A stretch of DNA of 64,000 bases from contig PANW01000089.1 of the NCBI GenBank assembly GCA_002707785.1, forward strand, positions 1-64,000. The letters run 5' to 3'. A program made the translations under genes and the position numbers. Each line of letters starts with the position of its first letter. Within the stretch, counting starts at the first letter, position 1. Below the pieces are notes generated by a model, which was given only the letters and a program-made list of their open reading frames with translations, did no database searches and was not told where the DNA came from. This DNA is from Cellvibrionaceae bacterium. Its GTDB lineage: Bacteria > Pseudomonadota > Gammaproteobacteria > Pseudomonadales > Cellvibrionaceae. Positions 1 to 64,000 of the stretch are shown in pieces.

Positions 1-2
1 TA

Positions 3-44
3 GGGGCTAGGGGCTAGGGGCTAGGGGCTAGGGGCTAGGGGCTA
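3..44. repeat. Tandem heptamer (GGGGCTA)x6, G-quadruplex-forming pattern on + strand
   Basis: Six exact copies of GGGGCTA read directly; may extend beyond the window's left edge. Confidence 0.95.
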
Positions 45-138
45 GAATTTTATCGGCCACCCCGAAGCTGACAAGTCCTTTTATTGTTTTTCTTTTCCTA
101 GCCACTCGCTACTAGCAACTCGAGACTACTTATCATAG

Positions 139-1281
139 CTAGTCAGCGATCAAATCATACTGCTCACGCAGAACGTCGATAATCTCCGCCTTGGGATTAG
201 CAGATAGTTGGATTTTCTTGCCGGTGATCTTCTCGGCAATGTTGGTATAGGTATTGGAGATGTCCATCAGGGCTTGCATCGGCAATTCGTTATCGCGAGC
301 CAAGGCGCTGCGCTCATCCATGCGATCTTTGTTCAACAAAATGTCGGCATCGTCGAAGTGGTTGAGCAAGAACTGTCGGAAGCCCTCTTTGGAGTTCTCG
401 ACAATCTCACCTTGACGGTAGCTGTCACCGTCCCAAATGCGAGAGGAGTCAGGCGTACCCACTTCATCCATATAGATGAGCTTTTCATTGCCGGCTTTGT
501 CGGTGACAAACCCAAACTCAAACTTGGTATCCACAAAAATTTGATCGAGTTTTTCCAACTCGCCGCTGATCACGTTGAACCCTTCTTTTAGCAAGCGCTC
601 GTAGCTGTCGATGTCATCGGCACTGCGGAAGTTAAAGGCTTGATAGCTTTGCTCGATGTTGGCGCGGGTGATGTTGACGTCATCTTGCTCGGGAACGCCA
701 GGTACCCCGGTCAAAATACCTTTGGTCGATGGGGTAATCAGCAACTCCGGCAAACGCTGATCTTTGGTGAGTCCGTCTGGGATTTGAATACCGCAGAACT
801 CACGCTCGCCCTTGGAGTAGGCGCGCCACATAGACCCCGTGATGTACTGGCGGCAGATTGCCTCGATCATCACCGGTTTGGCCTTTTGCACAATCCACAC
901 GAAGGGATGCGGGATATCCAAAATATGGCTGTCGGCCAAACCCTGCTCGCGGAACAACTTGAACCAGTGATTCGAGATAGCATTCAGGGCAGCTCCTTTG
1001 CCGGGAACCCCCTTAACCCCACCTTCGCCCGTCCAAATACAATCAAAGGCTGAAATTCGATCGCTGATCACCATAATTGCCAAGGGAGCATCACCGGCGA
1101 CGTCGTAGCCTTTTTCTTCAATCAGGCGTTTGCTGTCGGCCTCAGTGAGCCAGTAAACCGAGCGAACTTTGCCGCTGTGCACGGGTTTATCCGTGCGGAT
1201 GGGCAGATCGTCGTTGACGGCCAGTACTGTGTCTTTAAGAGAAGCCGAAGCATCGTGAGTCATGAATTGAGCCTTAATCAC
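139..1281 (-). CDS. purC: Phosphoribosylaminoimidazole-succinocarboxamide synthase (SAICAR synthetase)
   Basis: Motifs [48 protein letters not shown]. Confidence 0.93.
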
Positions 1282-1377
1282 TGCACGCTGGAAAGCGCTA
1301 AAATCGAAAACGCGGATTCTACCAGAAAATTCAGCGCCTATGCGTGCCCCCTCGCAACGAAGGCAAAGCCTCGCGAT

Positions 1378-2223
1378 CTAAACCACAGCTTCACTCGGCT
1401 CACTGCGGTCACTGGGACGGCTCAAGGTGAGAGAACCCCGAAATGGACTTCGCTGCTCTAACCGAAAGCTCTCTCGGCACGCTCTAATAGCGGCATTGAG
1501 TTTGTCCCTGTGGGCTTTCTGGGACCAAATACTCTGGCGAGAAATACCTGCTCTGTAGGGAGACTCTCTGTAGTGATGGGCCTTGAGTGGGCGTCCTTCA
1601 TAGGCCTGTACTTGTGCGGCCGGCCACGGCTGAAAGGTTGATATTAAATTGATACGCCCCGAAACCAGAAGTCGATACAGCTGAATGTGACTGGTGGCAC
1701 TCACTGTTGGCAGTTGTTTAAAGCGCTCGTGGTAGGCCGCTCGGTAATGCATCCCCAAAGTGACATCCGTGAACGGAGGCTGCACCTCGACTTGCTCCCC
1801 TGCGCGCTGCACCAGCAACCAACACCCAGAATGGAGAACATCGGAAAACACCAAATCGGCCTGCCAGCGATGGTGTGCCCCCTCTACGACCGGAATCGGC
1901 AACAACAGGTCGGTCTTACCCATGCGGATGGTGTGAATCCCGCGCTTGGCTGGGGCAACGAGATAATCTAAATCAACACTCAAATGATCAGCCACACAAT
2001 CAAATACCGTCGCCATTTCACCGCTAAGCTGCCCATTTACCTGTTGCGCATACTGACCAAAGCCGACAATTTCTTTGAAGACTGCGACCCGTAACGTCGC
2101 TGTTTCGCCCCAAAGCGGCGTGGTCCAAACAACTAGCAGCGCTAAACACAATCTAATCATTTTGCTCCAGTGATCGGCACTCAGCGTGACTTTCTTCATG
2201 AGTGATAGATTCAATATAGACAT
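1378..2223 (-). CDS. Periplasmic solute-binding-like (SBP_bac_3 type) protein
   Basis: N-terminal hydrophobic signal-like segment then a transporter-substrate-binding-like sequence; 281 aa ORF. Confidence 0.55.
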   Translation of the reverse strand: MSILNLSLMKKVTLSADHWSKMIRLCLALLVVWTTPLWGETATLRVAVFKEIVGFGQYAQQVNGQLSGEMATVFDCVADHLSVDLDYLVAPAKRGIHTIRMGKTDLLLPIPVVEGAHHRWQADLVFSDVLHSGCWLLVQRAGEQVEVQPPFTDVTLGMHYRAAYHERFKQLPTVSATSHIQLYRLLVSGRINLISTFQPWPAAQVQAYEGRPLKAHHYRESPYRAGISRQSIWSQKAHRDKLNAAIRACRESFRLEQRSPFRGSLTLSRPSDRSEPSEAVV

Positions 2224-2371
2224 TTTCCTGAATTCCAGTGCTATTCAGTGCTTCTACCCTCCCAAGAGACCGTCAGCCACTGTATAATCGCGGCCTTAAT
2301 TTCCTTATTTCTATATTGCTAGCCGTCTGCAACGGCCAGCAATGTCACCCCATACAAAGACTGTTGAACTT

Positions 2372-5227
2372 ATGGATAAAACCTACCAACCGCAGGCCAT
2401 TGAAACCAACTGGTACCAAACCTGGGAAGATAGCGGCTATTTCAAGCCCTCGGGCGAAGGCGACTCATACTGCATCATGATTCCGCCCCCCAATGTCACC
2501 GGTAGCCTGCACATGGGTCACGGCTTTCAGGAATCCATCATGGATGCCCTGATCCGCTACCACCGCATGAAAGGTCACGACACCTTGTGGCAAGTGGGTA
2601 CCGATCACGCCGGTATCGCCACGCAAATGGTGGTCGAGCGTCAATTGGATGCCCAAGGCGTCTCCCGTCACGATCTCGGTCGCGACAAGTTCATCGAAAA
2701 AGTCTGGGAGTGGAAAGAAGAATCCGGCGGCACCATCACCAAGCAGTTGCGCCGTCTAGGGGCCAGCCCTGACTGGAGCCGCGAGCGCTTCACCATGGAC
2801 GACGGTTTCTACGAAGCGGTACAAGAAGTCTTTATCAAGCTCTATGAAGACGATTTGATCTACCGCGGCAAACGCTTAGTGAATTGGGATCCGAAACTGC
2901 ACACCGCGGTCTCCGATCTAGAAGTGATCAGCGAAGAAGAAAACGGCTTCCTGTGGCATTTCCGCTACCCAGTTACCGGCTCCAACGAGCACTTGGTGGT
3001 CGCGACCACCCGTCCAGAAACCATGCTCGGCGATTCTGCCGTGGCGGTTCACCCAGACGATGAGCGCTATAAGCACTTAATTGGACAAACCATTACCCTA
3101 CCGCTGGTTGGCCGTGAAATCCCGATTATCGCCGACGACTATGTGGATATGGAGTTTGGTACCGGCTGTGTCAAAATCACTCCGGCCCACGACTTCAACG
3201 ATTATGAGATGGGTCAACGTCACGACCTGCCGCTGCACAACATCTTCAACGATGATGCGCAGATCAACAGTACTGCGCCTGAGAAATACGTGGGCATGGA
3301 CCGCTTTGACGCCCGTAAGCAGATCGTCGCTGATCTCGAAGAACTGGGTTTGCTGGAAAAGATCGACGACCACAAGCTTAAGGTTCCCCGTGGCGACCGT
3401 ACCAATGTGGTTATCGAGCCTTACCTCACTGATCAATGGTATGTGAAAACTCAACCCTTGGCCGACGAAGCGATTAAGTCCGTTGAAGACGGCGATATCG
3501 AATTCGTTCCCAAGCAATATGAAAACATGTACTTCTCTTGGATGCGCGACATTCAGGATTGGTGTATTTCTCGCCAACTGTGGTGGGGCCATCGCATTCC
3601 CGCTTGGTACAACGATACCGGCGAAGTGTTTGTCGGTCGCAATGAAGAAGAAGTGCGCAAGAAGCACAAGATCCCCGCTGATGTGACGCTGAAGCAGGAC
3701 AACGACGTACTCGATACTTGGTTCTCCTCAGGCCTGTGGACTTTCGGCACCTTGGGCTGGCCAGAACAAACCGATCTGCTAAAGAAGTTCCACTCCACCG
3801 ACGTGTTGGTGACTGGCTTCGACATCATTTTCTTCTGGGTTGCGCGCATGATTATGCTGACCCTTTACTTCAAGAAAGAAGTGCCCTTCCACACGGTCTA
3901 CGTACATGGTTTGGTGCGTGACGGGCAGGGCCAGAAGATGTCCAAGTCGAAGGGCAACGTGCTCGACCCTATCGACTTGATCGACGGTATCGATCTTGAA
4001 GACTTAGTGGCGAAACGCACGGCGGGCTTAATGCGCCCGAAAGATGCGAAGAAAATCGAGAAAGCAACTCGCAAAGAATTCCCAGACGGTTTGCAGTCCT
4101 ACGGCACCGATGCCCTGCGCTACACTTTCTACTCATTGGCATCCACCGGTCGCGACATCAAATTTGACGTGGGTCGTATTGAAGGTTTCCGCAATTTCTG
4201 CAACAAAATTTGGAACGCCTCACGCTACGTACTGATGAACTGTGAAGTTCAGGACGACGAAGGCAATCGCGTTTCTGCACATGACTGCGGACAAGACGAT
4301 GTCCAAGGATGGACAAGTGTCGCGGGAGACAGGACGTCGGGAGCGGCCGGTTCTACCGATTACGAACTTTCCGTTGCCGATCGCTGGATCATTGCCAAGC
4401 TGCAAGAAACCGAAAAAGCCGTGGCCGAAGGCTTTGCCAGCTATCGCCTAGACTTGGCTTCCCAAGCGCTTTACGACTTCATTTGGAACGAGTACTGCTC
4501 GTGGTATTTGGAGCTTTCGAAACCGGTACTCACCAGCGACGAATCCTCAGCGGCGCAAAAGAAAGGCACTCGCCGCACCCTGATTCGCGTGCTGGAAGAA
4601 ACCTTGCGTTTAGCTCATCCACTGATGCCGTTCATTACCGAAGAGATTTGGCAGCGTGTTAAAGATCTGGCCGGTGTCGACAATGAGGCTAAGACCATCA
4701 TGTTGGCCAAACTGCCCGAGTGCGACGATTCACTGATCGATGATCAAGCCGTCACCGATGTTGAGTGGATCAAAGGCGTCATCGAAGGCGTGCGAAATAT
4801 TCGCGGCGAGATGAACATTTCTCCGGCGAAAGCCATTCCGGTGTTTTTTGCTAACGGTTCCGACAATGACAAACGCTGCTTAGAGAGTAATCGTCAGTTT
4901 CTGATTCGCTTGGCCAGCCTAGAAAATATTACTTGGCTGAACGACGGTGAAGAAGCCCCTATGTCGGCCACCGGTCTGGTTGACGACATGGAAATTCTGG
5001 TGCCCATGGCGGGCTTGATTGACGTCGATGCTGAGACCGCGCGCCTCAACAAAGAAATCGATCGCATCAAAAAAGACGTGGTGCGCGTCGAAGGCAAGCT
5101 CAACAATCCTAAATTTGTCGATAAGGCCCCGGCCGACGTTGTGCAAAAAGAAAAGGATAAGCTCACTGAGATGAGTGGCGCTTTGTCGAAACTTGAAGAG
5201 CAAGTAGCTAAGTTGGCAACCCTGTAG
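2372..5227 (+). CDS. valS: Valyl-tRNA synthetase (likely start MDKTYQPQ at 2372; ORF track starts at 2342)
   Basis: Class I signature [24 protein letters not shown]-terminal coiled-coil. Confidence 0.96.
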
Positions 5228-5233
5228 CAATTG

Positions 5234-5309
5234 CGAGATACGAGATACGAAATAGCCGTTCTCGTATCTCGTAATCTCGTATCTCGTAATCTCGTAATCT
5301 CGTAATCTA
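5234..5309. repeat. Hairpin (CGAGATACGA/TCGTATCTCG) followed by tandem TCTCGTAA-type octamers
   Basis: 5241-5250 and 5262-5271 are perfect reverse complements; 5267-5309 repeats TCTCGTA(A). Confidence 0.9.
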
Positions 5310-5440
5310 GTAGCTTTCCCCAAGATTGGCACTTGGTTCAACGCAACACCCGCTACAACAGCTCACCCACAGCCATCTTGGCGTCTATTTCATTCTTGCA
5401 ACTTTATTCTTACCTTTTTTGACTCTCTTCGCCTTCTGAG

Positions 5441-5460
5441 TGTTGTTTTTTCATACAACA
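5441..5460. promoter_or_regulatory. Possible operator: TGTTGT-N8-ACAACA inverted repeat upstream of the accessory operon
   Basis: Perfect 6-bp arms read directly; about 80 bp upstream of the first ATG (5543). Confidence 0.35.
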
Positions 5461-5542
5461 TCTTAAATACTTATCTTTCTTGCTCTTATAAGTTCTGATT
5501 TGCCTTATCCCTATAACAACCCGGACGGTTGAGGAGGCTCCA

Positions 5543-5899
5543 ATGGAATTGATTGTCAGTGCGCTCGTGTTTGCTCTCAAAAAAATTGCCGATAAAGCGG
5601 CCGATGGTGCCATAGAAACCGGTCTTGGACTGCTGAAATCAAAGCTGCTCGACAGTGGTGACCCGCAAGTTAAAGACTCTTTAGAATCTCTCCAACAAGA
5701 TCCCAGTGAACGCAACCAAAAAATTCTCAATATGGATTTGGAAGCCAGTAACCTTCAAAACTCTGAAGAGTTGATGGACATTGCCAAACAACTTTTGGGC
5801 GAATCCGCTGAAGGCCAAACGGTGATCAACCAAGTCCTCGGCGCTGGCGCCAAAGCTGCTGCGGTCAGCGGCAATCAAAACAACGTCAACATTCAATAA
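5543..5899 (+). CDS. Small helical protein of unknown function, first gene of accessory operon
   Basis: 118 aa ORF with GGAGG-like RBS (gttgaggaggctccaATG); C-terminal VSGNQNNVNIQ. Confidence 0.75.
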   Translation: MELIVSALVFALKKIADKAADGAIETGLGLLKSKLLDSGDPQVKDSLESLQQDPSERNQKILNMDLEASNLQNSEELMDIAKQLLGESAEGQTVINQVLGAGAKAAAVSGNQNNVNIQ

Positions 5900-5900
5900 C

Positions 5901-6833
5901 ATGATTCAACAACATCTTGGAGAAGGTGCCGCGGGGGCGATCGTTGAAGGTGACGGCAATGAAGTTACGGTCAAGAATATCACCATCAATAAGGCTCGAC
6001 GTAAACTCAAAATCTCTGCGACCCTCGCATATTCGTTAGATCGAGTACCGCAATTGCAAGAGATTAAACCCTGTGAAGAAGTAAACGATAACCCACGCCT
6101 CCACCTCTATATCGCCGAAGGGGATTATCAAGACGCGGCAGAGACTCTGGCAAAACGCGCGTCTGAGCAACAGATTATTGCAGACGACTGCCGTGTGGTG
6201 GACCCGGATTTTCGGCACTGTCAAAGTGCTGAAGAATTTATCGAAACTTGGAGTAAGAGCCTCTACAACACGCTTTGTGCCGCCACTCCAAATCCGAACG
6301 CCAATAGTATGGATGCCTACTGGCAGGCGATTCTGGAGACGCTGGAAAGTTCCGGTGAACAGTGTGTCATCATCAACTGCAGTGTTGTTGATGATGAGAT
6401 TTTATCAACTTCCGCCAAAATCTGGCTGCAGTGGTTAGACACGGTTCATCAACGCCTCATGACGCTAAGCAAGCCTAATCGCATTCGCGTTTTTCTGAGT
6501 TTCACCCCTCAATCCACCCTGTTGACATCGCCTTTAACACATTGGAACTTCAAAAAAGTGATCAAACGCCTGAGTTCGATCAGCGAGATTGATGTTAAGC
6601 GCTTACCTAGCTTCGATCCAATCATTCGCAATCATTGCCTCGACTGGTGCGACGATCTCTTTCTACAGTGGATCACCAGCAACCGAGATCACTTGGACAA
6701 CCAAAACCCTGAAGAGCTTCGCTCTGATATAAAGACTCACATCGATAAATTATTCGCGGACACGCAAAGTGTTCCGCTGAGAAAAGTCGGTGAAACTCTG
6801 CGAGACAGCATACGGCAATCACTCAACACATAA
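5901..6833 (+). CDS. Protein with N-terminal EGDGNEVTVKNITI segment and a region resembling an inactive STAND NTPase
   Basis: 310 aa; starts 1 nt after the previous stop; no Walker A at the expected position (HLYIAEGDYQDAAETLAKR); Walker-B-like strand IRVFLSF. Confidence 0.6.
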   Translation: MIQQHLGEGAAGAIVEGDGNEVTVKNITINKARRKLKISATLAYSLDRVPQLQEIKPCEEVNDNPRLHLYIAEGDYQDAAETLAKRASEQQIIADDCRVVDPDFRHCQSAEEFIETWSKSLYNTLCAATPNPNANSMDAYWQAILETLESSGEQCVIINCSVVDDEILSTSAKIWLQWLDTVHQRLMTLSKPNRIRVFLSFTPQSTLLTSPLTHWNFKKVIKRLSSISEIDVKRLPSFDPIIRNHCLDWCDDLFLQWITSNRDHLDNQNPEELRSDIKTHIDKLFADTQSVPLRKVGETLRDSIRQSLNT

Positions 6834-6848
6834 ATAGGCGCAGCAGCC

Positions 6849-7817
6849 ATGGAAACTTATTATTTCGGCAATCCTCATCTCGACCAATCCAATCGCTCTG
6901 CGCTACCGGAATTCTTTCACAATCGTCATGGCAGAGCGGATCAATACCTCGCCAGCGAAGCGCTAAGCGCCGCGGCTAACGTTGCAATCTCGCTGGGACA
7001 ACCCTTATTGCTGACCGGCGAGCCGGGTTGCGGTAAAACCCAATTTGCAGAATCTCTGGCGGATGAACTGCAACTACCGCTGTTGCGCTTTAATACCAAA
7101 TCCACTTCTAGCGCTAGAGATTTACTCTATAGCTATGATGCAGTGGCGCATTTCCAGCGCAACCAGATACAACAACCGCGATCTACAACGTCAAGCGACG
7201 ACCAGTTTGGTGCACTGCCTTTTATCCGCTTACAGGGTTTGGGGCTGGCCATTGTCAACTCCAACCCCACGTCGCCGTTTGCCGACAAAGATCAAACACC
7301 ACAGCGTTCGGTGCTGTTAATCGATGAAGTCGATAAAGCGGCACGAGACTTTCCCAATGATTTGCTACACGAACTCGATCGCATGAGTTTTTCTATTGCT
7401 GAATTGGGCGGGCAAGCATTTCGCGCCGATCCTCGCTATGCGCCGATTGTCGTCATTACCAGTAATTCCGAACGTCATTTGCCCGATGCTTTTCTTCGAC
7501 GTTGCAGTTACTTCCATATTGAATTTCCCAGTGAACAAGCCCTAAAGGAAATCGTCATCTTGCACCTAAAGAGTTTCTCCGGCCAACCGTTACTGGAGTC
7601 GGCGATTTCTTACTTTATGGAAGCCCGCAGCAAAGGACTTGGCAAGAATCCCGGTATCGCCGAGCTGATTCAGTTTTTGGAAGCACTACAAACGCACCGC
7701 TTTGAACTGGATAAACCCCTGACAGAGCAAACCAAGAACCTCATTCCTTGCCTTGGGGTATTGTTTAAAAATCCCAATGACTTAGACATCGGCAAAAGCT
7801 TACTGGCCGTTCGCTGA
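6849..7817 (+). CDS. MoxR-type AAA+ ATPase
   Basis: Walker A GEPGCGKT, Walker B VLLIDEVDKA, sensor-1 VVITSNSE, arginine finger region PDAFLRRC; STSSARDLLYSYDA motif. Confidence 0.9.
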   Translation: METYYFGNPHLDQSNRSALPEFFHNRHGRADQYLASEALSAAANVAISLGQPLLLTGEPGCGKTQFAESLADELQLPLLRFNTKSTSSARDLLYSYDAVAHFQRNQIQQPRSTTSSDDQFGALPFIRLQGLGLAIVNSNPTSPFADKDQTPQRSVLLIDEVDKAARDFPNDLLHELDRMSFSIAELGGQAFRADPRYAPIVVITSNSERHLPDAFLRRCSYFHIEFPSEQALKEIVILHLKSFSGQPLLESAISYFMEARSKGLGKNPGIAELIQFLEALQTHRFELDKPLTEQTKNLIPCLGVLFKNPNDLDIGKSLLAVR

Positions 7818-7826
7818 GGATTGACC

Positions 7827-10800
7827 ATGGATACTGCTCAGTTCCTCGAGAAGCTGCCGCGCTTTATTCAGGAGCTCAAACACCATGGCTATAGCATAGG
7901 CACAGATGAAGCGGTTAATGCACACAAAATCATCCTCAAGGACTCTCTCTCTCACAACACGGATGACGAGAAGAACGCGACGCTAGATTCAGTCTACTTG
8001 CAACAAACACTGAGCCCGGTTTTTTGTAGCTCGGAAGAACAGCAACAGCATTTTCGTCAACACTTGGATCATTGGCTCGCGCGCAACAACGACGCTATTG
8101 CGGGCGCAGACGAAGATGAAGACATTGCCGATGACGCGACTCCGCCTTCAGCCTTTTCTTGGCCCGCGGCCATGTTGCTCGTCATTGCTCTGGCACTGGG
8201 TATCAGCGCTTTTCTTCTCACGCCCGTCCCCAGCGCCATAGATGACAACGGCGATTCCATAGCCAACAACGACAGCTCTCAGCTACAAGACACGCAAGGT
8301 GTCGACGATAGAAGCGATAACCCCGCCGCTGATCCAACCTCTATCACCGAGAAAAAGAGTACCAAGCCAACGCCTAGCGCCTTGGTGCGTTGGCTGACCG
8401 ATGACAATAGCATACGCCCGCTGATGCTAGCGGGCATGTTGGTCAGCGCCAGTATTGCTCTGCTGTTGTGGCGCAGACGCCGAGCTCAAATCACGCGAGG
8501 CAGTACCGATGGCGAAGAAACCACTCCTTTTAGCCTCAGCCACTGGGCTGGCAACTTACACGCCCCAATAGCCGTTCGAAAGAGCATTCAACGCTTGCGA
8601 GTACACGAATTGGTTCGAACCAATTCACTAGATATCAACGCCAGTATTCGTGCCACGATTGCTCACGGAGGGCTCTTTCACCCAATCACGGGAACACGAC
8701 CGCAACTGCCCGAGTTTATTCTGCTTATCGAGAGCAACAGCGTCGATGATCACCAGCGCGTGTACTCTATGCAGTGGTATCACTATCTGTTGGATCAAGG
8801 CCTTATCGTCACCCCCTATTGGTACACAGGCACGCCTTGGCAAGAACTGTTTGATGAACAGGGACACCGCCTCAGCTGGCAACAACTGGTCGGCCAGAAT
8901 AATCAGAAACGGCTGCTGGTTATGGGCGATGCTGAACGGTGGTTCCACCCCATCACCGGCCAACTGCCGTCCCAAAGCCAAGATATCAGTGAATTTTCAC
9001 GAGCCGCGTTGCTGACGCCAAAGGCGGTCATCGACTGGGACAATCACGAATGGCAGTTTCAGCAGTTGGGATTAGTCCCTTTCCACTTCGATGTAGAAGG
9101 CGTACAACAACTTTCGAACTATTGGCAGCAAGACGAACAACACCTTGAATATACCGTCCCCTCGAGTGATCGCCCTTTTCCGTCACTGCTAGAAGACTAT
9201 CAGATTGTCGATTACCGAGATTTAAATTTTGTGAAAAGAGTCGTCGCCTCACTCGAAGACTATCTCAGCCCAAAGTGTTTCAAGCTTTTGTGCGCAACCG
9301 CGATCTACCCAGAGTGTCACTTTGGTATTACTCGTCACCTAGCGGCTGACTACCTAGGCGATCTCAATAGCTTCAATGCACTCGACAAGCTATCGCCGTT
9401 GTGTCGCCTCCCATGGATGCGCAGAGGTGTAATGCCCGATCATCTGCGCCTGCTGCTGTTACAAAAACTAGACCGAAAAGAACTCGACCAACTGAGAAAC
9501 AAGCTCGCCCGGAATTTGAAGTTAGAAACAGGCGACTCATCGAGCTTACGTCTGCGTCGTTTCCTTGCCCCCAGCTCACTCACTCAGCGCTGGCTGCGTA
9601 AACTCCTTGGTCGCAGTGAACACTCAAGCTTTAGTCGCGATGCGGTTTTCGTGAAGATCATGTCGGGCAAATCACCGCTGCGATTGACGCTCGCTTCGGC
9701 AACCGCACAACGCTGGAATAAGCTGGTACAGCAACGCTGGTTTATGGCGATTGCCGTGACACTTACGATGACAGCGACGATTTATGGATGGCTCGAAACG
9801 GTACCGGAGATATCGACTTGGATATCTTCCGCTGTCGACACGCTCTCTTACGTTGGTTTTTTTGTGGCACTAAGCGTTGCGGCTTTCTTTGTTGCAGAAT
9901 TTTATCGAAATCGACCGCTGCCCTTTCGATATCCGGTAAAACTTGTCTCGCAAGTTCTGGTTGCCCTTAATTTAGTCTACTTTATACTTACCGAGCTCAC
10001 CGATTCGATAACACTGTCCACTAGCCTGCCCTACTACCAGTGCGCGATTTTGATGGTGATTTTGCATTTACAAAGCCGGATAAGATTGCCTCTAAGCCAC
10101 AGCCAGTCCAACAACGACATACTCAACGCCATTGCCGCACTCCCCGTAAAAACGCTGGCACGCTGGATAGTGACGTGGAGCTTAGCGCTCTACGCGTTTA
10201 ACTTACTACTGGGCACCCCGCTCTTTTCACTGATCAATCGCGACCAGAACTTCTGGGATCCAACGGGTGATCCCCTAGGAGCCTTACCACAGTTAGCGAG
10301 TGATTTTAGCAGTTCACTCTTTATGGCATCGATGGTAGCAGCCATAGCATATAGCTTGCGCCCATATCTAGGCTGGTCACATCGAGAGGCGATTCGAGGA
10401 GCCACTATCAGCATAGAGGTAAAATTTCTGTTGATGGCAATCTTCGGCGGTTTCCTCGAACTCTCAGCGCCACTGATCGACAGCGTTTCTGACTCGCATT
10501 TCCTAAAAGCTATTATCTCCCCGGCCATGTCATATCCCGCCGCAATCATTGCTTTGGGGATACAGGGTGTCTTGCTAGGAATGTTCGCGAGGGTCGATAT
10601 ACTAAAGAAAGGCGTTCAGCTTATTGCCGTATTCTCTTTAGTTGCAATTGCCTATTACCCACTTGCTCGAGCATTAACTGGAACGGACTCTGCACTGCCT
10701 CAGTTCAGCAGCGCAGATTTTTCTCTTGGTGGATTCCTCGTCTACTGTCTGCTCATTGGAACCATTAAGCGAGAGGACGCTCGACCTATTCGTGATGCAA

Positions 10801-12557
10801 TAGGCTTGTTATTTTCACTGCTCTTTATCATCGCTTTATCAACAATTCCATCGATTGTTGTGAGCAGGGTATGGGAACAATCTATAACTAGCGCAATGGC
10901 TATAGGATTACTGCAAACATTAGTGCTTACCCCCGCGGTTGCCGTTGTTGTTTTACTCTATGTACAGCGGAGAACAAAGTTCCCTTCTACTCAGTTCTCT
11001 GAACCCGAATTTTCAACAGAGAACAGCGACCAACACGAGTCAACTAAATCCGCAGCGATACGCTTATGGGGTTGGTGCCTCGTATTTCTTTGCGGCATCT
11101 CTTTCTCGGGTCTCTCTCTGTACTGGGCAGATAACAACGTGAGTTTCTATAGCGAAGCTCTGCTCTATTTGGCAACTCTATGGATCTTTATTGCCCATCG
11201 GCACGCTCTCCGTCGGGCGTTTACTGTCATCGCGGTCACGGCCTTGGCTGCGACGATTGCCCTGCCCATTTTGGCACCGCTCATTCAAGTATTGGAATAT
11301 CAGCTCGAGGCCACATCTTGGCTTAATTTTGCAACGCTGTTGAGTTGTTTTTGGTTGGTCCGCTATTTGTCGCAACACTGGCAAGGCGATCATCTATCAT
11401 TACCGAGTTACAACAGCCTCTGGCGCCCGTTGGGATTACTGCTTGTCTCTAGCGTTGCTGTCGAATGGTACGTCACCGACTCCATCAGCTTAGGCTGGGG
11501 CCTGGCGTGGTTACCGGTTTGGGTGTTATTGACCATGGGACGCTCGTTTTCGCCTCTCACCCTTTACGCAGTAGGGCTGCTTCTTTGCCTCGCCCTGATC
11601 GCAGGTTATGGAGTCGATGCGTGGTTGCTGTCTACGATAGATTTTGACGCTCTCTACCTGAGCTGGAGTCTCTATGGGCTCGCTGTGTTCACCATCCCCA
11701 TGGCGTTATTTTTAGGTTATTGGTTAGCAAGATCCAATCGGCTACTGAGTTCTAACAATAACACCCTGATGGTACTACTGCCGTTATTGTGTCTCTGTAT
11801 GATTCAGATCACCTACACCAGCAACTGGCCCGTTGACGAAAGCTATTATGTTATCAATGGATCTTTTGAGCTCGCCCACGGAATCGTCTTTGCATTGGGC
11901 TTTATCAGCCGGCGGCACCTAAAATATGGGGCTGCCGTGATCATCCTATTGGGACTTTTCAACGCAGGGCAATGGATCTCTGAATCTTACGCCGAGCAAG
12001 CGCCTCAAAAACCCAAAGAGTTAGACCGCCCCGAAGAGGATCTACAGCAACGGCCTCTGCCACCAACGCTAAATACGATTTCAGAGTCCAGTCGTCAACA
12101 GCCGCCCTACTCCAATCCACTTGAAACCGCCAACGGCGAAGCAGCAGCCAAAAGCGACTCGCCGTTATCAAAAGAGCGCGCCAGCCGAGCAGATAGCAAC
12201 CAATTAAAAGTGATTGAATCTAATAGCCTTAGAGAGAATGAACAAACACCACTGGAGCCTGAAACCGATGAAAAAAGCAAAACTCCAGCTAAAGACGAAG
12301 CAAAGGATTCTGACCCGAATACTGACAATAGATTAAGTAATGAACCTGTTGTACCACCCCAGTCAAACTGGACAGAGCTGCTCTCTGGCTTCAACGTGCG
12401 CATTGATGTGCCTGTCATTATTCTACTGTCATTATTCCTTTCTGGATTGTCTGGGCAGTGGCTACGCCAAAGACTTCCACCACGGTTTTCCTCAGGGGCC
12501 AGTATGAAACACGCGACCAATTCCCGCGAAGAAACCAAACAATATAGTAAGAGGTGA
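7827..12557 (+). CDS. Giant membrane protein: CoxE/vWA-like N-terminal module, winged-helix-like region and multi-pass C-terminal membrane domain
   Basis: LPRFIQELKHHGYSIGTDEAVNA (CoxE-like N-terminus); GGLFHPITGTRPQLPEFILLIESNSVDDHQRVYSMQWYHYLLDQGL (vWA-like); ATAIYPECHFGITRHLAADYLG...LCRLPWMRRGVMPDHLR; then many hydrophobic segments. Start at 7827 (MDTAQF) preferred over TTG 7821. Confidence 0.7.
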   Translation: MDTAQFLEKLPRFIQELKHHGYSIGTDEAVNAHKIILKDSLSHNTDDEKNATLDSVYLQQTLSPVFCSSEEQQQHFRQHLDHWLARNNDAIAGADEDEDIADDATPPSAFSWPAAMLLVIALALGISAFLLTPVPSAIDDNGDSIANNDSSQLQDTQGVDDRSDNPAADPTSITEKKSTKPTPSALVRWLTDDNSIRPLMLAGMLVSASIALLLWRRRRAQITRGSTDGEETTPFSLSHWAGNLHAPIAVRKSIQRLRVHELVRTNSLDINASIRATIAHGGLFHPITGTRPQLPEFILLIESNSVDDHQRVYSMQWYHYLLDQGLIVTPYWYTGTPWQELFDEQGHRLSWQQLVGQNNQKRLLVMGDAERWFHPITGQLPSQSQDISEFSRAALLTPKAVIDWDNHEWQFQQLGLVPFHFDVEGVQQLSNYWQQDEQHLEYTVPSSDRPFPSLLEDYQIVDYRDLNFVKRVVASLEDYLSPKCFKLLCATAIYPECHFGITRHLAADYLGDLNSFNALDKLSPLCRLPWMRRGVMPDHLRLLLLQKLDRKELDQLRNKLARNLKLETGDSSSLRLRRFLAPSSLTQRWLRKLLGRSEHSSFSRDAVFVKIMSGKSPLRLTLASATAQRWNKLVQQRWFMAIAVTLTMTATIYGWLETVPEISTWISSAVDTLSYVGFFVALSVAAFFVAEFYRNRPLPFRYPVKLVSQVLVALNLVYFILTELTDSITLSTSLPYYQCAILMVILHLQSRIRLPLSHSQSNNDILNAIAALPVKTLARWIVTWSLALYAFNLLLGTPLFSLINRDQNFWDPTGDPLGALPQLASDFSSSLFMASMVAAIAYSLRPYLGWSHREAIRGATISIEVKFLLMAIFGGFLELSAPLIDSVSDSHFLKAIISPAMSYPAAIIALGIQGVLLGMFARVDILKKGVQLIAVFSLVAIAYYPLARALTGTDSALPQFSSADFSLGGFLVYCLLIGTIKREDARPIRDAIGLLFSLLFIIALSTIPSIVVSRVWEQSITSAMAIGLLQTLVLTPAVAVVVLLYVQRRTKFPSTQFSEPEFSTENSDQHESTKSAAIRLWGWCLVFLCGISFSGLSLYWADNNVSFYSEALLYLATLWIFIAHRHALRRAFTVIAVTALAATIALPILAPLIQVLEYQLEATSWLNFATLLSCFWLVRYLSQHWQGDHLSLPSYNSLWRPLGLLLVSSVAVEWYVTDSISLGWGLAWLPVWVLLTMGRSFSPLTLYAVGLLLCLALIAGYGVDAWLLSTIDFDALYLSWSLYGLAVFTIPMALFLGYWLARSNRLLSSNNNTLMVLLPLLCLCMIQITYTSNWPVDESYYVINGSFELAHGIVFALGFISRRHLKYGAAVIILLGLFNAGQWISESYAEQAPQKPKELDRPEEDLQQRPLPPTLNTISESSRQQPPYSNPLETANGEAAAKSDSPLSKERASRADSNQLKVIESNSLRENEQTPLEPETDEKSKTPAKDEAKDSDPNTDNRLSNEPVVPPQSNWTELLSGFNVRIDVPVIILLSLFLSGLSGQWLRQRLPPRFSSGASMKHATNSREETKQYSKR

Positions 12558-12560
12558 GCT

Positions 12561-13373
12561 ATGCATCGTACTACGACAGAAAGACTCAAAAATATACAGA
12601 CACACTTGCAGCTAGAGCCCGACGGCCTGCTGGGTCCGCAGACATTAACGGCAATTGAACAGGCCCTTCAGATTGTATCCAAACCTCATGCACGAGAGGA
12701 AAAACCAGATCCAGCCGCAGTGACTAAATCGCTTCATCTGACGCTCGATACCGAGGAATTACAAGCGATTATCAACGATGAAATCGGTTCGCCCGAATAC
12801 TATAAAAAGCGCTTGCGATCGCCCTGCTGGCCTGGTGGTGATTCGGGCATCACCATCGGCGTCGGCTATGACTTGGGCTATGTCGACAAAGATAGGTTCC
12901 TAGACGACTGGAGCTCACAGCTCTCCGCACCTCACCTTCAAAAACTGAGCAAATACTGCGCCGTTAAAGGTGCTCAAGCAAAGTCAAAGTTGCGCTTTCT
13001 AGCCGACATTAAAATCCCTCTAACCAAGGCCAGCATCGTTTTTCGATCTACCTCCGTGCCCGCTTACGCGGCGAGAACTCGTCGAGCTTTTCCGGGCATT
13101 GAGAATCTCACCCCTATCGCACAAACCACATTGCTGTCACTGGTCTATAACCGCGGCGCAAGCATGAAAGGCGATAGTCGAAAGGAAATGCGCGCAATTC
13201 GAATGCTCGTTAAAACACGGGACTATCAAGGCATGGCAGATCAGGTTCGCAGTATGAAACGCCTTTGGGAAGGACGAGGCTTAGACGGGCTATTGATTCG
13301 AAGGGAACGTGAAGCGCTCGCACTGGAAAGGGCTCACAAAGGAAAGAAATCAAAGAAAACCGTAATCGTCTAA
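12561..13373 (+). CDS. Peptidoglycan-binding plus lysozyme-like muramidase, no signal peptide
   Basis: N-terminal LQLEPDGLLGPQTLTAIEQAL (PG_binding_1-like); DEIGSPEYY...GGDSGITIGVGYDLGY lysozyme-fold catalytic pattern (E, D, T). Confidence 0.75.
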   Translation: MHRTTTERLKNIQTHLQLEPDGLLGPQTLTAIEQALQIVSKPHAREEKPDPAAVTKSLHLTLDTEELQAIINDEIGSPEYYKKRLRSPCWPGGDSGITIGVGYDLGYVDKDRFLDDWSSQLSAPHLQKLSKYCAVKGAQAKSKLRFLADIKIPLTKASIVFRSTSVPAYAARTRRAFPGIENLTPIAQTTLLSLVYNRGASMKGDSRKEMRAIRMLVKTRDYQGMADQVRSMKRLWEGRGLDGLLIRREREALALERAHKGKKSKKTVIV

Positions 13374-13562
13374 TAGATACGTATCTCACCTATAACGAAA
13401 AAACTACTGGGTCATCTAACTCATCGGTTGTAGATAGATTCACGGGTTCTAGTGCAGAGAGTGTGCCGCTTCTGGCCTACACGCCACTCAAGAGGACTAA
13501 CACTTCACCTTCCACCTTAAAATAGGAGGTTTCGTGCACATAAACGTCAAATAACTTATAGT

Positions 13563-13574
13563 TTGGTTAACCAA
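13563..13574. promoter_or_regulatory. Perfect 12-bp palindrome TTGGTTAACCAA upstream of lipoprotein gene
   Basis: Read directly; 26 bp before ATG 13601. Confidence 0.35.
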
Positions 13575-13600
13575 CCTCTACAGATGGAGAAATAATCACA

Positions 13601-14827
13601 ATGAAATCCAGAATAGCGAATGGACTCTCACTCCTCGCATGTGTACTTTTGGTCGTGGCCTGCAGTCCGGAGTCAACTCAAAATGACAGCGCTGCTGCAG
13701 CTGTCGCTACCCCCAATACTGCCACCACAACACCGTCTCTCGCATCCGAGGATGAAACACATCAAGTCACCATTGATCTCGGTGCCGAAGACACACTCAA
13801 GGTGCTGTACAGTTATCCAAACTCTCCGTCCTCTGCTGAGTCGTTAACAGACACTATCGAGCATTACCTCAATCAGCGCCTACAGCGAGATACCATTGGC
13901 AATGCATCGGCCATCGTCAGCATAAATAGCGACGGGGACTACGAAGCTGTTCTCAGTGGAGACTACGATCATATCAGTGACTACCAGTCACAAATCTCCA
14001 CCTTTTTAGCCAACGGTGAGTTAGCAGCAAAGGCTGTCGTGAATCTGAAGAACAACAAGTTATGGAACGAAGACGAATGGCGATTCTTCTTACCGCTGGG
14101 GCTGTCGATTATCAATCAACGTTCCGTGCAGCTGTTGCACTTCCCGCCAGATTACTCCCTGCCAGAGCAAAACTATCTCGATTCGAAAACCAGTCAACGC
14201 TGGGAAAAGTTGCTAGTTTTAAACGATGTTGCCAATGATGAGGTGACTCTCTACGAGAGCATTCTGGATGTCGCACCGATTGCAGCGCCCGCCAGTGCCG
14301 GCAGCACCCTGAGTGAGACTTACAGCTATTTCGAACCCTATGTGGTGAAAATGCTACCGCTGCTGCTGGATATCGATGAAGGCAGTAGCGACGCACTGCC
14401 GATTGTTGCCTATGGTGGGCCGGTACGGAGCTGGGTAACAAGCTACTTCAACATTGAAGATTTTGGAGTAAACAGTTTTGATACAGTCACCATTGATGGT
14501 GTTTCAGCGCCCATTCTAGGTGCCAACCATCCAAGCTACATCTGGTATGCCAAAGATCAAGGACGTGCGGCTGCCATGAACGTGATGCAAGAAGACCTGA
14601 TCTCAGCGTGCTGGCAAGCAAAGATGGGAGCAACGCCAACCTTGAACGGTGCCAGCACCCTCGCCAACTGTTCGACCTATTGGCAGGAAAAACCGATGAC
14701 GGTTTGCATCAACATGGAGATTCAAGCGTTTGATCAAACTGAAGACGAGGCGAAAAAATCCTGTAAAAATGATCTGCCGGATCTAGCAAAGCTGAACAAC
14801 AAAGAAACAACCCCAACCCAAATATAA
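13601..14827 (+). CDS. Predicted lipoprotein of unknown function
   Basis: Signal peptide with lipobox LLVVAC; 408 aa. Confidence 0.75.
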   Translation: MKSRIANGLSLLACVLLVVACSPESTQNDSAAAAVATPNTATTTPSLASEDETHQVTIDLGAEDTLKVLYSYPNSPSSAESLTDTIEHYLNQRLQRDTIGNASAIVSINSDGDYEAVLSGDYDHISDYQSQISTFLANGELAAKAVVNLKNNKLWNEDEWRFFLPLGLSIINQRSVQLLHFPPDYSLPEQNYLDSKTSQRWEKLLVLNDVANDEVTLYESILDVAPIAAPASAGSTLSETYSYFEPYVVKMLPLLLDIDEGSSDALPIVAYGGPVRSWVTSYFNIEDFGVNSFDTVTIDGVSAPILGANHPSYIWYAKDQGRAAAMNVMQEDLISACWQAKMGATPTLNGASTLANCSTYWQEKPMTVCINMEIQAFDQTEDEAKKSCKNDLPDLAKLNNKETTPTQI

Positions 14828-14884
14828 TCTAGTGATGCTGGCTGCTCGACTTATATCATTCGGGCGAGTTCGACATCTAGGGAT

Positions 14885-15040
14885 CCTCTGAAAAACAGGG
14901 TTACTTGTCATTGCGAACGTTAGCGCCAAAAGTAGGCGCTATTAAGCCAAGTAATCCAGCGTGGCGATAAACTCTGTTTTATAGTGCTAAACCATGGATT
15001 GCCACGTCGCTACGCTCCTCGCGATGACGTTTTTCAGAGG
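14885..15040. repeat. MITE-like palindromic intergenic repeat (156 bp)
   Basis: 12-bp terminal inverted repeats CCTCTGAAAAAC/GTTTTTCAGAGG; internal TGTCATTGCGAACG...GCTCCTCGCGATGACG and further complementarity. Confidence 0.8.
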
Positions 15041-15134
15041 TGCCCAGGGTATTTCTGAGCGATTCACAGTGCGCAAGGGAATACCCTCTCAAATTGCGGT
15101 CAAAGTTCGCACTTTGTAGATAACGACAATCAAC

Positions 15135-18100
15135 TTAGCTATCTTCGCTGAGAACCATCTCTCTCACTTGTAAGTGATGACAGTATTTGTTGAGTACTCG
15201 CAGAGTTTTCTCTCTTAATAGAGGTTTCAACAAATACTCATTCATACCGGCATTAAGGCACTCGGCCTTGTCCTGCAAAGACACACTAGCCGTTAATGCA
15301 ACAATTGGAAGGTACTCCAGTTTCGGTAGAGCTCGAATTCTTTTTACCGCTTCAATGCCATCCATTTTCGGCATGTGTCGGTCCATAAACACGAGATCAA
15401 CTGTATTTATTTCAAGGTACTGTACTGCTTGTAGTCCATCACCAACAATCTCTACATTACAGCCAAAGTCGACCAGCATGTGCATCAGCGCTAGTGCATT
15501 GATGTCATTATCTTCTACTATGAGTACCCGCGCTCGACTGCGATAACTATCTATAGAGAGTTTTTCGCCTTTTACTGTTTCGCTTTCTTCCACCAGCGGC
15601 AACGAAAGTTCTATAGACGCGGTCGTGCCCACACCGTACTGACTGGTGAGCATCATACTGCCGTCCATGAGTTCGATAAGCTGGCGTGAAATTGACAGCC
15701 CTAGACCCGTGCCGCCGTAGCTGTGCTGCACATTATTATCAACTTGGTAGAAATGACCAAATACATCTTGCAGCTTCTGCTTTTCAATACCGATTCCACT
15801 GTCTTTTATTTCCAAGTTTAGATCGGCAAAGCTGTCGCCAACACGGCTGCAGCGCACCTCAATCCAAACCCCGCCCTCTTCGGTAAACTTTACGGCATTG
15901 CCCACAAGATTACTCAGCACTTGTCGCAAACGTACGGGATCGCCTAAGAAATTCTGGGGTACATCATCGGGGTAACTCAATTCCAACTGGATGTTGCGAC
16001 GCTCGGTTTCTATCTCAAAGAGACTGACTAAATCCACCAACAGTCGCCGCAAGTTGAAGGGCTTTTGCATGAGCTCGAGTTTGTTGGCTTCAATTTTTGA
16101 GAACTCTAGAATGTCATTAATGATTTTGAGTAGAGAATTGCCCGCACTTATTTGAGATTTAACGTAGTGTTTCTGAGAAAAGTCGAGAGAGGTACGCTCG
16201 AGTAGCTCACTCATTCCCAACATACCACTTAAAGGTGTACGGATTTCGTGACTCATTTTGGCCAGAAATTCTTGCTTTGTCTGTTCGGATCGCTGTGCCA
16301 CATCTCGTTCACGCTCGGCCAATAACGTACGATGACGCCAACGCCAATAGAGAAGAACCAATATCGCCGCGATTAGGCTATACGCTAAATAGGCCCACGC
16401 ACTTAACCACCAGGGTGGTCGAATGGTAATATTCAAATATGCTGGTATTGCGTTCCATACACCATCATTGTTGGCGCCACGAACTTTAAATTTGTAGGTT
16501 CCAGGGTTTATTTGATGATAAACAACGCGATGATGATACTCGTCCGATAGCCAACTGCTATCCAGACCTTCTAGCTTGTACCGATAACGATTCAATTCAC
16601 TGCGAGTAAAATTGAGTGCAGAAAACTCAATAGCGAACGGTTGATCGTCATAGTTAAGAGTGATTGAATCTTCTGTTTCAAGTAAGATTTCCCGTTGACG
16701 CTGGCTGTGCAGCACAGAAAGCTGAGTGATCACAACTGGCGGTACAAATTGATTATTCTCTACTTGTTTGGGTTGAAAGAAATTCAGCCCGCCAACACCG
16801 CCAAAATATAGAAGCCCATCGCGCCCTTTGAGCTGACTGCCAGCAATGAACTCTCGCGACTGTACACCATCCCCTTCGTCGTAGCGTTGCGCAAAATTAG
16901 TGACGGGGTTATACCGCAAAAGACCATTTCGTGTACTTAGCCACAACTGATCACGCTCATCGGAAAGAATCCCCAGAATAGCCGTTTGCAAATGGTTTTG
17001 TGAATCCATGAAATGTTCGAAGGTGCCACTCACTGGATCAAACAAATTCAATCCACCGGCTTCAGTTCCCACCCACAACTTTCCATCTTCCCGCTCCAGC
17101 AGGCTATAGACGTGGTTATGGCTAATGCTTTTGGGATTTGCTGGATCATGGACATAGCGCTCAAAACGCTCTAACTCGGGGAAAAAACGATGCAGCCCTG
17201 CCGAGGCGGTGCCCACCCACAAACGTTGCTGAGCATCCACGAGCAGTGTTTGTACATAATCGTCACCAATCGACGAAGGATCATTGGGATCGTGTCGATA
17301 GGCGGTGAAACGATCGGAGTCGATATCATAGCGGTTGAGTCCACCGCGCCAAGTCCCCAACCAAATATGCCCTTCGTCATCTTCAGTAATGGCAAAAACG
17401 GTGTCATCACTGATCGCGTGAGGATTATCAGCGTCAGGAAGATAGCGCGTAAATGTTTCAGTCCGCGGATCAAAGCGGTTCATCCCACCGGTGTAATTTC
17501 CTAACAGGAAATCCCCTGATTGTATGCGGGTAATATTCATGGGATGGTTGTTGCTAATGCTTGCGCTATTTTTTGGATCATTCTGAAAGCGCTTGACCGC
17601 GCCTGTGGCACCATCAATACGACTCATACCACCACCGTCACCCACCACCCACAGTGTGCCGTCGGGATCCTCCAACATGCCATTTACAGTATCGGTTGCG
17701 AGAGAGTTAGGATTGCCAGGTTGATGCCGTGTTAGCTGGAACTTATTGCGTTTTTCATCCAGTTTGAATACTCCACCGTAGTAAGTACCCGCCCAAAGTG
17801 TACCGGCGTTGTCTTCAAACAGAGATTTGATTTCTTGTCCCGGCAAATAGCGAGTAAAGGTTTGCGTGGATCGATCAAACAGATTTAACCCGCCGTTGGT
17901 ACCCACCCACAATCGCCCCTTGCGATCTTCATAGATGGTCCAAACGAAGTCGTTGCTGAGGCTGCTATTGTCTTCTGCATCAAAACGAAAATGGGTAAAT
18001 TCGCCGTTGCGAGGGTCGAAACGATTCAAGCCACCGCCAAAGGTAGCCACCCAAATCCAATGATTGGAATCTTCCTGAACATCCCACACCGCATTATGCG

Positions 18101-18905
18101 ATAGGCTCTTTGTGTCATCCGCGCTGTGTCGATAGTGAGTCCATCGCTGCTGTTGCACGTCAAAGCGTGATAGCCCACGATCACCGGTACCGACCCATAA
18201 ATTATTGACGCTGTCTTCGAATACGGACCAAATAGAGTCTCCGACCTCTGCGCCAATACGTTGAAACTCATGAGTTTGGGTGTTGAAGTACTGCAGGCCT
18301 TGATCCTAGGTTGCTAGCCACAAACCACCGTCATGGCTGCGTTTAACATCAACAATAACCTTGGGGCTGGAACTGGAATCATTTGACGCCTGTGGGCGCA
18401 CTTCCGTGTCGCTGGAAGACTCCAAACGCTCTGCTGGCGTAGAAGCATAACTGACGAACTCCCCATTTTTGAGCCGTTCGACCAAACCACCACCCTGAGT
18501 CCCGAGCCAGAGTGAGTCTCCTTCTCGCTCAACACTCCAAACAAAGCTACTCGGCAAGCCCTGATCAGCCATGTAGTGACGAAATTGGTAACCATCGAAT
18601 CGATTCAGGCCATTGCGAGTCCCAAACCACATAAAGCCCACAGCATCTTGCTCGATGGCAAATACTGTACTTTGACTGAGGCCATGCTGAAGTGTCAGCT
18701 GCTCCATCATGTCGTCCATCGCCACCGCAGCGGGAACAGCCAAGGACAACAGAGCAACAAAACGAAAACAATTAACGGGGTATTTGACCGTTAGGTAACG
18801 TCTCCAGCGTGTCAACAACGCTAAGCCTCGCCCGACCCTAGGCATAGACTTAAATGCCAGACTCAACATCCAATCCCCGTTTAAAATCCATTTCTGCAAT
18901 AACAC
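15135..18905 (-). pseudogene. Hybrid sensor histidine kinase (Reg_prop beta-propeller, Y_Y_Y, TM, HisKA, HATPase, REC) interrupted by one in-frame TAG at 18306-18308
   Basis: ORFs 15135..18158 and 18306..18905 lie in the same frame; the codons between them read ...LWLAT*DQGLQYFNTQTHEFQRIGAEVGDSIWSVFEDSVNNLWVGTGDRGLSRFDVQQQRW...; MSHEIRTPLSGMLGM, LIVEDNDINALAL, VFMDRHMPKMDG. Confidence 0.85.
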
Positions 18906-19151
18906 AGAATAGTAGAAAAATTGCAGCTTAACACATCAATTTTAGGAATAGGGATTATCGCGACAAGCCTGTTTTGATGAAATCTTTACAGAACAAGTAA
19001 GAATAGAAGGAAGGTTTGGTTGAAGATGCCGGTTTACGAAGAACAAACCGTTAGTAAGCCCTGACCCACAGCGTAGACTAAGCCTGTGTCGATGAACCTC
19101 AATCAAGGACATCACCAATCCCAATCGGTACTGGTGATGCCCTCCTCCGGC

Positions 19152-20279
19152 TTAAGAGCGCGCGAAGTTCTGCGTATGGTAAGCAGTATTACCAAACAAC
19201 AATTCAATCATCGTTAGACGTTTGAAATAGTGCCCCACGTCGAGCTCTTCGGTCACACCGATACCACCGTGGATTTGTACAGCCTCCTGACCAACAGCAC
19301 GGCCAGCCTTACCAATTCTCGCCTTCATGGCAGAAACGGCTTTGGCCACCCCTTCGCCACCTTGATCCAGTTTCATCGCTGCCATCAAGACAATGGATTT
19401 GGCCTGTTGATGCTCGATGAACATGTCAGCCATACGATGTTGCAACGCCTGGAATTTGGCAATAGGAACGCCAAACTGTACACGAGTTTTGGTGTACTCG
19501 ACGGTCTTTTGGTAAGCCACTTCCATGGCGCCAACGGCTTCAGCACAAATAGCCAGGGTAGCGCGCTGAATCACGTCTTCGATGATCGGCAGTGCTTTGC
19601 CTTCAGCGGCCAATAAGCTGTCTGCGGTCACTTCAACATTGTTTAGCTTCACTTCAGCTGCGCGAGCACCATCTTGTGTACGATAGCTCTGCACCTCTAC
19701 GCCAGTGGCCTTAGCATCAACCAGGAACAGAGAAATGCCGTCGTTATCCGTTTGTGCACCCGATGTTCTGGCAGAAACGATCAAGGTATCGGCAATACCA
19801 CCGTTAAGCACAACCGCTTTGTGGCCGTTCAAACGGAAACCTGCGTCAGTTTTTTCTGCCGTAGTGGTCACATCACTCAAGTCGTAGCGACCTTGTGGCT
19901 CAGCATAGGCAAATGCCAACTGAGTGGTGCCTTCCATAATACCCGCTATATATTGGGCTTTTTGTGCGTCGCTGCCGGCGTTGGCAATCAGGCCTCCGCC
20001 TAACACGGCGGTGGTCAGAAAAGGCTCAATAACGATACCTTTACCAAACTCTTCCATCACTACCATCAAATCGAGAGCACTGCCGCCGAGACCACCGTCT
20101 TCCTCTTTAAAGGGCACCATCAACCAGCCCAATTCAGCAAACAGCTTCCAATGATCTTGGTTGTAACCCACGTCACCCTTAACCACTTTCATGCGTGAAT
20201 CAAAGTCGTAGTCATTTTGTACAAATTTAGCAACGCTGTCCTGCAGCATTTGTTGCTCTTCGCTATAAGAAAAATCCAT
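19152..20279 (-). CDS. Acyl-CoA dehydrogenase (PimD-like small subunit type)
   Basis: MDFSYSEEQQMLQDSV..., VGQEAVQIHGGIGVTEELDVGHYFKRL. Confidence 0.88.
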   Translation of the reverse strand: MDFSYSEEQQMLQDSVAKFVQNDYDFDSRMKVVKGDVGYNQDHWKLFAELGWLMVPFKEEDGGLGGSALDLMVVMEEFGKGIVIEPFLTTAVLGGGLIANAGSDAQKAQYIAGIMEGTTQLAFAYAEPQGRYDLSDVTTTAEKTDAGFRLNGHKAVVLNGGIADTLIVSARTSGAQTDNDGISLFLVDAKATGVEVQSYRTQDGARAAEVKLNNVEVTADSLLAAEGKALPIIEDVIQRATLAICAEAVGAMEVAYQKTVEYTKTRVQFGVPIAKFQALQHRMADMFIEHQQAKSIVLMAAMKLDQGGEGVAKAVSAMKARIGKAGRAVGQEAVQIHGGIGVTEELDVGHYFKRLTMIELLFGNTAYHTQNFARS

Positions 20280-20289
20280 GATCGCCCCC

Positions 20290-21489
20290 TTACAAACCTA
20301 AAACAGCTTTGCAGATAATATTTTTTTGAATTTCGTTACTGCCACCATAAATAGTGGTCTTACGATGGTTAAAGTACAGCGGTGCACTGTTAGCCGCTGA
20401 ACCTGGCCCGACCATAGGACCTTCAAAACCGTATTCAAATTGATCTTTGACAAAAGGAATCGCGTAGTAACCGGCGATTTCCATCTTAAGTTCGTCGATC
20501 TGCTGAGCGATTTCAGTACCTTTGATCTTCAAGATTGACGACTCCGGGCCTGGTGCTTTACCGGTGCTAACTGCCGCGAGGGTACGTAAATCGGTGTATT
20601 CCAGAGCCAACAAATCGATTTCCAAGTCTGCCACTTTTTGAGCAAACGCTGGATCGTCCATCAGCGGGCTGCCGAAGTGATTGGTCTCACTGGCCAGCTG
20701 CTTAACCTTGGCTAAACTGTCTTTACTCTTGGCAACGCCCGCAATACCGGTACGTTCGTGAGTCAGTAAGACTTTTGCGTAAGTCCAGCCCTTACCTTCT
20801 TCACCGATCAGGTTTTCCGCGGGAACACGCACGTTGTCAAAATGAATTTCATTCACTTCTCGGGTTTCGTCCAACAAGTAGATGGGTGAAACATTGATAC
20901 CCGGCGTTTTCATATCGATCAGCAAGAAGCTAATAGACTCTTGGTTTTTCGCTTCACTACCTGCAGTACGGACTAAACAGAAAATCCAATCCGCGTGCTG
21001 TCCCAGTGTGGTCCAGGTTTTGGTTCCGTTGACGACGTACTCGTCACCGTCGCGGGTGGCAGTAGTTTTCAAAGAGGCCAAGTCAGAACCAGAGTTAGGC
21101 TCAGAATAGCCCTGACACCACCACACTTTACTGCCGAGAATATCGGGTAGGAAACGCTGTTTCTGCTCTTCGTTACCAAAGGAGTAGATCACTGGCGCAA
21201 CCATGCTCATACCAAAAGGAATCACGCCGGGAGCTCCAGCTTTTGCACACTCATTGCTCCAAATGTACTTTTGAGTAGGTGTCCAACCGGTACCGCCGTG
21301 CTCCACTGGCCAGTTAACCGCAGCCCAGCCTTTTTCCGCCAAGATTTGCTGCCATTCAACAAAATCTTCTTTGGTAAAATGAAGCTCTTTTTTGGATTTT
21401 TCGGCAATCTTTGCCGGTAGTTTATCGTTTAAGAACTGACGCACTTCCTGTTGAAAGGCGAGTTCTTCCGCAGAAAATTCTACGTTCAT
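20290..21489 (-). CDS. Acyl-CoA dehydrogenase (PimC-like large subunit type)
   Basis: GYSEPNSGSDLASLKTTA, YGGSNEIQKNIICKAVLGL. Confidence 0.88.
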   Translation of the reverse strand: MNVEFSAEELAFQQEVRQFLNDKLPAKIAEKSKKELHFTKEDFVEWQQILAEKGWAAVNWPVEHGGTGWTPTQKYIWSNECAKAGAPGVIPFGMSMVAPVIYSFGNEEQKQRFLPDILGSKVWWCQGYSEPNSGSDLASLKTTATRDGDEYVVNGTKTWTTLGQHADWIFCLVRTAGSEAKNQESISFLLIDMKTPGINVSPIYLLDETREVNEIHFDNVRVPAENLIGEEGKGWTYAKVLLTHERTGIAGVAKSKDSLAKVKQLASETNHFGSPLMDDPAFAQKVADLEIDLLALEYTDLRTLAAVSTGKAPGPESSILKIKGTEIAQQIDELKMEIAGYYAIPFVKDQFEYGFEGPMVGPGSAANSAPLYFNHRKTTIYGGSNEIQKNIICKAVLGL

Positions 21490-21538
21490 GGTTTCTCTCC
21501 CACTTCTTTTGGTTTTCAGTCACTATTGCTTACAAGGG

Positions 21539-22723
21539 TTAAAGAGAAGCCTCTTTCACCATATTGCGAGCAATCACAATTTGTTGGATCTGGGTCGTAC
21601 CTTCATACAAACGCAGCAGGCGCACATCACGATAAAAACGCTCCACCGCATATTCTGAAATATAGCCTGCACCACCATGGATCTGTACGGCCTTATCTGC
21701 GACTCGGCCCACCATTTCAGTACAAAATAATTTACAACAGGCCGCTTCCGTCGGTATGGCATCGCCTTGATCACGTTTTCTGGCCGCATCTAACACCATC
21801 GCCTTGCCGGCATAGGCTTCTGCTTTGCTGTCGGACAGCATCGCTTGAATCAATTGATGCTCGCAGATGGGTTTGCCAAATTGCTCGCGCTCCATGGAAA
21901 AACGCAACGCATCGTCAATAAGACGCTCAGCAATCCCCACACTCACCGATGAAATGTGTAGCCGTCCCCGATCCAGCACTTTCATGGCGGTATAGAAGCC
22001 TTTACCCTCGACACCACCGATAAGGTTTTCAGCGGGCACACGCACATTGTCGAAAATCACATCACAGGTACAGGAGCCCGCCTGTCCCATCTTTTTATCT
22101 TTTGCACCTAGCGATAAACCCTCACTCCCCGCCTCGACAATAAAGGCCGACACCCCTTTGGCACCGCTGATGTCAGGATTAGTGCGAGCCATCACCGTAA
22201 AGGTTCCAGCTCGTGGCGCATTGGTGATAAAGCGTTTAGTGCCGCTAAGAATATAGCTATCGCCATCGCGAACTGCCGTGGTTTTTACGGCCGCTGAGTC
22301 AGATCCTACGTCAGGTTCTGTCAAACAAAAGGATCCAATGAGCTCACCTGAGGCGTATTTAGGCAGATATTTTTGTTTCTGCTCTTCCGTACCATCAAAG
22401 ACGATACCCGCAGAGCCGATGCCGTTATTGGTCCCTATCAGAGAGCGAAATGCCGGCGACGTGCGCCCCAGCTCCATGGCGACTAAGACTTCTTCTTCCA
22501 TGGTCAAGCCAAGTCCACCATAGGCTTCAGGAATGGTTAAACCAAACAATCCCATCTCCCGCATCTCTGCGATCACGTCATCGGGGATCTCATCGTCTTC
22601 GGCAACTTTTGCCTCCAGCGGCACCAGCCGATCTCGCACGTAGCGGTGAATGGTATCCAATAGCGCATTTAGGGTTTCAGTATCTCTGATCACGCCAGCA
22701 TCCTCTGGTGATATTTTCATCAA
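21539..22723 (-). CDS. Acyl-CoA dehydrogenase
   Basis: GSFCLTEPDVGSDSAAVKTTA, VQIHGGAGYISEYAVERFYRDVRLLRLYEGTTQIQQ. Confidence 0.92.
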   Translation of the reverse strand: MMKISPEDAGVIRDTETLNALLDTIHRYVRDRLVPLEAKVAEDDEIPDDVIAEMREMGLFGLTIPEAYGGLGLTMEEEVLVAMELGRTSPAFRSLIGTNNGIGSAGIVFDGTEEQKQKYLPKYASGELIGSFCLTEPDVGSDSAAVKTTAVRDGDSYILSGTKRFITNAPRAGTFTVMARTNPDISGAKGVSAFIVEAGSEGLSLGAKDKKMGQAGSCTCDVIFDNVRVPAENLIGGVEGKGFYTAMKVLDRGRLHISSVSVGIAERLIDDALRFSMEREQFGKPICEHQLIQAMLSDSKAEAYAGKAMVLDAARKRDQGDAIPTEAACCKLFCTEMVGRVADKAVQIHGGAGYISEYAVERFYRDVRLLRLYEGTTQIQQIVIARNMVKEASL

Positions 22724-22865
22724 CTATAGGTGTAAATACTAACAAGCAATTCCGCAGAGTGGAATCATAGATTCAAAAGTGGTAAAAATAGGGCACGCTT
22801 TGGCGGCTATTCAACATGAGAACTGCCAATTTGATGCGATAAAGATAATGAGAGAGAGAAGAGCG

Positions 22866-24755
22866 ATGTCCACCCAACCCGCACAGCAAGGGCCTTTAGC
22901 CACAGAATTACACGATATGAAAGCCATCGAAGGCTTCGAAAGTTTGCCATTGGCCGAGCGCTACCCTTGGACCAACACCTACGACTTAATCATCAATGCC
23001 TGTCAGAAATGGGGCGAAGACACGGCGCTTGAGTTCTTGCCGACCGCCGAAAAAGACGAAGCAAGCCTGCCAATCAGCTACTTGCAGCTGGCCGGACGTA
23101 TGAATCAGACCGCCAACCTGTTGCATGGTCTGGGTGTGAGAGCCAAGGATGCGGTCTCCATTATGCTGCCCACCTTGCCTCAAACTTTCTACTGCATTTG
23201 GGGAGCCCAGGCCGCTGGCGTAACCAGCCCGCTCAATCCCCTATTAGAAGCGCACCACCTAGCTGAAATCATCGGCGTGACGGGTTCTAAAGTTCTAATT
23301 ACCATGGCTCCTGCCCACGGAAATCGTGAACTTTGGGACAAGGCCGTCGCTGTCGCCCAGCAAGCCAACGATCTGACCCATATGGTGGTCATTACGGTTC
23401 CAGGCTTAACCGAAGAACTGCCAGAAGCGCCTCGTGACGGTATTACCATGGTGGACTTCACCGCCTTGATTGATCAGCAGAATGCGGCCGAACTCGATTC
23501 TAAACGTGTTTTTCATGCCGATGATCCCGCCGCTTACATGCACACGGGTGGCACCACTGGCCGACCTAAAGTGGCCCAACTTAACCACGGCCACTTTGCA
23601 TTCATCGCCCAATTGACCGACGACATGACCAAGAATCGTCCTCGTACGCCGACTCCCTGCGCACTGCCCATGTTCCACATCTTTGGCTTAGTCGCCACGG
23701 GCATCGCGGCATTTGTCTCCGGTCGCAACGTAGTCATTATGTCCCCCACCGGTTTCCGCAACCCCAACGTCGTTCAAAATTTCTGGGCCCATGTGGATCG
23801 CTTCAAGTTCCAAGGTATTGCCGCAGTCCCGACCATTCTGTCGGTACTTTATGAAGTGCCGATTGGTGACAACGACATCTCCTCACTGGATGAGATTGTC
23901 AGTGGCGCCGCCCCTCTGCCTGATCATTTGAAGATTAATTTCGAAAAGCGCTTCGATTGCTGGGTGCGCAACGGCTACGGCATGACGGAAAGTAGCTGTG
24001 TACTCTCCCACAGCCAACGCGATACTGCTGTGCCCATGGGCAGTTGTGGTTTGCGCGTACCTTACGCGGAACGCATCGTCGCCCATGTAGACGGCAACCG
24101 TTTGGTCAAAATCTGTGAGGCCAATGAAGCTGGCGTGGTGCTATCGCGTGGACCGAATATCTTTGCGGGTTATCTGGAACAAGAAGATAACGACAAAGCC
24201 TGGGTCGATGGCTGGTTCAATACCGGAGACATGGGTTACGAAGACGAAAACGGATTCCTGTTTCTGACCGGTCGAGCAAAGGATCTGATTATTCGCGGCG
24301 GGCACAATATTGATCCAGTACTGATTGAAGAGCCTTTACTGGCGCATCCCGATGTATCCGCAGCGGTAGCGGTTGGTCAACCCGATCCTCACGCCGGCGA
24401 ACTGCCGATGGCTTTTGTGGTTGCCACACCGAGTCGCGACATCGATGTTGACGCCTTGCTGGCCTACGCAGCGGAGAACATTTCCGAACGCGCCGCCATC
24501 CCCAAACGCATTCACGTGATTGAGGAAATCCCCTTGACTGCCGTGGCCAAAATTTTCAAACCGAAGTTGCGCGAAATGGCCACCGAACACGCACTTTCAG
24601 CACTGCTCACTGAGGCTGATATTGAAGCCGAAGTCTCTGCCTCGACCGATCAGCTGAAAGGTTTGCAGGCGCAAGTGGTACTGGCGAAAAAAGATCAACA
24701 AGCGGACACTGAAGCACTGCTGCAGTCATTCCCTGTGCATATCGATTTTTCCTAA
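22866..24755 (+). CDS. Acyl-CoA synthetase (ANL superfamily); likely start MSTQPAQQ at 22866
   Basis: MHTGGTTGRPK AMP-binding motif, NGYGMTES, GWFNTGDMGY, FLTGRAKDLIIRGG. Confidence 0.92.
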   Translation: MSTQPAQQGPLATELHDMKAIEGFESLPLAERYPWTNTYDLIINACQKWGEDTALEFLPTAEKDEASLPISYLQLAGRMNQTANLLHGLGVRAKDAVSIMLPTLPQTFYCIWGAQAAGVTSPLNPLLEAHHLAEIIGVTGSKVLITMAPAHGNRELWDKAVAVAQQANDLTHMVVITVPGLTEELPEAPRDGITMVDFTALIDQQNAAELDSKRVFHADDPAAYMHTGGTTGRPKVAQLNHGHFAFIAQLTDDMTKNRPRTPTPCALPMFHIFGLVATGIAAFVSGRNVVIMSPTGFRNPNVVQNFWAHVDRFKFQGIAAVPTILSVLYEVPIGDNDISSLDEIVSGAAPLPDHLKINFEKRFDCWVRNGYGMTESSCVLSHSQRDTAVPMGSCGLRVPYAERIVAHVDGNRLVKICEANEAGVVLSRGPNIFAGYLEQEDNDKAWVDGWFNTGDMGYEDENGFLFLTGRAKDLIIRGGHNIDPVLIEEPLLAHPDVSAAVAVGQPDPHAGELPMAFVVATPSRDIDVDALLAYAAENISERAAIPKRIHVIEEIPLTAVAKIFKPKLREMATEHALSALLTEADIEAEVSASTDQLKGLQAQVVLAKKDQQADTEALLQSFPVHIDFS

Positions 24756-24781
24756 ACCAACGCCAGCAGGAGCAAACTGCG

Positions 24782-25987
24782 ATGAGCAAAAACGCTTTTA
24801 TCTATGACGGCGGGCGCACCGCTTTTGGTCGACACTCGGGGGCACTTTCGGCGGTTCGACCAGACAACTTGCTGGCCCATGTCATTGCCACGTTGGTCAA
24901 TCGCAACGGTTTTGCCTCCAGCGACTACGAAGATGTCATCGCCGGCTCAACTAATCAGGCCGGCGAAGACAGTCGCAATGTCGCTCGCTTTGCCGGTCTG
25001 TTGGCCGGATTACCCCAACAAACCGGAGGCATCACCGTCAATCGATTGTGTGGCTCCGGTCTTGCTGCCGCACTAGACGCATCGCGCTGCGTGAAGGTTA
25101 ACGAAGGTGAGCTGTTCGTTGCCGGCGGAGTGGAATCCATGAGTCGCGCACCACTGGTAATTTCTAAGGCCACTTCAGCCTTCGATCGCAATCAGGAAAT
25201 CGCCGACACCACCATGGGCGCACGTTTTACTAACCCACTGATTGTTGAACAATTTGGCGGCCATACCATGCCGCAGACCGCGGACAATATTGCTGCCGAT
25301 CTCAACATCGATCGTGACAGCTGCGATCTGTTTGCACTCGCCTCACAACAGAAGTATCAGGCGGCGAAAGACAAGGGCTTTTTTGTCGATGAAATTATCC
25401 CTATCGAAGTAAAACAAGGTCGTAAACAACCGCCACTTGTCGTCGATAGCGATGAACATCCCAGAGCACAAACAGAGCTTTCCTCGCTGACAAAATTAAG
25501 ACCTCTATTCGAGGGGGGCGTGGTGACCGCGGGTAATGCCTCAGGAATTAACGATGGCGCCTCTGCCGTACTCATTGGCAGCGAAGCTGCGGGCAAGTCT
25601 GCCGGCATTCAGCCTCGAGCTCGTATTGTTAGCGGCGCCATAGCCGGTGTCGAACCTCGGGTAATGGGGTTGGGGCCAGTGCCCGCAACGCGCAAAGCCT
25701 TAGCTCGTGCCGGTTTAACGCTCGATGATCTCGATGTTATGGAGTTCAACGAAGCGTTTGCGGTGCAGGCACTGGGCTGTATGAAAGAGCTTGGAATTGC
25801 ATTTGATGATCCTCGCGTAAATCCCAATGGTGGTGCCATTGCGATCGGCCATCCGCTGGGCGCATCTGGGGCGAGAATTCTCTACACGGCGCTGAGACAA
25901 CTGGAGCTTAGCGGCGGACGCTATGCACTGGCCACTATGTGCATTGGTATCGGACAAGGCATCGCGGTCATTATCGAAAGAGTCTGA
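24782..25987 (+). CDS. Thiolase / acetyl-CoA C-acyltransferase
   Basis: [57 protein letters not shown]. Confidence 0.95.
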
Positions 25988-26074
25988 ACCACTCAACCGT
26001 AGACCAGAAAAATACAGAATATCGCGCACAGCGAATACTCAAAAACAAATAGACGACACAGACAGGAGAAGACT

Positions 26075-28174
26075 ATGTCAGTTGTAAATTATCAAGTCGA
26101 AAACGGTATCGGTATTATCCGCGCCAATAATCCTCCGGTAAACGCACTCTCACAAGCATTGCGTATCGGTATTCAAGAGGCCATCAAGGCGGCTCAATCC
26201 GATGACAGCGAAGCCATTGTCATTATTTGTGAAGGTAGAACGTTTATTGCTGGGGCTGACATTACCGAATTTGGCAAGCCGCCCCTATCACCGTCACTCC
26301 CTCAAGTGGTTGAAGAAATCGAACAGTCGAATAAGCCCGTTGTGGCCGCTATTCACGGCACAGCATTGGGCGGTGGTTTGGAAGTGGCACTAAGCAGTCA
26401 TTATCGCGTAGCACTTGCGAGCGCCAAAGTCGGCCTCCCAGAAGTGAAGCTCGGCTTACTGCCCGGTGCAGGCGGCACCCAACGCACGCCTCGACTGGCA
26501 GGTGTTAAAGCGGCACTGGATCTAATGACATCAGGCAACCCCATTGGCGCAAAGAACGCACAAGCCATCAATCTAGTGGATGAAATCATCGACGGAGACC
26601 TCCTTGAAGGTGCCGTTGCTTTTGCCAAGAATCTGATCGCCACCAAAGCCCCAATCAAACGATCGGGTGAGCTTTCCGTTGCAGATGACAATAACAACGC
26701 CGAGTTTTTTGACGGCTATCGCGCCACTCTAGCACGTCGCGCCAAAGGCCAGATTGCTCCCCAACACATTGTCAGTTGCGTCGAAGCGGCAGCGAACAAA
26801 GCCCTAAGCGATGGCCTAGAGGTTGAACGCAATTTGTTCATGGAGTGCATTACCTCGTCACAGTCCGCGGCCATGCGCCACATGTTCTTCGCCGAACGCG
26901 AAGCGGCAAAGGTTAAAGATCTTCCCAAAGACACCCCGTTACGAGAGATTAAATCTGTCGGTATCATTGGTGGCGGAACCATGGGCGGCGGTATCGCCAT
27001 GAACTTTGCCAACGTCGGCATTCCTGTAAAGTTGCTAGAAATTAGCGACGACGCCCTCGCCCGAGGCCTCGGTATTATCGAGAAAAACTACGCTATTAGC
27101 GCCAAGAAGGGCAAGCTCACCGAAGAGCAAATGCAACAGTGCATGAGCATGGTAGAAGGGACAACCAACTACGAAGACCTTGGTGATGTCGATCTCGTTA
27201 TCGAAGCGGTATTCGAAAACATCAACATCAAGAAAGAAGTCTTCACCAAACTCGACAGCGTTTGTAAACAAGGTGCCATCCTCGCCACCAACACCTCCTA
27301 TCAAGATGTCGATCAAATTGCCGCAGTCACCAAACGTCCACAAGACGTTATCGGCTTGCACTTCTTTAGCCCCGCCAACGTGATGAAACTGCTGGAAATC
27401 GTTCGCGGAGAAAAAACCGCAGACGACGTCATTGCCACCAGCATGAAAATTGCCAAGACCATTCGCAAGGTGCCGGTATTGGCGCGAGTTTGTTACGGCT
27501 TTATCGGCAATCGTATGTTGCAGCCTTACTTCCGAGAAGCTCAGTTGTGCTTGATTGAAGGCTCCACACCCGAAAAGATCGACAGCGTCATGGAGAACTT
27601 TGGCATGGCCATGGGCCCTATTGCCGTGAGTGATCTCGCCGGCATCGATATCGGCTATAAAGCGCGAGAAACGTTGACCGACGAAGAAAAAGGCCCTGCC
27701 AAGTGCTTCTGTGTTTCCGATAGTCTGGTTGAAATGGGACGTTTGGGGCAAAAATCTGGCGCAGGATTTTACAGCTATGATCCTCAAACACGTCAGCGTG
27801 TCAACGACGCTGCCGTCATGAAAGTCGTCGAAGAACAGGCGCAGGCACAGGGCATCAGTCGTCGTGATATCAATGATGAAGAGCTACTCAACCGCATGAC
27901 CTTTGGCCTCATTAACGAAGGCGCTAAAGTACTGGAAGAAGGCATTGCACAACGCCCCAGCGATATCGATGTGGTCTATATCTACGGCTACGGTTATCCG
28001 GTATCGCGCGGCGGCCCAATGCACTACGCCGATAGTGTTGGTCTCAAGACGATCTACGAGACGATCTGTCAGTACGCCAAAGAGTTTGGGGAAGAGTTCT
28101 GGCAACCGTCAGCGCTGTTAAAGCAGCTTGCTGAAGAAGGCAAGACTTTTGCTCAGTGGGGACAGGAACAGTAA
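26075..28174 (+). CDS. Bifunctional enoyl-CoA hydratase / 3-hydroxyacyl-CoA dehydrogenase (FadB/FadJ-like)
   Basis: N-terminal crotonase (ALGGGLEVAL, GLLPGAGGTQRTPRL); C-terminal GIIGGGTMGGGIAMNFANVG, HFFSPANVMKLLEIVRG. Confidence 0.93.
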   Translation: MSVVNYQVENGIGIIRANNPPVNALSQALRIGIQEAIKAAQSDDSEAIVIICEGRTFIAGADITEFGKPPLSPSLPQVVEEIEQSNKPVVAAIHGTALGGGLEVALSSHYRVALASAKVGLPEVKLGLLPGAGGTQRTPRLAGVKAALDLMTSGNPIGAKNAQAINLVDEIIDGDLLEGAVAFAKNLIATKAPIKRSGELSVADDNNNAEFFDGYRATLARRAKGQIAPQHIVSCVEAAANKALSDGLEVERNLFMECITSSQSAAMRHMFFAEREAAKVKDLPKDTPLREIKSVGIIGGGTMGGGIAMNFANVGIPVKLLEISDDALARGLGIIEKNYAISAKKGKLTEEQMQQCMSMVEGTTNYEDLGDVDLVIEAVFENINIKKEVFTKLDSVCKQGAILATNTSYQDVDQIAAVTKRPQDVIGLHFFSPANVMKLLEIVRGEKTADDVIATSMKIAKTIRKVPVLARVCYGFIGNRMLQPYFREAQLCLIEGSTPEKIDSVMENFGMAMGPIAVSDLAGIDIGYKARETLTDEEKGPAKCFCVSDSLVEMGRLGQKSGAGFYSYDPQTRQRVNDAAVMKVVEEQAQAQGISRRDINDEELLNRMTFGLINEGAKVLEEGIAQRPSDIDVVYIYGYGYPVSRGGPMHYADSVGLKTIYETICQYAKEFGEEFWQPSALLKQLAEEGKTFAQWGQEQ

Positions 28175-28215
28175 TCTCCTAGCCATTTCCTGTATCCGCG
28201 CCTTACTCCAACGGT

Positions 28216-28276
28216 CTGTGAGTAGGGCGCAGCCCTCACAAAGGCCTGTCGGCCTGTTTCCTTCGGGTGGTGCACC
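28216..28276. repeat. Cluster of three short perfect hairpins
   Basis: AGGGC-GCA-GCCCT (28224-28236), AGGCC-TGTC-GGCCT (28242-28255), GGGTG-GTG-CACCC (28265-28277) read directly. Confidence 0.6.
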
Positions 28277-28428
28277 CACTGCGCAATACCCGCTTCGAAT
28301 CCACTGTCGCTAAAGTGGTAGATCAAATGTCACCTATCTGGCATTCCTTATCAACTCACTCGACTACACTGTGTATCACGACTAGAAAACAATCATCTTT
28401 ATAATAACAACGCCGCGAGGTACTACCC

Positions 28429-29004
28429 GTGAATGCTAAACACGCCACTTTCACCGCCATGACCAATGCCACCGCCGAAGACTGGGGCATTATAGGTAGC
28501 CATTATTTCGAATTTGCCAAAGGCCTGACACAGCGTCTGGTGGACCATTTAAAACTGCTGGACGGAGACTTTGGTGGCTTTCCCATTGATCGTCTAGAGC
28601 ACTGTCTACAAACCGCCACTCGGGCGCACAGAGATGGACGAGACGAAGAATACGTCATCTGCGCGCTGCTACACGATATCGGTGATACCTTAGGGCCAAC
28701 CAATCACGCCGACGTGGCAGCCACTATCTTGCAGCCTTACATTAGCGAAGAAAACTACTGGATTATTAAGCACCACGGTATTTTCCAGGGTTACTACTTC
28801 TTCCACCATTTGGGCCTAGATAGAAATGCACGAGATGCCTTTAAAGATCATCCCCATTACCAAGCCTGTGCGCACTTTTGTCATGCCTATGACCAGAATA
28901 GCTTCGACAAAGACTACGACAGTGAGCCATTGGAGTTTTTCATTCCGATGATGGAAAGAGTATTCGCACAGCCCAAACAATCACTCTACAAAGAAGCCAT
29001 GTAA
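28429..29004 (+). CDS. HD-domain protein (PhnZ-like / predicted HD phosphohydrolase)
   Basis: ALLHDIGDTLGP, IIKHHGIFQGYYFFHHLG, HAYDQNSFD. Confidence 0.7.
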   Translation: MNAKHATFTAMTNATAEDWGIIGSHYFEFAKGLTQRLVDHLKLLDGDFGGFPIDRLEHCLQTATRAHRDGRDEEYVICALLHDIGDTLGPTNHADVAATILQPYISEENYWIIKHHGIFQGYYFFHHLGLDRNARDAFKDHPHYQACAHFCHAYDQNSFDKDYDSEPLEFFIPMMERVFAQPKQSLYKEAM

Positions 29005-29037
29005 GCTCGAGCAATAAAGCTCGGTCTTATGGAATTC

Positions 29038-29068
29038 ACAAAGGCAGCATGTGTTTAGCTGCCTTTGT
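29038..29068 (+). terminator. Rho-independent-like terminator
   Basis: ACAAAGGCAGC / GCTGCCTTTGT, 11-bp stem, 9-nt loop. Confidence 0.7.
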
Positions 29069-29310
29069 TCATCCTTCTACTTTCTGTCTTCGCGATCTCG
29101 CTGACACTCAGAGACGACTCAAGAATCTGCGTTCACCTTCCATTTGATCGACGTTTCTACTGCCTGTCCGCGCTCAACTCAGTCTCCTCGAAACCGTCTG
29201 TTGCACGATAAATACTCCAGCAACAACACTCCCCGCCGGCGTACAACATTCAGAGAATATTCAGTTGACGACCCGCACTATAGCGGCGTAATCCCTTCAA
29301 AGGAGGCGCT

Positions 29311-29655
29311 ATGAACACGCTCACCGGCACACTATTAATCACTCTTGCCCTGCTCAGCCCCGTCGTTTGGTCGCACAACGACACTCACCACGATAACCAT
29401 CGTTATGAGAATCGATATGAAGATCGCCACTATGTAGAACACTACACCGCCAAGCGCAAAAAGCAGCACGCCAAAAAGCAGAAGCGTCATCATCGATACT
29501 ACGCACACAGCTATCAGGCAGGCCAACTATCCCGCCATAATCGTCACAACAGAGATCATCACGGTGAAAACGTCTACCTAACGATAAAGCCTATTGGGTT
29601 CAATCGCAGCCGACACCATTTTCATGGATTTAACATTTGCTACAACGTTCACTAA
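29311..29655 (+). CDS. Secreted His/Arg/Tyr-rich small protein
   Basis: Signal-peptide-like N-terminus; roughly 18 His in 114 aa; RBS-like aaaggagg upstream. Confidence 0.6.
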   Translation: MNTLTGTLLITLALLSPVVWSHNDTHHDNHRYENRYEDRHYVEHYTAKRKKQHAKKQKRHHRYYAHSYQAGQLSRHNRHNRDHHGENVYLTIKPIGFNRSRHHFHGFNICYNVH

Positions 29656-29724
29656 TAGTCTGTTCATCGGCCTGTGTTAGACTTCTTTCATTCGCGCCAA
29701 AGAACCATTTTTTGAGGTAATTGC

Positions 29725-30537
29725 ATGGAAAGTTACGAAGCCTTACTGGCAACCTTAGGATTGACCTTAGGTGCATCTTGGGCCAGTGGTATCAACCTTT
29801 ACGCGGTGCTGTTGGTTCTGGGTATTGGCGGTAGCACTGGCAATATCGATCTGCCACCCGATCTGCAAGTATTGGGCGACCCCATGATTATCGGTGCCGC
29901 GGGGCTAATGTACTTCGTTGAGTTCTTTGTGGATAAAACCCCTGGCGTTGATACCGGATGGGATACGCTACATACCTTCATTCGAATTCCGGCGGGGGCA
30001 ATGTTGGCCGCGGGAGCCGTCGGTGATGTGACTCCCGCTCTGGAAATCGCAGCGGGGATTATGGGTGGCTCTCTGTCGGCCACCAGCCACGCGACTAAAG
30101 CCGGTAGCCGAGCACTGATCAACACTTCGCCTGAGCCTTTCTCCAACTGGGGCGCGTCACTATCGGAAGATGTAGTGGTGTTTGCCGGACTTTGGACTGC
30201 CCTCAATCATCCGGTTGTGTTTTTGGTTTTATTGTTTGGCTTCATCGTTATGGCGATTTGGTTATTGCCAAAGATCTGGCGGGTACTGAAAGCCATCATT
30301 TTGAAGATCGGTAGCTGGCTAGGCTTAGTGGATAAAGCGACAGCGGAACAAGCGGCAAAAGAACGGGACAATTCAATCACGGATAAAAACGCCGCCGATG
30401 ATCCGCGGAGTCAAACACAGACATCAAATTCGGCCGAGCAAATTCAACAGTTACAAGCGCTGCAAGTGCTCAGGGAAGCGGGCAGTCTAACCGAGAGTGA
30501 ATTTCTAGAAACCAAGAAGAAAATTCTGGGCAGCTAA
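29725..30537 (+). CDS. DUF4126-like membrane protein with C-terminal SHOCT-like motif
   Basis: LGLTLGASWASGINLYAVLLVLGI; C-terminus QQLQALQVLREAGSLTESEFLETKKKIL. Confidence 0.75.
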   Translation: MESYEALLATLGLTLGASWASGINLYAVLLVLGIGGSTGNIDLPPDLQVLGDPMIIGAAGLMYFVEFFVDKTPGVDTGWDTLHTFIRIPAGAMLAAGAVGDVTPALEIAAGIMGGSLSATSHATKAGSRALINTSPEPFSNWGASLSEDVVVFAGLWTALNHPVVFLVLLFGFIVMAIWLLPKIWRVLKAIILKIGSWLGLVDKATAEQAAKERDNSITDKNAADDPRSQTQTSNSAEQIQQLQALQVLREAGSLTESEFLETKKKILGS

Positions 30538-30645
30538 TGGCGGCCCAGCGATCCTTAACGGTGAATCGCTGAGTCTGTCGGCGCTACCGATGAATCACTC
30601 GAACAGCAGAGCCTAGGGCGGCGGCTCAGTAGAAGTAATCTTCTC

Positions 30646-31578
30646 TCATTGCCACCAACTCCGAATCCCCGCCACACCTTGGGCACCGGCCGCTATCGCC
30701 GGTTTGAGATCTTCATCGGTTAGACCGCCCAACGCATACACAGGAATCTTGGCTCTCGCTGCCAACTGGGAAAACTCAGCCCATCCCAGCACAGGCCTGC
30801 CTGGATGACTCTGTGTCGGAAGAACCGGCGACAAGGTAACAAAGTCGACACCGCGATCTTGCGCCTGCTGTATTTCCTTCGCGTTGTGACAAGAGGCACT
30901 CAGCCATTGCCCCGCTTGCTTCTGCAACGGTTGATCGGAGGCCATCAATTGTTGCGCGGTCAAATGTACACCATCAGCTCTGGCATCCCCCTTGGGAGAG
31001 TTTAACATCAACAGTGCACCCGCGTTCCGGCACAGAGGCCAAGCCTCCGCCACCGCTCGATGCCACTGGTCAGGCGACCATTGGTGTTGACGCAACTGAA
31101 TCAGATTCACACCTTCTGTTAGGCAGTGTTTTAGTGTCTCAAGAAAAGACTCAACACTCTGCTCTGCGTCGGAAATGACAAGCACACTGGGCAGTTGAGC
31201 CGCCGCAACGATGGGGACATTGGCCGCAGGAAAGTTGTATTGATTGAGCTCTACTGGGGACACCCAACGAACCGGCTGTCCTTCTTTGCCATGGGCTTCA
31301 CCATCAAAATCAGTCACCCGCCATACATCTAGCAAGACCGATTTATCACTGTAGTCGTGCCGTATCTGAATTAGGGGGGATAACTGTGTCGCGGTAATGC
31401 CCAGCTCTTCTTGAAGCTCTCGCACTAGTGCGACATCAACCGTCTCGCCGGACTCAAGCTTACCCCCGGGAAACTCCCACAGGCCGCCTTGATGTGCATT
31501 TTGATCACGTTTTGCAATGAGAATTTCACCGCGAGTATTACTAATGACACCAGCGGCTACATGAATGATTTTAGTCAT
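30646..31578 (-). CDS. Nudix hydrolase (MutT-like) fused to thiamine-phosphate-synthase/TenI-like domain
   Basis: GGKLESGETVDVALVRELQEELGI Nudix box; C-terminal VDFVTLSPVLPTQSHPGRPVLGW, YALGGLTDEDLKPAIAAGAQGVAGI. Confidence 0.92.
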   Translation of the reverse strand: MTKIIHVAAGVISNTRGEILIAKRDQNAHQGGLWEFPGGKLESGETVDVALVRELQEELGITATQLSPLIQIRHDYSDKSVLLDVWRVTDFDGEAHGKEGQPVRWVSPVELNQYNFPAANVPIVAAAQLPSVLVISDAEQSVESFLETLKHCLTEGVNLIQLRQHQWSPDQWHRAVAEAWPLCRNAGALLMLNSPKGDARADGVHLTAQQLMASDQPLQKQAGQWLSASCHNAKEIQQAQDRGVDFVTLSPVLPTQSHPGRPVLGWAEFSQLAARAKIPVYALGGLTDEDLKPAIAAGAQGVAGIRSWWQ

Positions 31579-31636
31579 GGGATCTAGGCTGAAGAAATAG
31601 GCGATCGATTACGAGAGCAATCGATCGCTACAAATA

Positions 31637-32857
31637 TTAAGAGCGGTATTCGGCGTTGATCTTTATATAATCGTGAGAGAGATCGGTCGTCCAGACTCGA
31701 TCTTTGGATTGTCCTCGACCGAGATCAATACGGATCATTATTTCTTCCTGATCCATCACCGCCTGCCCCTGCTCCTCGGTATAGCTCGCCGCGCGACCGC
31801 CATTTTCGACAATCAGCACTCGACCCAACCAAACCTTAACGGTATCGGCATCCAAACCCTCAACACCTGCATAACCGATGGCTGCAACAATTCGCCCCCA
31901 ATTGGGGTCGGATGCAAACAACGCGGTTTTTACCAGCGGAGACTGTGCCACAGAGTAAGCGACTTTGGCCGCTTCGGGCTTCGATGTTGCCCCTTCCACT
32001 TGCACGGTAACAAACTTGGTCGCGCCCTCGCCGTCACTGACTATGTTCTGCGCCAATTGAATGTGTACAGATACCACCGCGTTATAAAACTTAGCGAACA
32101 ATTCGCCCTGAGTGCTGTTGATTTCTGGGAGCGAGGTTTGCCCCGTGGCGATCAACATACAGGAATCGTTGGTTGAAGTGTCGCCATCAACAGTAATTCG
32201 ATTAAACGACTGATCCGAGGCTTTAACGGCCAACTGATCCAATAGCGACTGACTCACCTTCGCATCTGTGGCGATATACGCCAACATAGTCGCCATATTG
32301 GGTTTGATCATGCCAGAACCCTTGGCAATCCCCGTGACGGTAATGGTTTCACCTTCATAGGTAAATTGAACCGACGCACCTTTGGGGCGAGTATCTGTGG
32401 TCATGATGCCACGAGCGGCGCTTTCCCAGCCATCTTCTGATAGGTTTTCCAAAGCTTGCGGTAGGCCCGCCAACAAACGCGCCATCGGTAAACGCTCACC
32501 AATGACCCCTGTTGAATAGGGCAATACCTGCTCGGCACGACCTCCGGCCAATTCAGCCAGTTTACTGCAGGTGAGACGCGCATCGGCCAAACCTTCATCC
32601 CCAGTGCACGCGTTGGCGTTACCAGAGTTGATCACCAGGTAGCGCACATCGCCTCTGGCGAGATGCTCTTTAGACACAGTGACCGGTGCCGCACAGAAGG
32701 CATTCTGAGTGAAGACACCCGCAACTCTAGTATCTTGGGCCAATCCCAATACCACTAGATCTTGGCGTCCCGCCGTTTTGATTCCCGCACTGGCAGTACC
32801 GAGACGAATCCCGGAAACTGGCACCATTTGCGGAAAAGGAAATTGTCCCACGGCCAT
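31637..32857 (-). CDS. argJ: Bifunctional glutamate N-acetyltransferase/ornithine acetyltransferase
   Basis: MATMLAYIATDA autocleavage motif, TVDGDTSTNDS, DPNWGRI. Confidence 0.95.
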   Translation of the reverse strand: MAVGQFPFPQMVPVSGIRLGTASAGIKTAGRQDLVVLGLAQDTRVAGVFTQNAFCAAPVTVSKEHLARGDVRYLVINSGNANACTGDEGLADARLTCSKLAELAGGRAEQVLPYSTGVIGERLPMARLLAGLPQALENLSEDGWESAARGIMTTDTRPKGASVQFTYEGETITVTGIAKGSGMIKPNMATMLAYIATDAKVSQSLLDQLAVKASDQSFNRITVDGDTSTNDSCMLIATGQTSLPEINSTQGELFAKFYNAVVSVHIQLAQNIVSDGEGATKFVTVQVEGATSKPEAAKVAYSVAQSPLVKTALFASDPNWGRIVAAIGYAGVEGLDADTVKVWLGRVLIVENGGRAASYTEEQGQAVMDQEEIMIRIDLGRGQSKDRVWTTDLSHDYIKINAEYRS

Positions 32858-32919
32858 AGAAATTACCTTTTAATCGAGTCCCCAATCAAGATTGAAAACG
32901 CACAATAGAGCGCGCAATA

Positions 32920-35649
32920 TCAGGCCAGACGACCGTGACACTGCTTGTATTTTTTGCCTGATCCACAAGGGCAGGCATCGTTTCGGCCGACCTTGGCAGC
33001 TTCCCTCACAAACGGCTTAGGCTGATCAGCTGAAGATTCTGATTCGGTATCGTTATCCTCAGTATCCATCGCCGACGCTTGCGCGTGCTCCAACTGCATG
33101 CGCTGCTGCTCTAATGCCTCACGACGCTGAGCTTCCATTTGTTCCATTTCTTCTTCGGATACCGGCTCAACACGAGCCAACATACGCACCACTTCGCTCT
33201 TCAAACTGCCGAGCATGGACTCAAACAACTCGAATGACTCACGCTTGTATTCTTGCTTAGGATTCTTTTGAGCAAAGGCGCGTAAACCAATGCCTTGGCG
33301 TAAATGATCCATATTGGCAAGATGCTCTTTCCACAGCATATCCAATACATTCAGCATAATTTGACGCTCAACTTCGCGCATCACTGGTCCAAAGTGATCG
33401 CACTTAGCATCATAAGCACCTTGGATTTCTGCGAGAATTTTTTCAGTCAGGCTCTCTTCATGCAGCTTTTTGTCTTCTTCCAGCCACTGTGCGATCGGCA
33501 GAGGTAAACCAAATTCAGCCTGTAAGAATTGTTCCAATCCTGGTACATCCCATTGCTCTTCCAAGCTTTGTGGCGGAATGTAATCAGCCACGGTTTCGCG
33601 GACCACATCTGCGCGAATGGCAGTTACTGCCTCTACAATATCTTCTGACTCCAACAACTCGTTGCGCTGCTGATAAACCACTTGACGCTGATCGTTGGCG
33701 ACATCATCAAACTCAAGGAGCTGTTTACGAATATCGAAGTTACGACCTTCTACCTTGCGCTGAGCTTTTTCGATGGCGTTGGTCACCATACGATGCTCAA
33801 TCGCTTCGCCTTTCTCCATGCCCAAGGCCTGCATAAAGCCACGCACGCGATCGGACGCAAAGATACGCATTAAGTTATCTTCCATCGACAGATAGAATCG
33901 AGACAAACCGGGATCGCCCTGACGTCCGGCACGACCGCGAAGCTGATTATCAATTCGACGTGATTCGTGTCGTTCGGTACCAATAATGTGAAGACCACCG
34001 GCCTCGATCACCATATCGTGGCGCTTTTGCCAGTCTGCCTTGGCCGCAGCCAACTCCGCTTCGCTAGGATTGTCCATCGCGGCCATTTCTGCCTCGAAGT
34101 TGCCCCCTAATACGATATCGGTACCACGGCCAGCCATGTTGGTGGCAATGGTGACAGCACCATGGCGGCCCGCTTGGGCAATAATTGAAGCTTCTTTCTC
34201 GTGGAACTTTGCATTCAAGACTTGGTGTTTAATTTTCGCCGCCGTCAAACGACGAGCCATTTCTTCCGACGCTTCAATGGATGCCGTGCCCACCAATACG
34301 GGTACGTTTTGCTGTTGCAACTCTTTCACGGCCTCAGCAATCGCTTCAAATTTCTCTTCGACCGTTAAGAACACCAAGTCATTGTGGTCTTTACGCGCAA
34401 CGTCTTTGTTGGTGGGGATAACAACCACATCTAAAGCATAGATTTGATGAAACTCAAACGCTTCGGTATCCGCAGTACCGGTCATACCAGACAACTTAGG
34501 AAACAGTCGGAAATAGTTCTGGAAAGTAGTCGACGCCAAGGTCTGGCTTTCATTTTGAATAGAAACGCCTTCTTTGGCCTCTATCGCCTGATGAAGCCCC
34601 TCTGACAAGCGACGCCCCATCATCGTTCGACCGGTGTGTTCATCGATCAGTACAACTTGACCGTCTTGAACGATGTAGTCCACATCGCTTTGGAACAAGG
34701 TATAGGCTTTCAATGCCGCATGTACGTGGTGTAGCAGGCTCAAGTTAGTGGCGGCATAAAGACTTTCGTCTTCTTGCAACAAGCCAACTTCGATCAACAT
34801 GCCTTCTACTTTTTGGTGACCGTCTTCGGTCAATTCAACCGTGCGACCCTTTTCATCAATCACATAGTCGCCGGCTTGAGTCACCTCTTCACCGTCAACC
34901 AATTGCTGTTGCAGCTTGGGAATCAGTAGATTCATCTGCTGATACATGCGCGAACTGTCTTCGGCGGCACCAGAGATAATCAGTGGCGTACGCGCCTCAT
35001 CGATAAGAATCGAATCAACCTCATCGACAATGGCAAAATTCAGTGGACGTTGCATCTTGTCTTCTTTGCGCAACGCCATGTTGTCGCGAAGATAGTCAAA
35101 ACCAAATTCATTGTTGGTACCGTAGGTAATGTCTGAGCGGTAAGCGTCAAATTTACCCTGAGGATCCTGCATAGACTGGATAACGCCGACACTGAGTCCC
35201 AGAGCTTCATAAAGTGGACGCATCCACTCCGCATCTCGACTGGCAAGATAGTCATTCACGGTAACGACGTGAACGCCGTTGCCGGAGAGCGCGTTGAGGT
35301 AGGCTGCCAAGGTAGACATGAGCGTCTTACCTTCACCGGTGCGCATCTCGGCAATACGACCTTCGTGCAGCGTGATACCACCAATGAGCTGCACATCAAA
35401 GTGGCGCATACCCAAGGCTCGACGACTGGCTTCTCGACAGGTGGCAAAAGCTTCAGGGAGCAGCTTATCTAGGGTTTCACCATTCTGAACACGCTCTTTG
35501 TACTCGGTGGACTTTAACTTGAGCTGGGTATCCGACAGAGCTTCCATTTCTGGCTCTAATTCATTCACAAGTTTTACCAACTTGCGCATACGCTTAAGTT
35601 CGCGATCGTTTTTCGATCCGAATACTGCTTTGACCAATTTACCTATCAT
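32920..35649 (-). CDS. secA: Preprotein translocase ATPase SecA
   Basis: [32 protein letters not shown]-terminal zinc motif [14 protein letters not shown]. Confidence 0.98.
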
Positions 35650-35831
35650 GAGTAATACCGAGTTTTATCGTTTTTCAACGCTGAGCGTTTTATTCTAATG
35701 GATGTCTATGTGGCGATATCGGAGCAGATATAGTGCTGTAATTCAGTAAGCTATATCAGGCCTAGAGCCCGCGTAGACAAAGGGCACAAGTAAACCTAAA
35801 GGTGCTTGCGGAAGCAAGTAAAAGATGGGAA

Positions 35832-36764
35832 TTAGCGGTTGGTTCGATGAATATATGCAGCTGGGTCGACAGCGCGACCGTTTTTATACACTTCGAAGTG
35901 TACATGAGGGCCTGTTGAGCGACCGCTCGACCCCATTAACGCGACCACTTGGCCTTTTTTAATCACATCGCCGACTTTGACAATATTATCGGTATTGTGC
36001 GCGTAACGAGTAGTAAACCCATTGCCGTGGTTCACTTCAACCATTTGACCGTAACCACTGCGCTCACCCGACCAGGTAACTACTCCCGCAGCGACTGACA
36101 CTACATCGGACCCCAGCTTACCGGCAAAATCGACACCGTTATGCCAAGCGACGTGGCCTTTAAACGGATCGGTTCGGCGACCATAACGGGAAGACATCCA
36201 GCCTTTCTTAACTGGACGGCCAGCAATGAACACGTCGCGCTGAATCTTGCGTTTGGCCAATAGGGCCTCCAGCGTATCCAGCTGCTGTTCGCGATCGGCA
36301 ATTTGTTCGGTGAGTTGATCGATAACCTTAAGAAAGTCGGGCGCTTGATAGGCCTCGCCTAACTCTGCAGACTCCGGTCCACCTAAAGCGGGAGGGTGGC
36401 TAAAATCGAATTCGCCTTTATCCAGCTTAGCAATAGTGGTGAGACGCTCACCGAGAGCATCCAAACGCAGTAAACGCGCTTGTAGCTCGGCCATTCTTAG
36501 GGTCAGTGCCCCGAGCTGTTCTTCGGCATGACGTTTGGTTTTCTCGACTTTATCCGTCTGAGAAGATAAGGCTTCGTTCCAAGCTTTGGTTGAATCCCCG
36601 GTAAACAGATCAGCCCCATCACTCTTGCTCAGTTCATTGCCGACGAGAACCCCTAAACCAACGGGAATTCCCAATAAACACACAGACAGCAACGTACGCG
36701 TCCACCCACCAAGGGTGAAAGTGCGGCTGCGACCGTGATGTTTACTGACAACAATGACTTTCAT
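35832..36764 (-). CDS. M23-family peptidoglycan metallopeptidase
   Basis: SSRYGRRTDPFKGHVAWHNGVDFAG, GSSGRSTGPHVHFEVYKNG. Confidence 0.93.
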   Translation of the reverse strand: MKVIVVSKHHGRSRTFTLGGWTRTLLSVCLLGIPVGLGVLVGNELSKSDGADLFTGDSTKAWNEALSSQTDKVEKTKRHAEEQLGALTLRMAELQARLLRLDALGERLTTIAKLDKGEFDFSHPPALGGPESAELGEAYQAPDFLKVIDQLTEQIADREQQLDTLEALLAKRKIQRDVFIAGRPVKKGWMSSRYGRRTDPFKGHVAWHNGVDFAGKLGSDVVSVAAGVVTWSGERSGYGQMVEVNHGNGFTTRYAHNTDNIVKVGDVIKKGQVVALMGSSGRSTGPHVHFEVYKNGRAVDPAAYIHRTNR

Positions 36765-37033
36765 TGGCTGAGATTCACCTGCTTACCAATCCACAATTGA
36801 TGTGGATTACCAACACTATAAAATGGTTCGAATAGCCTCAACTTGATTTGGCTGCTAAAAGCGCTCAGATGCAGCATCAACAAAGGCGCTAACATCTCAT
36901 TAAAGATAGCAAAAAGTGCACAGACCGAGGCAATATATGCGCCAATATCGCATATAAATCAAGCGATTACCAACACTAATTGATGCAAGATAGCAGCATC
37001 AATTAGCTTGGGAATCATTGGATATGCAGGGGT

Positions 37034-37945
37034 TTATACCGCCAGAACTGGCTTAATATAGGAAATTGGCGCGGCACTCTCATCTTCGAAAGTGACCACC
37101 TCCCACGCATCTTCCTGGGCAATTAATTGTCGCAGGGACTTGTTGTTCAACGCGTGACCGGACTTGTGAGCCTTAAACTCACCGATCAAGCTATTGCCCA
37201 ATAGGTACAAATCACCAATTGCGTCGAGAATTTTATGCTTAACGAATTCATCTTCGTAGCGCAGACCATCTTCATTCATAATACGGTACTCATCCACCAC
37301 GATGGCATTATCAACGCTGCCGCCTTTCGCCAAGCCTTTGGAACGTAAATACTCAATTTCGTGCATGAAACCGAAGGTTCTTGCTCTACTGACTTCTTTA
37401 ACGAAAGAAGTGCTGGAGAAGTCGACCTCAGCATCTAGAGTCCGCCCTTTAAACACTGGGTGATCAAAGTCGATCGAGAAAGACACTTTGAAGCCATCAA
37501 ATGGCAGGAACTTGGCAACCTTGTCGCCGTCTTCAACAACCACTGGACGCTTAATGCGAATAAACTTCTTAGCGGCGGCCTGCTCTTCAATACCTGCAGA
37601 TTGTATCAAGAACACAAAAGGACCCGCACTGCCATCCATGATGGGTACTTCAGCAGCGCTCACCTCAACGATGGCATTATCGATCCCCATGCCGGCAATT
37701 GCCGATAACAGATGCTCAACAGTAGAAACCCTGACGTCACCCTTGACTAGAGTGGTCGACAAGGTTGTATCGCCGACATTTTCAGCCTTAGCCTGAATTT
37801 CCACCACGGGATCCAAATCAACACGGCGGAAAACAATACCTGTATCTATCGGTGCTGGAAGCAACGTCAGGTAGATTTTTTCCCCTGTGTGTAACCCTAC
37901 ACCAGTGGCTCGAATAGCATTTTTAAGCGTACGCTGTCTTATCAT
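37034..37945 (-). CDS. lpxC: UDP-3-O-acyl-N-acetylglucosamine deacetylase (likely start MIRQRTLKN)
   Basis: [32 protein letters not shown]. Confidence 0.97.
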
Positions 37946-38427
37946 CGAAGTATCTTTCACAAAGTTGAAGCGATTAATCGGCGAATATTACCAAAGTTAG
38001 TGACCATAAACCAAGCTCAAAGTCGCAAAAACTGGCGTCCCTGCCTGTGAGGGGAGTCACAAAATCCATTATAGGGATGGCGTCAGTAGGCGGAAACAAG
38101 CCGTATCGCTACAGTCAAGGATACTCATTCCACTACCAAACCACTGCTATAAATGGGATTGGTGCGCTCTAAACCGGTTTTGGTCATCAACATTGGCAGT
38201 TACCTTACCATTCTCACAAAAGAACGAAGAGCACCCGCCACCCTAACGAATAGACCGCCCACAGCCGAAAACAGCCCGATAGCACTAATGACTATCGGCG
38301 CGACAACCGGATCTGCAGGTGCGGAACCATCCCCACATACGAACTAGCCGCAATAGGAAATAACTCTCATTATCAGTCTACGACCTAGGGTGATATGAAT
38401 AGTTCCAATATCACCTCAAATGCACAA

Positions 38428-39624
38428 TTAATCTGCTTGGCGACGCAAGAACGCTGGAATATCTAAATATTCCATATCGCTGTCAGGCGCAGGCTTCTGC
38501 GCCGCAGATCCGGTATTTTGAGCCACAGGTTGATTGCGCATAACGGTCGGCTTATCGAGCGCGGAGTAATCCGGCTGCCCAGAAGCGCGACGAGTGTTAT
38601 CCACAACGACTTTTGTCGCGGCAGGCTTGCTCTCTTCAGCAACACCACCAAGACCGGTAGCGACGACTGTTACTCGCAGTTCATCGCTCATTTCTGGGTC
38701 GATTACGGTACCCACCACAACGGTGGCATCGGCAGAGGCAAACTCTTCAACCGTATCGCCCACCTCAGAGAATTCACCCAGAGACAGATCGAGACCAGCT
38801 GTAATATTGACCAAAATACCGCGCGCACCTTGCAGATTAATATCTTCCAACAATGGGCTGCGGATAGCGGCTTCTGCCGCTTCGCGAGCACGGTTTTCAC
38901 CTTTGGCAGTGCCTGTCCCCATCATCGCCATGCCCATTTCTGACATCACAGTGCGAACATCCGCGAAATCGACGTTGATCATACCCGGGCGCATAATCAA
39001 ATCGGCAATTCCCTGAACAGCACCCAAAAGCACATCGTTGGCAGCTTTAAAAGCATCCAACAAGCTAGTGGTCTTACCCAGTACTGCCAACAATTTCTCA
39101 TTGGGAATGGTGATCAAAGAATCCACACGCTCTTGCAACTCTTTGATACCAGCATCGGCTATGGCCAAACGCTTTTTACCTTCGAAAGGAAATGGTTTGG
39201 TGACCACGGCAACGGTAAGAATACCCATCTCCTTGGCAACTTCTGCCACAACAGGAGCACCACCGGTACCCGTGCCGCCACCCATGCCGGCGGTAATGAA
39301 GACCATATCAGCACCATTGAGCACCTCGGCAATACGCTCACGGTCCTCCATGGCGGCTTGACGACCAACCTCTGGATTTGCCCCCGCACCCAGTCCTTTA
39401 GTCACAGCGTTGCCCAACTGCAAAACAGTTCGCGCATCGATATCCTTCAAGGCTTGGGCATCGGTATTGGCGCAAACAAACTCGACGCCTTCTACCTGGT
39501 TGCCAATCATGTGTTTCACGGCATTACCACCACCGCCCCCAACACCAACGACTTTGATTACCGCATTTTGCGGAATGCTATCGACCAGTTCAAACATAGT
39601 TTTTCCCCTTTTTTCCCTGACCAA
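38428..39624 (-). CDS. ftsZ: Cell division protein FtsZ (likely start at MFELVDS)
   Basis: [30 protein letters not shown]-terminal [11 protein letters not shown]. Confidence 0.98.
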
Positions 39625-39661
39625 AATCTATAAAGATTTTTTTCACTAACAAATATTAAAA

Positions 39662-40900
39662 TTAAAAATTACCTTGGAACCAAGTCTTCACTTTGTCCCA
39701 CCAATTATTACTTTCGGTCTTTGCCGAAAACTGTGTCACACGACCTTCATTTTGTTGCTGCTCTGCGTACTTCAACAACCCCACACCCGTCGAATAAATT
39801 GGGTTGTTAACAATATCTGTGAGACCGCTAACATTTTGCGGCGTACCCAAACGCACCGGCATATGAAAAATCTCTTCTGCCAACTCGATAACACCTTCCA
39901 TTTTTGAAGTGCCACCGGTGAGCACGATTCCCGCTGCCACCAAATCCTCAAACCCACTGCGACGCAGCTCTGCTTGCACCAAAGTAAACAATTCGTCATA
40001 GCGAGGCTCGACCACTTCTGCCAGAGCCTGACGAGACAAATCTCTCGGCTCGCGATCACCCACACTTGGTACTTTGATGGTTTCATCTGGGCCAGTGAGT
40101 TTAGCCAAGGCACAGGCGTACTTGATTTTTATTTCTTCCGCGTGCGGAGTGGGTGTACGCAATGCCATGGCAATGTCGTTGGTCACTTGATCGCCGGCAA
40201 TGGGAATCACACCGGTATGACGAATTGACCCTTCAGTGAAGATAGCAATATCCGTGGTACCACCTCCAATATCGACCATGCACACGCCGAGCTCTTTTTC
40301 GTCATCGGTCAAAACCGCATAACTGGAAGCCAACTGTTCCAAAATAATGTCTTCAACTTCTAGCCCGCAACGACGAATACACTTCTCTATATTTTGCGCT
40401 GCATTGACGGCGCAAGTCACTAAATGAACTTTGGCTTCCAAGCGAACACCTGACATGCCCATAGGCTCTTTCACGCCTTCTTGTTCATCAATCAAATACT
40501 CTTGCGGCAAGATATGAAGAATCTTTTGGTCCGCAGGAATAGCCACCGCTTGCGCAGCATCTATCACTCGATCGAGATCTTGACTGAAGACTTCACGGTC
40601 CTTAATCGCCACTATTCCATGAGAGTTCAAACTGCGAATATGACTTCCGGCAATACCTGCATAGACCGAGTGAATCTGACAGCCTGCCATCAATTCAGCT
40701 TCTTCAATTGCACGCTGTATGGATTGCACGGTGGATTCAATGTTAACCACCACACCCTTCTTCAAACCCGATGAACGGTGGGAGCCAATACCGACAATTT
40801 CCAGACCGCCCTCGGCGGAGATTTCCCCAACAATGGCCACCACTTTCGATGTACCAATATCCAGCCCGACAATCATTCGATTTTCATCTGACTGCGCCAT
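39662..40900 (-). CDS. ftsA: Cell division protein FtsA
   Basis: GLDIGTSKVVAIVGE, VDIGGGTTDIAIFTEGSI. Confidence 0.98.
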   Translation of the reverse strand: MAQSDENRMIVGLDIGTSKVVAIVGEISAEGGLEIVGIGSHRSSGLKKGVVVNIESTVQSIQRAIEEAELMAGCQIHSVYAGIAGSHIRSLNSHGIVAIKDREVFSQDLDRVIDAAQAVAIPADQKILHILPQEYLIDEQEGVKEPMGMSGVRLEAKVHLVTCAVNAAQNIEKCIRRCGLEVEDIILEQLASSYAVLTDDEKELGVCMVDIGGGTTDIAIFTEGSIRHTGVIPIAGDQVTNDIAMALRTPTPHAEEIKIKYACALAKLTGPDETIKVPSVGDREPRDLSRQALAEVVEPRYDELFTLVQAELRRSGFEDLVAAGIVLTGGTSKMEGVIELAEEIFHMPVRLGTPQNVSGLTDIVNNPIYSTGVGLLKYAEQQQNEGRVTQFSAKTESNNWWDKVKTWFQGNF

Positions 40901-40962
40901 TACACGACCTCACTTGTTAGCATTACTGCCATTTTACTTTTTTGTTGTATTGTCATTTCCAC

Positions 40963-41784
40963 TCAACCTTTTGATGCTGTATCTACTGGCTTTTCTGTCT
41001 CTCGCCACTTCACCGCAACACCATTAAAATACCGCAAATCTATATAACTTAACTCAGCCCAACGCTGCTGCAATTGCGCCTCAAATACGATCAAAAAACG
41101 CCCTATTCGATCCATCACTTGATCTCGACCAATATTGATCTCAACGCCATCGGCGAGAACCAGTGACCAACTTCTGCTTAGATCTTTCTCTAAGCGTGCT
41201 ATGGCCAATCCTCTTTCGCCCAACACCTTAGTCAAGGCGTGGTACTGAGCCATAACGTTATGCTCCATACCGTTCATACCAATCAATTGCGGCAACCCTT
41301 GCAGTAAAACTTCATCGTCTGCCGAGCCACTTAATACAATCACCTCACCGCGATGATTGAGAGCATCACCTTCTCCCCAGCGCGCGATCGGCTTATGCTC
41401 AATGACCGTCACTTCAAGTCCACCGGGCCAACTGCGCGCCACCTTGGCAGAATCAATCCAAGGCAGATCCTCGAGTCGGGTCTGTATTCGTCGTAAATCG
41501 ACCTCTACAAAACCACCACTAATCGACTGGTAGATGTGCTCGGCAACCTCTTGCCGGACCACTCGATTGAATTCGCCGTTTATCTTCACACTCGATACCG
41601 GTCGATCCAGCTGCTCTTTTATCCATAGCCCCGCAAAATATATGACAGCAACAACTCCGGCCGTCACTGCCAACACTCGGAGAATCACTGCAAGCGCTGC
41701 AAACTTTCCTGTCTTTTCCTCTCTAGACTTCATCGAGCGACTTGCGCCGCGGATAGTCTTATTAACCTTTGTTTGAGTTGCCAT
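40963..41784 (-). CDS. ftsQ: Cell division protein FtsQ
   Basis: POTRA/FtsQ features, position between ddl and ftsA, IDLRYFNGVAVKW. Confidence 0.94.
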   Translation of the reverse strand: MATQTKVNKTIRGASRSMKSREEKTGKFAALAVILRVLAVTAGVVAVIYFAGLWIKEQLDRPVSSVKINGEFNRVVRQEVAEHIYQSISGGFVEVDLRRIQTRLEDLPWIDSAKVARSWPGGLEVTVIEHKPIARWGEGDALNHRGEVIVLSGSADDEVLLQGLPQLIGMNGMEHNVMAQYHALTKVLGERGLAIARLEKDLSRSWSLVLADGVEINIGRDQVMDRIGRFLIVFEAQLQQRWAELSYIDLRYFNGVAVKWRETEKPVDTASKG

Positions 41785-41787
41785 TTC

Positions 41788-42717
41788 TCACTGTGACGAC
41801 GGCAACGTCTGAGACAAGATATTCAGCACCAGTGCAGAAAAATCCAATCCACTGGCCTTGGCTGCCATAGGAACCAAGCTATGATCTGTCATTCCCGGCA
41901 CCGTATTAACTTCTAGGGTGTAAAAAGCCCCTTGTTCGTCGGCCATAAAATCAACTCGACCCCAACCTTCACATCCCAGCGCCTGAAAAGCCTGCACCGC
42001 CAAATTCTTAAGCTCAGCCTCTTTCTCCGATGGTAGACCACAAGGACACAAGTAACGGGTATCGTCAGCAATGTACTTCGCATCGTAGTCATAGAACTGA
42101 TGATCAGTTTCCAACTTTATCGGCGGCAGAGTTTCGGTTCCCAATACCGCTACGGTGTACTCAGCGGCTTCAATCAACTGCTCTGCAAATACATTGCTAT
42201 CGTACTGAGCAGCTGCTTGATAGGCCTGCTGCAGCTGATCGCGGCTTGTCACTTTGGACATGCCTATACTAGACCCTTCATGAGCGGGCTTAACCATCAA
42301 GTGCTCGCCAATCTCCTCGATCACTGAATTGAGATTATCAGCACTCAAGGCCCGATATTCCGGCGTTGGAATTGCCTCAGCAGTAAAAATCTGTTTCGAT
42401 TTCCATTTATCCATTGCCAGTGCAGAGGCTTGAACACGACTACCGGTATAAGGAAGCTGCATAAACTCCAACAACGCTTGAATACGACCGTCTTCTCCAG
42501 CTGCGCCATGCAACGCAATAAATACGCGATCAATCTTTTCCGATTGTAAACGCGTCACAATGTCCGCATCGACATCGATTAAGAACGCATCAACTCCAGC
42601 TCCACAAAGCGCATCACAAACAGCAGCACCGCTGTTGAGCGACACTTCGCGCTCAGCAGAGTCGCCGCCATACAATACAGCTACGCGACCGAATTCTTTT
42701 GGATTGATTGTGCTCAT
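41788..42717 (-). CDS. ddl: D-alanine--D-alanine ligase
   Basis: GGDSAEREVSLNSG, ALHGAAGEDGRIQ, EVNTVPGMTDHSL. Confidence 0.97.
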   Translation of the reverse strand: MSTINPKEFGRVAVLYGGDSAEREVSLNSGAAVCDALCGAGVDAFLIDVDADIVTRLQSEKIDRVFIALHGAAGEDGRIQALLEFMQLPYTGSRVQASALAMDKWKSKQIFTAEAIPTPEYRALSADNLNSVIEEIGEHLMVKPAHEGSSIGMSKVTSRDQLQQAYQAAAQYDSNVFAEQLIEAAEYTVAVLGTETLPPIKLETDHQFYDYDAKYIADDTRYLCPCGLPSEKEAELKNLAVQAFQALGCEGWGRVDFMADEQGAFYTLEVNTVPGMTDHSLVPMAAKASGLDFSALVLNILSQTLPSSQ

Positions 42718-42757
42718 ACTTCTTCTAACTCTATATTTGCCAGTTTATGGATACTTG

Positions 42758-44200
42758 TTACTGTAATTTACGCTTAGCCAACTCCACCGCTAACAGCCCT
42801 ACGTTGCCTGCGCCCTGAGTCAAAACAATATCTCCGGGCTGAACAATATCTGCAATTACTTCAGGAACGCCATCGACACCTTCGACAAAAATAGGATCAA
42901 CCTGGCCCCTACCGCGAATACTGCGACAGAGATGACGACTATCAGCACCAGGGATTGGCGTCTCGCCGGCGCTGTAAACCTCGAGCAACACCAAAGAATC
43001 CACGTGAGAAAGTACATCAACAAAATCTTCATACAGATCGCGAGTACGGGTATATCGATGCGGCTGATAAATCATCAATAAACGTCGTTCAGGCCAGCCC
43101 TCACGAATAGCGGCAACGGTTGCGCCAACCTCGCGGGGGTGATGACCATAGTCATCGACCAACATAGCGGTACCGCCATCTTCCGCAACCTCATATTCGC
43201 CGTAGACCTGAAAGCGTCTTCCCACACCCTGAAATTGCTCCAACCCCTTTTGGATGGCAGCATCACTCAGTCCCTCATCGGTGGCGACGGCTACGGTTGC
43301 CAACGCGTTCAGTACGTTGTGATGTCCCGGCATATTTACCGTGACATCAATTGCGTTGTGGCCATCGGGGCGAATCGCAGTGAAGCTCGTACTCATGGCA
43401 TCTTGCTTTACATTAATGGCTCGATAGTCATTGCCCTCATCAAATCCATAAGTCAGTACTGGGCGAGAGATATCTGGGATAATTTCCTGTACGACTGGGT
43501 CGTCACCGCAAACGACTGCCAGACCGTAGAACGGCAAATTATGTAAAAATTCAACAAACGTCTTTTTCACTTTGGAAAAGTCGCCGTCATAAGTGTCCAT
43601 ATGATCCGCATCGATGTTAGTCACGATGGCAACCATTGGCTGCAAGTGCAGAAACGAGGCATCGCTCTCATCCGCTTCAGCCACCAAATATCGGCTGCCG
43701 CCGAGTTGCGCGTTTGCGCCGGCGCTGTTGAGCAGCCCGCCAATCACAAAAGTCGGATCTCGATCACCGGCCGCCAGTACCGAAGCCAACAAACTGGTGG
43801 TGGTCGTTTTGCCATGAGTTCCTGCAACAGCAATACCGTGTCGATAGCGCATCAATTCGCCCAGCATTTCCGCTCGACGCACGATGGGAATCCGCAAATT
43901 GCGGGCACCAATCATCTCGGGGTTGTGATCATCAACGGCGGATGAATTCACCACCACGTCGGCACCCTCAACATTACTTTCGTTGTGACCGATAAAGATG
44001 ATGGCCTTTTTTGTAGCCAGTCGACGGGTCACTGCGGATTCGCGCAGATCGGATCCCGAAATTTCATAACCTTGATTGAGCAACACTTCAGCAATGCCGC
44101 TCATACCTGCACCGCCAATACCGATAAAATGTATACGTTTAATACGACGCATTTCAGGCACTTCAATAATTGCCTTGTTATCGATCACTTCATTTTCCAT
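42758..44200 (-). CDS. murC: UDP-N-acetylmuramate--L-alanine ligase
   Basis: [29 protein letters not shown]. Confidence 0.98.
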
Positions 44201-45290
44201 TTGCCGCCTCGCTTAAGTTGTCGCCTACGGCGTGTTCACAATAGTCAGCTACTTGTTTAGCTGCTTCCGGCATGGCTAGTGCACGAGCGTTGCTCGACAC
44301 AGCAAGCAACGACTCTCTGTCGTTATTAAATGCCGTTAAAAAATCAGCGATCATTTCCGCGGTTAACTCAGCCTGTTGATGCATAACACCTGCATCATTT
44401 TCTACCAACCAACTGGCATTTTTAGTTTGATGATCATCAATTGCATAGGGAAACGGCACTAACAATGCCGCTCTCCCTGCGAGTGTTAACTCTGAAACGG
44501 TCAGGGCACCGGCACGACAAATAACCACGTCAGCCCATTCGTAAGCTGCAGCCATGTCACCAATGAAATCGACCACTTGTGCCTCAACACCCTGCTCTTT
44601 GTAGGTCGACGTCGTCAGCGCTAAATGCCGTTTCCCAGTTTGATGCTTCACTTGCGGACACTGCTCGCCACTTAACAAGCTCAAACCTTTGGGGAGTAAT
44701 TCATTTAGAGCCAAGGCCCCCAAGCTCCCTCCCAACACCAACAATTTCAACGGCGCATCCGGTTTAGGCGCGACCGGAGCGATTTTGGCAATGCTTCGAC
44801 GCACTGGATTGCCCACGTGTTTAGCCTTGGGTAAGCTGCCTGGAAATGCCTCCATAACCAGATCAGCAATCTTTGACAACCAACGATTGGTGGTGCCCGC
44901 AACTGCATTTTGCTCATGAATCAGCAACGGCTTATTTAACAACCACGCTGCCACCCCACCAGGACCTGAAGCGAATCCACCCAATCCCAAAACTGCGTCT
45001 ACCTGTTCTTGTTTCAGAATTTTTCGAGCTTGCCACACTGCGGTCAATAGTAGCCAAGGCGCCTTTATCAGCGCCGACAGGCCTTTTCCTCTTACGCCCT
45101 CAATCGTCAAACAGTGCAACGGGATATCCGCTGCCGGCACCAATTCGGCCTCGATACCTCTTGCGGTACCCAACCAGCTAATTTCTGCACCGCGAGCGCG
45201 CAACTCTTCAGCAACAGCCAATGCAGGAAACACATGCCCACCGGTGCCTCCAGCCATAATCACAACTTTCATAGCTTTAGCCGTCATCAA
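44190..45290 (-). CDS. murG: UDP-GlcNAc-undecaprenyl pyrophosphoryl-MurNAc-pentapeptide transferase
   Basis: [30 protein letters not shown]. Confidence 0.97.
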
Positions 45291-46555
45291 GCAGCCTCCA
45301 CCATGTCGGTCAATACGGGAAGATCCTCGTCGGCTCTAACGACTTTTGAAGATCGTCGTGCTTTCAGTTGCTTTTGCTTGTGTTTCCTTTCTTGGGCTAG
45401 CTTGTTTCGGTATTGCTCCCAATCAATTCTCAGCACCAACGCCATCAGTGCGCAGGAGACCAACAGAGAACTACCGCCATAACTGATGAACGGCATGGTC
45501 AACCCCTTAGTCGGAAGTAATCCTGAAGCCACACCAACATTGATAAATGCTTGAGCGGCAAACATGACAGCCACACCAAAGGTTGCAAAACTGGCAAATA
45601 CCTGACCGGAACGCATGGCCCGCTGCGCAATATTGAGCACACAAACAACCAGTGCGATAAAAATACCCACTACAGCTACCACGCCGAACAAACCAAACTC
45701 TTCAGCGATGATGGCAAAAATAAAATCAGTATGTGCCTCAGGTAAGTAGAAGAGTTTTTGCACGCTGTTGCCCAAGCCTAAACCAAACCATTCACCACGA
45801 CCGAATGCGATCAGTGATTGTGTCAACTGATACCCGCTGTTGAATTGATCAGCCCAAGGATCCAAAAATGTAATCAGGCGCTGCATACGATAGGGAGACA
45901 GGGTCGCCACCAACATCATGCCGCCGAGCGCTGATACCAGTAGAATCATAAATTGCCACAACCGCACACCCGCCACGAACAACATCGCCATAACCGTGCC
46001 CGCCATGACCACCGATGCACCGAAATCAGGTTCGAGCAGCAGTAGAAATACGATCATCCCCAAGATCAATAGCGGCTTGAAAACGCCTCGCCAATTGACA
46101 AGCGTTTCCTCTCCTCGGCGCGCCAGAAAACTCGCATAGAATACGATGACACAAAACTTCACCATCTCTGAAGCTTGCAATGCCAAAGGACCAATTTGTA
46201 ACCAACGTTGACTGCCGTTAACTCTTTTCCCTAAACCTGGGATCAGCACTAGCGTCAGCATCAATAGTGCTAACACCAAAAACAGGCTGCCGTACTTCTC
46301 CCACATAGAGACAGGCACGGCGGCAACCAATACCGCTCCGATAAGACCAAGTGTCCAATAGATGGCGTAGCGTTTTGCGAAGTACCAACCATCATTGTAA
46401 TTAGCTTCTGCAAAAGTCATAGATGCAGAAGTGACCATAACCCAACCAATAGACGATAGAAGTAAAATCAGAGTAATGAGCTGCCAATTGACTCCTTCAC
46501 TCCAAGGCAACTGCGCTCCCTTTTGGGCACGAGATTTCAGCGGCGACATTGTCAT
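45287..46555 (-). CDS. ftsW: Lipid II polymerase/cell division protein FtsW
   Basis: SEDS family, polytopic, [19 protein letters not shown]. Confidence 0.97.
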
Positions 46556-47901
46556 GCCAACACCTCGTGCACCGCTTTAACAAAGACATCACCGCGTTGC
46601 TCAAACCCTGCAAACATATCGAAACTGGCACAAGCAGGGGACAACAGTACTTTGTCACCAGTAGTCGCCAGTGCTTTTGCCATACTCACAGCGTCAATAA
46701 GGTTTTCGGCACGTTGAATGTCACAACCGCTGTCAAATACCTCGGCAATTTGATTTCCGTCTTGACCGATTACAATCAAGGCTCGAAGATCTTTTTCGGC
46801 AATTTTTAACGGAGAAAAATCCGCGCCTTTACCCACTCCACCGGCGATTAAAACGATCTTGCTCTGATCAGAGCGCAAACCGTCGAGAGCGGCCAAGGTA
46901 GCGCCAACATTGGTTCCCTTAGAATCGTTGTAGTAACTGACACCATGACTCTCTGCAACCCATTCGCAGCGATGCGGCAATCCCTTGAAGTGCCTCAGAG
47001 TATTTAACATCGACGCCATGGGTAGCTTAACTGCGTTACCCAGCGCCAGCGCGGCCAGTGCGTTATTTATATTGTGCCGACCAGGCATCTTGATATCTGC
47101 GCAAGGCATCAGCGCCTTGAACTCATAGGCCAACCAGTCTTCACCTGCTTTTTGAAGAACACCGTATCCCTTGCGATCCGGAGCATTCATGCCAAAGCTA
47201 AATTCCGTTACTCCCTCTGCAATCGGAGGTCGGGTTAAAGGATCTTGTCGGTTGGTAACGACGAACTTAGCCCCGTAATAAACACGCTGCTTGGCCAAGT
47301 GGTAGTGAAACAGCGAGTCATAACGATCCATATGATCTTCACTGACATTCAACACCGTCGCCACTTCAGCATTCACCTGCTCAATGGTCTCCAACTGAAA
47401 ACTGGACAGCTCCAGCACATAGAGTTCCACATCGCTCTGCTGCAACAAATCCAACACTGGAACACCAATATTGCCACCCACCGCTACCTTACATCCGGCA
47501 TCGGCAGCCATTTCACCAAGCAAGCTAGTGACGGTGCTCTTGGCATTTGATCCGGTAATAGCGACAACCGGTGCTTGAGCAGCACGCAGGAATAAGGCGA
47601 CATCACCCAAAACTTCGATACCGGCTTCTTTCGCTGCGGCAATCTCTTTGGTTTTTACCGAAACTCCAGGACTGACAATGATTTCAGATGCTGCCAATAG
47701 AGTGTCTTGATTCAGTGGTCCTAGCTCTAAATTCACTGAGGGAAACTCTTGACGAATTTCCTCGATTCCAGGCGGGTTTTCACGCGTATCCAACCAGACG
47801 AACGGTTGATGGACGGACAGCAAATAGCGCGCAGCCGATCGCCCGGAAAGCCCGGTTCCGATCAGTACACTCACGTTGTTTTTTGCAATCACATCCATCA
47901 A
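46552..47901 (-). CDS. murD: UDP-N-acetylmuramoylalanine--D-glutamate ligase
   Basis: [30 protein letters not shown]. Confidence 0.97.
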
Positions 47902-47951
47902 AAATTCTACCGTTTCACTTGTTTTTGGTCTGCTGTGTATTCACTACGTAC

Positions 47952-49034
47952 TTAGCGTAACTTCAATGTTGCCAAGCCAAACAAAACCAACATCACCGTG
48001 ATAATCCAAAAACGCACAATCACGCGGGGCTCTGGCCAACCTTTCAATTCAAAATGGTGGTGCAAAGGCGCCATGCGGAATATACGACGCCCTGTTAACT
48101 TGAACGAACCCACTTGCAAGATCACCGACACGGTTTCCATGACAAATACGCCGCCCATAATAAAAAATACAATCTCATGGCGAACAATCACGGCAACTAC
48201 ACCTAATGCCGCACCTAATGCCAAGGCGCCTACATCCCCCATAAATACTTGAGCGGGATAGGTGTTAAACCACAAGAAGCCCATACCGGCACCACCAAGT
48301 GCCGCACAAAAGACCACCAACTCACCGGAACCGGCAACATGAGGAATATGCAGATAGCTGGAGAATTCAGAGTGCCCAGCCAAATAGGCGATCACGCCCA
48401 AAGCGCCACCAACCAACACGGTTGGCATAATGGCCAATCCATCCAACCCATCCGTTAAGTTCACCGCATTGCTCGATCCGACGATGACAAAGTAGGTGAG
48501 TACGATGTAAAACAAGCCCATGTCGATGGCGATGTTTTTGAAGAACGGAATAATCAGCTGTGTCTCGGCAGGGCTCGCTGCGGTCGTGTACAAAAACACT
48601 GCCGCACCAATACCCGCGACTGATTGCCACAGATACTTCCACTTCGCTGGTAGACCGCGCGAGTTGGCCTCGACCACTTTACGATAGTCATCCACCCAAC
48701 CCACGGCACCGAAGATGGCGGTTACAATCAACACCACCCACACATAGCGATTGCTTAGATCAGACCAAAGCAACGAAGAAATAAAGATTGCCGCAAGAAT
48801 CAAAGTGCCGCCCATAGTAGGCGTACCCGACTTGCTCAAATGAGATTCAGGGCCGTCATCACGTACCGACTGTCCGATCTGCAAATAATTCAATTTGCGA
48901 ATCATCCACGGTCCTAGCATCAGAGAGATTGCTAATGCCGTCAGCACTCCTAGGATTGCTCGCAAAGTGAGGTACTGAAAGACCGCAAACTGCGACATAT
49001 GTTGTTGAAGATATTCCGCAAGCCACAAGAGCAT
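47952..49034 (-). CDS. mraY: Phospho-N-acetylmuramoyl-pentapeptide transferase
   Basis: [40 protein letters not shown]. Confidence 0.98.
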
Positions 49035-49036
49035 TG

Positions 49037-50434
49037 TTATTGTTCTCCGCCTAACGTGATTGCTTGCACAACATTTTCCATGCGTGCGCTTCGAGATCCT
49101 TTCACTAGTACAACCGTGTTATGAGTTAAAATGGTTAATAAATATTGATTCAAATCACTCTGCGATGAAAAGTGCTTGGCACTTCCAGCAGCTGATTTCA
49201 TATAGGCATCGCTGATGTGGTGACTGTTATCACCCTGTGTACATAAGGCGGGCACACCTAAACGAGCGAGATCCTCACCCAATGTTGATAGAACGCTCTC
49301 AGCATTAGCACCAAGCTCACCCAAGTCGCCGATGACAAGCATGACCTCACGATTCTGATTTTTCATATCGATCAGTACATCGGCAGCAGCGAGTACAGAA
49401 CCTGGGTTGGCATTGTAACTGTCGTCGATCACCCGGCTGTTGTTGATTCCAAGCACTGACACCAAACGACCTTTAAAGGGTTGCGCGTGGGTTAGACCTT
49501 CAGCAATAACTGCTAGCGGCACATTGACAGCGTGCGCACAGGCTGCAGCAGCTAAGGCGTTACTGACATTCTGTCGACCCAACAAAGACAGCTTCACTGC
49601 GATTGATTGATCTTTGGCACACAAATTAAAGTGGTATCCACCAGCGTCACCTAAGCGAACTTCTGAGGCATAGATATCCGCATTGGTCGATGCACTGGAA
49701 AAAGTCACTAACGTGAGATCGCCGCGGTCCTGTGTCAGTTCTTGACGCCAGGCTGTGCTGTGCGGCTCATCGGCATTCAAGATCGCGGTACCATTTGTAC
49801 GCAACTGTCGATAGATGTTGGATTTTTCATCGGCAACACCCTGCTCCGAACCAAAGCCCTCGAGGTGCGCAGGCATGACATTGTTAACCAGCGCCACGTC
49901 TGGCTCAGCAATCGACGCCAAATAGTCAATTTCTCCCATGGCGCTAGCGCCCATTTCAACCACCGCAAAATCCGCAGAGCCGTCTAGGGCCAGCAATGTT
50001 TGGGGAACACCAATGTGATTATTGAGATTACCTTGGGTAACGTGAACGTTTCCGGATTGCCTCAGCACTGTTGCCAACATTTCTTTTACCGTGGTTTTTC
50101 CACAGCTACCGGTAAGCGCGATAACTGGACGAGAAAAAGCGCGACGATTGAGTTGAGCAATTTGGCCCAAGGCGATAGTGGTATCTTCGACTTCGAGCTG
50201 CGGGATGGAAACGCCCGCCTGCGCCTGTTCTACGACCACAGCAGCGGCACCAGCGCTTGCAGCACCGGCGACAAAATCGTGCGCATCAAAGCGCTCACCG
50301 CGGAGGGCAACAAACAAATCCCCCTCGGTAATAGTCCGTGTGTCGGTATTGACTCGTGTGAAACTGGTATTCTCTCCACTCAATACCGCATTGAGGGGCC
50401 CTAACAAGTCGTTCAGCTGCAGCACACGAATCAT
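49037..50434 (-). CDS. murF: UDP-MurNAc-tripeptide--D-Ala-D-Ala ligase
   Basis: [29 protein letters not shown]. Confidence 0.97.
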
Positions 50435-51942
50435 GATTGCGCCCCTCTTACCAGTCGTCGCTCGAGAGCTTGATCGGCAATCAACAGGTCACTGAACTCT
50501 ATTTTTTCTTCACCAATAATTTGATAATTTTCATGGCCCTTGCCAGCAATCAGTACGCAATCACCTGAAACCGCGCGGGCGAGGGTATCGTCGATTGCTG
50601 CAGCGCGATCGGCATCGACGGTCACTACATCAGGTTTTTCAAATCCAGCCAAGACTTCATCGATGATTTGCTGTGGGTTTTCAGTGCGTGGGTTATCACT
50701 GGTGACGACAACCTTGTCGGCTAGACGCTCGGCTGTCGCAGCCATTAATGCACGCTTGCCTTTATCGCGATCACCGCCGCAGCCGAAGATGCACCATAAC
50801 TGCTGGCGACTATGAGCACGAATGGCGGTTAGCACAGATTCCAATGCATCTGCAGTATGTGCGAAATCCACCAGCACACTAATATCAGCGTCGCGCTCGA
50901 TGGATTGAAGACGACCAGGAACGGCGGTCAAATTCGGCAAGCGCTCTACGATATCTTCAGCATTCAGACCACAAGCCAATGCCGCCGCGATCACGGCCAG
51001 TATATTACTCAGGTTGAAGTCACCCCAGACATTAAGATGGACAAGATGAACTTCTCCGAAAATCGTCAATTCAGCTTTGATGCCATTAGGGAGATATTCG
51101 ACGGCCGCGGCAGACACCATGGCCGACTTCACACGACCAAACGTAATCAGGCGCACGCCATCTTGCAGCGCTGCGACAAATTGATCAGCGTAGGCGTCGT
51201 CCGCATTAATCACCGCCGCACGAACGGATGAAAACCCCATCAGCTGAGTCTTGGCGGCGACATAGTTTTCCATATCACCATGGTAATCAAGGTGATCACG
51301 ACCGATGTTAGTAAACACAGCGACATCAATATCGACGCCGGCAATTCGGTGTTGCTCAAGACTGTGAGATGACGCTTCCATCACGACACGCTTAACGCCG
51401 ACATTTCTAAAATCGGACAGAATCGATTGCACTCGCACGGGATCAGGCGTGGTCAGCCCAGTTTCAACCAACTCATCGCCCACCATCCCATACCCCAAAG
51501 TTCCCACAGAGGCCGCAGGAGCGATCTCACTATTGAGCAACTGAGCCAACCATTGGCTACAGGTGGTTTTTCCATTGGTACCGGTAATCGCAACAACCTG
51601 CATGTCTTTTGAGGGCTCACCATACCAACGTCCCGCGATATCACTCAGCCTGGCTGACAGTTCAGGTACCTGAATATAGCTTACCGAACCTGCCGCCGGG
51701 TCAATCTTAAAGGTATCGCCAGCATGCAGAATTGTCTGTGCGCCGTTTTCAATCGCCGCCTCAATATAGTCAGCGCCATCGACTTGAGAGCCGGCCACAG
51801 CGACGAAACAATCGCCAGCGGAAACCTGACGACTGTCCAAGACCAGCCGCCCCACAGAAAAGTTACACTCTTCAATAGCAGAAAACTCGGGCAATAATTG
51901 TCCGAGCGTCACCGATGAATAAGCTGTTGGGCCCGCCATCAT
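50431..51942 (-). CDS. murE: UDP-MurNAc-dipeptide--meso-diaminopimelate ligase
   Basis: AITGTNGKTTCSQWL, TSDNPRTENPQQII (DAP-adding motif DNPR). Confidence 0.97.
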   Translation of the reverse strand: MMAGPTAYSSVTLGQLLPEFSAIEECNFSVGRLVLDSRQVSAGDCFVAVAGSQVDGADYIEAAIENGAQTILHAGDTFKIDPAAGSVSYIQVPELSARLSDIAGRWYGEPSKDMQVVAITGTNGKTTCSQWLAQLLNSEIAPAASVGTLGYGMVGDELVETGLTTPDPVRVQSILSDFRNVGVKRVVMEASSHSLEQHRIAGVDIDVAVFTNIGRDHLDYHGDMENYVAAKTQLMGFSSVRAAVINADDAYADQFVAALQDGVRLITFGRVKSAMVSAAAVEYLPNGIKAELTIFGEVHLVHLNVWGDFNLSNILAVIAAALACGLNAEDIVERLPNLTAVPGRLQSIERDADISVLVDFAHTADALESVLTAIRAHSRQQLWCIFGCGGDRDKGKRALMAATAERLADKVVVTSDNPRTENPQQIIDEVLAGFEKPDVVTVDADRAAAIDDTLARAVSGDCVLIAGKGHENYQIIGEEKIEFSDLLIADQALERRLVRGAQS

Positions 51943-53693
51943 GACAGAGGCCCCCGTTTTTCAGAGGGTCGCCGATGCGCCACTTTTGAGCTTTGATCCG
52001 GCGGAACATGCATCAATCGCAGGGCGCCTTCGGCCACTTTAGCAAACACCGGAGCGGCCACCTCACCACCAAAATACTTGCCTGATTCCGGCTCTTCGAT
52101 CACCACAACAGCAACAACTCGCGGGTTTTCGGCGGGCGCCATACCGGCAAACACAGAGCGATATCGATCATCGGCATAGCCATTTTCACCCACTTTATGC
52201 ACGGTTCCTGTTTTTCCTGCTGCAGGGTAAGCCTCTATCTGCGCCTTGCGGGCGGTGCCCTCTGATTCCAAAACTGTTTTCAGCATATTGACCAATTGGC
52301 GCGACTCACGTTTTCCAACAACGCGCTCACTCAACTGAGGCTCATCCACACGCAACATACTCACAGGACGCTTTACGCCGTGATTAGCGACAACAGAATA
52401 GGCTTGAGCCAATTGCAACGCGGTCACACTCATACCATAACCAAAGGCGAAGTTAGCCTGTTCAATAGCCGTCCAACGACTGCGACTGGGCAACACGCCA
52501 ACGCTTTCGCCAGGAAAACCGACGCCAGTACCCTGCCCCATTCCTAAACGGAAAAACATGTTGCGAATGGTTTCCGGTTTCAGATCCAGAGCGACTTTGC
52601 TAATACCCACTTGACTGGATTTGGTAATCACTTTCGTCAAATCAATGCGACCATAATTAATCGGATCTAATAATGTTTTTTTACCAACCCGAATGTATCC
52701 GGGGTGGGTATCTATCACTGTATGCGGGTGGTAGCGACCACTCTCCAACGCCGCCATAACGGTCAACGGCTTCATCGTTGAACCCGGTTCGAACTGGTCG
52801 GTAATAGCCCGATTACGTAAAGCCGCCAGCTGAATACCGTTGCGATCGTTGGGGTTATATGACGGCTGATTAACCATCGCCAACACTTCCCCACTCTCCA
52901 CATCCAACAACACCAGCGTTCCAGATTTAGCCTGATGCTGACTCACCGCCTGCTTTAATTCGCGGTAAGCCAGATACTGCATACGAAGATCAATACTTAA
53001 GTGAATATCTTTACCGGGGAGCGGCGCTTTGAGCTCACCATCATCTTTGATCACTCGACCTTTCAAATCTTTCAATACCCGCTTTGATCCAGGCACGCCA
53101 ATGAGCCAATCGTTATAGGCCAACTCAAACCCCTCTTGGCCCTGCTCATCTATATTGGTAAAACCCACGACGTGTGACGCGACTTCCCCTGCAGGATAAA
53201 AGCGCTGATACTCTGTGCGCCCATATACCCCAAACCAACTATTTGCCAGCACACTTTCAGCGTCTTGCGGGGGCATATGCCGTTTCAGATAAACAAATTC
53301 TTTTCCTTTATAGCGCTGCAGCTTTTTCTTTAAACCGGCGGCACTAAGACCGAGACTTTGCGCCAACGCAGGCAACTCCGCCGCACCCGCGGACAGCTCT
53401 TGCGGATTCGCCCACAGCGACACCACCGGCGTACTCACGGCCAAAGGCTCACCATTGCGATCAGCAATCACCCCACGATTGGCGGGAAGCACTTCGGTTC
53501 TGACAGTGCGAGCGTCGCCCTGCCCCTGCAGGAATTCAAACCCCTTATCCTCTCCTGGCACCACTTGTAACAAGGCCACGTGCCACAGCAGCAGCACCAT
53601 CAAAATAGCCATGATCACGACCGCCAAGGCGAAGCGCCAACGAGGCACGACAAGCACTGCCTGCTTAGCCTTCTTCTGCGCGACACGACTCAC
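51939..53693 (-). CDS. ftsI: Peptidoglycan transpeptidase FtsI (PBP3)
   Basis: FEPGSTMKPLT (SxxK), KSSQVG, AGKTGTVHK. Confidence 0.97.
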   Translation of the reverse strand: MSRVAQKKAKQAVLVVPRWRFALAVVIMAILMVLLLWHVALLQVVPGEDKGFEFLQGQGDARTVRTEVLPANRGVIADRNGEPLAVSTPVVSLWANPQELSAGAAELPALAQSLGLSAAGLKKKLQRYKGKEFVYLKRHMPPQDAESVLANSWFGVYGRTEYQRFYPAGEVASHVVGFTNIDEQGQEGFELAYNDWLIGVPGSKRVLKDLKGRVIKDDGELKAPLPGKDIHLSIDLRMQYLAYRELKQAVSQHQAKSGTLVLLDVESGEVLAMVNQPSYNPNDRNGIQLAALRNRAITDQFEPGSTMKPLTVMAALESGRYHPHTVIDTHPGYIRVGKKTLLDPINYGRIDLTKVITKSSQVGISKVALDLKPETIRNMFFRLGMGQGTGVGFPGESVGVLPSRSRWTAIEQANFAFGYGMSVTALQLAQAYSVVANHGVKRPVSMLRVDEPQLSERVVGKRESRQLVNMLKTVLESEGTARKAQIEAYPAAGKTGTVHKVGENGYADDRYRSVFAGMAPAENPRVVAVVVIEEPESGKYFGGEVAAPVFAKVAEGALRLMHVPPDQSSKVAHRRPSEKRGPLS

Positions 53694-53983
53694 TTGGACA
53701 CCACAATCAGTTGCTCACCGCGGGGAATGACCATGTCGAGACTATCGGTGGCTTGCTTTTCAATTCTTCCATAGGCCGACCAAGCACTCTGCTCTAGCAA
53801 GTACTGCCCCCACTGCACATGCAGCTGTGCCGCCTCGCGCCGCATGACTTCTAACTGATTTAACTGAGCTCTCGCCTCATGCGTTGAACGCACGACAGCC
53901 ATGGCGCTGATTAAAACCAGCAACCACAGAATGAGCGTAACCGCCCATTGCTTTCTTGTCTTAGAGATCTCTGTTTGAGTCAT
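53690..53983 (-). CDS. ftsL: Cell division protein FtsL
   Basis: 97 aa single-TM protein between rsmH and ftsI. Confidence 0.92.
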   Translation of the reverse strand: MTQTEISKTRKQWAVTLILWLLVLISAMAVVRSTHEARAQLNQLEVMRREAAQLHVQWGQYLLEQSAWSAYGRIEKQATDSLDMVIPRGEQLIVVSK

Positions 53984-54010
53984 GTTGTTGACGTCATCTA
54001 TCCAAGTTTA

Positions 54011-54940
54011 TTATTTTAGTTTTTCAGCAATCCGCATTATAGCGCTTCTAGAGCGTACGTTAGCGCTAACTTCATCACCTTTTGCCTTAACCGCCTTGCC
54101 AATCGACTTGAGTCGTTTATTGAGTTCTGAATCCATAACTGGCAAACCCTGAGGTAAATCCAGGCCCTTTTCATGACCGCGAATGAAGCGCTTAACAATA
54201 CGGTCTTCAAGCGAGTGGAAGCTGATCGCTACCAGTCGCCCTCCAGGCTTTAACACCTCCAAGGCCTGATCCAAAAAGGCCTCCAAATCACCCAGCTCGT
54301 TATTGACTTCGATACGAATCGCCTGAAAAGCTCGAGTTGCGGGATGCTTGCCTTTTTCCCAGGCGGGATTAGCCTCTTTGATGATATTGGCCAGCCGCAG
54401 AGTGCGCTCTATCGGCGCTTGTTCTCGCTCTGCGACTACTGCTCTGGCCATCCTTTTGGCGAAACGCTCTTCGCCATACACCTTCAGCACCCGAGCGATT
54501 TCTGCTTCTTCTGCAGAATTCACCCACTGAGCTGCACTCATCCCCCGAGTGGTGTCCATTCGCATATCCAGTGGCCCATCGTTGAGGAAGCTGAAACCAC
54601 GTTCAGCTACATCTAACTGGGGTGAAGACACCCCCAAATCCACCAGAATGCCGTCTAACTTTCCATCAAGATCACGCTCGCCCATAAACTCGCGCAAACC
54701 CGCAAAAGATCCATGCACAATAGAAAAACGTGCGTCCTCTGCGGCTAACTGCTCTGCCTCGGCAATAGCGACCGGATCTTTATCAATGCCGATCAAGCGC
54801 CCCTCTGGAGCCAAACTGCCAAGCACCAGCCGACTATGACCACCGCGACCGAAGGTACCGTCCACGTAGACGCCCTTAGGGTCAGTAATCAACGCCTCGA
54901 CTGCTTCATTGAGAAGAACTGTGATGTGCTCGTCGCTCAT
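54011..54940 (-). CDS. rsmH: 16S rRNA (cytosine(1402)-N(4))-methyltransferase RsmH
   Basis: [40 protein letters not shown]. Confidence 0.98.
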
Positions 54941-54951
54941 TTTCCTATTCC

Positions 54952-55419
54952 TTAAAGAGACAGGCTCTGCAACTCGTCGGGTAACGGCTCGTCGTCCTGT
55001 TCATCCAACAGGGCGTTCCAGCTGTCTTCGCTCCACAGTTCTGCTTTTTCGTTCAAACCGACCAACACCAGCTTCTTATCCAGCCCAGCGTAGTCGCGCA
55101 ATATGGCCGGCAACAGCAATCGTCCGTTACCGTCCATTTCCAACTCATTGGCATTACCCAGTACTAAACGCTGTAGGCGTCGAACTTGCTTGTTGCTATT
55201 GGGTAAGGCGCTAATTTTGGCACTCACTTCGCGCCATTGTGGCTCGGGATAAATGTTGAGACAGCGCTCATAGGGGTTAGCAGTCACGACCAGACGGCCA
55301 TCACAGGCAGCCGCCAGCAAATCGCGATACTTACTCGGTATCGCCATCCGGCCTTTGGTATCCATATTGATGGACTGACTGCCTTGAAACACGCTGTTTC
55401 CCCAAGTTTGAGACTGCAC
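54952..55419 (-). CDS. mraZ: Transcriptional regulator MraZ
   Basis: [30 protein letters not shown] (AbrB-like repeats). Confidence 0.97.
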
Positions 55420-55440
55420 CGATCACCACCGACCGACACC

Positions 55441-55480
55441 AAACCTCCACAAAAACACACTTTTATCCACTTTTCACCAC
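55441..55480 (-). promoter_or_regulatory. Predicted MraZ operator: four 10-bp-periodic GTGG/GTGT repeats
   Basis: Minus strand GTGGTGAAAA GTGGATAAAA GTGTGTTTTT GTGGAGGTTT, 22-61 nt upstream of the mraZ start. Confidence 0.75.
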
Positions 55481-55630
55481 ACTGCCACTATAAGTCCGTC
55501 AAAGGCAAAGTCAAGGAAATAGGCAGCTAAAAGCAGCGAACATGCAGAGTTTGGTTGGGAACTTGAAAAGAATCAGCAAAAAAGCTGAAAGGAAAGAGAG
55601 TTAAAGTCAAACAAAATCAAACAATTAAAG

Positions 55631-55661
55631 CTCAAACTTAAAGTATTACTTTAAGTTTGAG
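55631..55661. repeat. Perfect 14-bp-arm inverted repeat with 3-nt loop
   Basis: CTCAAACTTAAAGT-ATT-ACTTTAAGTTTGAG. Confidence 0.95.
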
Positions 55662-55769
55662 AATATTTCAGATCTATGAGGAGTACCACTTAGACGCTGT
55701 GGATATAAGAAACTCTATTTTATCCACATAACTGACGCAGGCTAGACATAGCACACGCCGAAAATTAAA

Positions 55770-56138
<369 letters not shown>

Positions 56139-56171
56139 AGCGACATAGACTAGCGCCGGCGCTCACAAACA

Positions 56172-57203
56172 TCAAGAGGCACAACTGACGGCCTCCAGCT
56201 GCGCCCGCTTATCAGTGGGCGATACGCCAAACCAACGCTTGAAGGCACGGGTAAAGTTACTCTGATCCGAAAAGCCCAACAAATAGGCTATTTCGCTAAT
56301 ACTGTATCTAGCCGAGCCGAGATATTTCAATGCCAGCTCCTGCCTGACCTCACTCAGCAACTGCTTAAAATTGACCCCTTCATCTTGCAGTCTTCGCTGT
56401 AGGTTTCGACTGCTCATATGAAGCGCATCAGCCACCTCAACAGAGTTAATATCACCACTGGGAAGTCGCGGCTCTATCAATCGCTTCACCTGACGAGCTA
56501 AAGTCTCCGATTTCAGGCGAGCCAAATAATCTTCGGTTAGATCATCCTGGATTCTTGCCAAGGTTTCATTGGCCGCCGGCAGAGGCCGATCAACCACGTC
56601 CAAGGCAAAAGAGAAAACCAATTCCGACTGATCAAATAACACACTGCAACCGAAGTAGTCATAGTAGGGGGTCGCATCTTCTGGCGCCGGGCGCATCAAC
56701 TTGACCTGCTGAGGACGCAGGCTGCCCGGATAAATAATTCTCAACACCTTCATGATAGCCGCCATTCCGAAGTCCGTGGCCTCATGACCCAATCGCTCCG
56801 ATTCGACGCCCGCTTTCATCGACGAATGCAACGCCCCATCCCTCTCCTCTACATAGAAGCTTCCTGCATCAGTGAGAAAGGATTGGTAGCGCCCTAGGCG
56901 ATCAATGGCATCGCGAAGACTGGAACTACAGAGCATCGCTAAACCAACGGTATGCCAACTGGCTGGCTGGAAAAAATCACCCGCTGCTGTCAGGCCGATG
57001 GCGGGATCGGCGGTTACTAGCGCCAATTGACGCCAAGCTTCGGCAATTACGTCGATGTCTACTCGGTCACGGGCTTCATGCGGCGCCACAACGTTGAGCT
57101 GCTGCTGCAATAATTCTGGCAATTGCCCCTGCACATACTCCCGCTCCTGCAGCAAACCAACCGCCGCATCGATCCATATGGGGAGAGAAGTGTAATCAGA
57201 CAT
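56172..57203 (-). CDS. AraC-family transcriptional regulator (arabinose-binding-like N-terminus)
   Basis: C-terminal SISEIAYLLGFSDQSNFTRAFKRWFGVSPTDKR. Confidence 0.92.
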   Translation of the reverse strand: MSDYTSLPIWIDAAVGLLQEREYVQGQLPELLQQQLNVVAPHEARDRVDIDVIAEAWRQLALVTADPAIGLTAAGDFFQPASWHTVGLAMLCSSSLRDAIDRLGRYQSFLTDAGSFYVEERDGALHSSMKAGVESERLGHEATDFGMAAIMKVLRIIYPGSLRPQQVKLMRPAPEDATPYYDYFGCSVLFDQSELVFSFALDVVDRPLPAANETLARIQDDLTEDYLARLKSETLARQVKRLIEPRLPSGDINSVEVADALHMSSRNLQRRLQDEGVNFKQLLSEVRQELALKYLGSARYSISEIAYLLGFSDQSNFTRAFKRWFGVSPTDKRAQLEAVSCAS

Positions 57204-57277
57204 TCAAAAGAATTATTAGCTATAGAATGCTCGGATTGTAGCATTCGCAAGCAAAGAAAAGAGAGTTATATTTGGCC

Positions 57278-57316
57278 AAAAAAGGCGCAGCTAAGCTCGC
57301 TGACTACGCCTTTTTT
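57278..57316. terminator. Bidirectional terminator-like hairpin AAAAAAGGCG...CGCCTTTTTT
   Basis: Perfect 10-bp stem located between the TonB receptor 3' end and the AraC gene. Confidence 0.75.
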
Positions 57317-57329
57317 AGCTAGAGCATTA

Positions 57330-59729
57330 CTAAAAACGCAGCGTTCCCTGCAGCGCGACGCTGCTTGGCCGATCGTAAAAGCCGTAATAGGCCGCGCCAG
57401 CTCCACCGGTTAATGTCGTTGAAAGCGGCGTGGTATTCCCGAAACTGACCACTTCTTCATCAGTTAAGTTCTTCCCCACCAAAGCCACATCCCACATGCC
57501 ATCAGACCCGCCTATCGAAATACGTGCATTCACTTTTGTGTAGGAATCCTGTTCTAAATTAGGATCCAGAGTTGGCGAGGCAAGATAGTCATCACTGTAA
57601 ATTACATCCAGTGTTGTGCGAAATTCCAACGCATCCCCAAGAGGCATAAAATAATCAAAAGAAAGTGTTGCCTGATATTCCGGCGTAAACTCTCGGCGCT
57701 CACCCTCAACGTCACATAGGCCTGGATCAGTTGCACTATTTGGAGTTTGACCAAAATAGCACTGCGCATTAGGAAATTTATCGTATTCGAAATCCAAGTA
57801 GGCAAACGAGCCCGATAGCGTCAAGCCCTCGGAAACCCTCCAACGACCGTCGAGCTCCACCCCCTGACTGGTTGCTTCACCCGCATTAGTAACGTTAAAG
57901 CCTAAAGTTCCATCAAATTGACTCGTCTGTAAATCCGTATACTCAGTTCTGAACATGGCAATGTTAAGTTCCGCCGCGCCATCTGCCAATCCAAGTTTCG
58001 CACCAACCTCTATGCTTTCCGCCTCTTCTTCCTCATATTCAAATACGCCAACCAAATCTATCGCAAAGGCTCGCTGTGCGTTGACGACGGAAGAGTCGGG
58101 ATGCGCGTTGGATCGAACATCGAAGCCGCCGGATTTAAAGCCTTTGGTATAGGTCGCATAAACCATGGTATCGCCAGAAACGTCGTACTGAAATGTCACC
58201 AATGGCGTGAACGAGGTTTCGTCGCGATCGTTTTCTATCTCGTCATAAGGCTCAATACGAAATAAACCATAGAAAACATTCAAATCATCTGCCACAGCAC
58301 CCACTGGCTGAACGGCACTGGTATTATCTACGTGGAACTGGTGGCGTGACGCATCTTTTTCTTCATCGGTGTAACGTCCACCGACGGTTAACCGCATTTC
58401 ATCATTGATATTCCATGTAAACTGCGCAAACACAGACCATAAATCGGTATCTTGCTCAAAGCTTCTCTCGGTAGAAGTATCCTGAATGATAGAAGGATCT
58501 GCCAAACCCAGAGCTGTCAGCGTTCCAGAAAAGGCGGGGAGCAAAAGAGAATCATCTGGAATTACGATGGCGTCCTCAAAGTCCAATTCTGAACTCTGAT
58601 AGAAAAAGCCTGCAATGTAGTCGATGGTTTCACCACCGGGAGAGGTTAAACGAATCTCCTGACTGATTTGTTCGAAGTCTTCTTTGGTGTCAGCGGTAAA
58701 AACAGAAGCGCCAGTGAAATCACAGTCACACTCCTCTTCAAACTCATAGGCGTTGTATCCCGTCACTAGCGTTAGGGTATGATCACCGATTGCATAGTCG
58801 ATATTGAGAGTTACGTTTTAAGTGTCATTCTCGCTGCTATCTCCGTTAGATTGACGTTTGAAGTTCTGATTCGTCTCCAAGGTGTAAGCGCCACCGGTCA
58901 GTGCGGATAACACCCCCCCATAAGAAGCACCGACAGGATTGACCACCTCAAGAAAACGCCCCTTGGTATCAAAGGATCCATCTTCTACTTTCAGATTCAC
59001 CGTTAGATCATCGTTCGCATCCCAGCGCAAGCTACCCCGAATTACACTGACGTCCTCATCGGACTCATCTCTATCTAGGGTATCGTTGTCGTAGTAACCA
59101 TCAATAGTACGATCGAGAATTGCCAACCGTCCCGACAAGTTGTCCGTCAACGGACCCGAGAGCACCAAACGTACATCCTGCTCACCGTGATCCGGCTCGT
59201 AGAGACCAGTAATTGACCCCTCAAATTCATCCGTCGGCTTGGCTGTGTGCATACTAATAGCACCAGCAATACTGTTCTTCCCAAATAAAATACTCTGAGG
59301 CCCTCGCAATACTTCCACCCGATCGAGGTCCATGAAAGGGGCTCGCGCCAATTGCGCACGGCCATAATAGACCCCGTCGACATATTGTCCCACTGATTGC
59401 TCAAAGCCTTGATTGATCCCCGAACTAATACCACGGATAGCAATAATGGTACCGATACCTGTTTGATTCATGGTGAGATTGGGTACATAGGCGGTCATAC
59501 CTTCGAGCTCGGTAATCCCTGCTTCTGCCATTTTTTCGCCGCCCACCGCACTCACCGAAATGGGTACGTCCATTAAACTCTCTTCACGCTTTTGAGCTGT
59601 GACCACAATTTCTTCCAAGGCAAAAGTCTCAGCCAACAGATTAGAAGATGGGTACACTGCAGCGATGCTAAGAACCGCCATCGATAAGGCAGTTTTCGGG
59701 AATACTGAAACACTCATAAAGCTCTCCAT
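57330..59729 (-). pseudogene. TonB-dependent receptor interrupted by one in-frame TAA at 58818-58820
   Basis: ORFs 57330..58766 and 58818..59729 share a frame; junction reads ...NGDSSENDT*NVTLNIDYAIGDHTLTLVTGYNAYEFEEE...; plug EEIVVTAQKREESLMDVPISVSAV; C-terminal beta-barrel ending LQGTLRF. Confidence 0.85.
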
Positions 59730-59916
59730 ATCATCCGATGCTCAGCTTAATTCCCAGCGTTCAGGCGCCCTAGAGAATCAAGCGTAACTGTAGCGTTTAT
59801 ACGCTACTGATTAGAGAGTGTTGGTCAGAAATGACCATATGGCAAGGAAGGAACCCGATACTGATATCACAAACTTGAATATCTGCATCAGGGTTTATTA
59901 CATACGTGAATCAATA

Positions 59917-61020
59917 TCAGCTCACCAGCTTTTGTAATTCCTCAATCATTTTAAGATTGCGACGCTGAGCATGAGAACAGACACCCGCTAAGCCGATAAA
60001 ACCATGAATAGACTCAGGGAAATGATCTTCGATTACATCAATTTCGGACTCTCTCAGACGCTGAGCATAAGCTTTCCCTTCGCTTTCCAACGGATCGAAG
60101 CCGGCAGTAGCCACATAGGTCCGCGGCATAGACTGCAAATCGGCTTTGAGGAACGGACTCACCGTTGCATCTCGAGCCTGTTCGCTGTCACTGGCGTTCG
60201 TTTGTCCCAACATATGATCGATAAAATAGGCCATGGTAGATCGAGTTAACAACATCCCCTCAGTGCAACGCCGAGTCGATTCGGAGGTTAAACGACAGTC
60301 TAGCCATGGATAGATAAGCCACTGAAAACAAGGAACAGACTGAGGCTTCTGCGACACGGTAGAGTCTAGCGCCTGCTGACAAACCGAAGTCGCCAAGTAC
60401 CCCCCTGCACTATCGCCACCAACCCCTAAACGAGAGGGATTGATTCCCAACTCAGGCGCATTCTCTAGCGCCCAATTCCAGCCAGCGACGGCATCGTTAA
60501 TTTGTGTGGGGAAACGATGCTCCGGCGCCAAGCGATAATCAATACTAACGACGACAAAGCCAGTCACTACGGCGACTAGACGACAAAAATCATCGTGAGT
60601 TTCTAGATCTCCAATTACGCAACCTCCGCCATGATAGTAAACCAAGCCAGGATTGTTCGAAGAACCCAAGGCATCCGCCACCCTATAGCTCCGCGCACCG
60701 ATACTCCCACCTTCAACCTTAATACGATGATTCTCAACCACAGCAACGGGCAGGCGATCCAATGAGAAGAATCGATCCCAGGTTCGCAGGGTTTTTCGGC
60801 ACTTTTCGGGGGGTTGAGCTTCTAGGGGTTTTGACAGGCCAGCCAGCTTAACCAGCTTATGTTGCGCAGCCGACATGCCCTGCTCACTGAGTGGTGCAGA
60901 GAATTGTCGGCGCCATAAGCGTCTCACCAACGATTGACCAAAGGATTTCCGTCCCTGCGGAAATTGAGTCTTAGACACTGCGTAATCCATAAACAACCTG
61001 TTAAAGTAATCCGTTGACAC
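59917..61020 (-). CDS. Alpha/beta hydrolase (HSL/esterase-lipase family)
   Basis: YYHGGGCVIGDLETHD, GVGGDSAGGYLA. Confidence 0.93.
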   Translation of the reverse strand: MSTDYFNRLFMDYAVSKTQFPQGRKSFGQSLVRRLWRRQFSAPLSEQGMSAAQHKLVKLAGLSKPLEAQPPEKCRKTLRTWDRFFSLDRLPVAVVENHRIKVEGGSIGARSYRVADALGSSNNPGLVYYHGGGCVIGDLETHDDFCRLVAVVTGFVVVSIDYRLAPEHRFPTQINDAVAGWNWALENAPELGINPSRLGVGGDSAGGYLATSVCQQALDSTVSQKPQSVPCFQWLIYPWLDCRLTSESTRRCTEGMLLTRSTMAYFIDHMLGQTNASDSEQARDATVSPFLKADLQSMPRTYVATAGFDPLESEGKAYAQRLRESEIDVIEDHFPESIHGFIGLAGVCSHAQRRNLKMIEELQKLVS

Positions 61021-61058
61021 AAATGTGAGTTTGCAAAACTCCCACTTTATACCACAAG

Positions 61059-61152
61059 GGGGAGGAGAAAAGCTCTTTCTCAGTAGCTCGTATTTTCTCT
61101 AGGGTAGCACCCTCATAATAATGATACTCCGAAGCCCCACCCCCTACCCTAG
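61059..61152. promoter_or_regulatory. Divergent regulatory region with MalT-box-like GGGGAGGAGA (61059-61068) and CTAGGGTAG/CTACCCTAG inverted repeat (61099-61107, 61144-61152)
   Basis: Read directly; lies between hydrolase (-) and LuxR regulator (+). Confidence 0.45.
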
Positions 61153-61203
61153 GAGTGTTTTTAAGTTTGAGAAATCGCTATGATGATCTTCACATGTTAA
61201 CGA

Positions 61204-63897
61204 TTGGCAAAGCTGAGCCCAATGTCCACGCCTCAAACTCCTTCATTTGATCGCCGAAAAATCACGCTGCCGCCGCTCAATGACAAGTTATTGTCACGCA
61301 GCAGATTGACTGCACAACTGAATCAATGCCTGCAGAGCAAACTGACCATTATTGCGGCCCCGGCAGGCTCAGGTAAGACCGAACTGGTACAGCAGTGGAG
61401 ATCACAATATCCCCAGACACGACTGGCTTGGCTCAATCTCGATAAAAACGACGAAGGCACTGTAGACTTTTCTCGCTATTTACGACAATCCGTCTCAGAG
61501 GCCTGCGACAATGTTCCGATCTATCCCCCGCATTCACCACAAGAAGATTTGGCTGCACTAGAGCACTACTTTCAAGAGGCTCACCCAGAGCTTATCGTGT
61601 GCTTGGATAACAGCCACGTTTTGAGTCCTTCACCCATACGAGATGCCTTGCTTCGATGTATCTGTGACCCCTACAGTAAAGTGCGCTGGCTACTGCTGTC
61701 GCAACAACAACTGGACTGGGATTTCACCGAGCTTCAACTTAAGGATCAATTCCAGCAACTGGGCTCAACAGACCTTAACTTAACGGTAAGTGAAATCACC
61801 GAACTGGCAAACTTACGCCAATATCCCATTGAAGACGCTCAAGCAATTTATGACATCACACAGGGGTGGATAGCGGGAGTCAATCTGAGTCTCGCCACCC
61901 ATTCCACAGGAGTTCAAAACAACAGTCATCCTCCACAAAAAACCATAGATTTGTTCCAACACCTCGCCATATCAGATCTTCCCCCAGAAGTTTTCGACTT
62001 AATATACGCCGCTGAAATTTGTAACCCCATCAACTCTGAGCTCGCCGATCAAATCAATCAAACGAAAAACAGCTGGGAAGCGATCGACTATCTACAGAGA
62101 AACTGCCTGTTTATCCAGCCACTTGATCAACAGGAGAATTGGTTCCAAATTCATCCTCTCTTTTTTATCGCCCTGCAAAAGACCTTGTCGAAGGCCCCTG
62201 AGACAACAAGAGAGCAGCGTCATCTTCGTGCGGGTCAGTGGCTAATTGAACATCAAATCACCGAGCAAGGTTTACAGCATTTATTGCTTGGAAAAAACGG
62301 TGAACTCTTTGACCAACATCTCACTGACGTCACTCAGGATTGGCTACTCAACGGCAATTTAAACGAGATCAATCATTGGTGTGCTCAAGTGGATTCGGAT
62401 AGATTGTTTGACAACACACAGCTTCTCCTTCAGTACTTGCTTAGCCTGACACTAAGCTTTAGAACATCCGAAGCATCGCAAACTCTGAAAACCTATGACG
62501 AAACCCATCCGGTAAGAGCCCCTGAACTCGATATTACCCGACAACTACTCACGTGTTTTACATTAGATACCCAGCACCAACCCAGCGAACAGCGCGACAG
62601 GATTCGACAAGAATTATTGCTCAAGAAAAACAAGACTCTCATGGAGAATTTTGTTCTGGGGACAGTCACCAATATCGCCTCTCTTTATGCCTATTTAAAC
62701 TACGACCTGGAACAGGCCGCAGCCTATGCCAACGAAGGTCTGCGCTACCATAGATTAGCCAATAGCATTCACGGCGAGAGCTACAGCGAATTCCTCAACG
62801 CCAGCTCTAAATTTAGCTCCGGCAAACATTCTCAAGAGACAATCACTCATATTGAGCAATTTCTAAAAGCCAAGCACATCCAACGCTCGCAGCCTTGTTA
62901 CGTAGTTATGTGCGTTTCCATTGCCCCGCTTTGCTATGAACTCAATCAGCACGACAAATCTCTGCACTACTGCCAAGCCGCAGCAGCGGATATGAATCTG
63001 GAAACACACTTAGAGATTACTATCCTCTATCAACTGACCTATGCAAAACTACTGTACAGAAGTGGACAACAAGATCAGTCCGAGCAGCTACTCAACAGTA
63101 TGCTAGATCATAGCTCCACCGCTCATTCTTCTAGAGCGGTAGCGATGGTCTCACTAGAGCGCCTGCGACAGGCGATGATAGACAAGAAACCTGACCGTGG
63201 TATTGGCTTTTATCAAAGATTAAAATTGGACGAAATTTCACCCAAACAACCCGAAGACATTTCCGAGACAGAGGATTTTCAAAGCTGGGGGCTAATATGT
63301 GTGGGACGTTTGGTTTATGATTTTTTGCAAAACAACTACCACGATGCTCAAACTGCTTTAGACAATCTACGCCATTTTTTGAAAGAAAAAGACAATCAAT
63401 ACATCAATGTCATTCTCGATGTTTTTCAGATTGCTATATTTTGGCGTAGTGGACAGAAAGAACTCGCCCTGAATGAGCTCTCTGTGATCATTGAACAGTT
63501 AAACCAACAAGGTTTTTATTGCGTATTGCGCGACTACTTGGCTGACTTGGACGAAATGCTAGTAGCCTTGAAAGATAAACTTCCCAAATTAATTACTCCT
63601 AGCTTTAAAGCCGATCTGCAACTGCAAGCCACACCATCCAACACGCAATCGACGGCAATATCCGAGCCAGACAAAGCACGTCGTCTAGTCACACCTCTGC
63701 TGGAACCACTCACTAAACGCGAGCTGGTCCTACTCACTGACATTGCCAATGGGCTTTCCAATCAAGAGATCAGCGATAAGCGCTTTGTCGCTATATCGAC
63801 CGTCAAATGGCATTTAAAGAACATCTACGCCAAACTCAATGCCAAGCATCGTGCCCAAGCAATTGCACGAGCGAGGGAACTCAGCATTATCGACTGA
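61204..63897 (+). CDS. MalT-like LuxR-family transcriptional regulator (large ATP-binding regulator)
   Basis: Walker A APAGSGKTELVQQW; C-terminal LTKRELVLLTDIANGLSNQEISDKRFVAISTVKWHLKNIYAKLNAKHRAQAIARARE. Confidence 0.93.
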   Translation: MAKLSPMSTPQTPSFDRRKITLPPLNDKLLSRSRLTAQLNQCLQSKLTIIAAPAGSGKTELVQQWRSQYPQTRLAWLNLDKNDEGTVDFSRYLRQSVSEACDNVPIYPPHSPQEDLAALEHYFQEAHPELIVCLDNSHVLSPSPIRDALLRCICDPYSKVRWLLLSQQQLDWDFTELQLKDQFQQLGSTDLNLTVSEITELANLRQYPIEDAQAIYDITQGWIAGVNLSLATHSTGVQNNSHPPQKTIDLFQHLAISDLPPEVFDLIYAAEICNPINSELADQINQTKNSWEAIDYLQRNCLFIQPLDQQENWFQIHPLFFIALQKTLSKAPETTREQRHLRAGQWLIEHQITEQGLQHLLLGKNGELFDQHLTDVTQDWLLNGNLNEINHWCAQVDSDRLFDNTQLLLQYLLSLTLSFRTSEASQTLKTYDETHPVRAPELDITRQLLTCFTLDTQHQPSEQRDRIRQELLLKKNKTLMENFVLGTVTNIASLYAYLNYDLEQAAAYANEGLRYHRLANSIHGESYSEFLNASSKFSSGKHSQETITHIEQFLKAKHIQRSQPCYVVMCVSIAPLCYELNQHDKSLHYCQAAAADMNLETHLEITILYQLTYAKLLYRSGQQDQSEQLLNSMLDHSSTAHSSRAVAMVSLERLRQAMIDKKPDRGIGFYQRLKLDEISPKQPEDISETEDFQSWGLICVGRLVYDFLQNNYHDAQTALDNLRHFLKEKDNQYINVILDVFQIAIFWRSGQKELALNELSVIIEQLNQQGFYCVLRDYLADLDEMLVALKDKLPKLITPSFKADLQLQATPSNTQSTAISEPDKARRLVTPLLEPLTKRELVLLTDIANGLSNQEISDKRFVAISTVKWHLKNIYAKLNAKHRAQAIARARELSIID

Positions 63898-63902
63898 ACA
63901 TA

Positions 63903-63930
63903 AAAAAAGCGAGAATCACCTCGCTTTTTT
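63903..63930. terminator. Bidirectional rho-independent terminator
   Basis: AAAAAAGCGAG-AATCAC-CTCGCTTTTTT, perfect 11-bp stem. Confidence 0.9.
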
Positions 63931-63952
63931 ATGTTTAAAGATCTACGACCAT

Positions 63953-64000
63953 TTAAGCACCAGCGGCTTTAATCGCTATCTGCTGAATACGATCCGGTGG
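63953..64000 (-). CDS. C-terminal fragment of a minus-strand CDS entering from the right edge (...PPDRIQQIAIKAAGA*)
   Basis: Open frame ending TAA just beyond the bidirectional terminator; too short to identify. Confidence 0.4.
   Translation of the reverse strand, partial: PPDRIQQIAIKAAGA

Follow-up and report, generated by a model that had tools for sequence, protein, structure and literature searches.

The window, a stretch of 64,000 nucleotides from a Cellvibrionaceae bacterium (contig PANW01000089.1), carries a block of five genes on the + strand. Gene 1 (5543-5899) encodes a protein of 118 aa, gene 2 (5901-6833) an inactive STAND (iSTAND) protein of 310 aa, assigned as third component, gene 3 (6849-7817) a MoxR-type AAA+ ATPase of 322 aa, gene 4 (7821/7827-12557) a vWA component joined to a polytopic membrane domain (1578 aa from TTG 7821, 1576 aa from ATG 7827), and gene 5 (12561-13373) a pesticin/phage-lysozyme-like muramidase of 270 aa. 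The layout given in a first-pass annotation of this DNA, five + strand genes separated by 1, 15, 9 (from ATG 7827) and 3 nt, agrees with the ORF positions. Homologues elsewhere back the reading frames of genes 2-5, and the order of genes 2-4 recurs in independent genomes. For gene 1, positional counterparts were found, with no clear homologue among them.

Gene 3 had correctly been called a MoxR AAA+ ATPase. Its Walker A (GEPGCGKT, + strand 7017-7040) and Walker B (LLIDE) motifs are intact, and the protein shares 35-45% identity with its MoxR counterparts at five homologous loci. Matches to IetA, mad8 and MadB in PADLOC and NCBIfam were read as general AAA+ similarity. The 310-aa product of gene 2, earlier described as STAND-like without a Walker A, is an inactive STAND. 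Its core lies at 6021-6830 on the + strand (hhalign probability 96.6 over 248 columns) and was found at E 5.8e-14 by hmmsearch with a profile of 11 positional homologues, the best of 200 shuffles reaching 1.1. Against Pfam PF19995 alone the protein scored 12.8 bits, under the 24-bit cut-off, and gene 2 was the sole place returned when the whole genome was searched with that model. Strong PF19995 matches were obtained for the positional homologues (best E 3.6e-15; another 1.6e-17), and four of the six aligned proteins match this model at E <= 1, the weak window protein counted. By these profile matches, gene 2 is assigned as the iSTAND third component. Its predicted structure is poor (AlphaFold pLDDT 49, 4 sequences).

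The product of gene 4 is composed of several parts, all encoded on the + strand. A CoxE-type N-terminal helical domain (7848-8099; hhalign probability 74, E 2.8e-5) is followed by two transmembrane (TM) segments ahead of the vWA, identified by hydropathy (8142-8243 and 8409-8477), a degenerate CoxE-type vWA in which the canonical DxSxS is not kept (8565-9134), a helical, vWA-L-like linker with a conserved LPWxRxGxMPxxLR (9135-9740; compare PMC8195603), a polytopic membrane region of about 20 TM peaks (9798-11906), a soluble segment of low complexity, rich in Pro, Glu, Ser and Asp by sequence (11907-12377), and a last TM segment, again by hydropathy (12378-12458). TM counts throughout are hydropathy peaks and not the output of a trained predictor. 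The earlier description of this protein as CoxE/vWA-like and polytopic was borne out: the vWA matches CoxE-type proteins with a profile-profile probability of 98.2 (E 3.5e-14, 192 columns), and the roughly 20 TM peaks lie after residue 660. The two TM segments ahead of the vWA, and the motif matched between genes 1 and 2 (see below), were missing from that annotation. A profile of region 245-640, built from seven homologues, matches CoxE-like proteins, most of which are encoded near ordinary MoxR genes; two of these targets were scanned and both gave Pfam VWA_CoxE. At the MIDAS, ESNSV replaces DxSxS, a position that is variable among the homologues too. Because the MIDAS aspartates are kept by most, not all, iSTAND-class members (PMC7159879), their loss in gene 4 is no strict disqualifier. 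The polytopic region matched no Pfam or NCBIfam family. The AlphaFold model of the vWA core is poor (pLDDT 55, 3 sequences), and a fold search of the PDB gave nothing below E 0.19; the top entry, a chain of the NorQD complex, was not used as evidence. A sequence search of solved structures returned nothing useful for gene 1, the vWA core, the iSTAND or the lysozyme.

Related loci and exchanged end modules

The block had been compared with the ternary MoxR-vWA conflict family, with the proviso that homologues of the five genes should be co-localised in other genomes. For the core they are: iSTAND, MoxR and vWA lie together in 14 complete loci (the window, L004, L005, L012, L014, L015, L021, L024, L133, L134 and L153-L156). 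The family placement, with the iSTAND as third component, is supported by several tests. L013 and L135 are ended by contig edges, and L136 is without MoxR in the gene calls. In a search with the vWA-core profile, system members scored E<=1.1e-71, and the next matches, mostly CoxE-sized, about 5e-13 or weaker. Judged from these sequence comparisons, the block almost certainly belongs to the membrane-anchored iSTAND-class MoxR-vWA ternary conflict systems.

These loci belong to the family already published (PMC7159879, PMC8195603). End modules are swapped across the 14 loci (FGE, WD40, GUN4; trypsin, TIR, CHAT, caspase). The vWA protein carries FGE in L014, L015, L133, L134, L024 and L155, WD40 in L004, L012, L135 and L136, GUN4 in L153, IcmF_C in L012, and about 20 TM peaks in the window, L005, L013 and L154. 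This vWA-polytopic fusion thus recurs in four systems, the TM parts of which show no convincing similarity to one another by BLAST or HHalign. The iSTAND is fused to trypsin, TIR, DUF4062 or CHAT in most loci, bears a caspase-like region, recognised by sequence, in L024, and carries a short motif in four.

Two of the relatives are of additional note. In L012 (G222, 7953-12011), WD40 repeats precede the vWA and the T6SS domains IcmF_C/IcmF_helical form the C-terminus. In L015 (G417:C1:3512000-3531000, 3950-12416), the genes for a TIR-iSTAND, MoxR and vWA-FGE are joined by one for a reverse transcriptase and one for another FGE protein, which probably bears a signal peptide; this locus looks like a system diversified by a diversity-generating retroelement (DGR).

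A motif matched between gene 1 and the iSTAND

The helical product of gene 1 starts with a hydrophobic helix (MELIVSALVFALKK) and carries a short motif at its C-terminus, a Bell-like layout. The helix is short (19-residue mean 1.12). In the domain-model libraries searched, the protein gave no family match and no Bell-model hit, and no homologue was found; we predict that it is an executioner or an adaptor. Its C-terminus reads QVLGAGAKAAAVSGNQNNVNIQ, and the motif itself (+ strand, 5822-5896, within INQVLGAGAKAAAVSGNQNNVNIQ) matches the N-terminal motif of the iSTAND encoded directly downstream (MIQQHLGEGAAGAIVEGDGNEVTVK, + strand, 5901-5975).

Such a matched pair is present in four operons (the window, L004, L014 and L153), in each of which a small gene lies directly upstream of the iSTAND gene. 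The motif is C-terminal in the small protein of the window and L014 and N-terminal in that of L004 and L153. Own pairs scored 51, 56, 47 and 74 (the last in L153), compared with 44 for the best cross-pair; the own pair was best in all four rows and columns, with p 0.0005-0.005 against shuffles. When compared with about 1,434 ORF N-termini, the small proteins all (4/4) had their own iSTAND as top non-self match; the iSTAND of L153 was scored separately (74 vs a best null of 50). Where the iSTAND carries a fused trypsin, TIR, CHAT or DUF4062 domain, no small gene with a matching motif was found next to it. These scores argue for homotypic coupling, which we regard as quite likely, and the matched motif probably lets one of the two proteins switch on the other.

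As read from its sequence and position, the pair satisfies the EAD principle (PMC7159879, PMC8195603) and has the layout of the Bell-NLR amyloid pairs, for which precedent exists (PMC7889193, PMC8086366). As these two sources relay from Dyrka et al. 2020, in Bell-NLR amyloid/BASS pairs the gene for a small helical protein likewise immediately precedes that for an NLR-like protein, and a short motif at the C-terminus of the former matches one at the N-terminus of the latter. The window differs from them: its receptor would be an iSTAND within a MoxR-vWA complex in place of an active NB-ARC/NACHT NLR, gene 1 has no significant BASS3 match, and no Bell homology was detected. Amyloid is put forward as a hypothesis because any resemblance to the verified BASS3 peptide is at most marginal. 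The gene 1 motif was not identified as BASS3 (p 0.84; iSTAND side p 0.046) in a comparison set limited to the BASS3 Frankia peptide and one archaeal peptide. In L014, a 93-aa protein (11828-12109) and the iSTAND (10905-11792) share a GDGN-type motif (ITGDGNTLNIS / ATGDHLNINVH), and the version in the 93-aa protein bears a marginal resemblance to the verified BASS3 peptide (p 0.038).

The motif pair might instead form a folded beta adaptor of the ordinary kind, an EAD not yet described, and gene 1 would then be a soluble regulator. This reading, to which we give about one chance in three, is consistent with the many EADs that pair homotypically in Kaur et al. (PMC7159879), with the weak likeness, at best, of the motif to a verified BASS peptide, and with the L153 motif, whose G/N-rich repeat might fold as a beta-roll. 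Against it, the motif covers only some 20-25 residues, lies at the chain ends and shows a G/N-rich alternation, features that are Bell-NLR-like and unlike folded EAD domains. We recognise the matched pair as a new feature of this operon, and it offers a directly testable coupling step. It may link EADs and amyloid signalling, literatures that we did not find joined for MoxR-vWA systems.

The muramidase gene and the genomic setting

The lysozyme-like call for gene 5 was correct. Its match to Pfam Pesticin (E 2.9e-4) is under the curated cut-off, 61% of the protein aligns with a phage endolysin at 46% identity, and a partial peptidoglycan-binding motif is present at the N-terminus. No hydrophobic leader was found in the gene 5 sequence. 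E74, T98 and D104, which we take from pesticin to be catalytic, are invariant across four aligned lysozymes. Pesticin-like muramidases and phage endolysins, such as the Xanthomonas phage AhaSv endolysin, share the homologous catalytic domain with its conserved E, T and D; they differ from gene 5, which has no leader and closes a MoxR-vWA operon.

Relatives of gene 5 (in G043, G001, where it is degenerate, G141, G281, G189, G235 and on plasmids) were located away from MoxR in every neighbourhood examined. No lysozyme gene was seen in the other complete iSTAND-MoxR-vWA systems, and a scan of viral contigs with the lysozyme returned no relative. To the earlier question whether MoxR, the 310-aa protein and the lysozyme co-occur, the answer is yes for MoxR and the iSTAND, which recur with vWA; the lysozyme did not recur as their partner in the neighbourhoods examined. 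Since the relatives sit away from MoxR, we regard the leaderless muramidase as a private addition to this operon copy, as far as sampled.

In G043 and G001 a gene 5-family lysozyme occurs near a peptidoglycan-binding-like protein of about 530 aa (L100 6835-9955; L137 7031-9697). The lysozyme is intact in G043, where two small genes intervene, and degenerate in G001. The lysozyme and the ~530-aa protein are possibly a separate cassette.

Carriage of the system is sporadic: with its own genome included, it was found in 3/144 genomes of the family, 5/369 of the class and 6/399 of the phylum sample. In two congeners, G004 and G003, the gene next to valS is the orthologue of 13601-14827 (61% and 58% identity, respectively), and all five genes are absent from the junction. 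Such an empty site is compatible with insertion here and with loss there. Judged by the empty site and the sporadic presence, the gene block is probably mobile. No flanking att-like repeats were found, sigma-70-like sites occurred at chance level, and the block does not stand out as foreign by its GC content. A cluster of short direct and inverted repeats (GAGATACGA/TCGTATCTC) lies 3' of valS and 5' of the block, at window positions 5230-5315.

We estimate, at roughly one in three, that gene 5 is a passenger behind the giant gene 4 and unrelated to the system. Its relatives, solitary or beside genes other than MoxR in every neighbourhood examined, are compatible with such a role, as is the lack of a lysozyme in the other complete systems. 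On the other side, gene 5 begins 3 nt from gene 4 with no terminator-like site in the gap, and the empty sites are without all five genes together.

Predicted signalling and relation to known systems

An immune or suicide function is predicted for MoxR-vWA ternary systems. The cited literature infers the route from the complex to the effector, and it draws the anti-invader role of the iSTAND class from comparative genomics and not from experiment. The sequence of the window shows a MoxR, a CoxE-type vWA on a polytopic protein, an iSTAND and a motif-bearing small protein. The best explanation of the block as a whole, with a probability of roughly 0.55, would be a membrane-anchored iSTAND-class system in which gene 1 is coupled through the motif and the muramidase brings about lysis. 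The gene 4 product would sense an envelope or phage-related change and tether the complex at the inner membrane, and MoxR would spend ATP on remodelling the vWA/iSTAND complex past a threshold. The freed iSTAND might then cluster, its N-terminal motif templating the same motif on gene 1 in an amyloid- or EAD-like manner. By analogy with HeLo/Bell proteins, gene 1 could assemble via its hydrophobic N-terminal helix and perforate the inner membrane. The leaderless muramidase would thereby gain access to the wall, much as endolysins do once a holin has acted, and lysis of the cell would come ahead of the spread of the invader. Signalling from gene 4 to gene 1 has about even odds. The full lysis sequence is doubtful, and still more tentative is the proposal that an immune complex signals its executioner via a prion-like (amyloid) motif in trans and then completes lysis in a holin-endolysin-like step with a leaderless muramidase. 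If true, the prion-like step would extend amyloid signalling from NLRs to chaperone-gated MoxR-vWA systems.

Two directions have been proposed for such systems. In one, the third component senses and the vWA tail executes (PMC7159879); in the other, antigen sensing is assigned to the vWA C-terminus and the effector role to the N-terminal part of the third component (PMC10907252). We favour the second here because the iSTAND of the window appears to draw in a small protein encoded separately, where others carry a protease or TIR. Applied to the same genes, the first direction would have the iSTAND sense and MoxR-vWA release an effector, namely the polytopic region as pore or channel, with gene 1 as adaptor and the lysozyme as second effector. 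We consider this unlikely. The authors of the family do propose C-terminal vWA modules as effectors (PMC7159879), and polytopic modules take the place of other C-terminal modules in four systems; but C-terminal modules are mostly ligand-binding-like (FGE, WD40), the third component bears typical effector enzymes (trypsin, TIR, CHAT, caspase), and PMC10907252 argues the opposite. A housekeeping role in the assembly of a membrane enzyme, as a chaperone like CoxD/CoxE or NorQ/NorD, is very improbable: the vWA and N-terminal helices are CoxE-type, and MoxR-vWA pairs mature metalloenzymes (PMC9976466), but no metalloenzyme gene was seen adjacent to the block, homologues have iSTAND variants with TIR, trypsin, CHAT or caspase, distribution is sporadic and a profile gap separates system members from CoxE.

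The preferred membrane-anchored reading is closest to the iSTAND ternary systems of Kaur et al. 2020 (MoxR-vWA subsystem 2; PMC7159879), with which the window shares the iSTAND, MoxR, CoxE-type helices and vWA, TM near the vWA N-terminus, a variable C-terminal module and an adaptor or effector at the iSTAND N-terminus. Unlike these systems, the window has a short paired motif instead of a folded EAD, and its MIDAS is degenerate. The first-pass annotation thought that the combination might be new. Membrane-proximal, wall-associated iSTAND systems, with TM segments in ~28%, were already described by Kaur et al. 2020, so that theme is not new. New here are the matched motif pair of genes 1 and 2, the recurrence of vWA-polytopic fusions in four systems and the muramidase, private to the window as far as sampled. 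The ~20-TM module and a muramidase gene are absent from the main text of PMC7159879 (which lacks the word 'polytopic' and uses 'lysozyme' once, for another system); its source tables may list vWA-polytopic fusions.

A second close counterpart is L154 on plasmid AZO_p2 of Azospirillum lipoferum 4B (WP_014188779, WP_014188778, WP_014188777), which likewise combines iSTAND, MoxR and a vWA protein with ~20 TM peaks. In contrast to the window, it has trypsin on the iSTAND and a trypco2 gene in lieu of the motif pair, no lysozyme, and a TM part without detectable similarity. Its vWA-polytopic protein (6332-10567, WP_014188777.1), encoded next to the trypsin-iSTAND, MoxR and trypco2, is annotated as 'O-antigen polymerase'. 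The vWA-polytopic fusions point to a form of the family that is embedded in the membrane and open to mis-annotation of this kind.
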